Shown: positions 1 to 64,000 of the stretch, piece after piece
Layout of the letters: the number at the start of each line of letters is the position of its first letter
How positions within the stretch are numbered: the first letter of the stretch is position 1
Assembly: GCF_014644455.1 (NCBI RefSeq)
Contig: NZ_BMKS01000003.1
Coordinates: 27,930 to 91,929 of the forward strand
Length of the DNA: 64,000 nucleotides
Direction: 5' to 3'
Source of the DNA: Caldovatus sediminis
GTDB lineage: Bacteria > Pseudomonadota > Alphaproteobacteria > Acetobacterales > Acetobacteraceae
Program-made: the position numbers and the translations under genes
Notes under the pieces: model-generated
Databases searched by the model: none
Seen by the model: only the letters and a program-made list of their open reading frames with translations
Told to the model about the DNA's origin: nothing

Positions 1-603
1 CCCGCGCGCCGCGGCGCGCCGCGCGCCGCCGCCCCCGCCGCCGGCGCACGGCCACCGGCCGCGACGACGGCCGGGGGCGTGGCGGCAGGTGCGGCCGCCG
101 GCGCGGCCGCGGCGCCGCGGCCGCCCGAGGCCGCCGTCGCGCCGCCGGAATCTCCCCCGACGTGGCAGACCGGCCCGGTCACCGGGCTGCCGCTGCCGCG
201 CTTCGCCGCGCTGCGGTCCGACCAGGTCAACCTGCGTGCCGGGCCGGGCACCCGCTACCCGATCGAGTGGACCTTCCAGCGCCGCGACTGGCCGGTGGAG
301 ATCCTGCGCGAGCACGACGTCTGGCGGCGCATCCGCGACGTGGACGGCACCGAGGGCTGGGTGCACGTCTCCACCCTCACCACCCGGCGCAGCTTCCTCG
401 TGCGCGGCGGCGAGGAGCGCCTGCTGCGCCGCAGCCCGGATGCGGAGGCCGCCCCGGTCGCGCGGCTGCGCCCCGGGGTGATCGGCCGGCTGCGCCGCTG
501 CGAGGCCGACAGTGCCTGGTGCGAGGGCCAGGTCGGGAACCACCGGGGCTGGATCCGGCGCGCCGAGATCTGGGGCGTCTGGCCGGGGGAGGAGGTCAGG
601 TAG
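1..603 (+). CDS. SH3-domain protein, 5' end probably outside the window
   Basis: The reading frame is open from base 1 to TAG at 601-603. A GTG at 79 could be a start, but the Ala/Pro-rich stretch before it is also open and no signal peptide is visible, so the true N-terminus is probably upstream. The part seen has a bacterial SH3 (SH3_3-like) fold signature: VNLRAGPGTRYPIEW followed by a W-x-R/I pattern and EGWVH. A second, weaker SH3-like half includes WCEGQVGNHRGWIRR. Such proteins are usually periplasmic and bind peptidoglycan or partner proteins. No operon link to the nitrile hydratase-like genes 60 bp downstream is evident. The family is fairly certain; the role is unknown. Confidence 0.75.
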   Translation, partial: PARRGAPRAAAPAAGARPPAATTAGGVAAGAAAGAAAAPRPPEAAVAPPESPPTWQTGPVTGLPLPRFAALRSDQVNLRAGPGTRYPIEWTFQRRDWPVEILREHDVWRRIRDVDGTEGWVHVSTLTTRRSFLVRGGEERLLRRSPDAEAAPVARLRPGVIGRLRRCEADSAWCEGQVGNHRGWIRRAEIWGVWPGEEVR

Positions 604-662
604 GCGCGACCGCGCGCCGGCCCCGCTTTACTCGCGCCGCCGCCCCGTCCTAGCCTTCCGCC

Positions 663-962
663 ATGCCCGACGACGCCCCGGCCCACACCCCCGCCACCCA
701 CGACCTCGGCGGCGCCAGCCGCTTCCGCTGCACGCCGATCGACCCCGACGACTCGCCGCCCGACGACTTCGGGAAGCGGGTGGACGCGGTGCGCCAGCTC
801 CTCGCGCAGAAGAAGCTGATGACGGTGGACGAGCTGCGCCGCGGGATCGAGGCGATCCCGGCCGAGGAGTACCACGCCCTCGGCTACTACGAGCGCTGGC
901 TGCGCTCGATCGCCAGCCTGATGCTCGAGAAGGGCGTGATCGCGCCGGAGGAGCTGCGATGA
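663..962 (+). CDS. Nitrile hydratase / thiocyanate hydrolase beta-type subunit, N-terminal half
   Basis: This 99-residue protein matches only the N-terminal helical half of a nitrile hydratase beta subunit: HDLGG near residue 13, TVDELRRGIEAIPAEEY at about 54-70, then the YYERWLRS helix. By my alignment from memory, R59 of DELR corresponds to the conserved beta-subunit arginine that contacts the modified active-site cysteines. In ordinary nitrile hydratase this half is fused to the barrel domain encoded by the next gene. Here the two are separate, overlapping by ATGA. The order beta-N, beta-C, alpha matches the three-subunit thiocyanate hydrolase layout (scnB-scnA-scnC). The substrate cannot be decided from sequence. 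Confidence 0.85.
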   Translation: MPDDAPAHTPATHDLGGASRFRCTPIDPDDSPPDDFGKRVDAVRQLLAQKKLMTVDELRRGIEAIPAEEYHALGYYERWLRSIASLMLEKGVIAPEELR

Positions 963-1261
963 GCGCCGCCATCGCCCCCGGCGCCCGCGTGCGCGTCAGG
1001 GACGACTGGCCGGAGGAGCGCGGGCCGTGCCACATCCGCACGCCGCATTACGTGCGCGGCCGCACCGGCACGGTGGAGCGCGTGCTCGGGGCGTTCCCGA
1101 ACCCCGAGGACCTCGCCTTCGGCCGCCCGGCGCCGCGCCGGACGCTCTACCACGTCCGCTTCGACCAGAAGCCGCTGTGGGACGAGGGCAACCCGCGCGA
1201 CACGGTGCTGGTCGAGATCTTCGAGCACTGGCTCGAACCCCTTGCCGAAGGGAGGCACTGA
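959..1261 (+). CDS. Nitrile hydratase / thiocyanate hydrolase beta-type subunit, C-terminal barrel
   Basis: The start is ATG 959, which overlaps the preceding stop as ATGA, so translational coupling is likely. The 100-residue product is the SH3-like barrel half of a nitrile hydratase beta subunit: GARVRVRD, then CHIRTPHYVRGRTGTVER at about 23-40, then LYHVRF and a terminal EHWLEP. The H-x-R-x-P-x-Y-x-R-G stretch is the conserved core and carries the second arginine expected near the metal centre. The frame is open further upstream, but that part is only the shadow of the previous gene. The product should assemble with its two neighbours into one enzyme. Confidence 0.85.
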   Translation: MSAAIAPGARVRVRDDWPEERGPCHIRTPHYVRGRTGTVERVLGAFPNPEDLAFGRPAPRRTLYHVRFDQKPLWDEGNPRDTVLVEIFEHWLEPLAEGRH

Positions 1262-1262
1262 G

Positions 1263-1847
1263 ATGGCCGCCCCGCCCCGCCCGGAGAGCGTGGAACTGCT
1301 GGAGAAGCTCGTCGCGGCGCTGAGCGCCAGGGGCATCCTCACCGAGGAGGAGATCGCCGAGCGCCAGGCGATCACCGACCGCGCCTCGCCCGAGACCGGC
1401 GCGCGCATGGTGGCGAAGGCGTGGACCGATCCGGCCTACCGCGCGCTGCTGCTCTCGGACGGCACCGCGGCGGCGGAGGCGATGGGGGTGACCATGGCCG
1501 GCGCCCCGCCGCTCGGGGTGCTCGAGGACACGCCGACGCGGCACCACCTCGTCGTGTGCACGCTGTGCAGCTGCTATCCGCGCGCGGTGCTCGGCTATCC
1601 GCCGCACTGGTACAAGTCGGCGGCGTACCGGGCGCGGGCGGTGCGCGACCCGCGCGGCGTGCTCGCGGAGTGGGGCACGCACCTGCCGGACAGCGTGGAG
1701 ATCCGCGTCGTGGACAGCACCGCGGACTACCGCTGGATGGTGCTGCCGATGCGCCCGGCGGGGACGGAGGGGTGGAGCGAGGAGCGGCTCGCCTCGATCG
1801 TCACCCGCGACGCGCTGGTCGGCGTGGCGCTGCCCAGGGTGCCCTGA
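1263..1847 (+). CDS. Nitrile hydratase alpha / thiocyanate hydrolase gamma subunit, Co-type
   Basis: This 194-residue catalytic subunit carries the metal-binding claw VCTLCSC, with cysteines at about 99, 102 and 104, inside LVVCTLCSCYPRAVLGYPPHWYKS. Threonine after the first cysteine is the pattern of cobalt-type enzymes; iron-type enzymes have serine there. The length is normal for the family. The start at ATG 1263 is chosen because GGGAGG lies just upstream; an in-frame ATG 21 bases earlier falls inside the previous gene. The family hydrates nitriles to amides or hydrolyses thiocyanate. No P47K-type or small metallochaperone/activator gene is visible in the window. Confidence 0.9.
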   Translation: MAAPPRPESVELLEKLVAALSARGILTEEEIAERQAITDRASPETGARMVAKAWTDPAYRALLLSDGTAAAEAMGVTMAGAPPLGVLEDTPTRHHLVVCTLCSCYPRAVLGYPPHWYKSAAYRARAVRDPRGVLAEWGTHLPDSVEIRVVDSTADYRWMVLPMRPAGTEGWSEERLASIVTRDALVGVALPRVP

Positions 1848-1900
1848 GCGGCGCCGGGGGCGGCGCGCCGCGGTCGAGCAGATCGCGGAGGGCCGGGAAC

Positions 1901-1980
1901 AGCCGGGAGCGTGAATCGGCTCGGCAGACAACGAGCGAGCGCCGTTGCAGCGCGCACGGCCGAGCGGAAACGGCTCTAGC
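1901..1980 (-). repeat. Dispersed intergenic repeat, copy 1 (abuts nitroreductase stop)
   Basis: Read on the minus strand, this about 80-bp element starts GCTAGAGCCGTTT and closely resembles the sequence at 45209-45288. By hand alignment, 53 of the first 62 positions after GC are identical, with weaker similarity to the end. The TAG inside it is the stop codon of the nitroreductase gene. Inverted arms (AGAGCCG against an imperfect CGGCGCT) could form a stem after transcription. It may be a REP-like or terminator-type element. Confidence 0.6.
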
Positions 1981-2623
1981 CCTGCGCCGCGCCGCTCCAG
2001 GGCTCGCCCCAGCGGTCGCCGAAGACGAACTCGGACAGGTTGCCGCGCCCGACCGGGCCGAACCTCCCCATCGGCCAGCCGATCGGGAGGATGGCGTAGG
2101 AGTGCACGCCCGGCGGCAGGCCGAGCGCGGCTTCCGCCTCCCTCTCGAACAGCAGGTGCCGCGTCGTCAGCGTCGCGCCGAGGCCGAGGGCGCGCGCCGC
2201 GAGCAGCATGTTCTGCACCGCCGGGTAGATCGAGGCGCCGGACCAGCGGTTCGGCGGGCCGCTCTCCTCGAGGCAGCAGACGATCCAGACGGGGGCCTCG
2301 TGGAAGTGCTCGGTCAGGTATTCGACGGCGGCGTGCTGGCGCCGGTACTTCTCCGCGGTGACGCCCGGCGGCGGCGCGCTGGAGGCGTAGCGGGGGCCGA
2401 TCACCTCGTCGTACGCCTTCTTGTACCAGACCTGCACGGCCTTCTTGATCGCCGGGTCCTTGATCACGAGGAAGCGCCAGCGCTGGAAATTGCCGCCGTT
2501 GGCGGCGCAGGTGCCGGCCTCCAGGATCCTGCGGATGAGTTCGTCGGGCACCGGGTCCGGCTTCAGCCGGCGCATCGCCCGCGTGGTGTGCATGATCTCG
2601 AAGACGTCGGTTCCTTCGGGCAT
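1976..2623 (-). CDS. Nitroreductase family protein
   Basis: This 215-residue protein has the FMN-dependent nitroreductase fold. The N-terminal TTRAMRRLKPDPVPDELIRRILEA is the usual phosphate/flavin-contacting start (R-x-R-x-F-x-x-x-P variants), followed by NGGNFQRWRFLVIKD. The middle has SGASIYPAVQNMLLAARALGLGATLTT, and the C-terminal part includes the family's GWP-x-G motif. Members reduce nitroaromatics, quinones or enone substrates with NAD(P)H; the substrate here is unknown. It is a single minus-strand gene, divergent from the amidohydrolase at 2787. Its TAG stop lies inside the dispersed repeat at 1901-1980. Confidence 0.9.
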   Translation of the reverse strand: MPEGTDVFEIMHTTRAMRRLKPDPVPDELIRRILEAGTCAANGGNFQRWRFLVIKDPAIKKAVQVWYKKAYDEVIGPRYASSAPPPGVTAEKYRRQHAAVEYLTEHFHEAPVWIVCCLEESGPPNRWSGASIYPAVQNMLLAARALGLGATLTTRHLLFEREAEAALGLPPGVHSYAILPIGWPMGRFGPVGRGNLSEFVFGDRWGEPWSGAAQG

Positions 2624-2684
2624 CGCCTCCCCCTGTCGCCGAGCGGCGGGGGAGCAGGCTAGCCCCGCCGTGCCGGCGCGGGCA

Positions 2685-2726
2685 ACGCGCCCGCGGACTC
2701 AGGCCGGCTTGAGTCCGCGGGCGCGT
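2685..2726. repeat. Perfect 17-bp inverted repeat in a divergent promoter region
   Basis: The arms 2685-2701 (core GCCCGCGGACTCA) and 2710-2726 (core TGAGTCCGCGGGC) are perfectly complementary around the 8-nt spacer GGCCGGCT. It sits between the divergent nitroreductase (start 2623) and amidohydrolase (start 2787). There is no T-run on either side, so a classical terminator is unlikely. It could be an operator for a dimeric regulator or an mRNA leader hairpin of the amidohydrolase. Confidence 0.6.
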
Positions 2727-2786
2727 CGTGCGCCAATCCGCGGGGCCGCCGCGAGGCCGCGGCCGCAGGAGAAGCAGCGCGCACGC

Positions 2787-3836
2787 ATGGCCCCGAACCG
2801 CAGCATCCCCTCGCCCACCCCCTACGGCCGCATCTTCCCGCCCGATCCGGCCTGGCTGGCGAGGCAGCCGCCGGAGCCGGTGCTCGAGCCCGACCTGCCG
2901 ATCGTGGACGCGCACCACCACCTCTGGGACCGGCCGGACGGCAACCGCTACCTGCTCGACGACTTCCTCGCCGACCTGCGCAGCGGGCACAACGTCGTCG
3001 CCACGGTCTTCGTGCAGTGCCACGCCATGTACCGCGCCGCGGGCCCGGAGGAGATGCGCCCGGTCGGCGAGACGGAGTTCGTCGCCGGCCAGGCGGCGAT
3101 GAGCGCGAGCGGCCAGTACGGCCCGACGCGCGTCGCCGCGGGCATCGTGGGCTTCGCGGACCTCGCGCTCGGCGACCGCGTGGAGCCGGTGCTGGAGGCG
3201 CATGTCCGGGCGGCGGGCGGCCGCTTCCGCGGCGTCCGCCACTCCGCGGCCTGGGACGCCGACCCGGTGATCGGCAACGGCCACCCCCATCCGCACCTGC
3301 TGCGCCGGCCGGAGTTCCGCGCCGGGCTCCGGCGCCTGACCGCGATGGGCCTCGCCTTCGACCTCTGGGTGTTCCACCCGCAACTGCCGGAGGCGGTGGA
3401 GCTCGTCCGCGCCTTCCCCGACACGCGGTTCGTCCTCGGCCATTGCGGCGGCCCGCTCGGCTACGGCCCCTATGCGGGGAGGCGCGACGAGGTCTTCGCC
3501 GCGTGGAAGGCGCCGATGGCGGAGCTGGCGCGCTGCCCGAACGTCGTCGTCAAGCTCGGCGGCATGATGATGCGCCTCGCCGCCTACGACTACGGCGCGG
3601 CGGAGGCGCCGCCCGGTTCCGCGCGGCTCGCGGAGCTCTGGCGCCCCTGGATCGAGACCTGCATCGAGCTCTTCGGCGCCGACCGCTGCCTGTTCGAGAG
3701 CAACTTCCCGGTCGAGAAGATGGGCATCGGCTACGCGGCGCTGTGGAACGCCTTCAAGCGCATCGCCGCCGGCGCCTCGCCGGCGGAGAAGGCGGCGCTG
3801 TTCGCGGGCACGGCGCGGCGGGTGTACCGGCTGTAG
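2787..3836 (+). CDS. Amidohydrolase family 2 (COG3618-type TIM-barrel hydrolase)
   Basis: This 349-residue protein has the metal-binding HxH start of the amidohydrolase superfamily (DAHHHLWD, histidines at 43-45). It continues with the family pattern FRGVRHSAAWD, then VLGHCGG, VVVKLGG and a late FESNFPVEK near the C-terminus, where the catalytic acidic residue normally lies. ATG 2787 follows AGGAGAAG, a plausible ribosome site. Relatives hydrolyse lactones and other cyclic or aromatic carboxylates such as 2-pyrone-4,6-dicarboxylate; the substrate cannot be called. It stands alone, preceded by the 17-bp inverted repeat and followed by a methyltransferase gene about 130 bp away. Confidence 0.88.
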   Translation: MAPNRSIPSPTPYGRIFPPDPAWLARQPPEPVLEPDLPIVDAHHHLWDRPDGNRYLLDDFLADLRSGHNVVATVFVQCHAMYRAAGPEEMRPVGETEFVAGQAAMSASGQYGPTRVAAGIVGFADLALGDRVEPVLEAHVRAAGGRFRGVRHSAAWDADPVIGNGHPHPHLLRRPEFRAGLRRLTAMGLAFDLWVFHPQLPEAVELVRAFPDTRFVLGHCGGPLGYGPYAGRRDEVFAAWKAPMAELARCPNVVVKLGGMMMRLAAYDYGAAEAPPGSARLAELWRPWIETCIELFGADRCLFESNFPVEKMGIGYAALWNAFKRIAAGASPAEKAALFAGTARRVYRL

Positions 3837-3964
3837 GGCGGGCCGGGGGTCCGCGGCCGGCGCGTTGCGCCGCGCGGGGCCGCGGGCCGGCCCGCGTCGC
3901 GGCGTTGCCATGGCGCGGCGGCTCACCCATAGTCCGAAGGCTCCCGATCGCGTGATCCGAATCC

Positions 3965-4699
3965 GTGCCGCCTTCCTCCCTCGACACTGCCCAGGCGGAT
4001 GGTCGCGCCGGCCTCGCACCGGCGGCGGTGCGCGGCCGCGCCGCGGTGTGCCGCGCCGTCGCCGCCCGCTACGCGGGCGCATCGCGCTGGGCGCAGGGAT
4101 ACGTGCGGGGAAAGCTGCGGTCCGATCCGGCGACGGCCGCGCTGCTGGCGCTCGGCGCCGCGCGGCCGTTCGGGCGGGTGCTCGACCTAGGCTGCGGCCG
4201 CGGCCAGCTCGGGCTCGCCCTGCTCGAGGCGGGATGCGCGACGGCGCTGCTCGGCCTCGACCGCGATCGCGCGAAGCTCGAGGAGGCGCGCGCCGCCGCG
4301 TCCGGTCTGCCCGCCGGGTTCGTGGAGGGCGATCTGCTCGATCCCGGCGTCGCGTTCCCGGAGGCGGACACGGTCCTGCTGATCGACGTGCTCTACCAGC
4401 TTCCGGCCGCGGCGCAGCGGGCGCTGCTGCCCCGGGCGGCGGCTGCGGCGCGGCGGCGGGTCGTGATCCGCGTCTTCGATCCCGGGCGCGGCTGGCGCAG
4501 CACCTTCGGCCTCGCGGTGGAGCAGCTCGGCCGCGTGTTCCGCGGCGAGACGGGGCGCACGGCGATCGCGCCGCTGCCGCTCGGCGTCCTCGCCGGCGCG
4601 CTGCGGGAGGCCGGATTCGCCCGCGTCGCCATCGCCCCCTGCTGGGGCGCGACGCCGCTGCCCAACGTCCTGCTGCACGCCGAACGGGAGGGCGCGTGA
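3965..4699 (+). CDS. Class I SAM-dependent methyltransferase
   Basis: This 244-residue protein shows motif I as VLDLGCGRGQLG (about residues 75-86), an acidic residue ending strand 2 (LLGLDRD), a motif III-like VEGDLLD and a motif IV-like TVLLIDVLYQL. That order is typical of class I methyltransferases of the ubiE/small-molecule type. The start is GTG 3965. The stop overlaps the next start (GTG 4696, GTGA), so it is co-translated with the MipA-type outer-membrane gene. The methyl acceptor is unknown, and the partnership with an outer-membrane protein gives no firm clue. Confidence 0.85.
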   Translation: MPPSSLDTAQADGRAGLAPAAVRGRAAVCRAVAARYAGASRWAQGYVRGKLRSDPATAALLALGAARPFGRVLDLGCGRGQLGLALLEAGCATALLGLDRDRAKLEEARAAASGLPAGFVEGDLLDPGVAFPEADTVLLIDVLYQLPAAAQRALLPRAAAAARRRVVIRVFDPGRGWRSTFGLAVEQLGRVFRGETGRTAIAPLPLGVLAGALREAGFARVAIAPCWGATPLPNVLLHAEREGA

Positions 4700-5595
4700 C
4701 GCGGCCGCCGCCCTCGCCGCTGCGCCGCCTCGCCCTGGCGGCGGCGCTCGTGCTCTCCGCCGCCGGGCCCGCGCTGGGGCAGACGGAGGCGGCGCCGCCC
4801 GCACGGGCGCAGGAAAGGCTTCCGCTGCTCGAGATGGGCATCCTCGGCGGCGGCGGGTACGTGCCGGACTATCCGGGGGCGGCGCAGAGCCGGCTGCGCG
4901 GCATCGTCTCGCCCTCCATCACCTATCGCGGCGAGCTGCTGCGCGCGGACGAATTTGGGGCGCGGCTGCGCGCCTGGCGCGACGGGGGAGTGGAGTTCTC
5001 GTTCAGCGCCTCGGGGTCGTTCCCGGTGTCCTCGCGCGAGAACCGCGCGCGCGAGGGCATGCCCGATCTCGACTGGATGGGCGAGATCGGCCCGACGCTG
5101 CGCATCACGCTTTGGCGCGATCCCGCCGCGCCGCGGCGCGTCATGCTGGAGACGCCGGTGCGCGCGGTGTTCTCGACCGACCTGTCGAACATGCGGTTCC
5201 GCGGCTGGGTGTTCAACCCGGACATCGCCTGGGAGCAGCGCGACCTCCTCATCCCGCGCAGCCGGTTCCGCATCGGGCTCGGCGTCGTGCTCGCGAACGA
5301 GCGGTTCATGGACTACTTCTACGGCGTCGCGCCGGAGTTCGCGCGGCCCGACAGGCCGGCCTACCGCGCGCGCGGCGGCTATCTCGGCACGCGGCTGCAG
5401 TTCAGCTACCGCGTGCCGGTCACCGAGCACCTCTCGCTGATCGCCGGCGCGCGGTTCGAGAACTTCGCCGGCGCGACCAACGCCGACAGCCCGCTGTTCC
5501 GCCGCGACTTCAACGTGAGCGTCGCGGCCGGCTTCTCCTGGACGCTCTACCGCAGCACGGACACGGTGGCGGCGACGGCCGATCCGCTCGAGTGA
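4696..5595 (+). CDS. MipA/OmpV family outer-membrane protein
   Basis: The start GTG 4696 overlaps the methyltransferase stop. The 299-residue product begins with a signal peptide (RRLALAAALVLSAAGPALGQ). The mature part has the MipA/OmpV signature: GGGGYVPDYPGAAQSR near the N-terminus, RFRGWVFNPDIAWEQRD in the middle, FMDYFYGV, and amphipathic strands ending in an aromatic-rich C-terminus (SVAAGFSWTLYRS). Family members are beta-barrels; MipA scaffolds murein enzymes in E. coli. The last 49 bases overlap the convergent DUF3293 gene. Confidence 0.88.
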   Translation: MTRPPPSPLRRLALAAALVLSAAGPALGQTEAAPPARAQERLPLLEMGILGGGGYVPDYPGAAQSRLRGIVSPSITYRGELLRADEFGARLRAWRDGGVEFSFSASGSFPVSSRENRAREGMPDLDWMGEIGPTLRITLWRDPAAPRRVMLETPVRAVFSTDLSNMRFRGWVFNPDIAWEQRDLLIPRSRFRIGLGVVLANERFMDYFYGVAPEFARPDRPAYRARGGYLGTRLQFSYRVPVTEHLSLIAGARFENFAGATNADSPLFRRDFNVSVAAGFSWTLYRSTDTVAATADPLE

Positions 5596-5999
5596 GGGGG
5601 CGGCAGGAGCATCAGGCGGGCCGGCGCGCCGCGGCGGACGACGACGATGCCGCGCTGGCGGAAGCGCCGGGCGAGCGCCGCGAGCCGGCGCGGGTCGCCG
5701 GCGATCAGCAGGTGGCGCTCCGCCCAGCAGCGGCCGCGTCCCCAGCCCTCGGCGAAGCCGAGGCGCCGCGCGGCCTGGCGCAGCGCGGCGTGGCGGCGCA
5801 TGTTGTGCCCGGGCGGGAGGCGGCGCGCCTGTGGGTTCCAGGCGGAGACGAAGGCGCCCTGGCGCGCCCCGAGGCGGCGCAGCAGGCGGTCCACCGCGGC
5901 GCTGCGGCGGCCGATGCGCGCCACCGCGCCCTCGGCCTCGTAGGCGGTGGCGCGCCAGGCGCGCAGCAGCTTCGCCGGCGCGGCCGCGGTGCCGCTCAT
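5547..5999 (-). CDS. DUF3293 domain protein
   Basis: This protein of about 150 residues matches DUF3293: AYEAEGAVARIGRRS, then AFVSAWNPQARRLPPGHN, RHAALRQAARRLGF and a closing AERHLLIAG. The start ATG 5999 overlaps the stop of the upstream rRNA methyltransferase (ATGA at 5996-5999), so the two form an operon. The 3' end overlaps mipA by 49 bases on the opposite strand. The function of DUF3293 is not established. The frame stays open upstream, but that part is the shadow of the methyltransferase. Confidence 0.8.
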   Translation of the reverse strand: MSGTAAAPAKLLRAWRATAYEAEGAVARIGRRSAAVDRLLRRLGARQGAFVSAWNPQARRLPPGHNMRRHAALRQAARRLGFAEGWGRGRCWAERHLLIAGDPRRLAALARRFRQRGIVVVRRGAPARLMLLPPPHSSGSAVAATVSVLR

Positions 6000-7207
6000 G
6001 GGAGGTGCAGGAGCATCGCCTTGAGGTAGGCGCTCTCCGGCAGCAGGGGATGGACGGGGTGGTCGGGGCCGGCGCCGCCCTGGAACAGGATGCGTGCGCG
6101 GTCGCGGCGGCGGGCGCGCCACAGGCCGTGAACCACCGCCTCGGCGAACTCGCCGGGCGCGACGTGGTGGCTGCAGGAGGCGAGGAAGAGGAAGCCGCCC
6201 GGCGCGACCAGCGCCGCCGCGAGCCGCGCGAGCTTGGCATAGCCGCGCAGCGCCGGGCCGTGGTCCTTGCGGCTCTTCGCGAAGGCAGGCGGGTCGGCGA
6301 CGACGATGTCGAAGCGCCGCCCGGTCTCGGCGGTCCGGGCGAGCTCCTCCAAGGCGTCGGCGCGGCGGATCCCGACCCGATCGTGGAGGCCGTTCGCGCG
6401 CGCCGCGTCCGCGGCGATGGCGAGGGCGGGCGCGCTCGAATCGAGCAGCGTCACGCGGGCGGCGCCGGCGGCGGCGCAGCGCAGCCCGAAGGCGCCGGTG
6501 TGGGCGAAGGCGTCGAGGACCTCGGCGCCCGCGGCGAGCCGCGCGACGCGGTCGCGGTTCTCGCGCTGGTCGAAGAACCAGCCCGTCTTCTGCCCGCCGA
6601 GCAGATCCACGGGGATGCGCACGCCGCCCTCCTCGACCGTCGCGCCGGCCTCGGGCGCGCCGTGCAGGGGGCGGATCTCCTCGGGCAGCCCCTCGAGCCG
6701 GCGGACGCCGGCATCGTTGCGGGCGACGACGGCGCGCGGCGCGAGGAGGGCGGCGAGGGCCTCGACCAGTGCCGGGGTGGCGCGGTCCATGCCCGCGGTG
6801 TTGGCCTGCAGCGCGAGGGCGTCGCCGTAGCGGTCCACCACCAGCCCGGGCAGGCCATCAGCCTCGGCGTGCACGAGCCGATAGAACGGCGTCGCATACA
6901 ACCGCTCGCGCAGCGCGAGGCACGCGGCGAGCCGCGCCCGGAACCAGGCGGCGTCGATCGCCGCCTCCGGATCGCGATCGAGGCGGCGGGCGGCGATCAG
7001 GCTGTGCGGGTTGAAGTGCCAGGCGCCGTGGACGATGCCGTCGTCGCCGACCAGCCGCACCACGCTGCCGGGCGGAACGGCGCGCGCCGCCGCGTCCATC
7101 GCGATCTCGTTGGAGAAGGCCCAGGGGTGGCCAGCCTTGACGCGGCGGTCGCGGCCGGGGAGGAGGCGGACGACGGGACGGGTCGAGGAGGGGGGCGTCT
7201 CGGACAT
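5996..7207 (-). CDS. Class I SAM-dependent rRNA methyltransferase (RlmI/RlmK-like)
   Basis: This 403-residue protein has the RlmI layout. A PUA-like N-terminal domain contains RLLPGRDRRVKAGHPWAFSNEI and the LIAARRL segment, followed by an EEHUD-like region with LVHAEADGLPGLVVDRYGD. A Rossmann methyltransferase domain follows, with QKTGWFFDQRENR, EVLDAFAHTGAFGL and the catalytic VVADPPAFAKSRKD; the DPP-F motif is that of 5-methylcytosine-type rRNA enzymes. ATG 7207 is the first sensible start, since the frame upstream is antisense to the PilZ gene. It probably modifies 23S rRNA; the exact base is not deducible. It is cotranscribed with DUF3293. Confidence 0.9.
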   Translation of the reverse strand: MSETPPSSTRPVVRLLPGRDRRVKAGHPWAFSNEIAMDAAARAVPPGSVVRLVGDDGIVHGAWHFNPHSLIAARRLDRDPEAAIDAAWFRARLAACLALRERLYATPFYRLVHAEADGLPGLVVDRYGDALALQANTAGMDRATPALVEALAALLAPRAVVARNDAGVRRLEGLPEEIRPLHGAPEAGATVEEGGVRIPVDLLGGQKTGWFFDQRENRDRVARLAAGAEVLDAFAHTGAFGLRCAAAGAARVTLLDSSAPALAIAADAARANGLHDRVGIRRADALEELARTAETGRRFDIVVADPPAFAKSRKDHGPALRGYAKLARLAAALVAPGGFLFLASCSHHVAPGEFAEAVVHGLWRARRRDRARILFQGGAGPDHPVHPLLPESAYLKAMLLHLP

Positions 7208-7375
7208 GCGCCGTGCGCCGTAGCACGCGCCGGGGGGACGCGCACGGGTGCCGCCCCCCTTTTCGAATCGGTCCGGTATCGGTATCTGCGCCGCCGCACG
7301 GGGAACGGCGCGGAAGCCGCCGGGGGCGCGGGACAGGTTCGGTCCCGCACCCCGCCGTGGACAGGGGGCGGCGAC

Positions 7376-7888
7376 ATGGACAGGGGCGCTTTCGCGGAAG
7401 ACGAGGCGGCCCGGGCAATGGCCATGCCCGGGACCCGGGCGGGCGGCGAGCGGCGGCGGGCGCCGCGCCTCGGCGTGCTCAAGCGGGCGAAGATCGTCGC
7501 CGGGGACGCTATCTTCGACTGCGTGGTGCTGAACAGCGGCGAGCGCGGTGCCCGTGTGCGCGTGGCCCAGCCCGTGGTCCCGCCGGAGCGGGTCGAGCTG
7601 CACTTCGCGGGGGGCGGCGTCTTTCCCGCGCGGCGCCGCTGGGTGCGCGGGCTGGAGATCGGCCTCGAATTCGTCGGCGAGGCGACCCTGCGCCGCGAGG
7701 CCGCCGAGCTGGCGTGGGTGGCTTACGAGGCCCTGCGCGACGGCCGGCTGCAGGAGGCGATGCAGCGGCTGTGCGCCGTGCGCTTCTTCGACGACGAGGC
7801 CCTGCGCGAGGCGGCGGAGGCGGCCGAGGCGGCGTGCGCCCGGCTCGAGGCGCTGCTGCGCGAGCGCGCCCAGCGCCGGCACCCCTGA
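7376..7888 (+). CDS. PilZ domain protein
   Basis: This 170-residue protein carries a PilZ domain with the c-di-GMP-binding R-x-x-x-R element as ERRRAPR (about residues 25-31) and a [DN]-x-S-x-x-G variant as NSGERGARV. Strands ending in GLEIGLEFVG follow. The C-terminal third is a helical Ala/Glu/Arg-rich extension (about 110-170), probably coiled. PilZ proteins sense cyclic di-GMP and alter motility or exopolysaccharide production. The serine is shifted one position from the classical D/N-x-S-x-x-G spacing, so ligand binding is uncertain. It is divergent from the rRNA methyltransferase, with 168 bp between starts. Confidence 0.8.
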   Translation: MDRGAFAEDEAARAMAMPGTRAGGERRRAPRLGVLKRAKIVAGDAIFDCVVLNSGERGARVRVAQPVVPPERVELHFAGGGVFPARRRWVRGLEIGLEFVGEATLRREAAELAWVAYEALRDGRLQEAMQRLCAVRFFDDEALREAAEAAEAACARLEALLRERAQRRHP

Positions 7889-8028
7889 GGCGTGGCCGCC
7901 GCGGCAGGCCGGCGCGCCCTCCGGCCGAAGCGCGGGGCAGGGGCGCGCCGTCTCCTTCCCCGGGCGCTTTCCCCGCCTGCCGGGACCTTCGGGGTTGCGG
8001 CGCGGCGGGGGCGGCGCATCATGACCGC

Positions 8029-8469
8029 ATGACGGCCCCGCCGCAGGACGACCCGCCGCCGCCGCTCGCCGGCGTGCTGGAGACCGCGCTCTACGTGGAC
8101 GACATGGCGCGCGCCCGGGCCTTCTACGAGGGCGTGCTCGGCCTGCGGCCGATGTTCGCCGATGCGCGCCTCACCGCCTACGGTGTCGGCGGGCGCAGCG
8201 CGCTGCTCGTGTTCCAGCGCGGCGCCGCGATGCAGGCGACGCGGCTGCCGGGCGGCACCATCCCGCCGCATGACGGCTCGGGTCCGGTGCACTACGCGCT
8301 CGCCGTCGCCCGCGCCGACCTTCCGGCCTGGGAGGCGCGCCTCGCCGCCAAGGGCATCGCCATCGAGGGCCGCACCGACTGGCCGCGCGGCGGCCGCAGC
8401 CTCTATTTCCGCGATCCGGACGGCCATCTCGGCGAGCTGGCGACGCCCGGGATCTGGCCGATCTACTGA
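8029..8469 (+). CDS. VOC (glyoxalase/bleomycin-resistance) family protein
   Basis: This 146-residue protein has paired beta-alpha-beta-beta-beta units: VLETALYVDDMARARAFYEGVLGL at the N-terminus, VHYALAVARADLPAWEARL in the middle and GGRSLYFRDPDGHLGELATPG at the C-terminus. The DPDGH-x-x-E end supplies the usual last metal ligand. It may be a dioxygenase, glyoxalase-like enzyme or binding protein; the substrate is not deducible. It lies 22 bp before the Zn amidohydrolase, so the two are probably one transcription unit. Confidence 0.88.
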   Translation: MTAPPQDDPPPPLAGVLETALYVDDMARARAFYEGVLGLRPMFADARLTAYGVGGRSALLVFQRGAAMQATRLPGGTIPPHDGSGPVHYALAVARADLPAWEARLAAKGIAIEGRTDWPRGGRSLYFRDPDGHLGELATPGIWPIY

Positions 8470-8491
8470 CCGAACGAAGGGCTTGCGCAGC

Positions 8492-9736
8492 ATGAGCGGC
8501 ACCAACCAGCGGATCGACGGCAGGCGGCTGTGGGACAGCCTGATGGCCATGGCCGAGATCGGCGCCACGCCCAAGGGCGGCGTGCGGCGCCTGACGCTCA
8601 CCGACGTGGACCGCCGCGGCCGGCAGCGCTTCGCGGAGTGGTGCGAGGCGCTCGGCCTCAAGGTGCGCGTGGACGCGATCGGCAACATGTTCGCGAGGCG
8701 CGAGGGGCGCGACCCCGGCCGCAAGCCGGTGATGTTCGGCAGCCATCTCGACAGCCAGCCCTCGGGCGGGAAGTTCGACGGGGCGCTCGGCGTGCTCGCC
8801 GGGCTCGAGGTGATGCGCACGCTGAACGACCTCGGCCTGGTCACCGAGGCGCCGCTCGAGCTGGTGAACTGGACCGACGAGGAGGGGAGCCGCTTCGGCC
8901 ACTCGCTGATGGGCAGCGGCGTCTGGGCCGGCGTCTATCCGCTGGAGAAGGCCTATGGGCTGCGGGACGTGGAGGGGGTGAGCGTCTCCGAGGCGCTGGA
9001 CGCAATCGGCTACAAGGGGCCGGAGCCGGCGCAGTCCTTCCCCGCCGACGCCTATTTCGAGCTGCACATCGAGCAGGGTCCGATCCTCGAGAGGGAGGGC
9101 AAGCAGATCGGCATCGTCACCGGCGCGCAGGCGCAGGTGTGGTGGGACGCGGTGTGCACCGGCCGGGACTCGCACGCCGGCACCACGCCGCCCTCGGCGC
9201 GCAAGGACGCGCTGGTGGCGACGGCGCGGATCATAGACCTGGTGGACCGCATGATGCGCGCGCGGGGCGAGGACGGGCGCGGCACGGTCGGCTTCGTCCA
9301 GGTGCTGCCGAACAGCCGCAACGTCGTGCCGGGAGAGGTGCGCTTCAGCGTCGAGTTCCGCCACCCGGACACCGCCGAGATCGAGCGCCTCGCCGCCGAG
9401 TTCCCGCGCGAGGCGGAGGCGATCGCGCGCGGCTGCGGCGTCGGCCTGGAGCTGACGGAGCTGTTCCGCTTCGCGCACCAGCCCTTCGACCCGGAGTGCG
9501 TGGACCTGGTGCGCCAGGCCGCGGCCAGGCTCGGCTACGGGGCGCGGGAGATCGTGAGCGGCGCCGGGCACGACGCGGTCTATGTCGCGCGCCGCGTCCC
9601 CACCGCGATGATCTTCACGCCCTGCAAGGACGGGCTCTCGCACAACGAGGCCGAGAGCATCCTCCCGGAGGAGGCCGAGGCCGGGGCCCAGGTGCTGTTC
9701 GAGGCGGTGGTGGCGCGCGCCAACCGCCCCCTCTGA
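8492..9736 (+). CDS. Zn-dependent amidase/hydrolase of the N-carbamoyl-amino-acid / allantoate family (M20)
   Basis: This 414-residue protein has the di-zinc M20 arrangement: GSHLDSQPSGGKFDGALGV gives the first His and bridging Asp, NWTDEEGSRFG the Glu pair, ELHIEQGP the next His, and GLSHNEAES the C-terminal His. A dimerisation domain between them includes DSHAGTTP. This is the pattern of hydantoinase/carbamoylase (hydantoin utilisation) and allantoate or ureidoglycolate amidohydrolases. ATG 8492 is the first start after the upstream gene. The creatininase-family gene downstream suggests a small locus for cyclic or ureido nitrogen compounds (inference). Confidence 0.9.
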   Translation: MSGTNQRIDGRRLWDSLMAMAEIGATPKGGVRRLTLTDVDRRGRQRFAEWCEALGLKVRVDAIGNMFARREGRDPGRKPVMFGSHLDSQPSGGKFDGALGVLAGLEVMRTLNDLGLVTEAPLELVNWTDEEGSRFGHSLMGSGVWAGVYPLEKAYGLRDVEGVSVSEALDAIGYKGPEPAQSFPADAYFELHIEQGPILEREGKQIGIVTGAQAQVWWDAVCTGRDSHAGTTPPSARKDALVATARIIDLVDRMMRARGEDGRGTVGFVQVLPNSRNVVPGEVRFSVEFRHPDTAEIERLAAEFPREAEAIARGCGVGLELTELFRFAHQPFDPECVDLVRQAAARLGYGAREIVSGAGHDAVYVARRVPTAMIFTPCKDGLSHNEAESILPEEAEAGAQVLFEAVVARANRPL

Positions 9737-9763
9737 GCGAGGGGGAGAGCGCCCGCGCCCCGC

Positions 9764-9787
9764 GCGGCCCCGATGGACCGGGGCCGC
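9764..9787 (+). terminator. GC hairpin between amidohydrolase and creatininase genes
   Basis: GCGGCCCCG (9764-9772) and CGGGGCCGC (9779-9787) form a perfect 9-bp stem around ATGGAC. It lies 28 bp past the stop of the Zn amidohydrolase and 49 bp before the next start on the same strand. There is no T-run, so it could be a weak terminator, an mRNA-stabilising stem or chance in GC-rich DNA. Confidence 0.4.
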
Positions 9788-9836
9788 TCCCGCCCCCGAC
9801 CTCGCCGCACCGCCCGCACGGGAAGGAACGCCGCCG

Positions 9837-10649
9837 ATGACCTCCGAGATCCGCTGGGACCGCCTCACCGCGCCCGAGCTCAAGGCGCTCGCCGCGCGCG
9901 ACGCGCTGGTCGTGCTGCCCGTCGGCAGTCTCGAGCAGCACGGCCCGCACCTGCCGGTCTGGACCGACAGCTTCATCGCCCACGCGCTCGCCTGCCGCGC
10001 CGCCGAGCAGGCGCGGGACGTCCCCGCCGTGGTGCTGCCGCCGGTCTGGACCGGGCTCTCCGAGCACCACTTCCCCTTCGGCGGCACGATCAGCGTGGAC
10101 TACGCGACCTTCCACGCGCTGCTGCGCTGCGTCGTCCGCTCGATCCGCGCCGACGGGTTCCGGCGGCTGCTGATCGTCAACGGCCACGGCGGCAACATCG
10201 AGCCGCTCGCCGTCTCGGCGCGCGAGCTGGCGCACGAGTTCGGGATCCCGGTGGTGGTGACCTCCTGGCCCGCCGTCGCCGCCGCCGAGATCGCCGCGGT
10301 GCTGACCACCCAGCCCGGCGTGCAGCACGCCTGCGAGGGCGAGACCAGCGTCTGGCTCGCGCTCGATGCGGCCCAGGTGCGGCGGGAGCGGATCGCGGAG
10401 GCTGCCTCCGACGCCGCGGCCGGCGCCTCGCCTGCCGCCGCCTTCTCGCGCTTCTGGAGCTTCGAGGAGCGCGCCCCGCGCACCGGCGTGCGCGGCGATC
10501 CGCGCGCCGCGACGGCGGAGAAGGGGGAGCGCATCGTCGCCGCGGTCGCCGGCGCGCTCGCGCGCGCCATGCGCGATCCGGCGCTGTGGCGCCAGCCCGA
10601 CCCGGTCTGGGCGCCCGGCCGGGCGCAACGCCCGCCGTCGGAAGGCTGA
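9837..10649 (+). CDS. Creatininase family protein
   Basis: This 270-residue protein has the family's metal-binding motifs: VLPVGSLEQHGPHLPVWTDS near residues 26-45 (Glu/His/Asp ligands), LIVNGHGGNIEPL in the middle, and HACEGETS with a further conserved Glu. Families with this fold include creatinine amidohydrolase and mycofactocin-type MftE peptidases; there is no mycofactocin context here. With the amidohydrolase just upstream, a role in breaking cyclic amide or ureido compounds is reasonable but inferred. The C-terminal tail is basic and Pro-rich. It ends convergently with the SPW-repeat gene. Confidence 0.88.
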   Translation: MTSEIRWDRLTAPELKALAARDALVVLPVGSLEQHGPHLPVWTDSFIAHALACRAAEQARDVPAVVLPPVWTGLSEHHFPFGGTISVDYATFHALLRCVVRSIRADGFRRLLIVNGHGGNIEPLAVSARELAHEFGIPVVVTSWPAVAAAEIAAVLTTQPGVQHACEGETSVWLALDAAQVRRERIAEAASDAAAGASPAAAFSRFWSFEERAPRTGVRGDPRAATAEKGERIVAAVAGALARAMRDPALWRQPDPVWAPGRAQRPPSEG

Positions 10650-10795
10650 TCGCCGCGGCGGGACGATCGGGAGGGTGGCGCGCGGTGCCGTCCGGCTGCG
10701 CCGGGCGGCGGCGACAGGCTCCGCGCCGTCCACGGCCGGGGGCGCCCGTCACGTATCCTGCGCGGGCGGCCTACCTTCGCGACGGGTGCGGAAGA

Positions 10796-10824
10796 AGGGC
10801 CGGGCGCCCGGGGGGCCCGGCCCT
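10796..10824. terminator. Bidirectional hairpin between convergent genes
   Basis: The arms AGGGCCGGGC (10796-10805) and GCCCGGCCCT (10815-10824) are perfectly complementary with a 9-nt loop. They lie between the creatininase gene (ends 10649, plus) and the SPW-repeat gene (ends 10858, minus). On the minus strand the stem is followed by CTTCTTCC, weakly T-rich. It is best read as a terminator for the minus-strand gene. Confidence 0.55.
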
Positions 10825-10857
10825 CGCATGGCCCGGCTGTCGCAGGCCTGCCGGGCC

Positions 10858-11220
10858 TCAGGCGTGCGCCTGGGTCGGCGCCTCATGCTCCATCCAGAGC
10901 GCCACGGCGGCGGCCAGGAGCACCAGGGCGCCGAGTACGACGTGGCTCCACATCGCCGCGGCAAGGGCGGCGAAGCCCAGGATCCAGGGCGCGACGATCG
11001 CCCAGATGCCGAGCACCAGGTTGGCCCAGGCGGCCGGGTAGGCGTAGCCGGCCAGGGCGCCGGCGCCGATCAGGGCGATCAGCAGGCCGGCGATCCAGGC
11101 CGACCAGGCCGGGGTCGCCGCGGCCGAGAAGCCGAAGATCCAGGGGGTGAGGAGCAGGACCAGCCCGAGCACGAGCTGGCTGCCGGCGATCAGGGACTTC
11201 CAGGTGGCGTGGCGTGTCAT
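10858..11220 (-). CDS. SPW-repeat membrane protein
   Basis: This 120-residue protein has four hydrophobic segments and two SPW-type repeats, seen as LLTPWIFGFSAA and IVAPWILGFAAL, each preceded by a membrane helix. SPW-repeat proteins are small inner-membrane proteins of unknown function. It is preceded on the same strand by an Hsp20 gene 117 bp away, so the pair may be stress-induced together (inference). The first residues MTRHATWKSLIAGSQLVLG and the GGAGGCAG just before ATG 11220 support the start. Confidence 0.85.
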   Translation of the reverse strand: MTRHATWKSLIAGSQLVLGLVLLLTPWIFGFSAAATPAWSAWIAGLLIALIGAGALAGYAYPAAWANLVLGIWAIVAPWILGFAALAAAMWSHVVLGALVLLAAAVALWMEHEAPTQAHA

Positions 11221-11337
11221 CGGACTGCCTCCTTCCAGGGGCCTCCGATCCTCCTGGCCGGCGCGACCGCGGCCCCGTCCGGTCCCGCCGGCCCGCGCCC
11301 GAGGGGGCGCACCGCTCGATCCCCGCCGGGGCGGCGA

Positions 11338-11856
11338 TCAGGCCGCCACCTGCACCGGGATGCGCTTCGTCCGCTGCGCGGCGTGCGGCGCCTTGGGCAC
11401 GATCACGGCCAGCACGCCGTTGCGGAACTCCGCGCGGATCGCATCCTCCTGGACCTCCCGGTCGAGCGGGATGCGGCGCTCGAAGCGGCCGTAGAAGCGC
11501 TCGGTGAAGCGGCGGTCGCGGTCCTCGGTCTCGCTCCGCTTCTCGCCGCGGACGACGAGCGCGCCGTCCTCGAGCAGGACCTCGACATCCTTCTCGTTGA
11601 CGCCGGGGATCTCGAAGGTCAGGCGGTACTCGCCGTCGGTCTCGACGACCTCGACGGCCGGCCAGTCGGCGGCGAGGCCGCCGAAACGGGTCGTCATCGG
11701 CATGCCGAAGCCGCGGAAGACGTCATCGAACAGCCGGTCCATCTCCTGCCGCAGGGTGGCGAACAGGCTGCCCGGCTCGTCGCGGAAGATCGTCGGGATG
11801 CGCGAGCGACCGCCGGTCCAGGGGGCGATGTCGCGCATGCTCCTCATCGCGGTCAT
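11338..11856 (-). CDS. Small heat-shock protein, Hsp20/alpha-crystallin family
   Basis: This 172-residue protein has an alpha-crystallin domain spanning about residues 64-165: WPAVEVVETDGEYRLTFEIPGVNEKDVEV opens it, and the conserved A-x-x-x-N-G-V-L motif appears as AEFRNGVLAVIVPK. The N-terminal arm (SLFATLRQEMDRLFDDVFRGFG) is the usual oligomerisation segment. ATG 11856 is set by GGAGGAG eight bases upstream; the longer open frame has no ribosome site. It acts as an ATP-independent holdase for unfolding proteins. The 472 bp upstream without a gene may include a long regulated leader. Confidence 0.92.
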   Translation of the reverse strand: MTAMRSMRDIAPWTGGRSRIPTIFRDEPGSLFATLRQEMDRLFDDVFRGFGMPMTTRFGGLAADWPAVEVVETDGEYRLTFEIPGVNEKDVEVLLEDGALVVRGEKRSETEDRDRRFTERFYGRFERRIPLDREVQEDAIRAEFRNGVLAVIVPKAPHAAQRTKRIPVQVAA

Positions 11857-12328
11857 GGCTGCATCTCCTCCATCCGTGCCAAGTGGGGTGCCCGATGCCG
11901 GGGGCCTGGCGGTCGGCCGCCTCCTCGACATGGCCCGGGAGGAGAGATGGTCCGCACGAGGCGGAGCGCGGCGGGCGACGTCGCGCCGCTGCGGAGGCCA
12001 CCGCCATTCCCGGCCGCCATCGGCTGCGGGGCGGCGCGGGCGGTGGCGGGCCCCCGGGAGCGCTCCCCTGACCATATCCCCGAACCTGCGAGCGACATGG
12101 AGCGAGGGACACGGAGCGCCGAGCCCCGATCGGGCACTCGACGCCCGTGAGTTGGTTTCGTTGCCGCGCGTGTCAAGAGGGCGGCCCGCCTGCTGGCGGG
12201 GGGCGGGCCGCGGTGCGGTGCCGACCCGGCGACCACTGCCTTAGGCGCCGGGCGCGGCCTCCGGATCGTCCGGCTTCCCCGCGTCAGCGCGCGGGCCCGG
12301 CATCAATCGACGAGCGATGTCGCCAGCA
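11857..12328. other. Intergenic, upstream of hsp20
   Basis: No gene is convincing here. On the minus strand there is TTGACA at 12176-12171, a good minus-35 match, but no clear minus-10 follows. Immediately beside it is a 10-bp inverted repeat, GCGGCCCGCC (12181-12190) with GGCGGGCCGC (12202-12211). That repeat may terminate the upstream binding-protein transcript. If transcription starts near 12160, the hsp20 leader would be about 300 nt. Confidence 0.35.
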
Positions 12329-13891
12329 TCAGCGGAAGTCCTGCGGCCGCGTCAGCTCGTCCGCCCGCGGCGTGTGCGCGATGCCGCTCCGCATCGCCCA
12401 GATGTTGCGGAAGAGCAGCATCGGGGCGATCGGGTGGTCTTGCATCACGAAGCGCATGGCCTCCTGCAGCAACTGCTCGCGCTTCTCGTCGTCCATCTCG
12501 CGCATCGCGGCGAGCATCCTGGCGTCGAACTCCGGGTTGGAGTACCGGCCGCGGTTGACCGCGCCCGTGCCGCGCTCCCGGTTGAAGGTCATGAGGGCGG
12601 AGCGCATCGCCCCCGAGGTCTCGCCCGTCGAGCTGCCCCAGGAGGCGTACCAGACGGAGAACTCCTGGCGGCTGGCGCGGCCGATGAAGTTGGTGAAGGG
12701 CATCGCCTCCACCTGCGTGCGCACGCCGATGCGGGTCCACATCTGGCCGACCGCCTGCGCGGTGCGCGCGTCGTTCTGGTAGCGGTCGTTCGAGGTGTGC
12801 AGGGTGATGCGGAAGCCGTTGGGGTACCCGGCCTCGGCGAGCAGGCGGCGCGCGGCCTCGGGGTCGGCGCGGGGCGGCTGCAGGTCGGGCACGTGGCCGA
12901 ACACGCCCTGCCCGACGAACTGCATGCTCGGGCTCGCGGCGCCCTCCATCACCCTCTCCACGATCGCGTGCCGGTCGATGGCGATCGAGAGGGCCTGGCG
13001 CACCCGCCGGTCCTTCAGCGGGTTCCGCTCGAGCGGTCTGCCGTCGTTGTCGGCGACGAAGGGAGTGGCGCCCTCGCGGCTGTGGTCGAACACGAGGAAG
13101 GCGTTGCGCAGGCTCTCGGTCTCCGAGATCGCGATGCGCGGGTCGCGCCGCAGTCGCGCGATGTCCGAGGTCGGGACCTGCTCGATGGCGTCGAGGTCGC
13201 CCGCGAGCAGCGCCGCCGTGCGGGCCGGATCGTTGGTCACCATCCGGTAGTCCACGCGCTCCCAGCGCGGCTTCTCGCCCCAGTAGGCGTCGTTGCGGGC
13301 CATCAGGATGCGGTCGCTGGGGCGGTGCTCGACGAGGCGGAAGGGACCGGTGCCGATCACCGCGCGGCCGGCGTTGAAGTCGTCGGTGGTGGCGTTCTCG
13401 TGCGTGCGGCGGTTGAGGACGGCGATGCGCGCGAGGTCCACCAGCAGGTTGGGGTAGGGGCCGTTGGTGCGGATCCGCACCGTCATCGGGTCCACCACCT
13501 CCACCGCCGCGATCGAGCGCGTGTAGGTGGTGAAGGAACCCGGGCTGTTCACGATGGTCGGCAGGCGGGCGATGGTGAAGGCGATGTCCTCGGCGGTGAA
13601 CTCCGCGCCGTTGTGGAATCGGACGCCGGCGCGCAGGCGGAACTCCCAGGTGTCGTCGGCGAGGAGGCGCCAGCTCTCGAGCAGGCCGGGGTGGACGCGC
13701 GCCTGGGCGTCGCTCTCCAGCATGCGGTCGAAGAAGGTGGCGGCGACCGCGTTGTTCGGGCCGACGTTGTAGAAGTGCGGGTCGAGCGAGCCGATGATCG
13801 AGGCCGAGCCGACCGAGAAGTTCTGCGCCTTCGTCGCCGGCGCCCAGGCGGTCAGCGCCGCCAGCGCCGCCGCGTGCCATGCCCTGAGCAT
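12329..13891 (-). CDS. Peptide/nickel-type ABC transporter substrate-binding protein
   Basis: This 520-residue protein belongs to SBP family 5. It has a signal peptide (WHAAALAALTAWAPATKAQ), then SVGSASIIGSLDPHFYN, the family-typical FHNGAEFTAEDIAFTIARL near residue 90-110, GTGPFRL, VRQALSIAIDRHAIV and a C-terminal DHPIAPMLLFRNIWAM. It is periplasmic and probably binds a peptide or other small organic ligand. GGAGG lies 11 bases before ATG 13891. No permease or ATPase genes adjoin it; two orphan peptide-ABC ATPase genes lie 24 kb away at 37912-40010, and a functional link is only a guess. Confidence 0.9.
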   Translation of the reverse strand: MLRAWHAAALAALTAWAPATKAQNFSVGSASIIGSLDPHFYNVGPNNAVAATFFDRMLESDAQARVHPGLLESWRLLADDTWEFRLRAGVRFHNGAEFTAEDIAFTIARLPTIVNSPGSFTTYTRSIAAVEVVDPMTVRIRTNGPYPNLLVDLARIAVLNRRTHENATTDDFNAGRAVIGTGPFRLVEHRPSDRILMARNDAYWGEKPRWERVDYRMVTNDPARTAALLAGDLDAIEQVPTSDIARLRRDPRIAISETESLRNAFLVFDHSREGATPFVADNDGRPLERNPLKDRRVRQALSIAIDRHAIVERVMEGAASPSMQFVGQGVFGHVPDLQPPRADPEAARRLLAEAGYPNGFRITLHTSNDRYQNDARTAQAVGQMWTRIGVRTQVEAMPFTNFIGRASRQEFSVWYASWGSSTGETSGAMRSALMTFNRERGTGAVNRGRYSNPEFDARMLAAMREMDDEKREQLLQEAMRFVMQDHPIAPMLLFRNIWAMRSGIAHTPRADELTRPQDFR

Positions 13892-14237
13892 CTTGATGTT
13901 GTCCTCCCTGTTGCGGTGGCGGGTTCGCGCGCCGCAACCGCGACGGCCGCGCGCCGGTCCCGCCGCTCGCGCGGAGCGGGGGCGCCGTTGTGCGGCACTC
14001 TGCACCGGTGGCGCCGCCCGGTCCACCGGCTTCGGCCCTCGCGATGCGGAGGGGCGCGGCCGCGCCACGCGGTGCCGGGGGCTTCCGCCGCGCCGGCGCG
14101 GCCCGCGGTCATCGGCACCGGTCCGGCGCCGATCGGGAGGCGCATCCGCACTTCCCGCCTTGAGGCGGCTCCCGGGGCGACGAGGCGGTCGCCCGCCAGC
14201 CTTGGTGGCGCGGCGCCTGGCCGGGGCTGCCGCCGGC
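13892..14237. other. Intergenic, no feature recognised
   Basis: About 350 bp between two minus-strand genes. Open frames here are Arg/Pro/Gly-rich and look like chance translation of GC-rich DNA. The promoter of the binding-protein gene should lie at its left end, but I cannot see a convincing one. Confidence 0.4.
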
Positions 14238-14591
14238 TCAGGCCGTCTCGCGCTGCCTGGCCTCGGCGCTGGCCGCGAGCACCGCGTGGAGGGTGTTGGT
14301 CAGCTCCCGGTCCTCGGCGCGGCTCCGCAGGGAGGTGAGGAGGCCGGCGAATAGGCCGACGCCGACGCCGCCGAGGGCGAGCCGGATCGCGGCTCCGTAG
14401 CCGTTGTCGCCGAGGCAGCCGACGGCCTCCATCCAGCCCGCGGCGGCCGCGGCGCAGCGGGCGGGCGCGTTGGGGTCCTCCAGCACGAGGAGCAGGGCGA
14501 TGCCGGCGGCGAGCAGGAGGAAGAGGACCGCGCCGCCGGCGAGGAGCCGCTCGAGCGTCGCGACCAGGCCGGTGTTGTTCTGCTGCGCCAT
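14238..14591 (-). CDS. Small two-helix membrane protein, unknown
   Basis: I do not recognise a family. The 117-residue product starts MAQQNNTGLVATLERLLAGG and has two hydrophobic segments (about 21-42, VLFLLLAAGIALLLV, and about 70-92, AAIRLALGGVGVGLFAGLL). A short Cys-containing loop (ARCAAAAAGWMEAVGC) lies between them, and a charged helical tail (SRAEDRELTNTLHAVLAA) follows. ATG 14591 starts the protein-like part; an in-frame ATG at 14618 would add nine residues. An AT-richer stretch about 50-100 bp upstream (14635-14690) probably holds its promoter. It is divergent from the pst operon, with no evidence of shared function. Confidence 0.6.
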   Translation of the reverse strand: MAQQNNTGLVATLERLLAGGAVLFLLLAAGIALLLVLEDPNAPARCAAAAAGWMEAVGCLGDNGYGAAIRLALGGVGVGLFAGLLTSLRSRAEDRELTNTLHAVLAASAEARQRETA

Positions 14592-14810
14592 TGCCGGGTT
14601 CCGTTGCCTTGACGGCATGAGGATGCCACAGGACGGCGCGCAATCACAGAAAAATGATCGCATCCAACGTGAAAAATCCCTTGCCCGTGGCTTGACGGTG
14701 TCAGACCCGGCGGATCCTTGGGTCGCCGGCCCTCGGCCCCCGCGCAAGGTCGGCGTGCCCGTGCCTGGCCACGCGCCGCCGCCAGGGCGTGATGGCCGAT
14801 CCGCCCCGAC

Positions 14811-14828
14811 CGTCATCAAAGATTCACC
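14811..14828 (+). promoter_or_regulatory. Candidate PhoB box upstream of pstS
   Basis: CGTCATC and ATTCACC, 7-mers 11 bases apart, partly match the Pho box pattern of CTGTCAT-type direct repeats; I count 12 of 19 positions against the consensus as I remember it. They sit in the only AT-richer patch between 14592 and 15000, about 170 bp before pstS. The match is imperfect, but the position before a pst operon that encodes PhoB makes it plausible. Confidence 0.4.
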
Positions 14829-14999
14829 AAACCGCAACACGACCGCCTCGGCCCGCGCCTAGAACCGGTCCGGAGACGGCCGCCCGCCCGCCACCGCTTC
14901 CGGGAACCCCGGCGCGCCGGAGCGCCAAGCGGCGAAGGACGGCTCCCTTCCCGCGCGCGTACCGCCGCGCCCGAGCCACCTCGAAAGGAGCGCCACCCC

Positions 15000-16001
15000 A
15001 TGAGCCACAGAACCACCGGCCCGCTCGCCGCCGCCGCGACCATCGCCGCCATGCTGATCCACCAGGCGCCCGCGGCCGCCCAGGCGACCATCACCATCGA
15101 CGGGTCGAGCACCGTCTTCCCCATCGCCGAGGCCGTCGCCGAGGAGTTCCAGCGCGCCAACCGCAACGTGCGCGTCACCGTCGGCATCTCCGGCACCGGC
15201 GGCGGGTTCAAGAAGTTCTGCCGCGGCGAGACCCAGATGCAGAACGCCTCCCGCCCCATCCTGCAGGCGGAGATGGAGGAATGCCGCCGCGCTGGCGTCC
15301 GCTACGTCGAGCTGCCGATCGCCTTCGACGCCATCACCGTCGTCGTCAGTCCGCGGAATCGCTTCGTCGAATGCCTGACCGTGGCCGAGCTCCGGCGCGT
15401 CTGGGAACCGGCGGCGCAGGGCCGGATCACGAACTGGAACCAGGTGCGCCAGGGCTTCCCCGACGCGCGCCTCACCCTCTACGGGCCCGGCGCGGACAGC
15501 GGCACCTTCGACTACTTCACCGAGGCCGTCGTCGGCCGCGCCAAGGCGAGCCGCGGCGACTACACGGCGAGCGAGGACGACAACGTCCTGGTCCAGGGCG
15601 TGGCGCGCGACCCGAACGCGCTCGGCTACATCCCCTTCTCCTACGTCGCCTCCCACGCCGACACCCTGCGGACGGTCGCGGTGGACGGCGGGCGCGGCTG
15701 CGTGCGGCCCTCGGCCGAGACGGTGGAGGACGGCACCTATTCCCCGCTGTCGCGCCCGCTCTTCCTCTACGTGAACCTCCAGGCGCTGGACCGGCCGGAG
15801 GTCCGGGGCATCGCCGAGTTCTACCTCTCCCCGGCCGGGCGCAACCTGATCCGCGAGGTCCGCTACGTACCGCTGCCCGAGCAGGCCTACGAGATCGGCC
15901 TGCGGCGCATCCGCGAGCGGATCGCCGGGACCGGGTACGGCGGGCAGCCGGAGGTCGGCATGCCGATCGTGGAGGTCCTGCGGCACGATCCGCGCGAATA
16001 G
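15000..16001 (+). CDS. pstS: Phosphate-binding protein PstS
   Basis: This 333-residue periplasmic binding protein starts with a signal peptide ([20 protein letters not shown]), followed by the PstS-type [20 protein letters not shown] and [17 protein letters not shown] phosphate-contacting loops. Later come ITNWNQV and [14 protein letters not shown]. It delivers phosphate to the PstCAB permease. The signature is that of the longer, SphX-like PstS group that keeps four cysteines. AAAGGAG before ATG 15000 supports the start. It opens the pstSCAB-phoU-phoB operon behind a candidate PhoB box. Confidence 0.95.
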
Positions 16002-16002
16002 C

Positions 16003-16043
16003 CGGCCGGCGGGCCCCCGTGCGGGCGGCGCTTGCGCCGGCCG
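16003..16043 (+). repeat. Hairpin between pstS and pstC
   Basis: CGGCCGGCG (16003-16011) pairs perfectly with CGCCGGCCG (16035-16043). A smaller palindrome, GGCGCTTGCGCC, overlaps its right side. The stem starts two bases past the pstS stop. A stem here could protect the pstS message or attenuate transcription, giving more PstS than permease. Confidence 0.4.
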
Positions 16044-16100
16044 CGCGCGGCGGCCAATTCACCCGCCGGCGAGAACGGACGGAACAGGACCCCCCCCAGG

Positions 16101-16999
16101 ATGCTTGAGGGCATACCCGCCCGGCAGAGGGCGAAGGAGCGCGCGATCGAGGGGCTTCTGTTCCTCGCCGGCGTCTCCTCGATCCTGGTCACCACGGCGA
16201 TCGCGGCGATCCTGATCTACGAGTCCTCGGCCTTCTTCCGCGAGGTCAGCGTCGTCGAGTTCCTCACCGACACCATGTGGACCCCGCTCTTCGCGGAGCC
16301 GCGCTACGGCATCCTGCCGCTGCTCGCGGGCACGGTGCTCTCGGCGAGCGTCGGCCTGCTGGTGGCGATCCCGCTCGGGCTGACGATCGCGATCTATCTC
16401 TCGGAGTTCGCCTCGGAGCGGATGCGCGAGACGGTCAAGCCCGTGCTCGAGCTGCTGGCGGGCATCCCGACGGTGGTGTTCGGCTACTTCGCGCTGTTCC
16501 TCGTCACGCCCCTGCTGCAGCGTACGGTCCTGCCCGACCTGCCGGGCTTCAACGTGCTCTCCGCCGGCATCGTGATCGGCATCATGATCGTGCCCTACGT
16601 CTCCTCCCTCGCCGAGGACGCGATGCGGGCGGTGCCGATGAGCCTGCGCGAGGGCTCCTTCGCGATGGGGGCGAACCGGGTCGAGACGGCGCTCAAGGTC
16701 GTGGTGCCGGCGGCCTTCTCCGGGATCGCCGCGGCCTGCATCCTCGCCGCCTCGCGCGCGGTGGGGGAGACGATGGTGGTGGCGATCGCCGCCGGCCAGC
16801 AGCCGAACCTCACCCTCGACCCGACGCAGCCGGCGGCGACGATCACCGCCTACATCGTGCAGGTCTCGCTCGGCGACCTGCCGCACGCAAGCATCGGCTA
16901 CCAGTCGATCTTCGCCGCGGGACTCACGCTGTTCGTGCTGACGCTGCTGTTCAACCTGGCCGGCCACGCGCTGCGCCGGCGCTTCCGGGAGATCTACGA

Positions 17000-17003
<4 letters not shown>
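16101..17003 (+). CDS. pstC: Phosphate ABC transporter permease PstC
   Basis: This 300-residue inner-membrane permease has about six transmembrane segments. Family markers are [36 protein letters not shown], then [15 protein letters not shown], and the cytoplasmic coupling loop [33 protein letters not shown] (EAA motif). The start at ATG 16101 follows CCAGG; the upstream part of the frame overlaps the intergenic hairpin. It forms the channel with PstA. The stop overlaps pstA (ATGA). Confidence 0.95.
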
Positions 17004-17943
<940 letters not shown>

Positions 17944-17947
<4 letters not shown>

Positions 17948-18786
17948 ACGAGGCCGCCCTGAGGACGCCGCCGCCGGCGGTGCGCGCCGGCGTCGCGGCG
18001 TCCGCCGCGGAGGCGCCGGCCGAGCGGCGCGTCAAGCTGCGCTGCCGCGACTTCCACTTCTACTACGGCGCCTTCCACGCGCTGAAGGGCATCAACCTCG
18101 CCTTCGAGGAGGGCGCCGTCACCGCGCTGATCGGGCCCTCGGGCTGCGGCAAGTCCACGCTGCTGCGCAGCTTCAACCGCATGCACGACCTCTACCCCGG
18201 CACCCGCTACGAGGGCGAGGTGCTGATGGAGCCCTACGGCGTCAACATCGTCGACCGCCGGGTGGACGCGATGGCGGTGCGGATGCGCATCGGCATGGTG
18301 TTCCAGAAGCCGAACCCCTTCCCGAAGTCCATCTACGAGAACGTCGCCTACGGCCTGCGCCTGCGCGGCGAGCGCCGCCGCGCCGCGCTCGACGAGAAGG
18401 TCGAGGCGGCGCTGCGCGACGCCGCCCTCTGGGACGAGGTGAAGGACCGCCTGCGCGAGCCCGGCACCGCGCTCTCCGGCGGGCAGCAGCAGCGGCTCTG
18501 CATCGCCCGCGCCATGGCGACCGACCCCGAGGTGATCCTGTTCGACGAGCCGACCTCGGCGCTCGACCCCATCGCCACCGCCAAGATCGAGGACCTGGTG
18601 CAGCAGCTCGCCGGCCGCGTCACCGTGGTCATCGTCACCCACAACATGCAGCAGGCGGCGCGGGTGTCCCAGCACACGGCCTTCATGTACCTCGGCGAGG
18701 TGGTGGAGTTCGGCGAGACCGGCCAGATCTTCACCGCCCCGCGGATCCAGCAGACCCAGGACTACATCACCGGCCGCTTCGGCTGA
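17944..18786 (+). CDS. pstB: Phosphate ABC transporter ATPase PstB
   Basis: This 280-residue ATPase has Walker [10 protein letters not shown], the PstB-specific [19 protein letters not shown]-loop [15 protein letters not shown], signature LSGGQQQR, Walker [13 protein letters not shown] and the switch histidine in [11 protein letters not shown] 17944 overlaps the pstA stop; an in-frame GTG three bases earlier is an alternative. An Ala/Pro-rich leader of about 30 residues precedes the ABC core. It powers phosphate import. Confidence 0.95.
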
Positions 18787-18810
18787 TCGCGGCGGCAGGA
18801 GGGCGCGACC

Positions 18811-19542
18811 ATGGTGGGAGAGACGACCACGCCGGCGCACACGGTGCGCAGCTACGACCAGGATCTGCAGCGCCTGCGCGACATGGTCGCCCGCATGGGC
18901 GGCCTCGCCGAGCGCCAGGTCGCCGACGCGACGGCGGCGCTGGTCCGTCGCGACACGGAACTCGCGGAGGAGGTGGTCCGGCGCGACGCCCAGATCGACC
19001 AGCTCGAGCGCGACATCGAGGCGTTCTGCGTGCGCCTCCTCGCGCTGCGCCAGCCGATGGCGCAGGACCTGCGCCTGATCGTCGGCGCGATGCGGATCAG
19101 CCACGCGCTCGAGCGCATCGGCGACTACGCCCGCAACGCCGCCAAGCGGGCCATCGTGCTCGCCGGGCTGCCCCCGATCGGCAGCCTCAACGGCTTCGAG
19201 CGCATGGCGCGGCTGGTGCAGGAGAACCTCAAGGGCGCGATGGACGCGCTGGTGCACGACGACGCGGCGCGCGCCGACGAGGTCTGGGCCGCCGACGAGC
19301 CGGTGGACGAGATCTACAACGGCATCTTCCGCGAGATGCTGACCCACATGATGGAGGACCCCCGCAACATCACCGCGGCCACGCACCTGCTGTTCATCGC
19401 CAAGAACCTCGAGCGCATCGGCGACCACACCACCAACATCGCCGAGATGGTCCACTACGCGGTGCGCGGCGACACCCTGCCGGAGGACCGGCCGAAGGCC
19501 GACACCTCCGTCTCCGCCGTCGTGCGGCCGCCGGAGGGCTGA
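18811..19542 (+). CDS. phoU: Phosphate-signalling regulator PhoU
   Basis: This 243-residue all-helical protein has two PhoU repeats. The first includes RMGGLAERQVADATAALVRRD and MRISHALERIGDYARNAAKRA; the second includes HMMEDPRNITAATHLLFIAKNLERIGDHTTNIAEMV. The two ERIGD-type metal-binding motifs are intact. PhoU links the Pst transporter to the PhoR sensor kinase and keeps the Pho regulon off when phosphate is plentiful. GGCAGGAGG before ATG 18811 is a strong ribosome site. No phoR gene is found in this window. Confidence 0.96.
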   Translation: MVGETTTPAHTVRSYDQDLQRLRDMVARMGGLAERQVADATAALVRRDTELAEEVVRRDAQIDQLERDIEAFCVRLLALRQPMAQDLRLIVGAMRISHALERIGDYARNAAKRAIVLAGLPPIGSLNGFERMARLVQENLKGAMDALVHDDAARADEVWAADEPVDEIYNGIFREMLTHMMEDPRNITAATHLLFIAKNLERIGDHTTNIAEMVHYAVRGDTLPEDRPKADTSVSAVVRPPEG

Positions 19543-19552
19543 GGCGACCGCG

Positions 19553-20290
19553 ATGACCGACGCCCGCGCCGCGGCCGGCGGCGCCGCGAGGCCCACGATC
19601 CTGGTCGTCGAGGACGAGGCGCCGCTCCTCACCCTGCTCCGCTACAACCTGGAGAAGCAGGGGTTCCGGGTGGAGGAGGCGGCGGACGGCCAGGAGGCGC
19701 TGCTGCGCGTGGCCGAATCCCGCCCGGATCTGGTGCTGCTCGACTGGATGCTGCCCACGCTCTCCGGCCTCGAGGTGTGCCGGCAGATCCGCCGCCGGCC
19801 GGCGACGCGCAACCTGCCGATCATCATGCTGACGGCGCGGACCGAGGCCCAGGACGCGGTCCGTGCCCTCGACACCGGGGCCGACGACCACATCGGCAAG
19901 CCCTTCGCGATGGAGGCGCTGCTCGCGCGGATCCGCGCTCTGCTCCGCCGCTCGGGCGGCGCGGCGCCGCCGCCGCGGGGCGTGCTCGCCTTCGCCGGGC
20001 TCGCGATGGACCAGGACGCGCATCGCGTGACGCGCGAGGGGCGGGCGCTGCACCTCGGGCCGACCGAGTACCGCCTGCTCGAGTTCCTCCTCCGGCATCC
20101 GCGCCGGGTGTTCTCGCGCGAGCAGATCCTCGACGCGGTGTGGGGGCAGGACATCCACGTCGAGCCGCGCACCGTGGACGTGCACGTCCGCCGGCTGCGC
20201 CGCGCCATCAACGGGCCCGGCGAGCCGGACCTGATCCGCACCGTGCGCTCCGCGGGCTACGCCCTCGACACCGGGCCCGACCCGGGCTGA
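19553..20290 (+). CDS. phoB: Phosphate response regulator PhoB
   Basis: This 245-residue OmpR-family regulator has a receiver domain with acidic pocket VVEDE, phospho-acceptor Asp in LLDWMLP, Thr in [10 protein letters not shown] and Lys in [12 protein letters not shown]. The C-terminal winged helix includes [13 protein letters not shown]-like [16 protein letters not shown] and [14 protein letters not shown]. It starts 10 bp after phoU, so it belongs to the same operon and probably activates it through the box upstream of pstS (inference). The usual partner kinase gene phoR is absent here. Confidence 0.94.
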
Positions 20291-20403
20291 CAGGGGCCGC
20301 GGCGGCGCGCCCCGCTCCTGCCCCTACCCGAGCGCGGCGCGAGGCGGCATGCTGCGGCCGGGAGCACCCAGGACCGCGGACCAGGCCGAGGCAGGCGCAG
20401 CGC

Positions 20404-20916
20404 ATGACCGTCCCCCCCGAACGATTCCGCGACGCCATGGCCCGGCTGGGCGCGGCGGTGAACGTCATCACCACCGGCGGGCCGGCGGGCCGGGGCGGGC
20501 TGACCGCCAGCGCCGTCTGCAGCGTCACCGACGACCCGCCGACGCTGCTCGTCTGCATGAACCGCAAGGCGAGCGCCCATCCGCTGTTCAAGGCGAACGG
20601 CGTGCTCTGCGTGAACACCCTCGCCGCCAGCCAGCGCGAGGTCTCCGACACCTTCTCGGGCCGCACCGGCCTCTCCGGCGAGGATCGCTTCGCCTGCGCC
20701 CGGTGGACCGAGCTCGCGACCGGCGCGCCGGTGCTCGAGGGCGCGGTCGCGTCCTTCGACTGCCGCATCGTGGACGTGGTCGAGCGCGGGACCCACAGCG
20801 TGGTCTTCGCCGAGGTCGAGGCGATCCGCCAGGGCGACCCCGGCGGCGAGGCGCTGATCTACTTCGCGCGCAACTACCACCGGCTCGGCGGCCCCACCCC
20901 GCGCGACGGCGGCTGA
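20404..20916 (+). CDS. Flavin reductase family protein (RutF/HpaC-like)
   Basis: This 170-residue protein has the FMN-binding split barrel of the flavin reductase family: [67 protein letters not shown] and a C-terminal YFARNYHRL. Members supply reduced flavin to a two-component monooxygenase. No oxygenase partner lies beside it; the flavoenzyme downstream is of the amine oxidase type and would not need one. The start at ATG 20404 fits the family's N-terminus. Confidence 0.9.
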
Positions 20917-20970
20917 GCCGGGCGCAGCCGCGCGTCCCGCTCCCGTCCGCCGACAGGCCGGCCCGCGCGC

Positions 20971-22248
20971 ATGGTCCTCCCGACCGCCCCCGAGGTCGCG
21001 ATCGTCGGTGCCGGCGCCGCCGGCATCGCCGCCGCGCGCGAATGCGCCGCGCTCGGCCTCTCCTGCCTGGTGGTGGAGGCGATGGGGCGGGTCGGCGGCC
21101 GTGCCTTCACCGAGGATGCGCGCCTCGGCGCCCCGTTCGACCACGGGGCGTCCTGGCTGCACCTCGCGGATGCGAACCCGCTGGTGCCGCTGGCGCGTGC
21201 GCTCGGCCTGCGGCTCGTCGACTCCGACGCGGTGCGCGAGCGCCGCGTCGTCGTCGGGCCGCGCCGCGCGACGCCCGAGGAGGTCGCGGCGCTGGAGGCG
21301 GCGATGGCGCGCTTCGACGCGACGGTCGCGGCGCGCGCGGCGGCGGCGGCCGACCTCCCGCTCGCCGAGGCGGTGCCGCGCGGCGGGTTCTGGGACGCCA
21401 CCGTGGCGCACCGCCAGGGGCCGCTGATCAGTGCCGCCGAGCTCGGGGAGCTGAGCCTGCGCGACTTCGCGGCGAACGCCCTCGGCCCGCCCAACCTGAT
21501 GCCCGAGGCTGGGGTCGGCGCGCTGGTGCGCCGCCTCGCGCAGGGGCTGCCGATCCGGACCGGGGTGCCGGTCGCACGGATCCGCTGGGGCGGGCAAGGG
21601 GTCGTGCTCGACACGCCGGAGGGCGCGCTCGCGGCGCGCGCCTGCGTCGTGACCGTCTCGACCGGCGTGCTCGGCGCGGGCGGGATCGCCTTCGATCCGC
21701 CGCTGCCGCAGGCGGTGCGCGAGGCGGTGGCGGGGCTGCCGCTCGGCCTGCTCACCAAGGTGGCGTTCCGCGCCGCCGGGGAGGACCGGCTGGACCTGCC
21801 GCCCTTCGCCGCGCTCTGGCGCCGCGTCGACTCGCCGGAGGAGGCGGCGATGAGCTTCCACGCCTGGCCGTTCGGGCGCGACCACCTGGTCGGCTTCGTC
21901 GGCGGCCGGGCGGCGTGGGAGCTCGCCCGCGCCGGCCCCGCGGCGACGGAGGCCTTCGCGCGGGAGGAGCTGGCGCGGTGCTTCGGCGCCGCCCGCGTCG
22001 CCCGCGCGCTGCGCGCGCCGGCGGCGGTGGTCACCGACTGGGGCGCCAACCCCTTCGTCCGCGGCGCCTACAGCTACGCGCGGCCGGGATGCGCCGGCGC
22101 CCGGGCCGCGCTGGCCGGGGCCGCGCTCGCCGGCGGCCGGCTGCGCTTCGCCGGGGAGGCGTGCCACACCTGGCTCGCCGGCACCGTCGCCGGGGCGTGG
22201 GAGAGCGGGCGCGCGGCGGCGCGGGCGGTCGCCGCGGCGCTCGGCTGA
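20971..22248 (+). CDS. Flavin-containing amine oxidase family protein
   Basis: This 425-residue protein opens with the FAD dinucleotide motif VAIVGAGAAGIAAARECA and VVEAMGRVGGRAFTE, the E-x5-G-G-R pattern of the amine oxidase/phytoene desaturase superfamily. It continues with DHGASWLH and CVVTVSTGVLG, and ends with RLRFAGEACHTWLAGTVAGAWESGRAAA, the second FAD contact. Substrates in this superfamily include mono- and polyamines, and the substrate here is unknown. It is about 30 residues shorter than many polyamine oxidases. The gene is followed directly by a strong hairpin, so the transcript probably ends there. Confidence 0.88.
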   Translation: MVLPTAPEVAIVGAGAAGIAAARECAALGLSCLVVEAMGRVGGRAFTEDARLGAPFDHGASWLHLADANPLVPLARALGLRLVDSDAVRERRVVVGPRRATPEEVAALEAAMARFDATVAARAAAAADLPLAEAVPRGGFWDATVAHRQGPLISAAELGELSLRDFAANALGPPNLMPEAGVGALVRRLAQGLPIRTGVPVARIRWGGQGVVLDTPEGALAARACVVTVSTGVLGAGGIAFDPPLPQAVREAVAGLPLGLLTKVAFRAAGEDRLDLPPFAALWRRVDSPEEAAMSFHAWPFGRDHLVGFVGGRAAWELARAGPAATEAFAREELARCFGAARVARALRAPAAVVTDWGANPFVRGAYSYARPGCAGARAALAGAALAGGRLRFAGEACHTWLAGTVAGAWESGRAAARAVAAALG

Positions 22249-22278
22249 GGCGGTGCCGGCGGGGCGCCCGGCGCCGCC
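22249..22278 (+). terminator. Hairpin after the amine oxidase gene
   Basis: GGCGGTGCCGG (22249-22259) pairs with CCGGCGCCGCC (22268-22278), 11 bp with one G-U pair and an 8-nt loop. It begins one base after the TGA. There is no T-run, as is common in very GC-rich genomes. It is probably a transcription end or a 3' stabilising stem. Confidence 0.5.
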
Positions 22279-22475
22279 GCCGACCGTGACATTTCCGGGG
22301 CTCGCCCCCGCCTCGCGCTGGGCTACAGTCCCGTCGCCAGGAGGCGATCGCGGCGGCATGCGCGGCCCGGTCGGTCCCCCGCACCGGCCCAGGCTGCCCC
22401 GGCCGCCCCGGCACAACCGGATGGAGGCCGCGCGCGCGCAGGCGCCGCGGCACGCGCGTGGGAGGCGCCGATCCG

Positions 22476-24473
22476 ATGCCTGAAGCATCCGCAGCGAGAC
22501 CAGAAGGCGGGGCGCGGCCCCGCTCCGTCGCCCTGGTGGGCCCGCAGGGAAGCGGCAAGTCCACGCTGTACGAGGCCCTGCTCGCCGCCGCCGGCGGCGC
22601 GGCCCGGCGCAGCGCCGATCCCCGCAGCCGGATCATGGGCACCGAGCTCCGCGTCGGGCACGGCGCCTATCTCGGCGACCCCTGGGCGGTGATCGACGCG
22701 CCGGGCTCGGTCGAGTTCGCCTACGAGGCGGCCTGCGCCCTGGCGGTCTGCGACATCGCCGTGCTGGTCTGCGAGCCCTCGCCCGACCGCGCCCTCGCCG
22801 TCGCGCCGCTGCTCAAGCAGCTCGAGGCGGGGGGGATTCCCACCATCATCTTCGTCAACAAGATCGACACCCTCGGCGAAGGCCGCATCCGCGACACCCT
22901 CGCGGCGCTGCAGCCCTACTCGAGGCGGCCGCTGGTGCTGCGCCAGGTCCCGATCCGCGAGGGCGAGCAGGTCACCGGCTACGTCGACGTGATCAGCGAG
23001 CGCGCCTACCGCTTCCGCAGGGGCGAGCCCTCCGAGCTCATCGCCCTGCCGGCCGCGATGCGCGAGCGCGAGGCCGAGGCGCGCAGCGCGCTCCTCGAGG
23101 TGCTCGCCGACCACGACGACGGCCTGCTCGAGAAGGTGCTCGAGGACGCCGCGGTCACGCCCGAGGAGGTGTTCCGTCCGCTGCACGCCGACATCGAGAA
23201 GGGCGCCGTGGTCGAGGTGATGCTCGGCGCGGCCGAGCAGAACAGCGGCATCCAGCGGCTGTGGAAGGCGCTGCGCCACGACGGGCCGAACCCGCTCGTC
23301 ACCGCCTCGCGCCGCGGCGTGGCGCCGGAGGGCGAGCCGCTGGTGCAGGTCTTCAAGACCCTGCACACCGGGCATGGCGGCAAGCTGTCCTTCGCCCGCG
23401 TCTGGCGCGGACCGGTGAGGGACGGCCAGCAGATGGGCGGCGTGCGCATCGGCAGCATCACCCGCTTCCCCGGCGGCGAGGCGACCCGCGTGGCGGAGGC
23501 GGAGACCGGCGAGATCGTCGCCTTCGGCCGGCTGGAAGGGGTGGCGACCGGCGCCACCCTGCTCGCCGCCGGCCCGGCCGCCGAGCCGCTGCCCTTCCCG
23601 CAGCCGCCCGAGCCGGTCTACGCGCTCGCCGTCACCACCGAGGACCGCAAGGACGACGTCAAGCTCTCCGGCGCGCTGCAGCGGATCGCCGAGGAGGACC
23701 CGTCCATCTCGGTCGAGCAGGATGCCGCGCTCGGCCAGACCGTGCTGCGCGGCCAGGGGGACATCCATCTCGGCCACGCGCTGCAGAGGCTGGCGGCGAA
23801 TTACGGCCTGAAGCTCAACTCGGCGCATCCGCGGGTGCCGTACAAGGAGACGATCCGCCGCGCGGTCCACCAGCACGCGCGCCACAAGCGCCAGACCGGC
23901 GGCCACGGCCAGTTCGCCGACGTCAAGCTGGAGATCGAGCCGCGCGGCCGCGGCGAGGGCTTCCTCTTCACCGACAGGATCGTCGGCGGGGCGGTCCCGA
24001 AGAAGTTCATCCCGGCGGTCGGCGAGGCGGCGGAGGAGGCGTGCAGGAAGGGCCCGCTCGGCTTCCCGGTGGTGGATGTCGGGGTGACGCTGGTGGACGG
24101 GCAGTTCCACAGCGTGGACAGCTCCGACATGGCCTTCGCCACCGCGACGCGGATCGGGATGCAGGAGGGGCTGGCCAAGGCCGATCCGGTGCTGCTGGAG
24201 CCGATCGACCACGTGACGGTGACGGTGCCGAACGACTACACGGCGAGCGCGCAGCGCCTGCTCACCGGACGGCGCGGGCAGATCCTCGGCTACGCGGAGA
24301 AGGAGGGCTGGCCCGGCTGGGACGAGGTCGAGGCGCTGGTGCCGCAGGCCGAGCTGCACGACCTGATCATCGAGCTGCGCTCGCTCACCATGGGCCTCGG
24401 CACCTTCCGCCGCCGCTTCGACCACCTGGCGGAGGCGCGCGGCCCGGTGCCTGCGGCGGCCGCGGCGCGCTGA
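22476..24473 (+). CDS. EF-G-like translational GTPase paralogue with degenerate G domain
   Basis: This 665-residue protein has EF-G domain order. The P-loop GPQGSGKST is at residues 22-30 and NKID at 128-131. Domain II follows, then domain III-like KLSGALQRIAEEDPSISVEQD, domain IV with YKETIRRAVHQHARHKRQTGGHGQFADV, and domain V. Two GTPase features are off: the G3 motif is DAPGSVE (74-80), with Ser where the catalytic His of DxPGH should be, and the segment between G1 and G3 is only about 40 residues and lacks the RGITI switch I. Related alphaproteobacterial EF-G-like proteins, as I recall, also have PGS. GGAGG sets ATG 22476. It is not the housekeeping fusA, which normally lies in the str operon. 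Confidence 0.85.
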   Translation: MPEASAARPEGGARPRSVALVGPQGSGKSTLYEALLAAAGGAARRSADPRSRIMGTELRVGHGAYLGDPWAVIDAPGSVEFAYEAACALAVCDIAVLVCEPSPDRALAVAPLLKQLEAGGIPTIIFVNKIDTLGEGRIRDTLAALQPYSRRPLVLRQVPIREGEQVTGYVDVISERAYRFRRGEPSELIALPAAMREREAEARSALLEVLADHDDGLLEKVLEDAAVTPEEVFRPLHADIEKGAVVEVMLGAAEQNSGIQRLWKALRHDGPNPLVTASRRGVAPEGEPLVQVFKTLHTGHGGKLSFARVWRGPVRDGQQMGGVRIGSITRFPGGEATRVAEAETGEIVAFGRLEGVATGATLLAAGPAAEPLPFPQPPEPVYALAVTTEDRKDDVKLSGALQRIAEEDPSISVEQDAALGQTVLRGQGDIHLGHALQRLAANYGLKLNSAHPRVPYKETIRRAVHQHARHKRQTGGHGQFADVKLEIEPRGRGEGFLFTDRIVGGAVPKKFIPAVGEAAEEACRKGPLGFPVVDVGVTLVDGQFHSVDSSDMAFATATRIGMQEGLAKADPVLLEPIDHVTVTVPNDYTASAQRLLTGRRGQILGYAEKEGWPGWDEVEALVPQAELHDLIIELRSLTMGLGTFRRRFDHLAEARGPVPAAAAAR

Positions 24474-24495
24474 GCCGGCGGCGCGGGCGGGGCGC

Positions 24496-24514
24496 GCCGG
24501 GGGACGCCCCCGGC
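24496..24514. terminator. Bidirectional hairpin between convergent genes
   Basis: GCCGGGGG (24496-24503) and CCCCCGGC (24507-24514) make a perfect 8-bp stem with the loop ACG. It lies in the 46-bp gap between the convergent EF-G-like and cytochrome c genes, so it could end both transcripts. Confidence 0.5.
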
Positions 24515-24519
24515 CGGCG

Positions 24520-24858
24520 TCAGCGGCGCTGCTTCATGCTCAGGATGTAGGCGACGAGGTCGTCCGTCTCCGTCCGCGAGAGCTGGTAGTTCGGCATGTT
24601 CGCGTGCGGCGTCTGCAGGAAGACCCGGAGCGACAGCTCGGTCGTGGCGGCGCGCTGGGCGACGGCCGGCAGGCTCGGCACCGCGTCCGTGGCAGGGCCG
24701 GGGCCGCCGGGGGCGATGACATGGCAGTTGGCGCACCACACCTCGGCGATGCGCCGGCCCGCCACCGGGTCGCCGACCGTCTGCGCGAGAGCCGGCGAGG
24801 CGCCCGCGAGGGCGAGGCCGGCCAGCGCGGCCAGAGTGCGGGGTCGGATCAGGCGCAT
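24520..24858 (-). CDS. Class I c-type cytochrome
   Basis: This 112-residue protein has a signal peptide (LAALAGLALAGASPALAQ), then GRRIAEVWCANCHVIAPGG with the haem-binding CxxCH at residues 42-46. The probable axial methionine is M88 in HANMPNYQLSRTETDDLVAYILSMK. This is the single-haem small cytochrome c layout, periplasmic after export. It may carry electrons to an oxidase or from a periplasmic dehydrogenase; the SDR gene upstream on the same strand is 60 bp away, but a functional link is not obvious. Confidence 0.93.
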   Translation of the reverse strand: MRLIRPRTLAALAGLALAGASPALAQTVGDPVAGRRIAEVWCANCHVIAPGGPGPATDAVPSLPAVAQRAATTELSLRVFLQTPHANMPNYQLSRTETDDLVAYILSMKQRR

Positions 24859-24918
24859 CGGCTGCTTCCCTCGTCGCGGGGTGCCCGCTCCCGCCTGCCG
24901 GCGCGGCGCGCCGGCAGG

Positions 24919-25671
24919 CTAGGGCATCAGGCTACCGCCATTGATGTGGTAGGTCTGTCCGGTGATCCAGGATGCCGCGTCGGAGGCGAGGAACACGGCG
25001 AGCCCGGCGATGTCGCCCGGCCGGCCGATCCGGCCGAGCGGGATCGCCGCCGCCATCGCGCGGATCTCCTCCTCCGAGTGGCCGTGGCGCGGCTGGGCGG
25101 TGTCGGTCAGGCCCGGTGCGATCGCGTTCGCGCGGATCCGGTGCGGCGCGAGGGCCAGCGCCATCGCCCGGGTCGCCCCCGCGATGCCGGCCTTGGAGGC
25201 GCTGTAGTGCACGCCGAGCGGCGCGCCCGACAGCGCCCGCGAGGCGAGGTTGATGATGCAGCCCGGCGTGCCGGCCGCCACCATCGCGCGCGCCGCCGCC
25301 TGGGCGCAGAACACGCTGCCCCTGAGGTTGACGGCGATCACGCGGTCCCACTCGGCCTCGTCCATCTCGAGGAAGGGCACGCGCGGGAAGATGCCGGCGT
25401 TGTTCACCAGCACGTCGAGGCGGCCGAGCTCGGCGATGGTCCGCGCGACGAGCGCCGCGGCCTCGGCGGTCGCCGACACGTCGCCGCGGAGCAGCGCGGC
25501 GCGGCGGCCCTGGGCGCGCACCGCCTCCGCCACCGCGTCGGCGGCGCGGGCGTCGTCGAGCCAGTTGACGGCGACGTCGTAGCCCGCCGCGGCGAAGGCG
25601 ATGGCCATCGCGCGGCCGATGCCCTGCTGCGCGCCCGTCACCAGCACCACCCGCCCGCGCTGCTGCGCCAT
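24919..25671 (-). CDS. SDR family oxidoreductase (FabG-like)
   Basis: This 250-residue short-chain dehydrogenase has cofactor motif TGAQQGIG near the N-terminus, NNAG, catalytic Ser in NLASRALSG and YSASK, then the C-terminal family ending SWITGQTYHINGG. The substitution pattern resembles 3-ketoacyl-ACP reductase-type SDRs that use NADP or NAD. The true start is ATG 25671; the much longer open frame upstream is antisense to the next SDR gene. It probably shares a transcript with cytochrome c downstream. The substrate is not predictable. Confidence 0.92.
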   Translation of the reverse strand: MAQQRGRVVLVTGAQQGIGRAMAIAFAAAGYDVAVNWLDDARAADAVAEAVRAQGRRAALLRGDVSATAEAAALVARTIAELGRLDVLVNNAGIFPRVPFLEMDEAEWDRVIAVNLRGSVFCAQAAARAMVAAGTPGCIINLASRALSGAPLGVHYSASKAGIAGATRAMALALAPHRIRANAIAPGLTDTAQPRHGHSEEEIRAMAAAIPLGRIGRPGDIAGLAVFLASDAASWITGQTYHINGGSLMP

Positions 25672-25801
25672 CGCCTCGGCTCCCTCCGGGATCGGCGGGG
25701 ACAGCCTAGACGCGGCCGCCGCGCGTGTCACACGGCGGCTTCCGGGGGGTGCCGGGGGAGGCCTTGCCGGACGCGCGGGGCGGTGCTCCCCTGGCGTCGC
25801 C

Positions 25802-26626
25802 ATGACCGACGAGCCATCCGCCGCATCGGGCGCCGCACCGTCGCCGCCGCAGGCGGGCGCGGCGGCGGCGCTGTTCTCGCTGGCCGGCCGGCGGGCGCTG
25901 GTGACCGGCGCCTCCGGCGTGCTCGGCGCGCATTTCGCGCGCGTGCTGCACGCCGCGGGCGCGGCCGTGGTCCTGGCGGCGCGGCGGGCCGACGCCCTGG
26001 CCGGGCTCGCCGCCGAGCTCGGGGCGGCGCGGGCGCTGGCGGTGCCGCTCGACGTGACCGACCCGCGCTCGATCGCCGCGGCGTGCGACGCGGCGGAGGC
26101 GCGTTTCGGGGCGCCCTGCGACGTGATCGTCAACAACGCCGGCGTCGCGGTCACGAAGCCGCTGCTGGACCAGACGCCCGAGGACTGGGACGCGGTGCTC
26201 GACGTCAACCTGCGCGGCTGCTTCCTGGTCGCCCAGGAGGCGGCGCGGCGGCTGGTGGCGGCGCGGCGGCCGGGCGCCATCGTCAACATCGCCTCCGTGC
26301 TCGGCGAGCGGGTGATCGCGGGGGTCGCGGGCTACACCGCGGCGAAGGCCGGGCTGATCCACCTGACGCGGCAGCTCGCGGTGGAGCTTGCGCGCCACGG
26401 CATCCGCGCCAATGCGCTGGCGCCCGGCTACGTGGCGACGCCGCTGAACGCGGCGTTCTTCGCCTCCGAGCCGGGCCAGGCGATGATCCGGCGGATCCCG
26501 CAGCGCCGGCTCGGCCGGCCGGAGGACCTGACCGGGCCGCTGCTGCTGCTCGCCTCCGAGGCGGGGGCGCACATGACGGGCGCGGTGCTGACGGTGGACG
26601 GCGGACACTCGGTGAACCCGCTGTAG
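25802..26626 (+). CDS. SDR family oxidoreductase
   Basis: This 274-residue classical SDR has a 25-residue Ala/Pro-rich leader, then RRALVTGASGVLGAHFARVL (cofactor loop), DVTDPRS, VIVNNAG, NIASVLGERVIAGVAGYTAAKAG with the Ser and the Tyr/Lys pair, and MTGAVLTVDGG at the end. It is divergent from another SDR gene (25671), with 130 bp between starts. The ATG at 25802 is the first in frame after that gap. The two SDRs are not close copies of each other. The substrate is unknown. Confidence 0.92.
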   Translation: MTDEPSAASGAAPSPPQAGAAAALFSLAGRRALVTGASGVLGAHFARVLHAAGAAVVLAARRADALAGLAAELGAARALAVPLDVTDPRSIAAACDAAEARFGAPCDVIVNNAGVAVTKPLLDQTPEDWDAVLDVNLRGCFLVAQEAARRLVAARRPGAIVNIASVLGERVIAGVAGYTAAKAGLIHLTRQLAVELARHGIRANALAPGYVATPLNAAFFASEPGQAMIRRIPQRRLGRPEDLTGPLLLLASEAGAHMTGAVLTVDGGHSVNPL

Positions 26627-26937
26627 GGCCCGCGCGGCGCCTGGCCACGGGCGCGGCCCGCCGGGCCGCGAGCGTCCCAAAAACGCTCCGAAGATGCACA
26701 AAAGAGAGGAAATTGTCCGCCTCTGCGCGGGAGATCCCCCGGCAGGCGACCAAATCAACATTCGTTCAATTCTGTGTCAGATTGCTGCCTGGCCCAGGAA
26801 ACATGGAAAATGCTTTCCATCAAATTGGAAAGCCGAAATGCCGAACCGTTAATACTTTTGCACTACGAAGTTCTGTGGTTGTCGTCTGCTCACGAGTTCG
26901 TTATCTTTCGGCCTGTCCAGAACGAGAGGACGAGGCC
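26627..26937. other. AT-richer intergenic island with hairpins
   Basis: This 311-bp stretch has no convincing gene and is visibly poorer in G+C from about 26675 on. It begins with a perfect 8-bp stem (CGCGGCCC 26652-26659, GGGCCGCG 26663-26670) that may terminate the SDR transcript. GAGCGT/ACGCTC (26670-26675, 26683-26688) forms a second stem. A third, ATGGAAA/TTTCCAT (26803-26809, 26814-26820), is followed by another TTGGAAAG. The promoter of the small membrane protein gene at 26938 must lie here. Confidence 0.5.
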
Positions 26938-27216
26938 ATGAACCCGACGCAGCCCTTCCGCTTCTCGGGGGCCGAGAAGCTCGTGCTCCTCGCCTCGGCG
27001 CTTGCCGGCGTCGGCGTCCCCTGGGCCGTCATCCGGCCCGACGGCACCCCGACCGCCATCCTGTTCCTCCTCGCCGCCTGCGCCGCGGCCGCCGCCGGCG
27101 TCACGCTCCATCTCCGCGAGCGGCGCAGGCTCCGGCGCAACGCCGTGCGCCCGGGCCCCAGGACGGGGGAGCCCGCCGCGCGCCACGGCTGGGCCGACGC
27201 GGCGCCCGCCACCTGA
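26938..27216 (+). CDS. Small two-helix membrane protein, unknown
   Basis: I do not recognise a family. The 92-residue product has two hydrophobic segments (about 14-31, EKLVLLASALAGVGVPWAV, and about 37-58, PTAILFLLAACAAAAAGVTLHL), then an Arg-rich cytoplasmic-looking tail (RERRRLRRNAVRPG) and a Pro/Ala end. ATG 26938 follows GAGAGGACGAGG, a reasonable ribosome site, and the AT-rich island upstream fits a promoter. It precedes the TadG-like gene by 144 bp on the same strand, so the two may be co-expressed. Confidence 0.6.
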   Translation: MNPTQPFRFSGAEKLVLLASALAGVGVPWAVIRPDGTPTAILFLLAACAAAAAGVTLHLRERRRLRRNAVRPGPRTGEPAARHGWADAAPAT

Positions 27217-27360
27217 CCCCGTCGCGGCCGGGACGACGGACCTGGCCGGACCGAACCGCGAGGCGGGCGGAAGGCGCGTGGTTGCGTCGCCGCCCGCCCC
27301 GCCATCTGCCCCGTCATGGCCGGCGGGGGCCCCCAGGCCGATGCTGCGGAGAGACCCGGG

Positions 27361-28728
27361 ATGAAAGGTACCATCGGCAGGCGAACCGCCGCCTTCACGC
27401 GCCGGATCCGGCACGCGCTGCGCGACCGCCGGGGGGTCAGCAGCCTCATGGTCGGCGGCAGCATGAGCGCCCTGCTCGGCCTCGCCGCCCTCGCGGTGGA
27501 CGGCGGCGCCTGGCAGCTCGCGCGACGCAGCGCCGTCTCGGCGGCGGACAGCGCGGCGATGGCGGCGGCGATCGCGCTCTCCTACGGCCGCGGCGCCCAG
27601 GGGGCGGTCGAGATGGGCCTCGACGTCGCCCGCCGCAACGGCTTCGCCAACGACGGCCGGACCACCGTGACGGTCGCGACGCCGCCCGCCGAGGGACCCC
27701 ACGCCGGCGACCCCGCCGTGGTGGAGGTGCTGATCGAGCAGGTCCAGCCGCTCGGGCTATCGCGGTTCCTGCTCGACCGGGAGGTCACGGTCTCGGCGCG
27801 CGCCGTCGCCTCGCTGGCGCTGACGACCGACGCCTGCGTGCTGGCGCTGACCGGGCCGCTGATCATGACAGGGAGGAGCACCACGGCCGGCCCGGCCTGC
27901 CTCCTCGCCTCCAACAGCACGGCGGCGGACGCGATCCAGGTGGGGAACACGGCGACGGTCACCGCCTTCTCGCTCTACAGCGCCGGCGGCTGCTCGGGCT
28001 GCTCGAACGGCCTGGTCACGCTCGAGCAGCCGCCTTCCCGCCACGCGCCGCCGCTCGAGAACGTGTTCCGCTACCTCGACTCGAAGGTGCTGCCGACCTT
28101 CTCCACCGCGAACGCGACCTGCATGGACCCGCCGAGCTCGGGGGTGATCCTTCCCTACGAGGACAACGGCGGCCGGGCCTACTGCAAGGACATCTCGGTG
28201 ACCGGCGGCGTCACCCTGAACATGCGGCCGGGCACCTACTACCTCCACCACGCCTCCTTCAGCGTGCAGAGCGGCGTGGTGCGCTGCCTCGACAGCGGCG
28301 GCCGCGCCTGCCGCGACGGCCAGGGCATCACCATCGTCTTCACCGGCACCGACGTGACCAAGATCGGCGGGCCGAAGATCAACGCCACCGCCGACATCCG
28401 GATCATGGCCCCGCGCAACCCGCGCTCCGACATGGACTACCGGGGCGTCCTGTTCTTCCGCGACCCGCGGGCGCACAACAACAACAGCGGCAACCCCGCG
28501 GTGCAGATGAACGGCGGCGCGCTTTCGGTGCTCGAGGGCGGCATGTACTTTCCGAACGCCTATGTCCGATACAATGGCGGCGACCAGGTCAGCCCCTCCG
28601 AGTGCACGGTGCTGATCGGCGGGACGATCGACCTGTCGGGGAACGGCGTGACGAACGTGAACATCACCAAGTGCCCCGAACTCGGCACGCCGATCCCGCG
28701 CAGGCGGCTGCCGCGGCTGCTCGGATAG
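27361..28728 (+). CDS. TadG-like pilus-assembly / Flp-associated secreted protein
   Basis: This 455-residue protein has the TadE/TadG N-terminus: a basic stretch, then RRGVSSLMVGGSMSALLGLAALAVDGGAWQLARRSAVSAADSAAMAAA, a single membrane anchor with the typical D-x-A-A-L/M-A-A-A run after it. The large exported part has about seven cysteines, including GGCSGCSNG, and beta-rich repeats such as GGVTLNMRPGTYYLHHASFSVQSG. The later GVLFFRDPRAHNN and GGMYFPNAYVRYNGG are typical of TadG-like proteins in alphaproteobacteria. ATG 27361 follows GGAGAG. No tad/cpa secretion genes are nearby. It is probably envelope-anchored, facing the periplasm or cell surface. Confidence 0.75.
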   Translation: MKGTIGRRTAAFTRRIRHALRDRRGVSSLMVGGSMSALLGLAALAVDGGAWQLARRSAVSAADSAAMAAAIALSYGRGAQGAVEMGLDVARRNGFANDGRTTVTVATPPAEGPHAGDPAVVEVLIEQVQPLGLSRFLLDREVTVSARAVASLALTTDACVLALTGPLIMTGRSTTAGPACLLASNSTAADAIQVGNTATVTAFSLYSAGGCSGCSNGLVTLEQPPSRHAPPLENVFRYLDSKVLPTFSTANATCMDPPSSGVILPYEDNGGRAYCKDISVTGGVTLNMRPGTYYLHHASFSVQSGVVRCLDSGGRACRDGQGITIVFTGTDVTKIGGPKINATADIRIMAPRNPRSDMDYRGVLFFRDPRAHNNNSGNPAVQMNGGALSVLEGGMYFPNAYVRYNGGDQVSPSECTVLIGGTIDLSGNGVTNVNITKCPELGTPIPRRRLPRLLG

Positions 28729-29130
28729 GCCGCCCGCGGCCGCGCCGCCTCGCCGCTCCTCGCGCGCGGCCGCGCCGCGCCGCCGGACGGCCGGGGGCGG
28801 CGCCGTCGTCGCGCCCCGAGGCGGCGCGCGGCCCGCCCGTTCCCGCAGGCCGCCCGCGCCGGGCCGCCGGGCGGCGATCGCCATGGTGCCGGCGGTGCCC
28901 CCTGGCTCGCGACGCTTCGCCGCGGGGCACGCTCCTGCGCCGGCGCCCCCCGGCCGAGTCTCGCGCCGCATCAGCCGCGCGGGCGGCCGGTCCATGGACG
29001 GGATGATGGCCGCGCCCCGACCGATCCGCGCCGACCCGGCTCTTCGGCGCGCGGCCGGCGCGCCGCATCCCGGGCCGTTCCGCCATAGCCGGTGACGTGC
29101 TAGGGGCGGCGCTCGCATGGAACGCCATCG
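28729..29130. other. Very GC-rich intergenic spacer, no gene recognised
   Basis: About 400 bp made largely of C/G runs. Possible frames translate to Arg/Pro/Ala-rich chance sequence. CGCGGCCGCGCCGC occurs twice, at 28735-28748 and 28765-28778, but such strings arise easily in this composition. The promoter of the acyltransferase gene is presumably near the right end. Confidence 0.4.
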
Positions 29131-29856
29131 ATGCTGCGGCGGCTGACCCGCCATCCCGCCGCCCGGGCGGTGCTGGCCTGGTCGCTCGGCCACTACCTCT
29201 CGCTCGTGATCCGCACCACGCGCTGGTCCGTGGTCGGGGAGGGGCATGGCCTGCCCTTCCTGCGCCAGCGCATGCCGGTCATCCTCGCCTTCTGGCATGA
29301 GCGGCTGGCGCTGGTCCCGGCCTTCGCGGTGCTGGCGCGGCGGCTGTTCCCGCAGGCGGGGCTCGCCCCCCGCGTGCTGGTCTCGCGCCACCGCGACGGG
29401 CGCCTCATCGGCCGGGTGGTGGGGCGCTTCGGCGTGACCATGGTGCACGGCTCGTCCTCGCGCGGCGGGACCGCCGGCACGCTCGAGCTGCTGCGCGCCC
29501 TGCGCGCGGGCGAGGTGGTGGTGATCACGCCGGATGGCCCGCGCGGCCCGCGCCGGGTGGCCGCGCCCGGCGTGGCGCAGCTCGCCGCGCTCTCCGGCGC
29601 GCCGGTCCTGCCGGTCGCGGCGGCGACGTCGAACCGCCGGGTGCTGCGCCGGACCTGGGACCGCATGGTGCTGCCGCTCCCGTTCGGCCGGGGTGTCCTC
29701 GCGATCGGGGCGCCGATCACGGTGGCGCGCGACGCCTCCGCCGCGGCGCTGCCGGCCATCGAGTCGGCACTGACCGCCGCCTGCGAGGCCGCTGACGCCG
29801 CGGTCGCCGACCCCATCGCGGTGCCCAGCACGCCCTGGCGGAGCGTCGTGCCGTGA
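29131..29856 (+). CDS. Lysophospholipid acyltransferase-like protein (DUF374)
   Basis: This 241-residue protein has the DUF374 pattern related to LPLAT acyltransferases: LAFWHERLALVPAF near residue 52, VLVSRHRDGRLIGRVVGRFGVTMVHGSSSRGG, then VVVITPDGPRGPRR and GAPVLPVAAATSNRRVLRRTWDRMVLPLPFG. The F-W-H and TPDGPRGP motifs are diagnostic. In alphaproteobacteria this gene typically precedes waaA and lpxK, as here, and it probably acylates lipid A or another membrane lipid. It is cytoplasmic-membrane associated. Confidence 0.9.
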   Translation: MLRRLTRHPAARAVLAWSLGHYLSLVIRTTRWSVVGEGHGLPFLRQRMPVILAFWHERLALVPAFAVLARRLFPQAGLAPRVLVSRHRDGRLIGRVVGRFGVTMVHGSSSRGGTAGTLELLRALRAGEVVVITPDGPRGPRRVAAPGVAQLAALSGAPVLPVAAATSNRRVLRRTWDRMVLPLPFGRGVLAIGAPITVARDASAAALPAIESALTAACEAADAAVADPIAVPSTPWRSVVP

Positions 29857-29884
29857 GCGGGCCGGACCGGAGGAGCGGCGGGCG

Positions 29885-29938
29885 ATGACCGCGCAGGCGG
29901 TCGGGCGCCTCTTCCCGCGCCGGGGGCGCCGGCGGTGA
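29885..29938 (+). CDS. 17-codon ORF ending on the waaA start (possible leader peptide)
   Basis: ATG 29885 follows GGAGGAG with nine bases spacing, a better ribosome site than waaA itself has. It encodes MTAQAVGRLFPRRGRRR and ends with TGA at 29936-29938, overlapping the GTG start of waaA (GTGA). The arrangement suggests that waaA is translated by coupling to this short ORF. Whether the peptide itself matters is unknown. Confidence 0.4.
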   Translation: MTAQAVGRLFPRRGRRR

Positions 29939-31314
29939 CCGGGCCGGCCGCGCTGCTGTGGCGGACGGCCGGCACGCTCGCCGCGCCGCTGCTGCCGCTT
30001 TACCTGCGCCGGCGCGCCCGGGCGGGACACGAGATCGCCGAGCGCCTCGGCGAGCGGCGCGGCTGCGCCGGCGGCGCCCGCCCGCCCGGGCGCCTGCTCT
30101 GGATCCACGCGGCGAGCGTCGGCGAGACGCTCTCCGTGCTGCGGCTGATGGACGCCCTCGCCGCGCGGCTGCCCGACCTCGCCTTCCTCGTCACCACGGG
30201 CACCGTCACCTCTGCGGGACTGCTCGCCGAACGCCTGCGACCCGCGCTGGCGCCGCGGGTGCGGCACCGGTTCGCGCCGCTCGACGTCCCGGCCTGGGTG
30301 GCACGCTTCCTCGATGCCTGGCGGCCCGACGCCGGGGTGTTCGTGGAGAGCGAGCTGTGGCCCAACCTGATCGCCGCGGCCCGCCGGCGCGACATCCCGC
30401 TCGCCCTGGTCAATGCGCGGCTGTCGCCGCGCTCGGCGCGGCTCTGGGCGCGCGGCGCGCCCGGCCTCGCGCGCGAGCTGCTCGGGGCGTTCCGCCTCGT
30501 GCTGGCGCAGTCGGACGAGGTCGCGCGGCGGCTCGCCGCGCTCGGCGCCCCGCGCGCGGCGTGCTGGGGCAACCTGAAATACGCCGCCGATCCGCTGCCG
30601 GCCGACCCGGCCGAGCTGGAGCGGCTGCGCGGACTGACGGCGGGACGGGAGATCCTGCTCGCCGCCAGCACCCATCCGGGCGAGGAGGCGCTCGCGCTGG
30701 TCGCGCACCGGCGCCTCACCGCGATCTATCCGCGGCTGCTGACCATCCTGGTGCCGCGCCACCCCCAGCGCGGCGAGGCGGTGGCGCTGGAGGCGGACGG
30801 GCTGGTCGGGCGGCACGCCGAGGCGCCGCGGCTGCGCGTGGCGCGCCGGGCGGCGGGACAGGAGCCGGGGCCGGCCACCGCGGTCTATGTCGCCGACACG
30901 CTCGGCGAGCTCGGCCTGTTCTACCGGCTCGCCTCGGTGGCGCTGGTCGGCGGGTCGCTCGTGCCCCACGGCGGGCAGAACCCGCTGGAGCCGGCGCGAC
31001 TCGGCTGCCCGATCCTGCTCGGGCCGCACACCTGGAACTTCGCCGAGCCGGTGGAGCGGCTGCTGGCCGCCGGCGGCGCGGTGCAGCTCGCCCCCGGACC
31101 CGACCTCGCCGCCGCGCTGGCCCGCGAGGCAGCCGCCGTGCTAAGGGAACCGCGCCGCGGACAGGCTATGGCGGCCGCCGCCGCCGCGGTCGCCGCCGAT
31201 CAGGCGGGCTTGCCGGACCGCGTCGCGGAGGCGCTCGCCGAGCTGCTGCCGCCGCGGGCCGACCGGGGTGCGGGCCAGACCCTGGCGGCGCACGGGACGA
31301 CGGAGAAGGACTGA
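29935..31314 (+). CDS. waaA: 3-deoxy-D-manno-octulosonic acid (Kdo) transferase
   Basis: This 459-residue GT30 glycosyltransferase adds Kdo to lipid IVA at the cytoplasmic side of the inner membrane. Markers are a membrane-associated N-terminus (PLYLRRRARAGHEIAERLGER), LLWIHAASVGETLSVLRLMDAL with the catalytic Glu, VFVESELWPNLI, LVNARLSPRS and the CMP-Kdo site region STHPGEEAL, VPRHPQRGEAV and GGSLVPHGGQNPLEPARLGCPIL. The start is GTG 29935, overlapping the 17-codon ORF. The length is slightly above the usual, because of a C-terminal tail. It lies in a DUF374-waaA-lpxK operon. Confidence 0.95.
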   Translation: MTGPAALLWRTAGTLAAPLLPLYLRRRARAGHEIAERLGERRGCAGGARPPGRLLWIHAASVGETLSVLRLMDALAARLPDLAFLVTTGTVTSAGLLAERLRPALAPRVRHRFAPLDVPAWVARFLDAWRPDAGVFVESELWPNLIAAARRRDIPLALVNARLSPRSARLWARGAPGLARELLGAFRLVLAQSDEVARRLAALGAPRAACWGNLKYAADPLPADPAELERLRGLTAGREILLAASTHPGEEALALVAHRRLTAIYPRLLTILVPRHPQRGEAVALEADGLVGRHAEAPRLRVARRAAGQEPGPATAVYVADTLGELGLFYRLASVALVGGSLVPHGGQNPLEPARLGCPILLGPHTWNFAEPVERLLAAGGAVQLAPGPDLAAALAREAAAVLREPRRGQAMAAAAAAVAADQAGLPDRVAEALAELLPPRADRGAGQTLAAHGTTEKD

Positions 31315-31322
31315 CCAAGGCC

Positions 31323-32312
31323 ATGCGGGCCCCCGAGTTCTGGAGCGGGGACGGCAGGGGACTTCTCCCCCTGCTGCTCTCGCCCCTGGCCAGCCTCTAT
31401 GCGGCGGCGACCGCGCGCCGTGTCGCGCGTCGCGGCTGGCGCGCCCCGGTGCCGGTGATCTGCTGCGGCAACGCCACCGCCGGCGGCTCGGGCAAGACGA
31501 CGGTCGCGCTCGACCTCGGTCGGCGGCTGGCGAACCGGGGCGTGGCGGTGCACTTCCTGCTGCGCGGCTATGGCGGGCGTCTCAAGGGGCCGGTGCGCGT
31601 GGACCCGGCGCAGCACGACAGCCGCGCGGTCGGCGACGAGGCGCTGCTGCTCGCCGCCGAGCGCCCGACCTGGGTGGCCGCGGATCGCGCCGCCGGCGCG
31701 CAGGCGGCGGTCGCGGCCGGCGCGCAGGCGATCGTGATGGACGACGGGCTGCAGAACCCGACGCTGGAGAAGGACCTCTCGCTGCTCATCGTGGACGGCA
31801 GCTTCGGCTTCGGCAACGGCCGCGTCATTCCCGCCGGGCCGCTGCGCGAGCCGGTGGCGGCGGCGGCGGCGCGTTGCCAGGCGGCGGTGCTGATCGGGGC
31901 GGACGAGAGCGGCGCGCTCGCCCGGCTGCCGCCCGGCCTGCCGGTGCTGCGGGCCCGGCTCCGCCCGGGGCCGGAGGCCGAGGCGCTCTCCGGGCAGCCG
32001 GTGTTCGCCTTCTGCGGCATCGCCAATCCGCGCCGCTTCTTCGCCACCCTGCAGGAGGCGGGGGCGGTGATCGCCGGCCGGCTCGCCTTCGCCGACCACT
32101 ACCCCTACGACGCCGGCGACATGCGTGACCTGCTCGCGGAGGCGGAGGCGCTGCGCGCCATCCCGGTGACCACGCGCAAGGACTTCGTCCGCATCCCCCC
32201 GGCCTTCCGCGCGCGCGTGACGGTGCTGACGGTGCGCCTCGAATGGGAGGAGCCGGCGCAGATCGAGCAGCTTCTCGAGCCGCACGCCGCGCGGGTGCCG
32301 GTGCCGGCGTGA
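31323..32312 (+). CDS. lpxK: Tetraacyldisaccharide 4'-kinase
   Basis: This 329-residue kinase phosphorylates the lipid A disaccharide at the 4' position, the step before Kdo addition. The N-terminal membrane helix region is LLPLLLSPLASLYAAA; Walker A is AGGSGKTT (about 53-60). VGDEALLLA and VMDDGLQNPTLEKDLSLLIVDG (catalytic Asp-Asp) follow, with FADHYPY near the C-terminus. It starts eight bases after waaA, and its stop overlaps the DUF2946-like gene (GTGA). Confidence 0.95.
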   Translation: MRAPEFWSGDGRGLLPLLLSPLASLYAAATARRVARRGWRAPVPVICCGNATAGGSGKTTVALDLGRRLANRGVAVHFLLRGYGGRLKGPVRVDPAQHDSRAVGDEALLLAAERPTWVAADRAAGAQAAVAAGAQAIVMDDGLQNPTLEKDLSLLIVDGSFGFGNGRVIPAGPLREPVAAAAARCQAAVLIGADESGALARLPPGLPVLRARLRPGPEAEALSGQPVFAFCGIANPRRFFATLQEAGAVIAGRLAFADHYPYDAGDMRDLLAEAEALRAIPVTTRKDFVRIPPAFRARVTVLTVRLEWEEPAQIEQLLEPHAARVPVPA

Positions 32313-32794
32313 CCGGCGCCGCGCAGCGGCCGGCGCGGGCGCCGCGCCGCGCGGCGGTTGGCTGCCGGCGGCTGGCGTTCGGCGCGGCCCTCGCCCTTGC
32401 GGTGGTGCTGCAGGGGGCGCTGGCGCCGGTCCTCGGCCTCGGTGTGCTCCGCCAGGCCGGCGCTGCGGATGCGGCGGACAGGGCGGCGCGGACGCTGCTT
32501 GCCGCCGCGATCTGCGGGCCGGAGGGCCTGCGCCGGGATGCCGACCATGCGCAGGCCGACGGCGCGCCCGATCCCCAGCCGGGCGGCGGACGGCCCGGCG
32601 AGGAGGGATGCAGCCTGGCGTGCCATGCCGTGCCGCAGCCCCCCTGTCCCGGCGTCCCCGAGGGGAGCGTCCTGCCCGACACGGACTGCCGGCCGGCGGG
32701 GCTCGCCTGGGTGCCGAATCCGGCCACCGCCTCGCCGCCGCGCCCGCCGCTCCGGCCGGGGGCGCCGCGGGCGCCGCCTCCGCCCCTCTCCTGA
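32309..32794 (+). CDS. DUF2946-like membrane/periplasmic protein
   Basis: This 161-residue protein starts at GTG 32309, overlapping lpxK. It has one hydrophobic segment (CRRLAFGAALALAVVLQGALAP), then a low-complexity polar part with ICGPEG, CSLACHAVPQPPCPG and PDTDCRP, five cysteines and a few histidines, and a Pro-rich end. The layout resembles DUF2946 proteins, which often sit beside PCu(A)C copper chaperones, and such a gene follows here. A role in copper handling is inferred. Similarity outside the segment named is weak, so the family call is tentative. Confidence 0.55.
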   Translation: MTGAAQRPARAPRRAAVGCRRLAFGAALALAVVLQGALAPVLGLGVLRQAGAADAADRAARTLLAAAICGPEGLRRDADHAQADGAPDPQPGGGRPGEEGCSLACHAVPQPPCPGVPEGSVLPDTDCRPAGLAWVPNPATASPPRPPLRPGAPRAPPPPLS

Positions 32795-32996
32795 CCCGAC
32801 GCCCCCGATCCCGGCCGGCCGCGCCGCGGAGCCCCTGCCCGCGCGGCCCGGTCGGGCATCCGCCAGGAGTGGAGAGGAGAACGCTTCCATCATGACCGCA
32901 GCCCCTTCCGCCCGGCGCGCGCGCGCCGTGGCGCGCCCCCGCCCCGTCCGTCCGATGCCGCGCCTGTGCGGCCCCCTGCCCGGGACCCACCCTGCC

Positions 32997-33497
32997 ATGC
33001 CCCTTCGCCGCCGCCTTCTCGTCGCGTTTGCCGCCGGCATCGCCGGCCTCCTCGCGCCGGCCGCCGCGTCCCCCGCGCAGGCCGCGCCGGAGGTCGAGGT
33101 GTCCGCTCCATGGACCCGCGCCGCTTCCCAGGGGGGGACGGGCGCCGGCTTCATGGCGCTGCGCAACCGCGGCGCGGCGGCCGACCGCATCATCGCGGCG
33201 AGCAGCCCGGCGGCCCGCGTCGTCGAGCTGCACACCCACATCCGCGAGGGCGACGTGATGCGCATGCGCCCGGTGCCGGCGATCGAGCTGCCGCCCGGCG
33301 AGGAGGTGCGGCTCGCGCCCGGCGGCCTGCATCTCATGCTGATCGGACTGAACCGGCCGCTGCGTCAGGGAGAGCGCGTGCCGGTCACGCTGACCCTGGA
33401 GCGCGGGGGCAGCCTGACGGTCGAGCTCGAGGTGATGGCGGCCGGAGCACGCGGGCCGGCCGCCGCCATGCCCGGCGGCGCCCCGCACGGGCATTGA
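32997..33497 (+). CDS. Periplasmic copper chaperone PCu(A)C
   Basis: This 166-residue protein has a signal peptide (RRRLLVAFAAGIAGLLAPAAASPAQA) and a cupredoxin-like domain. The copper motif H-x10-M-x21-H-x-M is exact: H79, M90, H112 and M114 in this numbering. Such chaperones load the CuA site of cytochrome c oxidase or buffer periplasmic copper. ATG 32997 gives the clean signal peptide but lacks a ribosome site; ATG 32892, behind GGAGAGGAG, would add a 35-residue Arg/Pro-rich extension. It pairs with the DUF2946-like gene upstream. Confidence 0.93.
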   Translation: MPLRRRLLVAFAAGIAGLLAPAAASPAQAAPEVEVSAPWTRAASQGGTGAGFMALRNRGAAADRIIAASSPAARVVELHTHIREGDVMRMRPVPAIELPPGEEVRLAPGGLHLMLIGLNRPLRQGERVPVTLTLERGGSLTVELEVMAAGARGPAAAMPGGAPHGH

Positions 33498-33553
33498 CGG
33501 CGCGGCGCGGCGTCCGCGAGGGTGGAGGCATCGGACGAGGCGAGGCACGACCC

Positions 33554-33763
33554 ATGCTCCGTTCCCTCCTGCCGCTCGCGGCGCTGCCGCTGCTTGCGGG
33601 CGCCGCCGCGCCCGGCGCCCCTCCGGATCGGCCCGGGGCCACGGAGGCGGCGCGGCCGCCGCGCCTCGCGCAGCAATCCGAGCCGCCACGCAGCCCGGCG
33701 CCGCAGACGCCGATGCCGCGCCCGACGCGGTGCAGCCCGGCTCCGGCGCCGCCGACGAGTTGA
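33554..33763 (+). CDS. Short exported protein, uncertain
   Basis: This 69-residue ORF starts with a good signal-peptide-like MLRSLLPLAALPLLAGAAAPGA and continues as Pro/Ala-rich low complexity. It overlaps the start of the protease ORF by 34 bases in another frame. A purine-rich stretch (GGCGAGGCACGA) lies upstream. It may be a real small secreted protein, or the N-terminus of the protease separated by a frameshift, since that ORF has an unusually long, charged leader. Confidence 0.35.
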   Translation: MLRSLLPLAALPLLAGAAAPGAPPDRPGATEAARPPRLAQQSEPPRSPAPQTPMPRPTRCSPAPAPPTS

Positions 33764-34656
33764 GCGCCGCCGCGGCGAGACGCGCGGGCGCCGCGCGGCG
33801 GCGCCTGTCGCCGAACTCGCCGGCGGGGCGGCACGCCGAGGCGGACCGGAGCGGAGACGGCGGGCCGGAACAGCGGTTCCGGCCTGCGCACCGTCTGGGG
33901 TGGGCGGTGTTCGCCGCGGCGCTCCTCGCCGCCGCCGCTCCGGCGCGGGCGCAGGACATGCGGATCGCGCCGCCGGGCGTGCTCCGGCCGGGCGTTGGCG
34001 CCGAGGACCCGCGCCGGCCGGTCGGCGAGCGCGGCGCCGCGCCGTGGCGCGCCCTGGGCCGGGTGCAGACCGGGATCGGCCGCCGCTGCACCGGCGCGCT
34101 GATCGGCCCGCGCCTGGTGCTCACCGCCGCGCACTGCCTGATGAACCGCGGGCGCACCGGGATGGTGCGGCCCGGTTCGGTGCATTTCCTGCTCGGCTAT
34201 CACCTCGGCGCCTGGACCGCGCATGCGCAGGTCGGCGCCTACGCGATCGGCCCCGGCTTCGCGCCCGATCCGGTCCGGCCCGGCCCGGCGGGCGCCGACT
34301 GGGCGCTGCTCGTCCTGGAGCGGGAGGTCGCGCCCGCGGGACACGCGCTGGCCCTGCTCGGCGATCCGCCCCCGCCGGGCGCGCCGCTGATGCTCGCCGG
34401 CTACCAGCAGGACCGGCCGGAGGTGCTGCTCGCCGCCACCGGGTGCCATGCCCTCGGCATCGAGCGCGGCCCCGGCGGCCACGCCCTGCTCGTGCATGAT
34501 TGTGCCGCGACCCGCGGCACGAGCGGCGCGCCGCTCCTGGCGCGCGGGCCGGACGGGCAATGGGCCGTGGCCGGCGTCGCCGTCGCGGTGGCGGCCGACG
34601 GCGCGCGCGGCCACGCCGTTCCGGCCGGGGCGATCGGACCGTTGCCGCCCCCCTGA
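33730..34656 (+). CDS. Trypsin-like serine protease
   Basis: This product of about 308 residues has the S1 catalytic triad: H135 in LVLTAAHC, D190 in GPAGADWALL and S265 in ATRGTSGAPLL, with cysteines nearby (GRRCTGALIG, HDCAA) that could make the usual disulphides. A hydrophobic export segment (LGWAVFAAALLAAAAPARAQ) lies at about residues 57-75, so a long charged leader precedes it. The true start may be later than GTG 33730, or the upstream ORF at 33554 may belong to it. It is periplasmic or secreted; the substrate is unknown. Confidence 0.8.
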   Translation: MQPGSGAADELSAAAARRAGAARRRLSPNSPAGRHAEADRSGDGGPEQRFRPAHRLGWAVFAAALLAAAAPARAQDMRIAPPGVLRPGVGAEDPRRPVGERGAAPWRALGRVQTGIGRRCTGALIGPRLVLTAAHCLMNRGRTGMVRPGSVHFLLGYHLGAWTAHAQVGAYAIGPGFAPDPVRPGPAGADWALLVLEREVAPAGHALALLGDPPPPGAPLMLAGYQQDRPEVLLAATGCHALGIERGPGGHALLVHDCAATRGTSGAPLLARGPDGQWAVAGVAVAVAADGARGHAVPAGAIGPLPPP

Positions 34657-34659
34657 GCG

Positions 34660-34701
34660 GAGCCGGTGCGTGCGGCCGGTCGCGATCCGCTCTACCGGCT
34701 C
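34660..34701. terminator. Inverted repeat between convergent protease and lptM genes
   Basis: GAGCCGGT (34660-34667) and ACCGGCTC (34694-34701) are perfectly complementary. The right arm overlaps the last codons of the minus-strand lipoprotein. It could work as a shared transcription end for both strands. Confidence 0.4.
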
Positions 34702-34832
34702 GGGTAGGTGCGGGGGTAGGTGACCTGATCGGGCGGCCCCGGCGGGCGCACCGGGCCGACCCGGCCGCAGGCGGCGAGCAGCGCCGCCGCCGCCAGCAGC
34801 AGCATCGCCGCGCGCGCCGCCGCGCCCCTCAT
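34692..34832 (-). CDS. lptM: Small lipoprotein (LptM-like)
   Basis: This 46-residue lipoprotein consists of a signal peptide ([15 protein letters not shown] with lipobox LAAC at about 19-22) and a short Pro-rich mature part starting [15 protein letters not shown]. The C-G-x-x-G-P-x-x-P start and the position next to argH are characteristic of the LptM (YifL) lipoprotein that helps mature the LptD outer-membrane translocon. ATG 34832 overlaps the argH stop (ATGA). The name is given by similarity of layout. Confidence 0.75.
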
Positions 34833-36250
34833 GCCAGCCGCTCCTTCCATTCCGCCGCCATGCGGGCGACGTTCGCCGGCGCCGTGCCGCCGTAGGAGGT
34901 GCGCGAGGCGACCGAGGCCGCGACCGTCAGCACGGAGAACACGTCGTCGGTGATGCGCGGCTCCACGCTCCGCATCTCGGCGAGCGAGAGGCCGGCGAGG
35001 TCGCAGCCCTTCGCCTCCGCCATCGCCACCAGCCGGCCGGTGACGTGATGGGCGTCGCGGAACGGCATGCGGAGCGCGCGCACCAGCCAGTCGGCGAGGT
35101 CCGTCGCGGTCGAGAACCCGGCGCCCGCGGCCTGCGCGAGCCGCGCCGCGTCCGGGCGCATGTCGCGCACCATGCCCTCGACGGCGGCGAGGCAGAGGGC
35201 GAGGTTCTCCGCGGCGTCGAACACGCCCTCCTTGTCCTCCTGGAGGTCCTTGAAATAGGCGAGGGCGAGGCCCTTCAGCACGGTCAGCAGCCCGACCAGG
35301 GCGCCGGTGATGCGCCCGGTCTTGCCGCGCACCAGCTCCGCCGCGTCCGGGTTGCGCTTCTGCGGCATGATCGAGGAGCCGGTGGTGAAGGCGTCGGAGA
35401 GCCGGACGAAGCCGAAATAGGGGTTGGTCCAGAGCACCACCTCCTCGGCGAAGCGCGAGAGGTGGGTCGCGCACATGGCGCAGGCGAAGAGGAACTCGGC
35501 GGCGAAGTCGCGCGCGGCGACGGCGTCGAGGCTGTTGCGCATCGGCCCGCCGGCGAAGCCGAGGGCGGCCGCCGTCATGTGGCGGTCTATCGGGAAGCTG
35601 GTGCCGGCGAGCGCCGCGGCGCCGAGCGGGCACTCGTCGAGCCGCGCGCGGCAGTCGCGGAAGCGCCCGCGGTCGCGCGCGAGCATCTCGACATAGGCGA
35701 GCAGGTGGTGGCCGAGCGTCACCGGCTGCGCGGGCTGCAGGTGCGTGAAGCCCGGCATCACGGTCGCCGCGTGCTCCTCCGCCCGGGCGACGAGGGCGCG
35801 CATCACCGCCTCGACCTGGCCGGCGAGGCCGTCAATGGCGTCGCGCACCCAGAGGCGCAGGTCGAGGGCGACCTGGTCGTTGCGGCTGCGCGCGGTGTGC
35901 AGGCGCTTGCCGGCCTCGCCGATCGCCTCGGTGAGCCGCGCCTCGATGTTCATGTGGACGTCCTCGAGGCCCTCGTCCCAGGGGAAGTCCCCGGCCTCGA
36001 TGCCGCGCGCGATGTCCTCGAGGCCCCGCCGGATCGCCGCCTCGTCCTCGGCGGAGAGGATGCCCACATGGCGCAGCATGGCGGCGTGTGCGAGGCTGCC
36101 GCGGATGTCCTGGCGCCAGAGCTTGCGGTCGAAGCCGATCGAGGCGTTGATCGCGCGCATGATGGCCGAGGGGCCCTCGGCGAAGCGGCCGCCCCATTGC
36201 GGGTTGGCGAGGCTCTCGCCGCGTCCTGGGGTCGCGTCCGGGCTGGTCAC
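34829..36250 (-). CDS. argH: Argininosuccinate lyase
   Basis: This 473-residue enzyme catalyses the last step of arginine synthesis, splitting argininosuccinate to arginine and fumarate. Motifs are [11 protein letters not shown] near the N-terminus, [45 protein letters not shown] and the superfamily signature [18 protein letters not shown] 36250 gives the normal length. It is divergent from a TlpA-type gene, with start codons only 17 bp apart, so their promoters must overlap coding sequence. The downstream lptM gene is translationally coupled. Confidence 0.97.
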
Positions 36251-36267
36251 GTGGGGAGGTGCTTTCC

Positions 36268-36951
36268 GTGCTGCTGCGTCGTCGTCGTGGTCCGACCCGC
36301 CGAGCGGTGATCTCGGCCCTGGCCCTGGCGGCCGGCGGCGGGACCCTAGCGGTCGCGCTCCCAGCGCGGCAAGGCCGCGGCGCCGAGGCGCCGGAGGGCC
36401 TCGGCAGGCTGCGCGAGACCGAGCCGCCGCGCCCGCTGCCCGAAGGGTTCGGCTTCCTGGACGAGGAGGGCGCGCCGCAGACCCTGGCGCGCTTCGCCGG
36501 GCAGGGCGTGCTGCTGAACTTCTGGGCGACCTGGTGCGCGCCCTGCGTGGCCGAGATGCCGGCGCTCGACCGACTGGCGGAGACGCTGGCGGGGGAGGGG
36601 TTCGTCGTGCTCGCGCTGTCCTCCGACCGGGGCGGGAGGGCGCAAGTGGAGGCGTTCTACCGCCGCCTCGGGATCCGCCGGCTCGGCATCTGGCTCGATC
36701 CGCGCGGCGCGGCGGCGCGGCTCGCGGGGGTGCGCGGCGTGCCGACGACCATCCTGGTGGACCGCGCGGGGATGGAGCGCGCCCGGCTGGAGGGGGCGGC
36801 GGCATGGGACGCGCCGGAATTCGTCGCGGCGGTGCGGCGGCTGACCGGCATCGGCGCGGAGCCGGCCGGCCGTGCGGGCGGGGATGCCGAAGGGCATGGC
36901 GGCCGTCGCGCGGCGGACCGGCGCGCCGGCGGGGGCGTGAGCCGGGCATGA
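36268..36951 (+). CDS. TlpA family thiol-disulphide oxidoreductase
   Basis: This 227-residue exported thioredoxin-fold protein has an N-terminal membrane/signal segment ([23 protein letters not shown]), then [23 protein letters not shown] with the active site CAPC at 90-93, and cis-Pro GVPTTILVD. It probably keeps cysteines of cytochromes or cytochrome oxidase reduced in the periplasm. GTG 36268 is chosen because GGGGAGG lies eight bases upstream; GTG 36259 is in frame but inside that site. Its stop overlaps the next gene (ATGA). The tail is basic and disordered. Confidence 0.9.
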
Positions 36952-37739
36952 CGACGCTGACCATCGCGCCCCGCTTCTGCGGCCCGCCGGGCACGGGGAA
37001 CGGCGGCTATGTCGCCGGGCGCCTCGCCGCGGCGCTGGAGGATGCGGCGGGCGACGCCGCGGTGGAGGTGACGCTGCGGCGGCCGGTGCCGCTCGCGCCG
37101 CGGGCGCTGCGCGTCGTCGCGGGGGAGGAGCCCGGCACGGCGCGGCTGCTGGACGAGGCGGCGACCTGCCTGGCCGAGGCGCGTCTCGTGCCGGGGGCGT
37201 CGCTCGCCCCGCCGCCCCTGCCCCGGCCGCCGCCGCGCGAGGCCGCGGAAGCGGCGGCGCGGCGCTTCGTCGGCTTCCGCCGGCACGGCGTGAGCGGCTG
37301 CTTCGTCTGCGGCCCCTCGCGCGCCGTCGGGGACGGGCTGCGCATCTTCGCCGGCGCGCTCGATGCGGCGGCGGCGGCGGAGGGGCGGATCGTCGCCGCG
37401 CCCTGGGTGCCCGACGGCTCGATCGCCGGGGCGGAGGGCGCCTGGGTGCGGCCGGAATTCGTCTGGGCGGCGCTCGATTGCCCCGGCGCCTTCGCGGTGA
37501 TGCCGCAGGGGGAGGGGGCCGAACGGTCGGCCGGTATGCTGCTCGGGCGCATCACCGCGCGGCGCATGGGCGCGGTGCGCATCGGCGAGCCCTGCGTCGT
37601 GCTGGGCTGGCCGATCGCGGGCGAGGCGGGAGCGGGCGGCCGCCGGCGCTTCGCGGGGACGGCGGTGTTCGGCGCCGATGGCGGGCTGCGCGCCCTCGCC
37701 CGCGCGGTGTGGTTCCTGCCGGCGCCGGCCGCGGCGTGA
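36948..37739 (+). CDS. Hotdog-fold thioesterase-like protein
   Basis: This 263-residue protein starts with [21 protein letters not shown], the hotdog-helix-type opening seen in acyl-CoA thioesterase-like proteins. A CFVCGP motif follows in the middle (about 118), and the C-terminal hotdog has [15 protein letters not shown]. Two hotdog halves seem to be fused, as in PaaI/TesB-like families. No specific substrate is predictable. The gene overlaps tlpA (ATGA), but no pathway link is visible. Confidence 0.6.
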
Positions 37740-37911
37740 GGCGGCGCGGCGGGGCGCGCATCGCACCGGCGCCGCGCGGCCAGGACGGCGGCAGGCCTGC
37801 CCGTCCGCCGGGCATGGCGCCCGCGCCGCGGGCACTCCCCGGCGCGCCGGCGCGCTGCGGCGCGAACTTGCCCCTTGCGCGGGCGGGGGCGCGTTTGCTC
37901 CGTTGGGCGGC

Positions 37912-38964
37912 ATGAACGAGACCCCGACGCATCGCGCCGACCGCGGCGGCCCCGCGCAGCCGCTCCTGCTGGTCCGCGACCTCCGCAGGCACTTCCCGAT
38001 CCGCGGCGGCCTCTTCGGCGGGCAGGTGGCGACCGTGCGGGCGGTGGACGGCGTCTCCTTCGCCGTGCGCAAGGGCGAGACGCTCGGCATCGTCGGCGAG
38101 TCCGGCTGCGGCAAGTCCACCACGGCGCGCCTGCTGATGCGGCTGCTCGACCCGGACGCGGGCACGATGGTGTTCGATGGCGAGGCGGTCGGCGCGACCG
38201 GCGCGGGCGGCATGCCGCTGAAGGAGTACCGCCGCCAGGTGCAGATGGTGTTCCAGGACAGCTACGCCTCGCTCAATCCGCGCCTCCCGATCGAGGACAC
38301 CATCGCCTTCGCCCCGCGCGTGCACGGCGTCCCCGCGCGCGAGGCGCGCGAGCGCGCGCACGAGCTGCTGGCCGCGGTGGGGCTGGAGCCGGCGCAGTTC
38401 GCGCGGCGCTACCCGCACGAGCTTTCCGGCGGGCAGCGGCAGCGGGTCAACATCGCGCGCGCGCTGGCGCTGCATCCCCGGCTGGTGCTGCTGGACGAGC
38501 CGGTCTCCGCCCTCGACAAGAGCGTCGAGGCGCAGGTGCTGAACCTGCTGATGGACCTCAAGGAACGGTTCGGGCTGACCTACGTGTTCATCAGCCACGA
38601 CCTCAACGTGGTGCAGTACGTCTCCGACCGCGTGCTGGTGATGTATCTGGGCCAGGTGGCGGAGCAGGGACCGGTCGAGGCGATCTACGAGCGGCCGGCG
38701 CATCCCTACAGCCAGGCGCTGCTCGCCTCGCGGCCCTCGATGGACCCGGCGCGGCGGCGGACCGAGCCGCCGCTGACCGGCGATCCGCCGAACCCGGTCA
38801 ACCCGCCCTCCGGCTGCCGCTTCCGCACGCGCTGCCCCTTCGCCGAGCCGGTCTGCGCGGAGCGGGCGCCGGCCTTCGCCGATCTCGGCGGCGGGCACGA
38901 GGCGGCGTGCCACATGGCGCTGCCGGGCAGCGGCCATTCCCGGGCCGGGAGGCTCGCGGCGTGA
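37912..38964 (+). CDS. Peptide/dipeptide ABC transporter ATPase (DppF/OppF-like)
   Basis: This 350-residue ATPase has Walker A GESGCGKST, Q-loop in MVFQDSYASLNPR, signature ELSGGQRQRVNIARAL, Walker B LVLLDEPVSALDKSVEAQVLNLL and switch His in FISHDLNVV. The C-terminal oligopeptide-family extension (NPPSGCRFRTRCPFAEPVCAERAP) carries the Cys-rich motif that in OppF-type proteins can bind a cluster. GTGA couples it to the second ATPase. No permease or binding-protein gene adjoins it. Confidence 0.93.
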   Translation: MNETPTHRADRGGPAQPLLLVRDLRRHFPIRGGLFGGQVATVRAVDGVSFAVRKGETLGIVGESGCGKSTTARLLMRLLDPDAGTMVFDGEAVGATGAGGMPLKEYRRQVQMVFQDSYASLNPRLPIEDTIAFAPRVHGVPAREARERAHELLAAVGLEPAQFARRYPHELSGGQRQRVNIARALALHPRLVLLDEPVSALDKSVEAQVLNLLMDLKERFGLTYVFISHDLNVVQYVSDRVLVMYLGQVAEQGPVEAIYERPAHPYSQALLASRPSMDPARRRTEPPLTGDPPNPVNPPSGCRFRTRCPFAEPVCAERAPAFADLGGGHEAACHMALPGSGHSRAGRLAA

Positions 38965-40010
38965 GCGGCGCGGCGGCGACGGCGGAGGCCGCGCGGCCTG
39001 CGGCGAACGGCGCGCCGCTGGTGCGGGTGCGCGACCTCACGGTGCGCTTCGTCTCGCGCGAGGCGACCGTGTACGCGGTGAACGGGGTGGACCTCGACCT
39101 CGCCGCCGGCGAGGTGCTGTGCATCCTGGGCGAATCCGGCTCCGGCAAGTCGGTCAGCCTGCGCGCGCTGATGCGCCTGCTGCCCCGCGCCGCCCGCGTC
39201 GGCGGCAGCGTCGAGGTCGCCGGCGAGGACGTGCTGGCGATGGACGAGCGCCGGCTCGCGGATTTCCGCGGCGGCGTGGTCTCGATGATCTTCCAGGAGC
39301 CGATGACCGCGCTCGACCCGGTCTTCACCATCGGCCGGCAGATCGCCGAGACGGTGCGGCGCCACGAGGGGGTCTCGCGCGCCGCGGCCGAGGCGCGCGC
39401 GCTCGAGCTGCTGGAGCTGGTGCAGATCCCCTCGGCCCGGCGGCGGCTCTCCGCCTATCCGCACGAGCTCTCGGGCGGGCTGCGGCAGCGGGCGATGATC
39501 GCGGTGGCGCTCGCCTGCCGGCCGCGGCTGCTGCTCGCGGACGAGCCGACCACGGCGCTCGACGCCACGGTGCAGATCCAGATCCTGCTGCTGCTGCGAC
39601 GGCTGCAGGAGGAGCTGGGGATGGGCGTGGTCTTCGTCACCCACGACCTCGGCGTGGCGGGCGAGATCGCCGACCGGGTGGCGGTGATGTACGCCGGGCG
39701 GGTGGTGGAGGAGGGGCCGGTCGGGGCGCTGATGGCGGCGCCGCTGCACCCCTACGCCAGGGGCCTGCTCGGCGCGACCGTGCATGCCGGGCTGCGCGGC
39801 ACGCGCCTGACCACCATCCCCGGCGCGCCGCCCTCGCTGGAGCGCCTGCCGGCGGGCTGCGCCTTCGCGCCGCGCTGCGCCGAGGCGGAGGCGGCGTGCC
39901 TCGCCGCCGTTCCGGCGCCGCGCCGTCCGGCGCCGGGGCGCATGGCGCGGTGCATCCGCGTCGCCGACGGCGCCCCGGCGGAGCCCGTGCCGGCGGCGCG
40001 CACGGGGTGA
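38961..40010 (+). CDS. Peptide/dipeptide ABC transporter ATPase (DppD/OppD-like)
   Basis: This 349-residue partner ATPase starts at GTG 38961, overlapping the first. It has Walker A GESGSGKSV, MIFQEPMTALDPVFTIG, signature ELSGGLRQRAMIAVAL, Walker B LLLADEPTTALDATVQIQI, the switch His in FVTHDLGVA and the C-terminal GCAFAPRCAEAEAACL. The two would form the ATPase heterodimer of an uptake system whose permeases must be encoded elsewhere. The next gene, a TPP enzyme, starts about 50 bp later. Confidence 0.93.
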   Translation: MSGAAATAEAARPAANGAPLVRVRDLTVRFVSREATVYAVNGVDLDLAAGEVLCILGESGSGKSVSLRALMRLLPRAARVGGSVEVAGEDVLAMDERRLADFRGGVVSMIFQEPMTALDPVFTIGRQIAETVRRHEGVSRAAAEARALELLELVQIPSARRRLSAYPHELSGGLRQRAMIAVALACRPRLLLADEPTTALDATVQIQILLLLRRLQEELGMGVVFVTHDLGVAGEIADRVAVMYAGRVVEEGPVGALMAAPLHPYARGLLGATVHAGLRGTRLTTIPGAPPSLERLPAGCAFAPRCAEAEAACLAAVPAPRRPAPGRMARCIRVADGAPAEPVPAARTG

Positions 40011-40061
40011 CGCGCGCCGCGCCGCGCGCTAGCCTCCGCGCGGTTCCGCGGGAGTGATCGC

Positions 40062-41861
40062 ATGCCGGAGACGAGGCGAGGGGCGGCGCACCACGCGCCG
40101 CGCCCAGGAGGCAAGCTGCTGGCCGACGCGCTGGTCGCGCAGGGCGTGACCCATGCCTTCTGCGTGCCGGGCGAGAGCTACCTCGACCTGCTCGACGGGC
40201 TCTACGCGGTGCGCAACCGCATCACCCTCGTCACCTGCCGCTTCGAGGCGGGCGCGGTGCACATGGCCGAGGCGTACGGCAAGCTGACCGGCCGGCCGGG
40301 GGTGGCGATCGTGACGCGCGGGCCGGGGGCGTGCCACGCCAGCATCGGGGTGCATGTCGCGTACCAGGACTCGACGCCGCTGGTGCTGATCGTCGGCCAG
40401 ATCCCCTTCGGGGAGACGGACCGCGAGTCCTTCCAGGAGGTGGACTACCGCCGGATGTTCGCCCCGCTCGCCAAGTGGGTGACGCAGATCGACGACGCGG
40501 CGCGCATTCCGGAACTGATGGCCCACGCCTTCGACGTGGCGGTGAGCGGCCGGCCGGGGCCCGTCGTCGTCGCGATCTCCGAGGAGATGCAGAAGGAGAT
40601 GGCGAGCGTGCCGGACATCGGCCCCGCGCCGGTGCTGCCGCCGCACCCGGCGCCGGAGGCGATGCCGCGGCTGATGGCGATGCTCGCGAAGGCGCAGCGG
40701 CCGCTCGCCGTGCTCGGCGGCTCGCGCTGGACGGCGGAGGGGCGCGCCGCCATCCGCGAATTCCTCGTCGCCAACGACCTGCCGGTGGCGGTGAGCTTCC
40801 GCCGGCAGGGGCTGTTCCCGGGCGCGCATCCGAACTTCGTCGGCGACCTCGGCGTCGGCGCCGATCCCGGCCTGGTGGCGCGGGCGAAGGAGGCGGACCT
40901 GATCCTCGCCATCGGCACCCGCCTCGGCGAGCCGGTGAGCCAGGGCTACACGCTGCTCGACATGGCGGGCCACGGCACGCCGATCGTCCATGTCTATCCC
41001 GAGCAGGGCGAGATCGGGCGCGTCTATCGCCCGGCGCTCGGCATCGTCTCCGACCTCAACGCCTTCGCGCGGCTGGCCGCGGAAACGCCGCCGGTGAGGC
41101 ACCCGGCGTGGTCGGGCTGGACGAAGGAGGCGCGCGCGGCGCGGCTCGAGCAGGCGAAGGCGCCGGACTACGCGGGCCCGTTGAACCTCGCCGTGGCGCT
41201 GCAGGCGCTGGAGAAGGTGCTGCCGTCGGACACCATCTTCACCACCGACGCCGGCAACTTCGCCACCTGGCCGACGCGCTTCATGCACCTGGCGGAGGGC
41301 CAGGACTTCCTCGGCCCGACCAACGGCGCGATGGGCTACGGCGTGCCGGCGGCGATCGGGGCGAAGATCGTCCATCCCGAGCGCACGGTGGTCTGCTTCG
41401 TCGGCGACGGCGGCTTCCTGATGACGGGCCAGGAGATCGCGACCGCCTTCCACCACGCCGTCGCGCCGATCATCCTGGTGTTCAACAACCAGATGTACGG
41501 CACCATCCGCATGCACCAGGAGCGCAGCTATCCGGGCCGCGTCTCCGGCACGGCGCTGACCAACCCCGACTTCGCCAAGTTCATCGAGAGCTTCGGCGGC
41601 CACGGCGAGACGGTGGAGCGCACCGAGGACCTCGTGCCGGCCTTCCGGCGCGCGGTCGAGAGCGGCCGGCCGGCGGTGATCGAGCTGGTGATGAACCCCG
41701 AGCAGATCACCAACCGCGCCACCATCGCCGATCTGCGCGAGCAGGCGCGCAGGGCCGCGGAGACGGCGGCGAAGCCCCCGGCGGGGGCGGCCGCCGCGAC
41801 GGCGGCGCATGGCGGCACGCCGGGGCCGGCGCCGCGCCGCATCGGGCCGCGCAACCGCTGA
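40062..41861 (+). CDS. Thiamine-pyrophosphate-dependent enzyme (acetolactate synthase-like)
   Basis: This 599-residue enzyme has the three-domain layout of the acetolactate synthase/benzoylformate decarboxylase superfamily. FCVPGESYLDLLDGL and CRFEAGAVHMAEAYGKLTG carry the catalytic Glu, and TRGPGACHASIGVHVAYQDSTPL follows. VCFVGDGGFLMTGQEIATAF with VFNNQMYGTIRMHQE is the TPP-Mg motif. Unlike true IlvB it is not followed by a small-subunit gene, so it is more likely a catabolic decarboxylase or synthase; the substrate is unknown. The C-terminal 35 residues are Ala/Gly-rich. Confidence 0.9.
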   Translation: MPETRRGAAHHAPRPGGKLLADALVAQGVTHAFCVPGESYLDLLDGLYAVRNRITLVTCRFEAGAVHMAEAYGKLTGRPGVAIVTRGPGACHASIGVHVAYQDSTPLVLIVGQIPFGETDRESFQEVDYRRMFAPLAKWVTQIDDAARIPELMAHAFDVAVSGRPGPVVVAISEEMQKEMASVPDIGPAPVLPPHPAPEAMPRLMAMLAKAQRPLAVLGGSRWTAEGRAAIREFLVANDLPVAVSFRRQGLFPGAHPNFVGDLGVGADPGLVARAKEADLILAIGTRLGEPVSQGYTLLDMAGHGTPIVHVYPEQGEIGRVYRPALGIVSDLNAFARLAAETPPVRHPAWSGWTKEARAARLEQAKAPDYAGPLNLAVALQALEKVLPSDTIFTTDAGNFATWPTRFMHLAEGQDFLGPTNGAMGYGVPAAIGAKIVHPERTVVCFVGDGGFLMTGQEIATAFHHAVAPIILVFNNQMYGTIRMHQERSYPGRVSGTALTNPDFAKFIESFGGHGETVERTEDLVPAFRRAVESGRPAVIELVMNPEQITNRATIADLREQARRAAETAAKPPAGAAAATAAHGGTPGPAPRRIGPRNR

Positions 41862-41891
41862 CGCGCCACCCCGCTGCGGGACCGTCGGCCG

Positions 41892-42476
41892 TCAGCGGAA
41901 GCCGTTGAAGACGGCGAACAAGACGCCGTCACCGGCGCTGAAGGCGGCGTCGGAAGCGTACAGCATCGGGTTGTCCGATTGCAGCGTGGCGTGCCAGTCG
42001 AAGACGTGGAACGACTTGTCTCGCATCCAGATGCCGGTCGCGGTGTGCGCCGTCGTCGTCCCCTGCCGGTCGTGGCTGTCGGCGCGCGCGACGAGGGCGA
42101 GGCTCGAGCCGGGCTTGGCGGTGCGCAGCGCCTTGTTGATCGCCGCCGCGGTCGTGGCAGCGATGCCGGTGCAGACCAGACGGGCCTGTTCGTCGGTGGT
42201 GTTGAGGCTGAAGAGGGTGCCGGTCTCCTTCTGGACCTCGTTGAAGAACCGCCCGCCCTCGACGGGTCTGCCGCCTTGCGCCATCAGCGAGGCGCCGTAG
42301 CTCGCACCGAGGAGGGTGGCGGCGTTCTGGGCGATGAAGCCGAGGTTCCGCAGGCCTCCCGCCCAGCCGAAGCGGCCCGCGATGCGCCCGAGTGCGCTGT
42401 CGATCACCTCGCGGCAACCCGGATCCGCCGCGACCGCGGCGACCACCGCCGCCGCCGTTCCACGCCCCAAGGCCAT
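41892..42476 (-). CDS. Unrecognised 194-residue protein, possible Cys-His-Asp hydrolase
   Basis: I do not recognise a family. The N-terminal 60 residues are Ala/Gly-rich and helical. Then come GGRFFNEVQKETGTLFSLN, RLVCTGIAATTAAAINKAL (C102), a polar loop SHDRQGTTTAHTATGIWMRDKSFHVFDWH (H144, D160) and GDGVLFAVFNGF at the end. The H-T-A-T-G..F-H-V-F-D layout is reminiscent of papain-like or YopT-type proteases, but the Cys-His spacing is short. Codon use looks less extreme than in neighbours. GGGAGG precedes ATG 42476. Confidence 0.6.
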   Translation of the reverse strand: MALGRGTAAAVVAAVAADPGCREVIDSALGRIAGRFGWAGGLRNLGFIAQNAATLLGASYGASLMAQGGRPVEGGRFFNEVQKETGTLFSLNTTDEQARLVCTGIAATTAAAINKALRTAKPGSSLALVARADSHDRQGTTTAHTATGIWMRDKSFHVFDWHATLQSDNPMLYASDAAFSAGDGVLFAVFNGFR

Positions 42477-42553
42477 CCGTCGCCTCCCGGTTTTCGGGTT
42501 CGGCTGCTTGGCAAGCGGCCGGTTTGCACGCCAGTACAGACCTTTTCGTTCTT

Positions 42554-42582
42554 AGGCTAGATGATTGCCAAGCGGGACGCAA
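42554..42582 (-). promoter_or_regulatory. Candidate promoter of the 194-residue gene
   Basis: On the minus strand TTGCGT (42582-42577) and TAGCCT (42559-42554) are separated by 17 bases, 78 bases before the ATG at 42476. The region is visibly AT-richer than its surroundings. The minus-10 match is weak. Confidence 0.3.
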
Positions 42583-42674
42583 TTCACTCGCGTTTCCGTG
42601 AGGGGAGCCGGCAGCCGCGCGTCCGAAAAGGCGAACGTCGTATGCGCCAGGGCGAATCACAGCCGCGGCGCCGG

Positions 42675-42770
42675 TCAGCCCTCCAGCGGGATGCCCGTCA
42701 GCGCCACCAGCTCCTCCCAGCGCCGCACCTGCGCACGCTGGAAGGCGGCGAAGGTGGGCGGGGCCGCCGC
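42675..42770 (-). pseudogene. Remnant: C-terminal end of a Bug/TctC-type binding-protein gene
   Basis: Directly after the ABC-F stop (TGA 42773-42771) the same frame continues for 31 codons to another TGA. It encodes AAAPPTFAAFQRAQVRRWEELVALTGIPLEG in two pieces, the last of which (AQVRRWEELVALTGIPL) is the usual C-terminal helix of tripartite-tricarboxylate binding proteins. No start codon or rest of the gene is present. It looks like a leftover of a deletion that fused the end of one gene to this spot. A complete Bug protein lies at 56199-57179. Confidence 0.6.
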
Positions 42771-44651
<1,881 letters not shown>

Positions 44652-44714
44652 CGGGCCGCCTCATAGGGCCTCGGCCCGCCGCGGCGAAGGGGTGCGCGCG
44701 GGGCGCCGGAGGGC

Positions 44715-44743
44715 TTGCGTCCCACCCCGTCCGCCCCTATCCG
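44715..44743 (+). promoter_or_regulatory. Candidate promoter of ndk
   Basis: TTGCGT (44715-44720) and TATCCG (44738-44743) have the ideal 17-base spacing, 45 bases before the ndk start. The minus-35 TTGCGT is the same hexamer as in the candidate upstream of the 194-residue gene. Neither minus-10 is perfect. Confidence 0.35.
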
Positions 44744-44787
44744 GCCCGCGCCTGTCCGTGTCGCGACCGCGAAGAAGGAATCTCCCG

Positions 44788-45213
44788 ATGGCCGCCGTCG
44801 AGCGCACCCTCTCCATCATCAAGCCGGACGCCACCCGCCGGAACCTCACCGGCCGGATCAACGCGAAGTTCGAGGAGCAGGGGCTGCGCATCGTCGCGCA
44901 GAAGCGCATCCGCCTGACGCGCGAGCAGGCCGAGGCGTTCTACGCCGTGCACCGGGAGCGCCCGTTCTTCGGCGGCCTCGTCGCCTTCATGACCTCGGGC
45001 CCCGTCGTGGTGCAGGTGCTGGAGGGCGAGGACGCGGTGGCGCGGAACCGCGAGATCATGGGCGCCACCGACCCGGCCAAGGCCGCGCCGGGCACGATCC
45101 GCAAGGAGTTCGCGGAGAACATCGAGGCGAACTCCGTGCACGGCTCCGACAGCGCGGAGAACGCCGCGCGCGAGATCGCCTTCTTCTTCTCGGAGATCGA
45201 GATCGTCGGCTAG
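44788..45213 (+). CDS. ndk: Nucleoside diphosphate kinase
   Basis: This 141-residue enzyme, the family's standard length, transfers phosphate between nucleoside tri- and diphosphates. Motifs are [19 protein letters not shown] at the N-terminus, [20 protein letters not shown], and the catalytic His in [30 protein letters not shown] precedes ATG 44788. Its TAG stop is inside the dispersed repeat at 45209-45288. It lies divergent from the ABC-F gene. Confidence 0.97.
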
Positions 45214-45288
45214 AGCCGTTTTCGCTCGGCCGCGCTCGCTGCAGCGGCTCTCGCTCGCCGTTTGCCGGGCCGCCGCGCGCTCGCGGCT
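45209..45288 (+). repeat. Dispersed intergenic repeat, copy 2 (abuts ndk stop)
   Basis: This copy begins GCTAGAGCCGTTT and resembles 1901-1980 on the other strand. The stop TAG of ndk is at its left end. AGAGCCG (45212-45218) and CGGCTCT (45245-45251) are perfect inverted arms, so an mRNA stem with an inner GC-rich loop is likely. It may act as a terminator for ndk. Only two copies are seen in the window. Confidence 0.6.
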
Positions 45289-45350
45289 GTCCCGGCCGTC
45301 CGCGTTCTGCTCGGGCGGGGCCGCGGCGGCGCGGCCCTGCGGCGCCCGCC

Positions 45351-45521
45351 TCAGGCGACGAAGATCACGAGCAGCGCCAGCACCGTCGCCGTGGCGACGA
45401 TCGACCAGGTCACGAACCGGCAGAAGCGGTTCCAGGTCTCCTGCCGCTCGGCCAGCAGCTCGGCGTCGCTCATCGGCGGGGCGTCGGCGGTGGTCGTCGT
45501 GTGGTGCGGGTCGGCGGCCAT
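45351..45521 (-). CDS. aa3-type cytochrome c oxidase subunit IV
   Basis: This 56-residue protein has a polar, His-rich start (MAADPHHTTTTADAPPMSD), then the family signature AELLAERQETWNRFCRFVTW running into one membrane helix (SIVATATVLALLVIFVA). It is the small accessory subunit of the alphaproteobacterial aa3 oxidase. GAGGAG precedes ATG 45521. The oxidase core genes are not in this window. Confidence 0.75.
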   Translation of the reverse strand: MAADPHHTTTTADAPPMSDAELLAERQETWNRFCRFVTWSIVATATVLALLVIFVA

Positions 45522-45577
45522 GGGCTCCTCGGTCGGTCCTCGCGCGGATCGTCCGCGTCGCTTCTAGGGAGTGGCGC

Positions 45578-46246
45578 CTACTCCGGCAAGGGGTTGGCGA
45601 GGGCGGCGGCGGGCGCGCCGCCGGCGCCGGCGATCACGGCGCGCGATCCCTCCACCCGCACGCGGCCCGCGGCGAGCCAGGCCAGCGCGGCGGGATAGAT
45701 GCGGTGCTCCTGCGCCAGCACGCGCGCGGCGAGCGTCTCCGGCGTGTCGTCGGCGAGCACCGGCACGGCGGCCTGGGCGAGGATCGGGCCGGCGTCCACC
45801 TCGGCGCGCACCAGGTGCACCGTGCAGCCGTGCAGCCGGACCCCGGCGGCGAGCGCGCGTGCGTGGGTGTCGAGGCCGGGGAAGGCCGGCAGCAGCGAGG
45901 GATGGATGTTCACCAGCCGGTCCTGCCAGCGCGCCACGAACCAGGGCGTCAGCACGCGCAGGAAGCCGGCGAGCGCGACCAGCTCGATGCCGTGGCGGGC
46001 GAGCGCGGCGTCGAGCGCGCGCTCGAACGCCTCGCGGTCGCCGCGGAAGAGGCGGCTTTCGACCACCGCGGCCGGGACGCCGGCGGCCTCCGCGTGGGCG
46101 AGCCCGGCGGCGTCGGCGCGGTTGGAGAGCACGAGCGCGATCTCCGCCGGATAGGCCGGGTCGCGCGCCGCCGCGAGCAGCGCCCGCATGTTGGAGCCGC
46201 GGCCGGAGATCAGCACCGCCACCCGGCGGCGAGGCGCGGCCGGCAT
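45578..46246 (-). CDS. purN: Phosphoribosylglycinamide formyltransferase
   Basis: This 222-residue enzyme transfers the formyl group from 10-formyl-THF to GAR in purine synthesis. Motifs are VAVLISGRGSNMRALL, VVESRLFRGDREAFERALDAAL, LAGFLRVLTPWFVARW, NIHPSLLPAFPGLDTHARAL (catalytic His) and GCTVHLVRAEVDAGPILAQ (catalytic Asp). The start ATG 46246 overlaps the purM stop (ATGA), so the two are one operon with purM first. Confidence 0.97.
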   Translation of the reverse strand: MPAAPRRRVAVLISGRGSNMRALLAAARDPAYPAEIALVLSNRADAAGLAHAEAAGVPAAVVESRLFRGDREAFERALDAALARHGIELVALAGFLRVLTPWFVARWQDRLVNIHPSLLPAFPGLDTHARALAAGVRLHGCTVHLVRAEVDAGPILAQAAVPVLADDTPETLAARVLAQEHRIYPAALAWLAAGRVRVEGSRAVIAGAGGAPAAALANPLPE

Positions 46247-47322
46247 CACGCGGCGCCGGCGCCGCGGGGCCAGGTCCCGGCCAGGTTGTCGACGCGCAGC
46301 GCCGCCGGGCCGGGGGCGGCGGCGAGGCGGCCGATGGCGAAGACGCGCTCGCCCGCGGCCTCGAGGACGCGCACGGCCTCGGCGCGGTCGGGCTCGGCGA
46401 CGACCAGTGCCATGCCGATGCCGCAGTTGAAGACGCGCAGCATCTCGTCGGGGGCGATGTCGCCCGCCTCGGCGAGCCAGGCGAAGACCGGCGGCACGGG
46501 CCAGGCGGCGGCGTCGAGCCTCGCCTCGATGCCGGCGGGGAGCACGCGCGGCAGGTTGCCCGGCAGGCCGCCGCCGGTGATGTGCGCGGCCGCCTTGAGC
46601 AGGCCGCGGCGGTGCAGGGCGAGCACCGCCCGCACGTAGATCCGCGTCGGCGCGAGCAGGGCCTCGGCGAGCGTCGCGCCCCCGGCGAAGGGCGCGGGGG
46701 CGTCGAGGCCGATCCCGGCCCGCGCCACCACCTGCCGCACCAGCGAGAAGCCGTTGGCGTGCACGCCGGAGGAGGCGAGGCCGAGCACCGCGTCGCCGGG
46801 CGCGAGGTCGCGCCGCGGCAGCAGCCGCTCGCGCTCCGCCGCGCCCACGGCGAAGCCGGCGAGGTCGTAGTCCTCGGCCGCGTACATGCCCGGCATCTCC
46901 GCCGTCTCGCCGCCGACCAGGGCGCAGCCGGCCTGGCGGCAACCCTCGGCGATGCCGGCGATCACCGCGCGCGCCTGGGGGACGCGCAGCCGGCCGGTGG
47001 CGAAGTAGTCGAGGAAGAACAGCGGCTCCGCGCCCTGCACGACGATGTCGTTGACGCACATGGCGACCAGGTCGACGCCGACCGTGTCGTGCCGGCCGGC
47101 CTCGATGGCGAGGCGCAGCTTGGTCCCGACCCCGTCGGTCGAGGAGACGAGGATCGGGTCGCGCAGGCCCGCCGCGCGCAGGTCGAACAGCGCGCCGAAA
47201 CCGCCGAGCCCGCCCATCGTTCCCGGCCGGTCGGTGCTGCGCGCCAGCGGCCCGATCGCCTCCACCAGCGCCTCGCCCGCTGCGATATCCACGCCGGCGT
47301 CCCGGTAGGTCAGGCTGGTCAT
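46246..47322 (-). CDS. purM: Phosphoribosylformylglycinamidine cyclo-ligase
   Basis: This 358-residue enzyme makes AIR in purine synthesis. Markers are [91 protein letters not shown] and [15 protein letters not shown]. The ATG 47322 gives the family N-terminus. It is divergent from the DUF2066 gene with 63 bp between starts, a shared promoter region. Confidence 0.97.
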
Positions 47323-47385
47323 GACGGCCTCCGATCGGCTATGGGCAAGGTGTGTCGCGGCGCGGCGCGGAAGGAAAGGGAGGCG

Positions 47386-48204
47386 ATGCGGGAACTGGCC
47401 CGGATCCCGGTGCGGTGGCGGGTTTGGGAGCGGCGCGGAAATCACCACGCGCGCCTCGGCCGCGCAAGCGCGGCGACGGCGGTCGCGGCGCTGCTCTGCT
47501 GGGCGGCGGCGGTGCCCGGCGCGCGGCCGCTGCGGGCGCAGGACCCGGCGCCGGGCGGCGAGGCGGCGGTGGCGCCGCGCACGGCGAACCCCTATGTCCA
47601 GCGCGGCGTTCCGGCGGAGGCGACCGCCGCCGACGGCGTGGTGGCGCGCGAGCGTGCGCTCGCCGCCGGGCGGCGCGCCGCGTGGGAGCGCCTGGCCGCG
47701 GAGATCGGCGCGCCGCGCAACCTTTCGGACGCGCAGATCGAGGGACTCGTGGACTCGATCATCATCGAGGAGGAACGGACGACGCCGACCCGCTACAGCG
47801 GGCGCCTCACGGTCAACTTCAACCCCGGCCGCGTCCGCGCGCAGACCGGCGTCGGGCCGGTGACGGGCAACGCCGTCGGCGGCGGCTTCGGCGGCACGGC
47901 GGCGGCGGATCCGGGGGCGATGCGGCGGGCCCTCGGGCCGGCCGTTGCGACGGTGGACGCGGTCGCGCGCTTCGAATCGCTCGGCGAATGGCTGGAGCTG
48001 CGCCGCAGGCTGATGGCGGCGCCCGAGGTGGCGCGCCTCGACATCGTCGCGATCTCGGTGGACGGGGCGCGCCTGCGGCTCGGCCTGCGCGCCGTGCCGG
48101 TGGCGGCGGCCGAGGGGCTGCTGCACGGCGCCGGCGTGGCGCTCGCCCCGGGCGCGGGGCCGACGGGCGCGGGCTGGCAGGTCGGCCTTGCCCGAGGGTA
48201 TTGA
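47386..48204 (+). CDS. DUF2066-like exported protein
   Basis: This 272-residue protein has an export segment ([24 protein letters not shown], about residues 28-52), then a DUF2066-type core: [64 protein letters not shown], and [30 protein letters not shown]2066 proteins are periplasmic and of unknown function; this position between purM and a CDP-alcohol phosphatidyltransferase is common in Rhodospirillales. GGGAGG sets ATG 47386. The end overlaps the next start by 17 bases. Confidence 0.75.
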
Positions 48205-48799
48205 GCCCGCGGCCGCCGCCCCTGCCACGGCGCGCGGCGTGACCGCGGAGGCTGGACTGTTCACGCTTCCCAACGCGATCACCCTGGCGCGCATCTGCGC
48301 CGTGCCCGCGGCGGTCTGGCTGATGCTGCAGGAGCGGCTGGACCTCGCCTTCTGGCTGTTCGTCGGCGCCGGCGTGTCGGACGCGGTGGACGGCTGGCTC
48401 GCGCGGGTGCGCAACGCGCGCAGCGCGCTCGGCGCGGTGCTCGACCCGGTGGCGGACAAGGTGCTGCTGGTCTCGGTCTACGTTACCCTCGCCGCGGTCC
48501 ACGTGCTGCCGAGCTGGCTCGCGATCCTGGTGGTGTTCCGCGACCTGCTGATCGTCGGCGGCGTGCTCGTGCTCGCCGTCATCGGCGCGCCGCCGCGGAT
48601 CCGGCCGCTGCTGATCTCGAAGGTAAACACGGCGCTGCAGATCGCGCTGGCGGCGCTGGCGCTGCTGGTCGGCGGGTATGCGCTCGACCTCGGCGGGCTG
48701 CTCGCGGCCATGGTCTGGCTGGTGGCGGCGAGCACCCTGGCGTCGGGCGCCGCCTACGTGTTCGCCGTCGCCTCCCGCGGCGAGGTCGGCGTGCGGTGA
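48188..48799 (+). CDS. CDP-alcohol phosphatidyltransferase (PgsA-like)
   Basis: This product of about 203 residues has the family signature D-G-x2-A-R-x8-G-x3-D-x3-D in [27 protein letters not shown], preceded by [15 protein letters not shown] and followed by several membrane helices. It makes a phospholipid, most likely phosphatidylglycerol phosphate. The start is uncertain: TTG 48188 overlaps the upstream gene, while GTG 48239 lies closer to the conserved part; neither has a clear ribosome site. It ends GTGA-coupled to the transporter gene. Whether this is the only pgsA of the cell cannot be told here. Confidence 0.88.
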
Positions 48800-50034
48800 G
48801 CCGCATGGTCGCGCCGCCGCCATCGCCGCCGTCTCCCCCGCGGCCGGAGGCGGCGGACCGCAAGGCCGGGCCGCCGCCGCCCCCCGCCGGGCAGGCGGCG
48901 CCGGCGCGGGGCGGCGCGCGCTGGCCGCCGGCGCCGCCTGCCGGCGGCGGGCCGCGCACCGCCACGCCACGCCAGCGCCTCGGGCTGGTGCTCGGGCTGC
49001 TCGGCGCGCTGCTCTTCGGGGTCTGGCTGTTCCAGAGTATCCTCACGCCCTTCGTGCTCGCCGGAGTGATCGCCTACTTCCTCGACCCGCCGGCGACCCG
49101 GCTGGCGCGGCTCGGCGTGCCGCGCGGGCTGGCGGCGCTGCTGCTGGTGCTCGCCCTGGTGCTGTTCGCGCTGCTCTGCTTGCTGCTGCTCTGGCCCCTC
49201 GTGATCGCGCAGATCGGCGTGCTGGTGGCCAGCCTGCCGGCCTACATCGCCCGCGTCGGTGCCGCGCTGCGCGATGCGCTGCTGCGGATCGAGGAGGCCG
49301 TGGGGCCGGCCTACATGGACACGCAGCTCCGCGAGCTCGCCGTCAACCAGGTCGGCGCGATGCTCGCCTGGCTCGGCACCGCGGCGACGCGGCTGCTCGG
49401 CGGCGGCGTCGCGCTCTTCAACGTGTTCACGCTGGTGGTGGTGACGCCGATCGTCGCCTTCTACCTGTTGCGCGACTGGCCGCGGATCCTGGCGCGGATC
49501 GAGAGCTGGCTGCCGCGCCGCTCGGCCAACACGATCCGCCAGCTCGCGCGGGACACCGACCGGGTGCTGTCCGCCTGGCTGCGCGGGCAGCTGCTCTGCT
49601 GCACCGGGCTCGGCGTCTATTACGCGGTCGGGCTGTCCCTGGCGGGGCTCGAGCTCGGGCTGATGGTCGGGCTGCTCTCGGGCATCCTGACCTTCATTCC
49701 TTACGTCGGCTCGACCACCGGCCTCGTGCTCGCGACGCTGCTCTCGATCGGCCAGTTCGGCACCTGGCAGGAGGTGGCGGTCGTGGTGGCGGTGTTCGTC
49801 GCGGGGCAGATCGTGGAAGGCTACATCATCTATCCCTATCTGCTCGGCGACCGGGTGGAGCTGCACGCGGTGTGGGTGATCTTCGCGCTGTTCGCGGGGG
49901 GCGTGGCCTTCGGGTTCCTGGGCGTGCTGCTGGCGGTTCCGATGGCCGCCACGATCGGCGTGGTGGCGCGCTACTGGCTGCGCCGCTACCTCGAGAGCCC
50001 GCTCTACCTCGACCCGCCGCGCACCGGGACATGA
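48796..50034 (+). CDS. AI-2E/PerM family transporter
   Basis: This 412-residue membrane protein starts at GTG 48796. After a Pro-rich leader of about 55 residues come seven or eight membrane segments typical of the AI-2E transporter (PerM) family: SILTPFVLAGVIAYFLDPPATRLARLG, NVFTLVVVTPIVAFYLLRDW, LLSGILTFIPYVGSTTGLV and QIVEGYIIYPYLLGDRVELHAVWVI. Members export small molecules or act as sodium/proton antiporters; the substrate is unknown. It is ATGA-coupled to the Hda-like gene. Confidence 0.88.
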   Translation: MSRMVAPPPSPPSPPRPEAADRKAGPPPPPAGQAAPARGGARWPPAPPAGGGPRTATPRQRLGLVLGLLGALLFGVWLFQSILTPFVLAGVIAYFLDPPATRLARLGVPRGLAALLLVLALVLFALLCLLLLWPLVIAQIGVLVASLPAYIARVGAALRDALLRIEEAVGPAYMDTQLRELAVNQVGAMLAWLGTAATRLLGGGVALFNVFTLVVVTPIVAFYLLRDWPRILARIESWLPRRSANTIRQLARDTDRVLSAWLRGQLLCCTGLGVYYAVGLSLAGLELGLMVGLLSGILTFIPYVGSTTGLVLATLLSIGQFGTWQEVAVVVAVFVAGQIVEGYIIYPYLLGDRVELHAVWVIFALFAGGVAFGFLGVLLAVPMAATIGVVARYWLRRYLESPLYLDPPRTGT

Positions 50035-50777
50035 ACGGCGGCGGCCAGGGCGGGCGGCCCCGGCAACTGGCCCTCGCGCTGCCGGTGGCGGCGTCCTTCG
50101 CGCCCGAGGACGTGCTGCAGGACGAATCGAACGCCGCGGCGCTCGCCTGGCTCGGCCGCGTGGCGGAATGGCCCGAAGGACGGCTCGCGATCTGGGGGCC
50201 GCCCGGGGTGGGCAAGACGCACATGCTGCGCGGCCTCGCCGCCGCGCGCGGCTGGCGCGTGCTGCAGGGACCGGCGCTGCGCGGGCTGCCGGAGCCGGGG
50301 CCGGCGGCGCTCGACGACGCCGACTGCGCGGCGGAGGAACGGGCGCTGCTGCACCTCATCAACCTGTGCGCGGAGCGGGGCGATCCGCTGCTGGTCGCCG
50401 GCCGCGCCCCGCCGGCGCGCTGGCCGGTGGCGCTGCCCGACCTCGCCAGCCGGCTGCGCGCGACCCATGCGGTGGCGATCGGGCGGCCGGGCGAGGCCCT
50501 GCTCGCGGCGCTGCTCGCCAAGCACTTCGCCGACCGCCAGCTTCGTGTCGCGCCGGAGGTGCAGGCCTGGCTGCTCGCCCGCCTGCCGCGGGAGGGCGCG
50601 GCGCTGGCCGAGGCGGCAGCCCGGCTCGACCGCGCCGCGCTGGCGGCGGGCGGCGCCGTGACGCGGGCGCTGGCCCGCGAGGCGCTGCGCGACCTCTGCG
50701 GCTTCGCGGCCGACGAGGACGGGGGTTGCGCGGCGGCAACGTCGCCGGATTCCGCGGCGACGCGCGCCCCGCTGTAG
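50031..50777 (+). CDS. DnaA-like AAA+ regulator, Hda/HdaA-like
   Basis: This 248-residue protein has the AAA+ part of DnaA without the DNA-binding domain. QLALALPVAASFAPEDVL is the typical opening (Q-L-x-L-x-L, the clamp-binding motif of Hda), Walker A is GPPGVGKTH (56-64), and LDDADCAAEERALLHLINLCAERG carries Walker B and sensor regions. It probably stimulates DnaA-ATP hydrolysis with the sliding clamp to stop re-initiation. It sits between a PerM-type transporter gene (ATGA overlap) and ppk. Confidence 0.88.
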   Translation: MNGGGQGGRPRQLALALPVAASFAPEDVLQDESNAAALAWLGRVAEWPEGRLAIWGPPGVGKTHMLRGLAAARGWRVLQGPALRGLPEPGPAALDDADCAAEERALLHLINLCAERGDPLLVAGRAPPARWPVALPDLASRLRATHAVAIGRPGEALLAALLAKHFADRQLRVAPEVQAWLLARLPREGAALAEAAARLDRAALAAGGAVTRALAREALRDLCGFAADEDGGCAAATSPDSAATRAPL

Positions 50778-50789
50778 TAGGCTTTGCCC

Positions 50790-53072
50790 ATGAGCGCCTC
50801 GGCCGCAGCCGCCACCACCGCCCCGGACGTCGCCGACCTGCAGCGGGCGGCGCCTTCGCCGGCGGAGCCGCCGCATCCGGCGGTACCGGAGATCCCGCCG
50901 GACAGTCCGCGCCGCTTCATCAACCGCGAGCTGTCCTGGCTCGACTTCAACCACCGCGTGCTGGAGGAGGCGGCGAACCCGCGCCATCCGCTGCTGGAGC
51001 GCCTGCGCTTCGTCGCCATCTCCGCCTCGAACCTGGACGAGTTCTACTCGGTGCGCGTCGCCGGGCTGGTCGGGCAGGAGCGGGCCGGCATCGCCAAGCC
51101 CTCGCCGGACGGGCTGACGCCGAGCCAGCAGCTCGCCGCGATCCACGCCCGTGCGCAGCGGCTGATCGAGGAGCAGCAGCGCGCCTGGCTCGAGCTGCGC
51201 GGCCTGCTGCGGGAGGCCGGGGTCGTCGTGGTCGAGCCGCGCGAGCTCTCCGAGGCCGATCTGCGCTGGCTCGAGACCTGGTTCATGGAGCGGGTCTTCC
51301 CGGTGCTGACGCCGCTCGCCGTGGACCCCGCGCATCCCTTCCCGTTCATCGCCAACCTCGCGCTCTGCATGATGCTCAAGCTCGTGCGCGAGGAGGACGG
51401 CGGCACGATGCGGGCGATGCTGCCGCTGCCGCCGCAGATCGAGCGCTTCATCCGCCTGATCCCGCCCGCCGAGGCGGCCCCCGCGGCGGGGCCCGGGGCC
51501 GGGCCCGCGCCGATCCGGTTCCTGCTGCTCGAGGACCTGATCGGCCTGTTCCTCAACCGGCTGTTCCCGGGCTTCCTCCTCGCCGAGCAGGGCCTGTTCC
51601 GCCTGATCCGCGACACCGACGTGGAGTTCGAGGAGGAGGCCGAGGACCTCGTGCGCTCCTACGAGACGGCGCTGAAGCGCCGGCGCCGCGGCCGCCCGAT
51701 CCGCCTCTCCGTCACCGCCGCGACGCCGCCCGACATGGTGGACTTCGTCGCCGAATCGCTCGCGGCCGACCGCGGCAACGTGTTCGTGGTGGAGGGGCTG
51801 CTCGGCCTCTCCGACCTGCGCCAGCTGATCGTGGACGACCGCCCGGACCTGCTGTTCACGCCCTACACGCCGCGCTTCCCGGAGCGCATCCTGGACTACG
51901 GCGGCGACTGCTTCGCCGCGATCCGCGCCAAGGACATCGTCGTCCACCACCCCTACGAGTCCTTCGACGTGGTGGTGCAGTTCCTGCGCCAGGCGGCGCG
52001 CGACCCGAACGTGGTCGCGATCAAGCAGACGCTCTACCGGACCACGCGCGACAGCCCGATCGTCCGCGCCCTGATCGAGTCGGTGGAGTCGGGCAAGAGC
52101 GTGACCGGCGTGATCGAGATCAAGGCCCGCTTCGACGAGGAGCGCAACATCGCCCTCGCGCGCGAGCTGGAGGCGGCCGGCGTGCAGGTCGTGTACGGAT
52201 TCATGGACCTCAAGACCCACGCCAAGGTGAGCCTGGTGGTACGGCGCGAGGGGGGCACGCTGCGCTCCTACGCCCATTTCGGGACGGGAAACTACCACCC
52301 GGTCACCGCGCGCATCTACACCGACCTCTCCTTCTTCACCGCCGACCCGGCGCTGACGCGCGACGCGGCGCGGCTGTTCAACTACCTGACCGGCTACGCG
52401 CGGCCGGAGGCGATGGAGGCGATCGCCTTCGCGCCGCTCACCATGCGCCCGGCGCTGCTCGGCCTGATCGAGCGGGAGATCGCCTTCGCGCGCGAGGGCA
52501 GACCCGCCGGCATCTGGATTAAGGTGAACAGCCTGGTGGACGAGCAGATCATCGACGCGCTCTACCGCGCGAGTCGCGCCGGGGTGCGGATCGAGCTGGT
52601 GGTGCGCGGCATCTGCTGCCTGCGCCCCGGCGTGCCGGGCCTGTCCGAGAACATCCGGGTCAAGTCCATCGTCGGGCGGTTCCTCGAGCACAGCCGCATC
52701 TACGTCTTCGGCAACGGCCACCGGCTGCCGTCGCGCCGCGCGCGAGTGTTCATATCCTCCGCCGACCTGATGGCGCGCAACCTCGACTGGCGGGTCGAGG
52801 CCATGGTGCCGATCGAGAACCCGACGGTGCACGCGCAGGTCCTCGACCAGATCATGGTGACCAACCTGAAGGATACCATGCAATCCTGGGCGCTGCGGCC
52901 GGACGGGACCTACCGCCGGCTCGACCCGGGGCCGGAGCCGGTCTCCGCGCACGAGTACTTCATGACCAACCCCTCGCTGTCCGGCCGCGGCAGCGCGCTG
53001 CACCGGGTGCCGGCGCGCCTCGTCGGCGCCGCGCCGCGGCGCGCCCGGCCGGACCGGGTGCGGCAGGACTGA
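50790..53072 (+). CDS. ppk1: Polyphosphate kinase
   Basis: This 760-residue enzyme builds polyphosphate from ATP. Order: N-terminal [20 protein letters not shown], the head domain with [24 protein letters not shown], then [13 protein letters not shown] and the catalytic His region [24 protein letters not shown], and C-terminal [39 protein letters not shown] 50790 is chosen over a TTG six bases earlier. It is followed by ppx, so storage and release of polyphosphate are encoded together. Confidence 0.96.
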
Positions 53073-53077
53073 GCGCC

Positions 53078-54622
53078 TTGGATCTTGCGCTCTCCCCCGG
53101 TGCGGCGCTCGCGCGCGCCGGCCACGCTCTCGCACCGCACGCGGCGCTGCCGCGCTGCGGCGTGGTGGACCTCGGATCGAACTCGGTGCGCCTCGTCGTC
53201 TTCGAGGGGCGTGTGCGCAACCCGGTGACGGTGTTCAACGAGAAGGCGGTGCTCGGCCTCGGCCGTGGCCTCGCCGCGACCGGCCGGCTCAACGGCGCGG
53301 CGATGGAGCAGGCGCTGACGGTGATGGCGCGCTACCACGCGGTGGCGCGCGCCATGGAGGCCGATCCGGTCGAGGTGCTGGCCACCGCCGCGGTGCGCGA
53401 CGCCGCCAACGGCGCTGAGTTCGTGGAGGCGCTGCGCGCCCGCCTCGGCCCGGAGGTGCCGATCCGCATCCTCTCCGGCGAGGCGGAGGCGCGCCTCTCC
53501 GCGGAGGGGGTGCTGCTCGGCTTCCCCGAGGCGCACGGGGTCCTCGCCGACCTCGGCGGCGGGTCGCTCGAGCTGGTCGAGCTGGAGGAGGGGCGGGCCG
53601 GGCGCGTCGCGAGCCTGCCGCTCGGCACGCTGCGCCTCGCCGAGCGCGCCGGGGGCGAGCCCGCCCGCGCGCGGGCCGTGGCGCGGGCCGAACTCGACCG
53701 CGTGGCGTGGCTGAAGGGCGCCGCCGGGCGCGATCTCTACCTCGTCGGCGGCGCCTGGCGCGCCCTGGCGCGGATGCACATCGCGCAGACCGCCTATCCG
53801 CTGATGATCGTCCATCACTACGTGCTGCCGCGCGACGAGGCGCGCGACCTCGCCTCCATGGTGACGGCGGCGACGCGGCGGACGCTGGAGCGCATGCCCG
53901 GTGCGCCGGCCAAGCGCGTGGCCGACCTGCCCTTCGCGGCGGTGGTGCTGCGGCGGCTGCTGCGGGTCACCGGCGCGCGGCGGGTCGTGTTCTCGGCCAA
54001 CGGTCTGCGCGAGGGCTGGTACGCGGAGCTGCTGCCGGAGGCGGTGCGGCGCAGCGATCCGCTGCTCGCCGCGGGCCAGGACCTCGCGCTCCGCTTCGGC
54101 CGCGACCCGCGCCTGCCGGAGGCGCTGTTCCGCTGGACCGCGCCGCTGTTCGAGGGCGAGCGGCCGGCGGAACGGGCGCTGCGCGAGGCGGCGTGCTGGG
54201 TGAGCGACATCGGCAGCCACGACCACCCGGACTACCGCGCCGAGCAGGCCTTCCTGCGCGTGCTGCGCCAGCCCGGGGTCGGGCTCGACCACCACGCGCG
54301 CGCCTTCCTCGCCCTGGTCGTGGCGCTGCGCTACGAGGCCGAGCCGGACGCGCCGTGGCTCGGGACGAGCCGCGCGCTGCTCGACGCCGCCGCGATGCGG
54401 CGGGCAGAGATGCTGGGCGCCGCGCTGCGGCTGGCCTACACGCTGTCCGGCGGCACGCCGGCGCTGCTCGCCGGCACGGCGCTGGCGCGGCGCGGCGGGC
54501 GGCTGGCGCTGCGCCTGGTCGCGGGCAGCGGCGTGTTCGCCGGCGAGAGCGTGGTCCGCCGCGTCGAGGCGCTCGGCGCCGCCTTCGGGCTGGAGACGGT
54601 GGTCGAGGTGGCGCGCGGGTGA
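53078..54622 (+). CDS. ppx: Ppx/GppA exopolyphosphatase
   Basis: This 514-residue ASKHA-fold phosphatase has VVDLGSNSVRLVVFEG near the N-terminus, VLATAAVRDAANGAEF, ILSGEAEARLSAEGVLLG and VLADLGGGSLELVELE, the phosphate-binding loops of the family. The C-terminal HD-type helical part includes HDHPDYRAEQAFLRVLRQPGVGLDHHARAFLAL. It degrades polyphosphate or pppGpp. The TTG 53078 is the apparent start, five bases after ppk, without a strong ribosome site, so a different start is possible. Confidence 0.92.
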   Translation: MDLALSPGAALARAGHALAPHAALPRCGVVDLGSNSVRLVVFEGRVRNPVTVFNEKAVLGLGRGLAATGRLNGAAMEQALTVMARYHAVARAMEADPVEVLATAAVRDAANGAEFVEALRARLGPEVPIRILSGEAEARLSAEGVLLGFPEAHGVLADLGGGSLELVELEEGRAGRVASLPLGTLRLAERAGGEPARARAVARAELDRVAWLKGAAGRDLYLVGGAWRALARMHIAQTAYPLMIVHHYVLPRDEARDLASMVTAATRRTLERMPGAPAKRVADLPFAAVVLRRLLRVTGARRVVFSANGLREGWYAELLPEAVRRSDPLLAAGQDLALRFGRDPRLPEALFRWTAPLFEGERPAERALREAACWVSDIGSHDHPDYRAEQAFLRVLRQPGVGLDHHARAFLALVVALRYEAEPDAPWLGTSRALLDAAAMRRAEMLGAALRLAYTLSGGTPALLAGTALARRGGRLALRLVAGSGVFAGESVVRRVEALGAAFGLETVVEVARG

Positions 54623-54769
54623 GGGGGCCGCGCGTGGCCCTTGCCGGGCTCGGGCGGCTTCGCCACCCTGCGCGGAGTCCGTGGAACAGGGGCGAGCCAT
54701 CCCCGCCGCCGCGCCGCGGGCTTCCCGGCGCGCCGCGCAGGGCGGGCGCCCTCGGGCGGAGCCGACGCG

Positions 54770-55687
54770 ATGGCCTGGCAGGCGAAGGTGCTGATCCACA
54801 ACGGCCGCTCCGTGCCGTTCGAGGAGGCGCGCATCCATCCGCTCTCGGTGGTCGCGGCCTATGGCGTCGGCGTGTTCGAGGGCATCCGCGCCTACCGCAA
54901 CCCGGCGACGGGGCGCTTCTTCGTCTTCCGGCTCGAGGAGCACCTGGCGCGCATCGGGCAGGGCATGAAGATCATGCGCTTCGACGATCCGCCCTCGCTC
55001 GCGACGCTGCGCGAGGGCGTGCTGCGCGCGGTGCGCGAGAACGCGCCGGACGAGGACGCCTACATCCGCCTCCAGGTGCAGATCGAGGCGATCGGCAGCC
55101 AGGCGAGCACCGGGCCGACGGGGTGGTTCTGCGCCTGCGTGCCGCGCGAGCGCTCGGCGAAGTACGCGTCCGGCCTCTCGCTCGGCGTCTCGTCCTGGGT
55201 GCGGATCGCCGACGGCGCGATGCCGCCGCGGGTGAAGGCGACGGCGAACTACCACGCCGGGCGCCTCGCCGGCCTGCAGGCGAAGGCGGACGGCTACGAC
55301 ATGGCGGTGATCCTCAACCATCTCGGCAAGGTGAGCGAGACGCCGGGGGCGTGCCTGTTCCTGGTGCGCGACGGGCGGCTGGTCACCCCCTCGCGCCAGA
55401 GCGACATCCTGGAGAGCGTGACGCGCGACACCGTGCTGACGCTCGCCGGCGAGATGGGGCTCGCGGCGGAGGAGCGGCTGGTGGACCGCACCGAGCTCTA
55501 CGTCGTCGAGGAGGCGTTCATCTGCGGCACCGGACAGGAATTGCAGCCCGTGGTCGCGGTGGACCGGCTGCCGGTGGGGGACGGCAGGCCGGGCGCGATC
55601 ACCATGCGCCTGCAGGCCGCCTACGAGTCGGTCGTGCGCGGGACGACCGATGCGCATGCCGAGTGGCGAACGCCGGTCGCCGCCTGA
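54770..55687 (+). CDS. Branched-chain amino acid aminotransferase-like (class IV)
   Basis: This 305-residue PLP enzyme has FEEARIHPLSVVAAYGVGVFEGIRAYR, RLEEHLARIGQGMKIM, YIRLQVQIEAIGS, and the PLP lysine K156 in VKATANYHAGRL. The phosphate-binding end is CGTGQELQPVVAVD. In BCAT the segment after the Glu is SEGxGENLF, but here it is SETPGACLF (E190 kept), so substrate preference may differ. ATG 54770 starts the family N-terminus. No other branched-chain genes are nearby. Confidence 0.9.
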   Translation: MAWQAKVLIHNGRSVPFEEARIHPLSVVAAYGVGVFEGIRAYRNPATGRFFVFRLEEHLARIGQGMKIMRFDDPPSLATLREGVLRAVRENAPDEDAYIRLQVQIEAIGSQASTGPTGWFCACVPRERSAKYASGLSLGVSSWVRIADGAMPPRVKATANYHAGRLAGLQAKADGYDMAVILNHLGKVSETPGACLFLVRDGRLVTPSRQSDILESVTRDTVLTLAGEMGLAAEERLVDRTELYVVEEAFICGTGQELQPVVAVDRLPVGDGRPGAITMRLQAAYESVVRGTTDAHAEWRTPVAA

Positions 55688-55739
55688 GCGCGGGGCGTGC
55701 CGGGCAGGACGGGGACCGCCTCAGGGAGAACCACGGCGC

Positions 55740-56051
55740 ATGGCAGCACGACGCGGCAGCGGTGGCGGTGCACCTCCGAGGACGGGCGACGAGGCGATTC
55801 CTGTCTCGCCGCCCGGGGACGCGGAGGCCGGCCTGGAGGGCCTGCTGCGGATGGACGTCGGGACGCTGGAGGAGATGCTCCCCCAGATCCTCGACGCGGT
55901 GGCGCGCGGCCCGCTGGTGATGACCCGGGAGGGGCGCGCCTTCGCGGTGCTGCTGCCGCTCGATGACTACCGGCGCCTGTGGGCCGGCGCGGCGGACATG
56001 GCGCCGCAGCCGGCGCGGGTGATCGAAGGCGAGGCGACGGCGCGCGACTGA
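55740..56051 (+). CDS. Phd/YefM-type antitoxin-like protein, no toxin found
   Basis: This 103-residue protein has a disordered start, then LRMDVGTLEEMLPQILDAVARGPLVMTREGRAFAVLLPLDDYRRLW, the Phd antitoxin fold with the usual G-P-L-x-x-T/R-x-G-R-x-x-A-V-L pattern. The disordered C-terminal tail would be where a toxin binds. CAGGGAGAA precedes ATG 55740. Both neighbours (aminotransferase, Bug binding protein) are unrelated; no PIN, RelE or Doc toxin gene is visible. It may be a stand-alone regulator. Confidence 0.7.
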   Translation: MAARRGSGGGAPPRTGDEAIPVSPPGDAEAGLEGLLRMDVGTLEEMLPQILDAVARGPLVMTREGRAFAVLLPLDDYRRLWAGAADMAPQPARVIEGEATARD

Positions 56052-56198
56052 TGCCGGCGGCGGCCGATGCTGAGGCATCGAACGCCCCCCGGACGCTGGG
56101 CGCGACCGCCGGTTCGCCCGGCTGCGCCGCACGGGCCGCGTTCGCGGCCTCGGCGTCGGCCGGCGATCGCCGCCAGCATGGGCGCGGCTGGCCGCGCG

Positions 56199-57179
56199 CT
56201 ATTCGGGACGGATGCCGGCGCGCTCGGCCACGGCGGACCACTTGCCCACCTCCGCCTCGATGAAGCGGCGGAAGGGCTCGGGGCCGAGGCCGCGCGGCTC
56301 GAGCCCGCGGTCGCGCAGGGCTGCGGCGAGCCCTTCGCGCATGAGCGCGTCGGCATCCTGCCAGATGCGCGCGACGACCGGGGCGGGGGTGGCCGCGGGG
56401 GCGACGAGGCCGATCCAGGTGCCGCCGGTGAAGCCGGGCAGCCCGGCCTCGCCGAAGGTCGGCACGTCGGGAGCGAGCGGCGAGCGTTCCGGCGTGGCCA
56501 CAGCGATGGCCCGCAGCCGGCCCTCCCGCACATGCGGCAGGGCGGCCGGGATGGTGTCGAAGGCCATCTGCACCTGGCCGGCGATCAGGTCGGTCATCGC
56601 CGGGGCGCTGCCGCGGTAGGGCACGTGGGTGATGTCGACGCCGGCGGTGGTGCGGAACAGCTCGCCGACGAGGTGGGACGAGGTGCCGATGCCGAAGGAG
56701 GCGTAGTTCAGCCGCCCCGGCTGCGATTTCGCGAGGGCGATCAGTTCCGCCAACGTGCGGGCGGGGACCGAGGGGTTCACCACCAGCAGGAAAGGCACCT
56801 CGCCGACGAGCATGACGGGCGCGAAGTCGCGCACCGGATCGTAGGGCAGGTTGCGCTGCGTGCTGCGCGCGATCGCGATCTCCGGCGACGCGGCCATCAG
56901 CAGGGTGTGGCCGTCGGGCGGGCTCTTGGCGACGGAGTCGGCGCCGATCGTGCCGGCGGCGCCGGCGCGGTTCTCGACCACGACCGGCTGGCCCCAGGCG
57001 CGCGAGAGGCGCTCCGCCATCAGCCGCGCGGTGATGTCGGTGCTGCCGCCCGCCGGGTAGGCGACCACCATGCGGACTGGGCGCGCGGGCCAGGGCGCCG
57101 TGGCCGCGGGCTGCGCCCCGGCCGGCGCGGCGGCGGCCGCCGGGGCGAGAAGCAGGTGTCGGCGCGCCGGCCTGGGCAT
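56199..57179 (-). CDS. Bug family (tripartite tricarboxylate-type) substrate-binding protein
   Basis: This 326-residue periplasmic protein has a signal peptide (RRHLLLAPAAAAAPAGAQPA), then WPARPVRMVVAYPAGGSTDITARLMAERLSRAWGQPVVVENRAGAAGTIGADSVAKSPPDGHTLL, the Bug-family start. VPYRGSAPAMTDLIAGQVQMAFDTIPAALPHVREGRLRAIAV follows, then the C-terminal helix. It is a receptor for TctAB-type transporters; no such genes adjoin. GAGGGGGA precedes ATG 57179. It is divergent from the M19 peptidase gene, with 99 bp between starts, so both may respond to one ligand. Confidence 0.92.
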   Translation of the reverse strand: MPRPARRHLLLAPAAAAAPAGAQPAATAPWPARPVRMVVAYPAGGSTDITARLMAERLSRAWGQPVVVENRAGAAGTIGADSVAKSPPDGHTLLMAASPEIAIARSTQRNLPYDPVRDFAPVMLVGEVPFLLVVNPSVPARTLAELIALAKSQPGRLNYASFGIGTSSHLVGELFRTTAGVDITHVPYRGSAPAMTDLIAGQVQMAFDTIPAALPHVREGRLRAIAVATPERSPLAPDVPTFGEAGLPGFTGGTWIGLVAPAATPAPVVARIWQDADALMREGLAAALRDRGLEPRGLGPEPFRRFIEAEVGKWSAVAERAGIRPE

Positions 57180-57278
57180 GGCCCGGTCCCCCTCGTGCTC
57201 CGCTCTTCCCAATCGTCGCCGGCTCGGCTGCTATGCGCAAGGGCGCGTCGACGCGCCACAAGGAGGAAGCATCCGCCC

Positions 57279-58289
57279 ATGTCCTCGCTGCACGACCGGC
57301 TGATGGTGATCGACGGCCTCGTCTTCTGCTCCGATGGCGACGCGCGGACGCTGCGCGCGGGCAACGTCGCCGCGGCGAACGTGACGCTGCGCCCGCCGGT
57401 GGCGAGCTTCGAGGACACCTTCGACGCCTTCGCCACCTGGCGCGCCCGCTGCGCCGACCCGAACGGCCAGTGGCACCTGGTCGAGCGGACCTCCGACATC
57501 GACGCGGCGCGGGCGGCGGGCAAGGTCGGCCTCATCATGGGCTGGCAGGAGACCAAGGCACTCGGCGACCGGATCGAGCGCGCGGAGGCGTTCCACCGGC
57601 TCGGCCTGCGCGTCGTGCAGCTCACCTACAACGAGGCCTGCGCGGTCGGCGACGGGTGCCTGGAGCCGCGCGATGCCGGCCTCTCGCGCTTCGGCCACGA
57701 GGTGGTGGCGGAGTTCAACCGGCTCGGCATCGCGATCGACCTCAGCCATGTCGGCGAGCGGACCTCGCTCGACGCGGCGCGGGCGAGCAGGCGCCCGGTG
57801 CTGATCACCCACGCCAACGCCAAGGCGGTGACCAACCGGCCGCGCAACAAGTCGGACGAGGTGATCCGCGCGGTGCGTGACACGGGCGGCGTCATCGGCG
57901 TCTGCATCCACGGCTTCACCAACTGGGACGGCGACCCGCACCATCCGCCGACGCTCGAACTCTTCATCCGCCACCTGCGGCACATCCTGAACCTGGTCGG
58001 CATCGACCATGTCGGGTTCGGAACCGACTTCGCCGCGGTGGGCGACGAGAAGGCGGCGGACGCGTTCCTCGAGATGAGCGCGACGCGCTACCGCAGCGGC
58101 ACGGCGGACTACGTGAAGGCGTTCGGCAATTCGCTGGCGAAGCGCTATCCGGACGAGATCAACTCGCCCGCGCTGATGGGCCGCAAGACCGACGCCCTGC
58201 TGAGGGCGGGCTTCTCGGAGGGCGAGGTCGAGAAGATCATGGGCCGCAACTGGTATCGCGTATTCGGCGAGATCTGGGGCGACGGCTGA
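57279..58289 (+). CDS. Peptidase M19 (membrane dipeptidase family)
   Basis: This 336-residue TIM-barrel protein has the M19 pattern: VIDGLVFCSDGD near the start, GLIMGWQETKALGDRIE, LRVVQLTYNEACAVGDGCLEPRDAGLSRFG, IDLSHVGERTS (H157), LITHANAKAV (H178) and VGFGTDFAAVG (D250). The N-terminal HxD metal motif of classical renal dipeptidases (DGHND) is missing; as I recall, a subfamily common in this group lacks it. AGGAGG sets ATG 57279. It precedes a C-N hydrolase gene by two bases. It is probably cytoplasmic, without a signal peptide. Confidence 0.9.
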   Translation: MSSLHDRLMVIDGLVFCSDGDARTLRAGNVAAANVTLRPPVASFEDTFDAFATWRARCADPNGQWHLVERTSDIDAARAAGKVGLIMGWQETKALGDRIERAEAFHRLGLRVVQLTYNEACAVGDGCLEPRDAGLSRFGHEVVAEFNRLGIAIDLSHVGERTSLDAARASRRPVLITHANAKAVTNRPRNKSDEVIRAVRDTGGVIGVCIHGFTNWDGDPHHPPTLELFIRHLRHILNLVGIDHVGFGTDFAAVGDEKAADAFLEMSATRYRSGTADYVKAFGNSLAKRYPDEINSPALMGRKTDALLRAGFSEGEVEKIMGRNWYRVFGEIWGDG

Positions 58290-58291
58290 CC

Positions 58292-59170
58292 ATGCCCCGC
58301 ACGCTCCGCGTCGGCGCGGCGCAGACCGGGCCGGTGCTGTCCGACGACCCGGCGCCGGGCATCGAGGCGGCGCGCCGGCTGTTCGCGCAGGCGGAGCGGG
58401 AGGGCGTGCGCCTGCTCTGCTTCTCCGAGCTGTTCCTCGCGCCGTTCTTTCCCAACCGCCTGGAGAAGGACTTCGACCGCTGGTTCCTCGACGCGGAGGG
58501 GCCGGAGATCGGCGAGCTGGCGGCGCTGGCGCGCCGGCACGGCCTCGCGGCGATCCTGCCCTTCGCCGAACGGACCAGGGGCGGCGGCTACTACAACAGC
58601 GCGCTGGTGGTGGACGCGGAGGGCCGGCGCCTCGGCACCTACCGCAAGACGCACATCCCGGCCTACTTCCCGACCGACGCGCCGGGCGGCACGGGCAGCT
58701 TCGAGAAGCTCTACTTCGCCCCGGGCGACTCGCTGCCGGTATTCGAGACGGAGGGGCTGCGCTTCGGCATCCAGATCTGCAACGACCGGCTCTACCCGGA
58801 GCCATCGCGGGCGCTGGCGCTGGCCGGAGCGGCGGCGATCTTCATGCCGATCTGCTACTCGACCTACGCCGATCCCGAGCATCGCGCCTCCATCTGGGAG
58901 GTGCCGCTGCGGGCCCGGGCCTATGAGAACGGGGTGTGGGTCGTGGCCGCCAACCGTGTCGGGATGGAGGGGCCGCGCCGCCATCTCGGCCGCAGCATGG
59001 TGGTTGACCCGCGCGGCGGCATCGTCGCGGAGGCCGGGCGGGAGCGCGAGGAACTGCTGGTTGCCGATCTCGACCTCGGGGCGGTGCCACGGGCGCGCAA
59101 GGACTTCCCCTGGTGGCGCGACCGGCGCCCCGACCTCTACGGGCCGCTGGTGGCGGTGCGGCGCGACTGA
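58292..59170 (+). CDS. C-N hydrolase, N-carbamoyl-D-amino acid hydrolase-like
   Basis: This 292-residue nitrilase-superfamily enzyme keeps the Glu-Lys-Cys triad: Glu in LLCFSELFLAP, Lys in YRKTHIP and Cys in FGIQICNDRLYPE. R-A-R-A-Y-E-N-G and VVAANRVG follow, as in carbamoylases. It hydrolyses a carbamoyl or amide bond; the precise substrate is not deducible. It starts two bases after the M19 gene, and both form one operon divergent from the Bug binding protein, a plausible take-up-and-cleave locus for an N-acyl or N-carbamoyl compound (inference). Confidence 0.92.
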   Translation: MPRTLRVGAAQTGPVLSDDPAPGIEAARRLFAQAEREGVRLLCFSELFLAPFFPNRLEKDFDRWFLDAEGPEIGELAALARRHGLAAILPFAERTRGGGYYNSALVVDAEGRRLGTYRKTHIPAYFPTDAPGGTGSFEKLYFAPGDSLPVFETEGLRFGIQICNDRLYPEPSRALALAGAAAIFMPICYSTYADPEHRASIWEVPLRARAYENGVWVVAANRVGMEGPRRHLGRSMVVDPRGGIVAEAGREREELLVADLDLGAVPRARKDFPWWRDRRPDLYGPLVAVRRD

Positions 59171-59215
59171 CCGCGCGCCGGCCCTCCCGGCGGAGCCGAG
59201 GCGTGTCCGTCCCGG

Positions 59216-60079
59216 TCAGGCCGGGCTGCTGGCGCCGGCGGCGGCGAAGGTCTCGACCAGGGTCGCGGCGGCGACCTGCGCGCGGCGCCACTCGGGCAGC
59301 CTTTCGCCCCGCACCATCAGCGTGACCGAGAGGCCGGGCCGGACGTCGAAGGTCAGGGTGCAGTTCGCTCCGGGGTCCACCGTCGCGGCCTGCTGCGCGG
59401 CGGCCATGTCCTGCATGTCGCGGCGCGAGCGCGGGCAACGGCCATAGACGACCTGTCCCTCGGCGGTGCGCTCGCCGAACTCGATCGAGGCGCTCGGCCG
59501 GCCGTCCGGGCCGGGACGGCCGGTGTAGAACTGCACGCCGTAGGCCTCGCCGCCGGCGATCCGCGACAGCGCGCGGCGCGCGTTCGCCCATTGCTGCTCG
59601 ACCGGCGTGCGGTTGGTGGTGACGACCATGGTGAGCGAGTCGCGGCAGCGTGGCCGCGCCTCGATGCAGCGCCGGGAGGCCTCCGAGGTCGGGTTGCCCG
59701 GGTCGGCCCAGGCGAGATAAGTGACGAATCCGCCGCGGGACCGGCGTGCCGCGTCGACCTGGCGTTCGGTCAGGAGGTTGCTGGGCACGGCCAGGCGATG
59801 GAGTCCGACCTGGACGATTTGGGTCGCCACCGGCTGCCGCGCCTGCGACGCGACCTGCGCCGTGCGCGGCCCCGGGTCGCGCGGCCCCGGGCCGCTGCTC
59901 GGCCAGACCTCGCCGAGGACGACGCCGAGGAAGAAGGCGGCCACGCCGCCGAGCAGCCAGCGCAGGCCGTGCCGGACGTCCTGCATGGTGCCGGAATCGG
60001 GCTCGCGGCCCATCGCGCCGTAGAAGACGGACTGGTGGTCCGTCGTCTCGCGGGGGGTGCGGGTGTTCCTCATCGCCAT
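59216..60079 (-). CDS. Membrane-anchored protein, unknown
   Basis: I do not recognise a family. The 287-residue product has a polar start (MAMRNTRTPRETTDHQSVFYG), one membrane segment (about 47-64, GLRWLLGGVAAFFLGVVLGEVWP) and a mostly periplasmic domain with VGLHRLAVPSNLLTERQVDAARRSRGG, IEARPRCRDSLTMVV, AYGVQFYTGRPGPDGRPSASIEFGER, YGRCPRSRRDM and a C-terminal beta-rich part. Three cysteines are present. ATG 60079 or ATG 60073 could be the start. It is convergent with the C-N hydrolase gene and alone on its strand. Confidence 0.7.
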   Translation of the reverse strand: MAMRNTRTPRETTDHQSVFYGAMGREPDSGTMQDVRHGLRWLLGGVAAFFLGVVLGEVWPSSGPGPRDPGPRTAQVASQARQPVATQIVQVGLHRLAVPSNLLTERQVDAARRSRGGFVTYLAWADPGNPTSEASRRCIEARPRCRDSLTMVVTTNRTPVEQQWANARRALSRIAGGEAYGVQFYTGRPGPDGRPSASIEFGERTAEGQVVYGRCPRSRRDMQDMAAAQQAATVDPGANCTLTFDVRPGLSVTLMVRGERLPEWRRAQVAAATLVETFAAAGASSPA

Positions 60080-60774
60080 GGGCGGGCGGCTCCCGCGCCG
60101 CCTTCGCGACGCGCTTCGGCCGCGGGGGCCGAAAGCCGCCGCCGGCGCCGGGGGAGGGCGGCGCCGGGCGAGCGGAAACGGGTCGGGAATGGCAGCGTGC
60201 TCATCGTCCCTGCCTGAGCGTCGCGGCGAGGACGGCCAGGGCCGCGCATCAACCACGAAGCGATAACGCAAGTATCACAAAATCTGGATGAGCGCACCCC
60301 CGGATTCGCGGGATGGGCGTGAAATCCGTTCGAAGCCGGATCGTCCGCGCGGCGGACGCCGCCCGCGCCGGCCGCCGCGGGGCCGCGGAAATGGGCTTCT
60401 CCCGCCCGTCGAGGCGATGCGTGAGGCACGCGTGCTCCCGGGTGCGCAAGGGTCCGCTGGACGTTAGACCGAAGCCGGTTGCGATGCACCAACATTTCTT
60501 GGCCGCACCGGATCGCGCGGTTCCGGGAAGCTGCGACGCGTGCGGCGGTGCGGATGTCCCCACGCCGGCTCCCGCGGCGGGTGCCGCGGCAGCGGCCCAC
60601 CCCGCGGTTGCGGCGGCCGGCGTTCGGGAGCGCCGGGGCTGCTTCCACCCATGGTTGTGCATTATCGCCAGATAGGGGGAGTTCCCCCGCGGCCTCCTCG
60701 CGTGCTTGTGTCTGCCCCCGGCTCGCCCCGGCGGCCGGCGCAGGGGCGGGATGGTCCTCAGACAAGGGTGTGGC
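60080..60774. other. Long intergenic region, no gene recognised
   Basis: Almost 700 bp without a convincing ORF; possible frames (for example 60313-60675) look like chance translation. An AT-richer patch at about 60248-60290 (GATAACGCAAGTATCACAAA) should hold the promoter of the minus-strand gene. At 60675-60688 there is GGGGG-AGTT-CCCCC. The promoter for the sugar dehydrogenase gene probably lies within the last 150 bp. Confidence 0.4.
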
Positions 60775-61935
60775 ATGACCAGTTCGGTGTCCCTCCTCCG
60801 GTCGAGCCTGGCGCTCGCGCTCATCGCGGCCCTCGCCGCCTCCTGCGCCCAGGGGCCGCCCTCGGCCCCGGTGCGGTCGGACGCGGCGACCTTCCGCGTC
60901 ACCGAGTTCGCGCGCGGGCTCGAGCATCCCTGGGGGGCGGTCTTCCTGCCCGACGGCAGCGGCGACATGCTGGTGACCGAGCGCCCCGGCCGGCTGCGGC
61001 GGGTCACGGCCGATGGCCGCGTCTCGCCGCCGATCCCCGGGGTGCCGGAGGTGGCGGCAAGCGGCCAGGGCGGGCTGCTCGACATCGCGCTCGCGCCCGA
61101 CTTCGCCAGCAGCCGCGAGATCTTCTTCTGCCATGGCAGCGCCGTCCCCGAAGGCGGCGCCCTCACCCGACTGAGCCGTGCCCGCCTCTCCGCCGACGGG
61201 ACCCGCCTCGAAGGGACCGCCACCGTCCTCGACGCCGGACCGCCGCAGCGGCTGAGCTGGGAGCATTACGGCTGCCGCATCGCCTTCTCCCCGGACGGCC
61301 GCTACCTCTTCTTCGCCACCGGCGAGCGCAAGCAGAGCGAGCGCGCGCAGCGGCTCGACGACCTCGCGGGCAAGGTGCTGCGCCTCGCCCGCGACGGTTC
61401 GGTCCCGCCGGACAACCCGTTCGTCGGGCGCGCCGATGCCCGGCCCGAGATCTGGTCCTACGGGCACCGGAACCCGCAGGGGCTTGCCTTCAACCCCTGG
61501 ACCGGCTCGCTCTGGGAGGCCGAGCTCGGCCCGCGCGGAGGGGACGAGGTGAACGTGATCCGGCGCGGGGCGAATTACGGCTGGCCGGTGGTCAGCCAGG
61601 GCCTCGCCTATTCGGGCTTTCGCTTCACCGAGCACCGGTCGCTGCCCGGTATGGAGGATCCCGCCTACAATTGGACGCCTTCGGTCAGCCCCTCGGGCAT
61701 CGCCTTCTATGACGGAGCGGAATTCCCCGGCTGGCGCGGCAGCCTGTTCCTCGCGACGCTGAGTCCGCCGCAGCTGGTGCGTCTGACGACCGCGGGGGAC
61801 CGGGTGACGGGGGAGGAGCGGCTCCTCCAGGGCCTCGTGCGCATGCGCCACGTGCTGGTCGGGCCCGACGGCCGGCTCTACATCCTGACCGACGAGCCGA
61901 ACGGCCGCATCCTGCGGCTCGATCCGGCCCGCTAG
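60775..61935 (+). CDS. PQQ-dependent sugar dehydrogenase-like lipoprotein
   Basis: This 386-residue protein has a lipoprotein signal (SLALALIAALAASC, lipobox AASC at about residues 20-23) and a six-bladed propeller of the soluble glucose dehydrogenase (GDH-B/YliI) type. Markers are LEHPWGAVFLPDG, MLVTERPGRLRRV, GQGGLLDIALAPDF, ARPEIWSYGHRNPQGLAFNP, LWEAELGPRGGDEVNVIRRGANYGWP and PSVSPSGIAFYDG. PQQ-binding residues (the H-R-N-P-Q-G stretch) are present. It oxidises aldose sugars in the periplasm, feeding electrons to the chain. ATG 60775 is the best start. Confidence 0.9.
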   Translation: MTSSVSLLRSSLALALIAALAASCAQGPPSAPVRSDAATFRVTEFARGLEHPWGAVFLPDGSGDMLVTERPGRLRRVTADGRVSPPIPGVPEVAASGQGGLLDIALAPDFASSREIFFCHGSAVPEGGALTRLSRARLSADGTRLEGTATVLDAGPPQRLSWEHYGCRIAFSPDGRYLFFATGERKQSERAQRLDDLAGKVLRLARDGSVPPDNPFVGRADARPEIWSYGHRNPQGLAFNPWTGSLWEAELGPRGGDEVNVIRRGANYGWPVVSQGLAYSGFRFTEHRSLPGMEDPAYNWTPSVSPSGIAFYDGAEFPGWRGSLFLATLSPPQLVRLTTAGDRVTGEERLLQGLVRMRHVLVGPDGRLYILTDEPNGRILRLDPAR

Positions 61936-61966
61936 GACCAGCACGGGGAGCAGGAGAGGAGCGAGG

Positions 61967-63055
61967 ATGCAGCCGATCGCGGCGGACACGCCGGCGGCCT
62001 GGGGCGCGGCTGCGCTCGAGGCCGGCCGGGCGGCCTGGACCTTTACCCTCGACGACCGCGCGCGGCGCGACCTCGTCGTCGCGGTCCGGCGCGTGGGGCG
62101 CGACCCGGAGCGGGACCTGCTCGACTACCGGCGCGAGGAATTCGACCTCGGCGCCGCGGCGGTGCCGATCGCCGCCGCGTTCCGGGAGATCCGCGACGGC
62201 CGCGGCATCGCGCTGGTCCGCGGCCTGCCGCGCGAGGGCGTGACGCCGGCCGAGTTCGAGCTGATGACCTGGGCGATCGGACTCCACCACGGCGTGGCCC
62301 GGCCGCAGGGCAAGGCGAGCCACTACGTCTCCAAGGTGCAGGACGCGGGGACGGTGTACCGGAGCCCGACGGGGCGCGGCTACTCCTCCAACGCCGAGCT
62401 CGACTTCCACACCGACGGCGCCGACGTGGTGGTGCTGACCTGCTACAACCAGGCGCGCAGGGGCGGGATGAGCATGGTCTCGAGCTCGGTCACCGCCCGC
62501 AACCTGCTGGCCGCGGAGCGCCCCGACCTCTGCGCGCTGCTGCACCAGCCGTTCTGGTTCAGCCGCCAGGGCGAGCAGGCGCCGGACGAGGCGCCGGCCT
62601 ATCCGAACCCGATCTACGACACGGCGGACGGGCTGCTGTTCAGCCGCTGGAACCGGAACCGCGTCACCTCGGCGCAGCGAATCGAGGGCGTGCCGCCGCT
62701 CTCCGCGGCGCAGCGCGAGGCGCTGGATGCGCTCGACGAGGTGCTGCGCCGCGACGCGGTGATGTACCGCATGTGGCTCGCGCCGGGCGACATGCAGCTG
62801 CTCAACAGCCACGTCACCCTGCATTCCCGGACCTCGTTCGAGGATTTCGAGGAGCCGGAACGCAGGCGCCTCCTGTTCCGGCTGTGGCTGGCGCCCCCCG
62901 ATTCCCGCCGCCTCCCGGAGAGCTGGCGCAACGCCTATCGCGCCGTCGAGCCGGGAACGGTGCGCGGCGGCATCCGCGGGCAGAACCACGACGCGCATCG
63001 CCGCGCCTTCGAGCGGCGGCAGGCCGCGGCACTTGGCATGGCCTGCGCGGACTGA
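61967..63055 (+). CDS. TauD/TfdA family dioxygenase
   Basis: This 362-residue Fe(II)/2-oxoglutarate-type oxygenase has the HxD metal motif in NAELDFHTDGADVVVLTCYNQARRGG and the distal His in MQLLNSHVTLHSRTSFEDF; RRRLLFRLWLAPPDSRRLP carries the 2-oxoglutarate arginine. GIALVRGLP lies earlier. GGAGAGGAGCGAGG before ATG 61967 is a strong ribosome site. The substrate is unknown; it lies 31 bp after the sugar dehydrogenase gene on the same strand. Confidence 0.9.
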   Translation: MQPIAADTPAAWGAAALEAGRAAWTFTLDDRARRDLVVAVRRVGRDPERDLLDYRREEFDLGAAAVPIAAAFREIRDGRGIALVRGLPREGVTPAEFELMTWAIGLHHGVARPQGKASHYVSKVQDAGTVYRSPTGRGYSSNAELDFHTDGADVVVLTCYNQARRGGMSMVSSSVTARNLLAAERPDLCALLHQPFWFSRQGEQAPDEAPAYPNPIYDTADGLLFSRWNRNRVTSAQRIEGVPPLSAAQREALDALDEVLRRDAVMYRMWLAPGDMQLLNSHVTLHSRTSFEDFEEPERRRLLFRLWLAPPDSRRLPESWRNAYRAVEPGTVRGGIRGQNHDAHRRAFERRQAAALGMACAD

Positions 63056-63059
63056 GGCG

Positions 63060-64000
63060 GTGGCGGCCCGGGCCGAGGGCGGCGGGATGCCTCGCGCGGC
63101 GCCCGCGCCGCGCGCCGGCGCCTCGGCGCGGGCCGGGGAGTCCTCCGGCGCTGCCCGCTGGCTGGGCTGGGGGGGCGCGGCGCTGCTCGGGGCGCTGCCG
63201 GTGCTGCTGGTGTTCGGACCGGGGGTGATCGATCCCCGCTCGGTGGGGTGGATGCTGGCGGGGCCGCTGGGGCCGGACCCGGTGCAGTATCTGCTCGGCT
63301 GGACCTATTTCGTGCGCTCGCCCTGGGCGCTGCCGCCGGGCCTCAACCCCGATTACGGACTGGAGCTCGGCTCCTCGATCTTCTACGCGGATGCGATCCC
63401 GCTGCTGGCGCTGCCGTTCAAGGCGCTGCGCGGGCTGGTGGCGGTGCCGCAGTACTGGGGGCTCTGGCTGCTCGGCTGCGGGGTGGCTCAGGCGCTGCTG
63501 GCCTGGCGCCTGATCGGGCTGGTCGCGGCGGAGCCGCTCGCGCGGCTGGCGGGTGCGGGGCTGTTCGTGCTGCAGCCGATGCTGCTCAACCGGATGGGCG
63601 GGCATCTCGCCCTGGCCGGGCAGTGGGTGCTGCTCGCCGCGCTCTGGCTGGCGCTGCGGCCGGAGGGGAGGGGCTTGCGGCAGGGCGGCGCCTGGGGGCT
63701 GCTGGTGCTCGCGACCAGCCTCGTCCATGGCTACCTGCTCGCGATGGTGCTGGCACTGTGGAGCGCGGACTGGCTGCGCCGGGCGCTGCCGGGGCGGGAG
63801 GGACGGGCCGGAGCGGCGGGGCTGGCGGCCGAGGGCGTGGCGGTGCCTGGCGCGGGGGCGCTCGGCCTCTGGGCCGGCGGGTTCTTCGTCCTGCGGCGCG
63901 GCTTCGATGCGCCGGGGTATGGCGCCCTGGGCCTCGATCTCCTGGCGCTCTTCGACGCGGCGGAATGGGGCGCGCTGCTGCCGGCCCTGCCGGGGCTCAA
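63060..64000 (+). CDS. DUF6311-like multi-pass membrane protein, 3' end outside window
   Basis: The frame is open from GTG 63060 (ATG 63087 is also possible) to the window edge, at least 313 codons. It has repeated hydrophobic segments: AALLGALPVLLVFG, YWGLWLLGCGVAQALLAWRLIGLV, LAGAGLFVLQPMLLNRMGGHLALAGQWVLLAAL and LLVLATSLVHGYLLAMVLALW. The first loop has QYLLGWTYFVRSPWALPPGLNPDYGLELGSSIFYADAIPLLAL, the DUF6311 signature. These are glycosyltransferase-like (GT-C) membrane proteins. GC-rich codon use is normal for the window. Confidence 0.8.
   Translation, partial: MAARAEGGGMPRAAPAPRAGASARAGESSGAARWLGWGGAALLGALPVLLVFGPGVIDPRSVGWMLAGPLGPDPVQYLLGWTYFVRSPWALPPGLNPDYGLELGSSIFYADAIPLLALPFKALRGLVAVPQYWGLWLLGCGVAQALLAWRLIGLVAAEPLARLAGAGLFVLQPMLLNRMGGHLALAGQWVLLAALWLALRPEGRGLRQGGAWGLLVLATSLVHGYLLAMVLALWSADWLRRALPGREGRAGAAGLAAEGVAVPGAGALGLWAGGFFVLRRGFDAPGYGALGLDLLALFDAAEWGALLPALPGL

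Follow-up and report, generated by a model that had tools for sequence, protein, structure and literature searches.

The window, a 64,000-nucleotide stretch of Caldovatus sediminis DNA, contains three forward-strand genes whose products match the two halves of the nitrile hydratase (NHase) beta subunit and the NHase alpha subunit. The coordinates, gene order, overlap and metal claw given for them in the preliminary description were all exact. The features of the locus are as follows.

663-962, + strand: betaN, AnhD-like N-terminal half of NHase beta, 99 aa (PF21006, E = 1.9e-15)
959-1261, + strand: betaC, AnhE-like C-terminal half of NHase beta, 100 aa (PF02211, E = 4.4e-19)
959-962, + strand: ATGA start/stop overlap of betaC and betaN (sequence)
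1263-1847, + strand: alpha, catalytic metal-binding subunit, 194 aa (PF02979, E = 1.5e-76)
837-839, + strand: R59 of betaN, aligned with position 56 of the Rhodococcus beta chain
1037-1039, + strand: R27 of betaC, aligned with position 141 of the Rhodococcus beta chain
1554-1574, + strand: metal claw V98-CTLCSC-104 of alpha (C99, C102, S103 and C104; sequence)
1581-1583, + strand: Arg107 of alpha, directly after CYP (alignment)

The alpha ATG was located one base past the betaC stop, and the Pfam matches (NHase_beta_N, NHase_beta_C and NHase_alpha) were all far above the curated cut-offs. Masses of 11.1, 11.5 and 21.0 kDa were computed for betaN, betaC and alpha, respectively. In PDB searches, alpha was matched to NHase alpha (E = 1.9e-60) and to the gamma subunit of thiocyanate hydrolase (SCNase; E = 4.3e-52), betaN to the N-terminal half of NHase beta (E = 4.8e-6) and betaC to its C-terminal half (E = 4.9e-12). 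Both betaN and betaC were matched by the NCBIfam two-subunit beta model with sub-cut-off scores, as would be expected of half-length proteins, and the accessory-protein model TIGR03889 matched betaN weakly (16 bits, cut-off 46). Alpha scored 246.0 with TIGR01323 (nitrile_alph), a near miss of the cut-off of 249.85, and 209.6 with TIGR03887 (SCNase), under the cut-off of 291.45. The subunits had been described earlier as shorter than those of SCNase, and this was confirmed (99, 100 and 194 aa versus PDB chains of 126, 157 and 243 aa).

Relatives were collected by a scan of GTDB genomes, and the best 80 of 506 confirmed relatives were analysed. These loci were mostly titled Roseomonas-like, Acetobacteraceae or Rhodospirillales, with alpha identities of 66-87%. 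Within the best 80 of 506, alpha was present in 80/80, betaC in 76/80 and betaN-betaC-alpha in this order in 74/80; in all 74 loci with both halves, betaN and betaC lay in different frames. The last four bases of betaN in these 74 loci were ATGA in 42, GTGA in 25 and another sequence in seven. Because the same order and out-of-frame halves recur in 74/80 loci, the arrangement is not a chance one. BetaN was not found in six of the best 80 of 506, four of which had no detected betaC either; in five of the six, alpha lies no more than 360 bases from the start of the examined stretch. The sixth (L071), from a metagenome-assembled genome and possibly a chimera, had no beta halves beside alpha and, by visual inspection, a neighbour similar to a PLP-dependent sulfhydrylase. 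Another of the 80 loci, titled Terriglobia (L064), carried an alpha identical over the tree columns to that of a genome of the window's family (G065) and is probably a mislabelled bin. Of 249 genomes sampled from the window's family, 153 had an NHase_alpha match, a count that takes in all types of NHase alpha; with the window alpha as query, 59/398 genomes of the phylum gave a match, one of them weak and partial. In database records for plasmids of Agrobacterium rubi, the nearest named relative, and of Planktothrix, both beta halves were annotated 'SH3-like domain-containing protein', and in a Streptomyces record one beta half was annotated 'nitrile hydratase'.

The motif VCTLCSCYPR was invariant in the best 80 of 506 relatives (80/80). 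The claw, R59 of betaN and R27 of betaC each showed 97% or higher conservation among the aligned rows, as did 67 positions of alpha. In the Rhodococcus beta chain, the arginines at positions 56 and 141 presumably hydrogen-bond the oxidised claw cysteines. The claw CTLCSC is that of Co-type chains; chain 2zcf, which we take to be an Fe-type NHase, has CSLCSC. Directly after CYP, Arg was found in SCNase gamma (2dd4) and Trp in the two-subunit Co-NHase PDB chains compared; chain 3vyg, presumably an engineered R136W mutant, has W at the place equivalent to Arg107.

The 4.8-Mb assembly (98.55% complete) was then searched for partners and accessory genes. PF21006, PF02211 and NHase_alpha gave one match each in the whole assembly, all at the 663-1847 locus. 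A standard, fused beta subunit encoded elsewhere, raised earlier as a possible true partner of alpha, found no support in this assembly, the single PF21006 and single PF02211 matches both lying in the triad. The reported lack of a nearby activator was likewise borne out: an activator gene was found neither near the locus nor elsewhere in the 98.55%-complete assembly, in which the sole PF21006 match was betaN itself. No second betaN-like match that could represent P15K, which we take to be the name of the downstream accessory protein of SCNase, was found in the genome, and the cobalt transporter families NicO, CbtA and CbiM were without match there (each was matched in some control genomes). 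PF01425 amidase was matched 16 times elsewhere in the genome, two of the matches apparently in one frame. An aldoxime dehydratase query gave no match in the genome or in the controls.

Flanking genes were compared across the best 80 of 506 relatives. An SH3-domain protein (Pfam; window 1-603), encoded just upstream of betaN, had matches in 51/80 loci, and genes read by eye as ThiF/MoeB-like and DsrE-like recurred in 19 and 21 loci. These recurring neighbours look like shared family synteny and do not indicate a nitrile pathway, and no recurrent nitrile-pathway neighbour was found in the clade. A nitroreductase (1976-2623, - strand), convergent with alpha and with a sub-cut-off BluB match (69.9 versus 150 bits), and an amidohydrolase (2787-3836) were rejected as parts of the system, since both lay outside the frames matching at least three of the best 80 of 506 loci. 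With four amidase queries, a flank match was obtained in one of 113 betaN-betaC-alpha loci with Arg, namely that of A. rubi, in 5/10 loci with betaN fused to alpha and in both loci with Lys. On the A. rubi plasmid (L085, 1027-6585), two amidase-type genes, one of them annotated GatCAB subunit A, and a DMT transporter gene precede betaN-betaC-alpha. This operon, the sole catabolic-looking one seen in the clade, fits nitrile-amide catabolism; amidase or transporter partners of this kind were absent from the window locus.

For the wider comparison, 175 loci with alpha (the window being one row) were classified with home-made betaN, betaC, activator and alpha profiles; locus L168 was left out as it has no intact alpha. 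The residue after CxLCSCYP was Arg or Lys in 142/175 loci (132 distinct alphas) and Trp, Phe or His in 33/175. The activator profile was the best match in none of the 142 Arg/Lys loci, 139 of which had at least 1 kb examined downstream, and an activator match was found in 32/33 of the others. The Arg/Lys loci comprised 115 betaN-betaC-alpha loci, ten betaN~alpha fusions, five betaC-alpha-betaN loci, five loci labelled SCNase-type by layout because of a downstream betaN-like gene, and seven partial or other loci. Among the classified loci, Arg thus goes with the absence of a classical activator. It is not a mark of the split beta subunit, a reading ruled out by four loci with split beta and an activator that carry Trp. 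These four (L107, L127, L128 and L129) have the order alpha-betaN-betaC-activator, and because split beta occurs there together with an activator and Trp, the beta subunit may have been split repeatedly in evolution.

On a 62-row bootstrapped tree, the division between Arg/Lys and Trp/His appeared as a single change at a 100/100 branch, so the association of Arg with the lack of an activator provides no independent statistic. This tree did not include the two Phe rows or the Fe-type PDB row, which fell on the Trp side of a 120-row quick tree. The window alpha was placed in a 100/100 clade of 24 rows: 23 Acetobacteraceae-type alphas and, on a long branch, the alpha from the A. rubi plasmid. Neither the SCNase clade (100/100), nor the activator-dependent NHases, nor the clade that unites the Microvirga and Streptomyces plasmid enzymes (100/98) included the window alpha; in agreement, it fell in a starred clade of 49 rows on the quick tree. 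The preliminary description had proposed an uncharacterised branch, to be abandoned on tight clustering with a characterised SCNase or NHase. The window alpha fell in no characterised clade on the tree, which is a statement about a tree without ToyJ and ScNHase AnhA, and a literature search found no paper or activity data on the Acetobacteraceae clade.

The likeness to toyocamycin NHase (TNHase) and SCNase rather than to standard two-subunit enzymes, also proposed earlier, held for the split beta subunit but not for membership of SCNase, which was rejected on the TIGR03887 score and on the position of alpha outside the SCNase clade. The two-subunit Co-NHases of P. putida, P. thermophila and Rhodococcus have the alpha family, the claw and the beta Arg pair in common with the window enzyme; unlike it, they have a fused beta subunit, an activator gene and Trp, Phe or His after CYP, and they lie on the far side of the 100/100 branch. 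TNHase of Streptomyces rimosus is an enzyme of antibiotic biosynthesis, a setting unlike that of the window enzyme. It is described as an (alpha-beta-gamma)2 heterohexamer with subunits of 21.2, 10 and 11.4 kDa (PMC8574189), masses similar to those computed here; the likeness is by description, its sequence being absent from the tree. The closest layout described is that of ScNHase from Streptomyces canus CGMCC 13662, an assayed enzyme with the order anhD-anhE-anhA, separate beta halves and no activator in the published account, in which AnhD is reported to act as a metal and subunit-swapping chaperone and cobalt to be inserted in vitro under reducing conditions without an activator (PMC7329996). 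This likeness too is by description, and given this precedent the architecture is not new. A 2026 review describes ScNHase as of the three-subunit type, branching with the S. rimosus enzyme (PMC13243292), and a 2023 survey presents NHases as two-subunit and built its NHase tree from beta-subunit queries (PMC10098168). A Streptomyces plasmid triad (L088) was used on the tree as a stand-in for ScNHase whose orthology is not established; it fell in another clade than the window and differs from it further in that its alpha tail is His-rich and a cobalt transporter gene lies nearby.

As judged from the genes and alignments, the triad probably encodes a three-subunit, non-corrin metal NHase of the ScNHase/TNHase type. 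The three products would form a complex with a low-spin metal, most likely Co(III), held by the C99-T-L-C102-S103-C104 claw of alpha. Of the claw cysteines, two would be present in oxidised form, as sulfinate and sulfenate, and the site would be closed by R59 of betaN and R27 of betaC through hydrogen bonds to their oxygens. A nitrile (R-CN) would be hydrated to the amide (R-CONH2), which could then be taken by an amidase encoded elsewhere in the genome. By analogy with what is reported for AnhD (PMC7329996), betaN may serve as a built-in metal and subunit-swapping chaperone, and the failure to find an activator gene would be explained by betaN itself acting in this role.

The same three-subunit enzyme might instead carry iron or another metal, which would explain why an activator, a His-rich tail and recognised cobalt transporters are all missing. 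Histidines before the alpha core were counted in open frames, with start sites uncertain, for 107 clade loci (the best 80 of 506, 20 of them on the tree, and 27 placed by the tree); six or more were found in the alpha N-terminal stretch of none (0/107), unlike most other types, and the A. rubi locus was counted apart. The corresponding counts were 10/12 for other split loci with Arg (A. rubi among them), 9/10 for betaN~alpha fusions, 19/21 for alpha-beta-activator loci with Trp, 3/5 for betaC-alpha-betaN, 0/3 for beta-alpha-activator and 0/4 for split loci with an activator. With no match to NicO, CbtA or CbiM in the genome and no His-rich tail on alpha, neither these transporter families nor such a tail would account for a supply of cobalt, and the Fe-type NHase of Comamonas Ni1 is reported to be expressed without need of an activator (PMC7329996). 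These points favour iron or another metal. Against this, the claw is that of Co-type chains and differs from the CSLCSC of 2zcf, the A. rubi alpha lies inside the clade on the tree and, unlike the rest of the clade, has a His-rich tail, and ScNHase is described as taking up cobalt without an activator (PMC7329996). We regard a metal other than cobalt as unlikely.

Thiocyanate or another small anion was considered as the substrate of a divergent hydrolase, with the Arg after CYP selecting thiocyanate-like substrates over organic nitriles. SCNase (2dd4) has three chains and CYPR in common with the window enzyme, CYPR is present in all 80 of the best 80 of 506 loci, and W stands in place of this Arg in 3vyg. 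However, the chains of SCNase are longer, SCNase-type rows form their own 100/100 clade with the window outside it, the TIGR03887 score of 209.6 is well under 291.45, and no P15K-like gene was found in the genome. The Microvirga-type three-subunit NHases, which form a separate 100/98 clade, likewise have a split beta subunit, CYPR and no classical activator match, with the order betaC-alpha-betaN. The alpha of Microvirga terrae carries CYPR in this layout, which is that described for the flonicamid-degrading NHase of Microvirga flocculans, in which the beta halves flank alpha (PMC11573777). M. flocculans being compared by description, this NHase-type layout with CYPR means that Arg need not indicate thiocyanate, and we hold a thiocyanate-type activity to be quite improbable. 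M. terrae has a nickel/cobalt transporter gene downstream, unlike the window. Within the SCNase-type loci, one member of the SCNase clade (L171) had no detected downstream betaN-like gene, and on plasmids of Roseomonas marmotae (L086, 4023-4874) and Azospirillum ramasamyi (L091, 2027-2878) the small subunits were joined in one 283-aa protein. That the triad is a decaying or non-catalytic relic kept by chance is very hard to credit: the clade has no recurrent pathway neighbours, but 67 alpha positions are at least 97% conserved, with the claw in 80/80 and the triad in 74/80 of the best 80 of 506 loci.

A further arrangement was observed in the window's family, in which betaN is fused to alpha via a His/Asp-rich linker (L132, L134, L136, L152, L153, L161 and L164-L167); no betaC match was found in the examined flanks of these loci. 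The fusions formed one supported clade (ten rows, 98*, on the quick tree; five rows, 100/99, on the bootstrapped tree). Eight of the ten fusion genomes were searched for beta halves and gave one betaC each, with two betaN matches in seven and one in the eighth (G045). In G045 the sole intact alpha is the betaN~alpha fusion (L136), and betaC (L168; G045:C1:203100-207500) is found on the contig at a distance of about 2.3 Mb, with an apparent small alpha C-terminal remnant after it; for these reasons betaC may serve the fusion in trans.

For the window enzyme, read as a three-subunit NHase, a wider proposal is offered tentatively. The clade may be a distinct helper-free NHase class, lacking an activator and a His-rich tail and perhaps also dedicated cobalt uptake, in which free betaN would be both active-site wall and chaperone and Arg107 would set a substrate range unlike that of the Trp-type enzymes. 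The superfamily would then have two sides, one with Arg and lacking the classical activator, the other with Trp and possessing it, two-subunit enzymes having arisen by beta fusion alongside a separate activator. The single Arg/Trp change on the tree makes the difference between the two halves of the superfamily testable at one residue. If maturation is truly helper-free, the enzyme would offer biocatalysis a simple scaffold and would bear on how an oxidised-cysteine metal site is built. The layout itself is already known; what stands out is that the window enzyme belongs to its own, apparently uncharacterised branch. The papers found describe few three-subunit NHases, yet the Acetobacteraceae version is common in one bacterial family.
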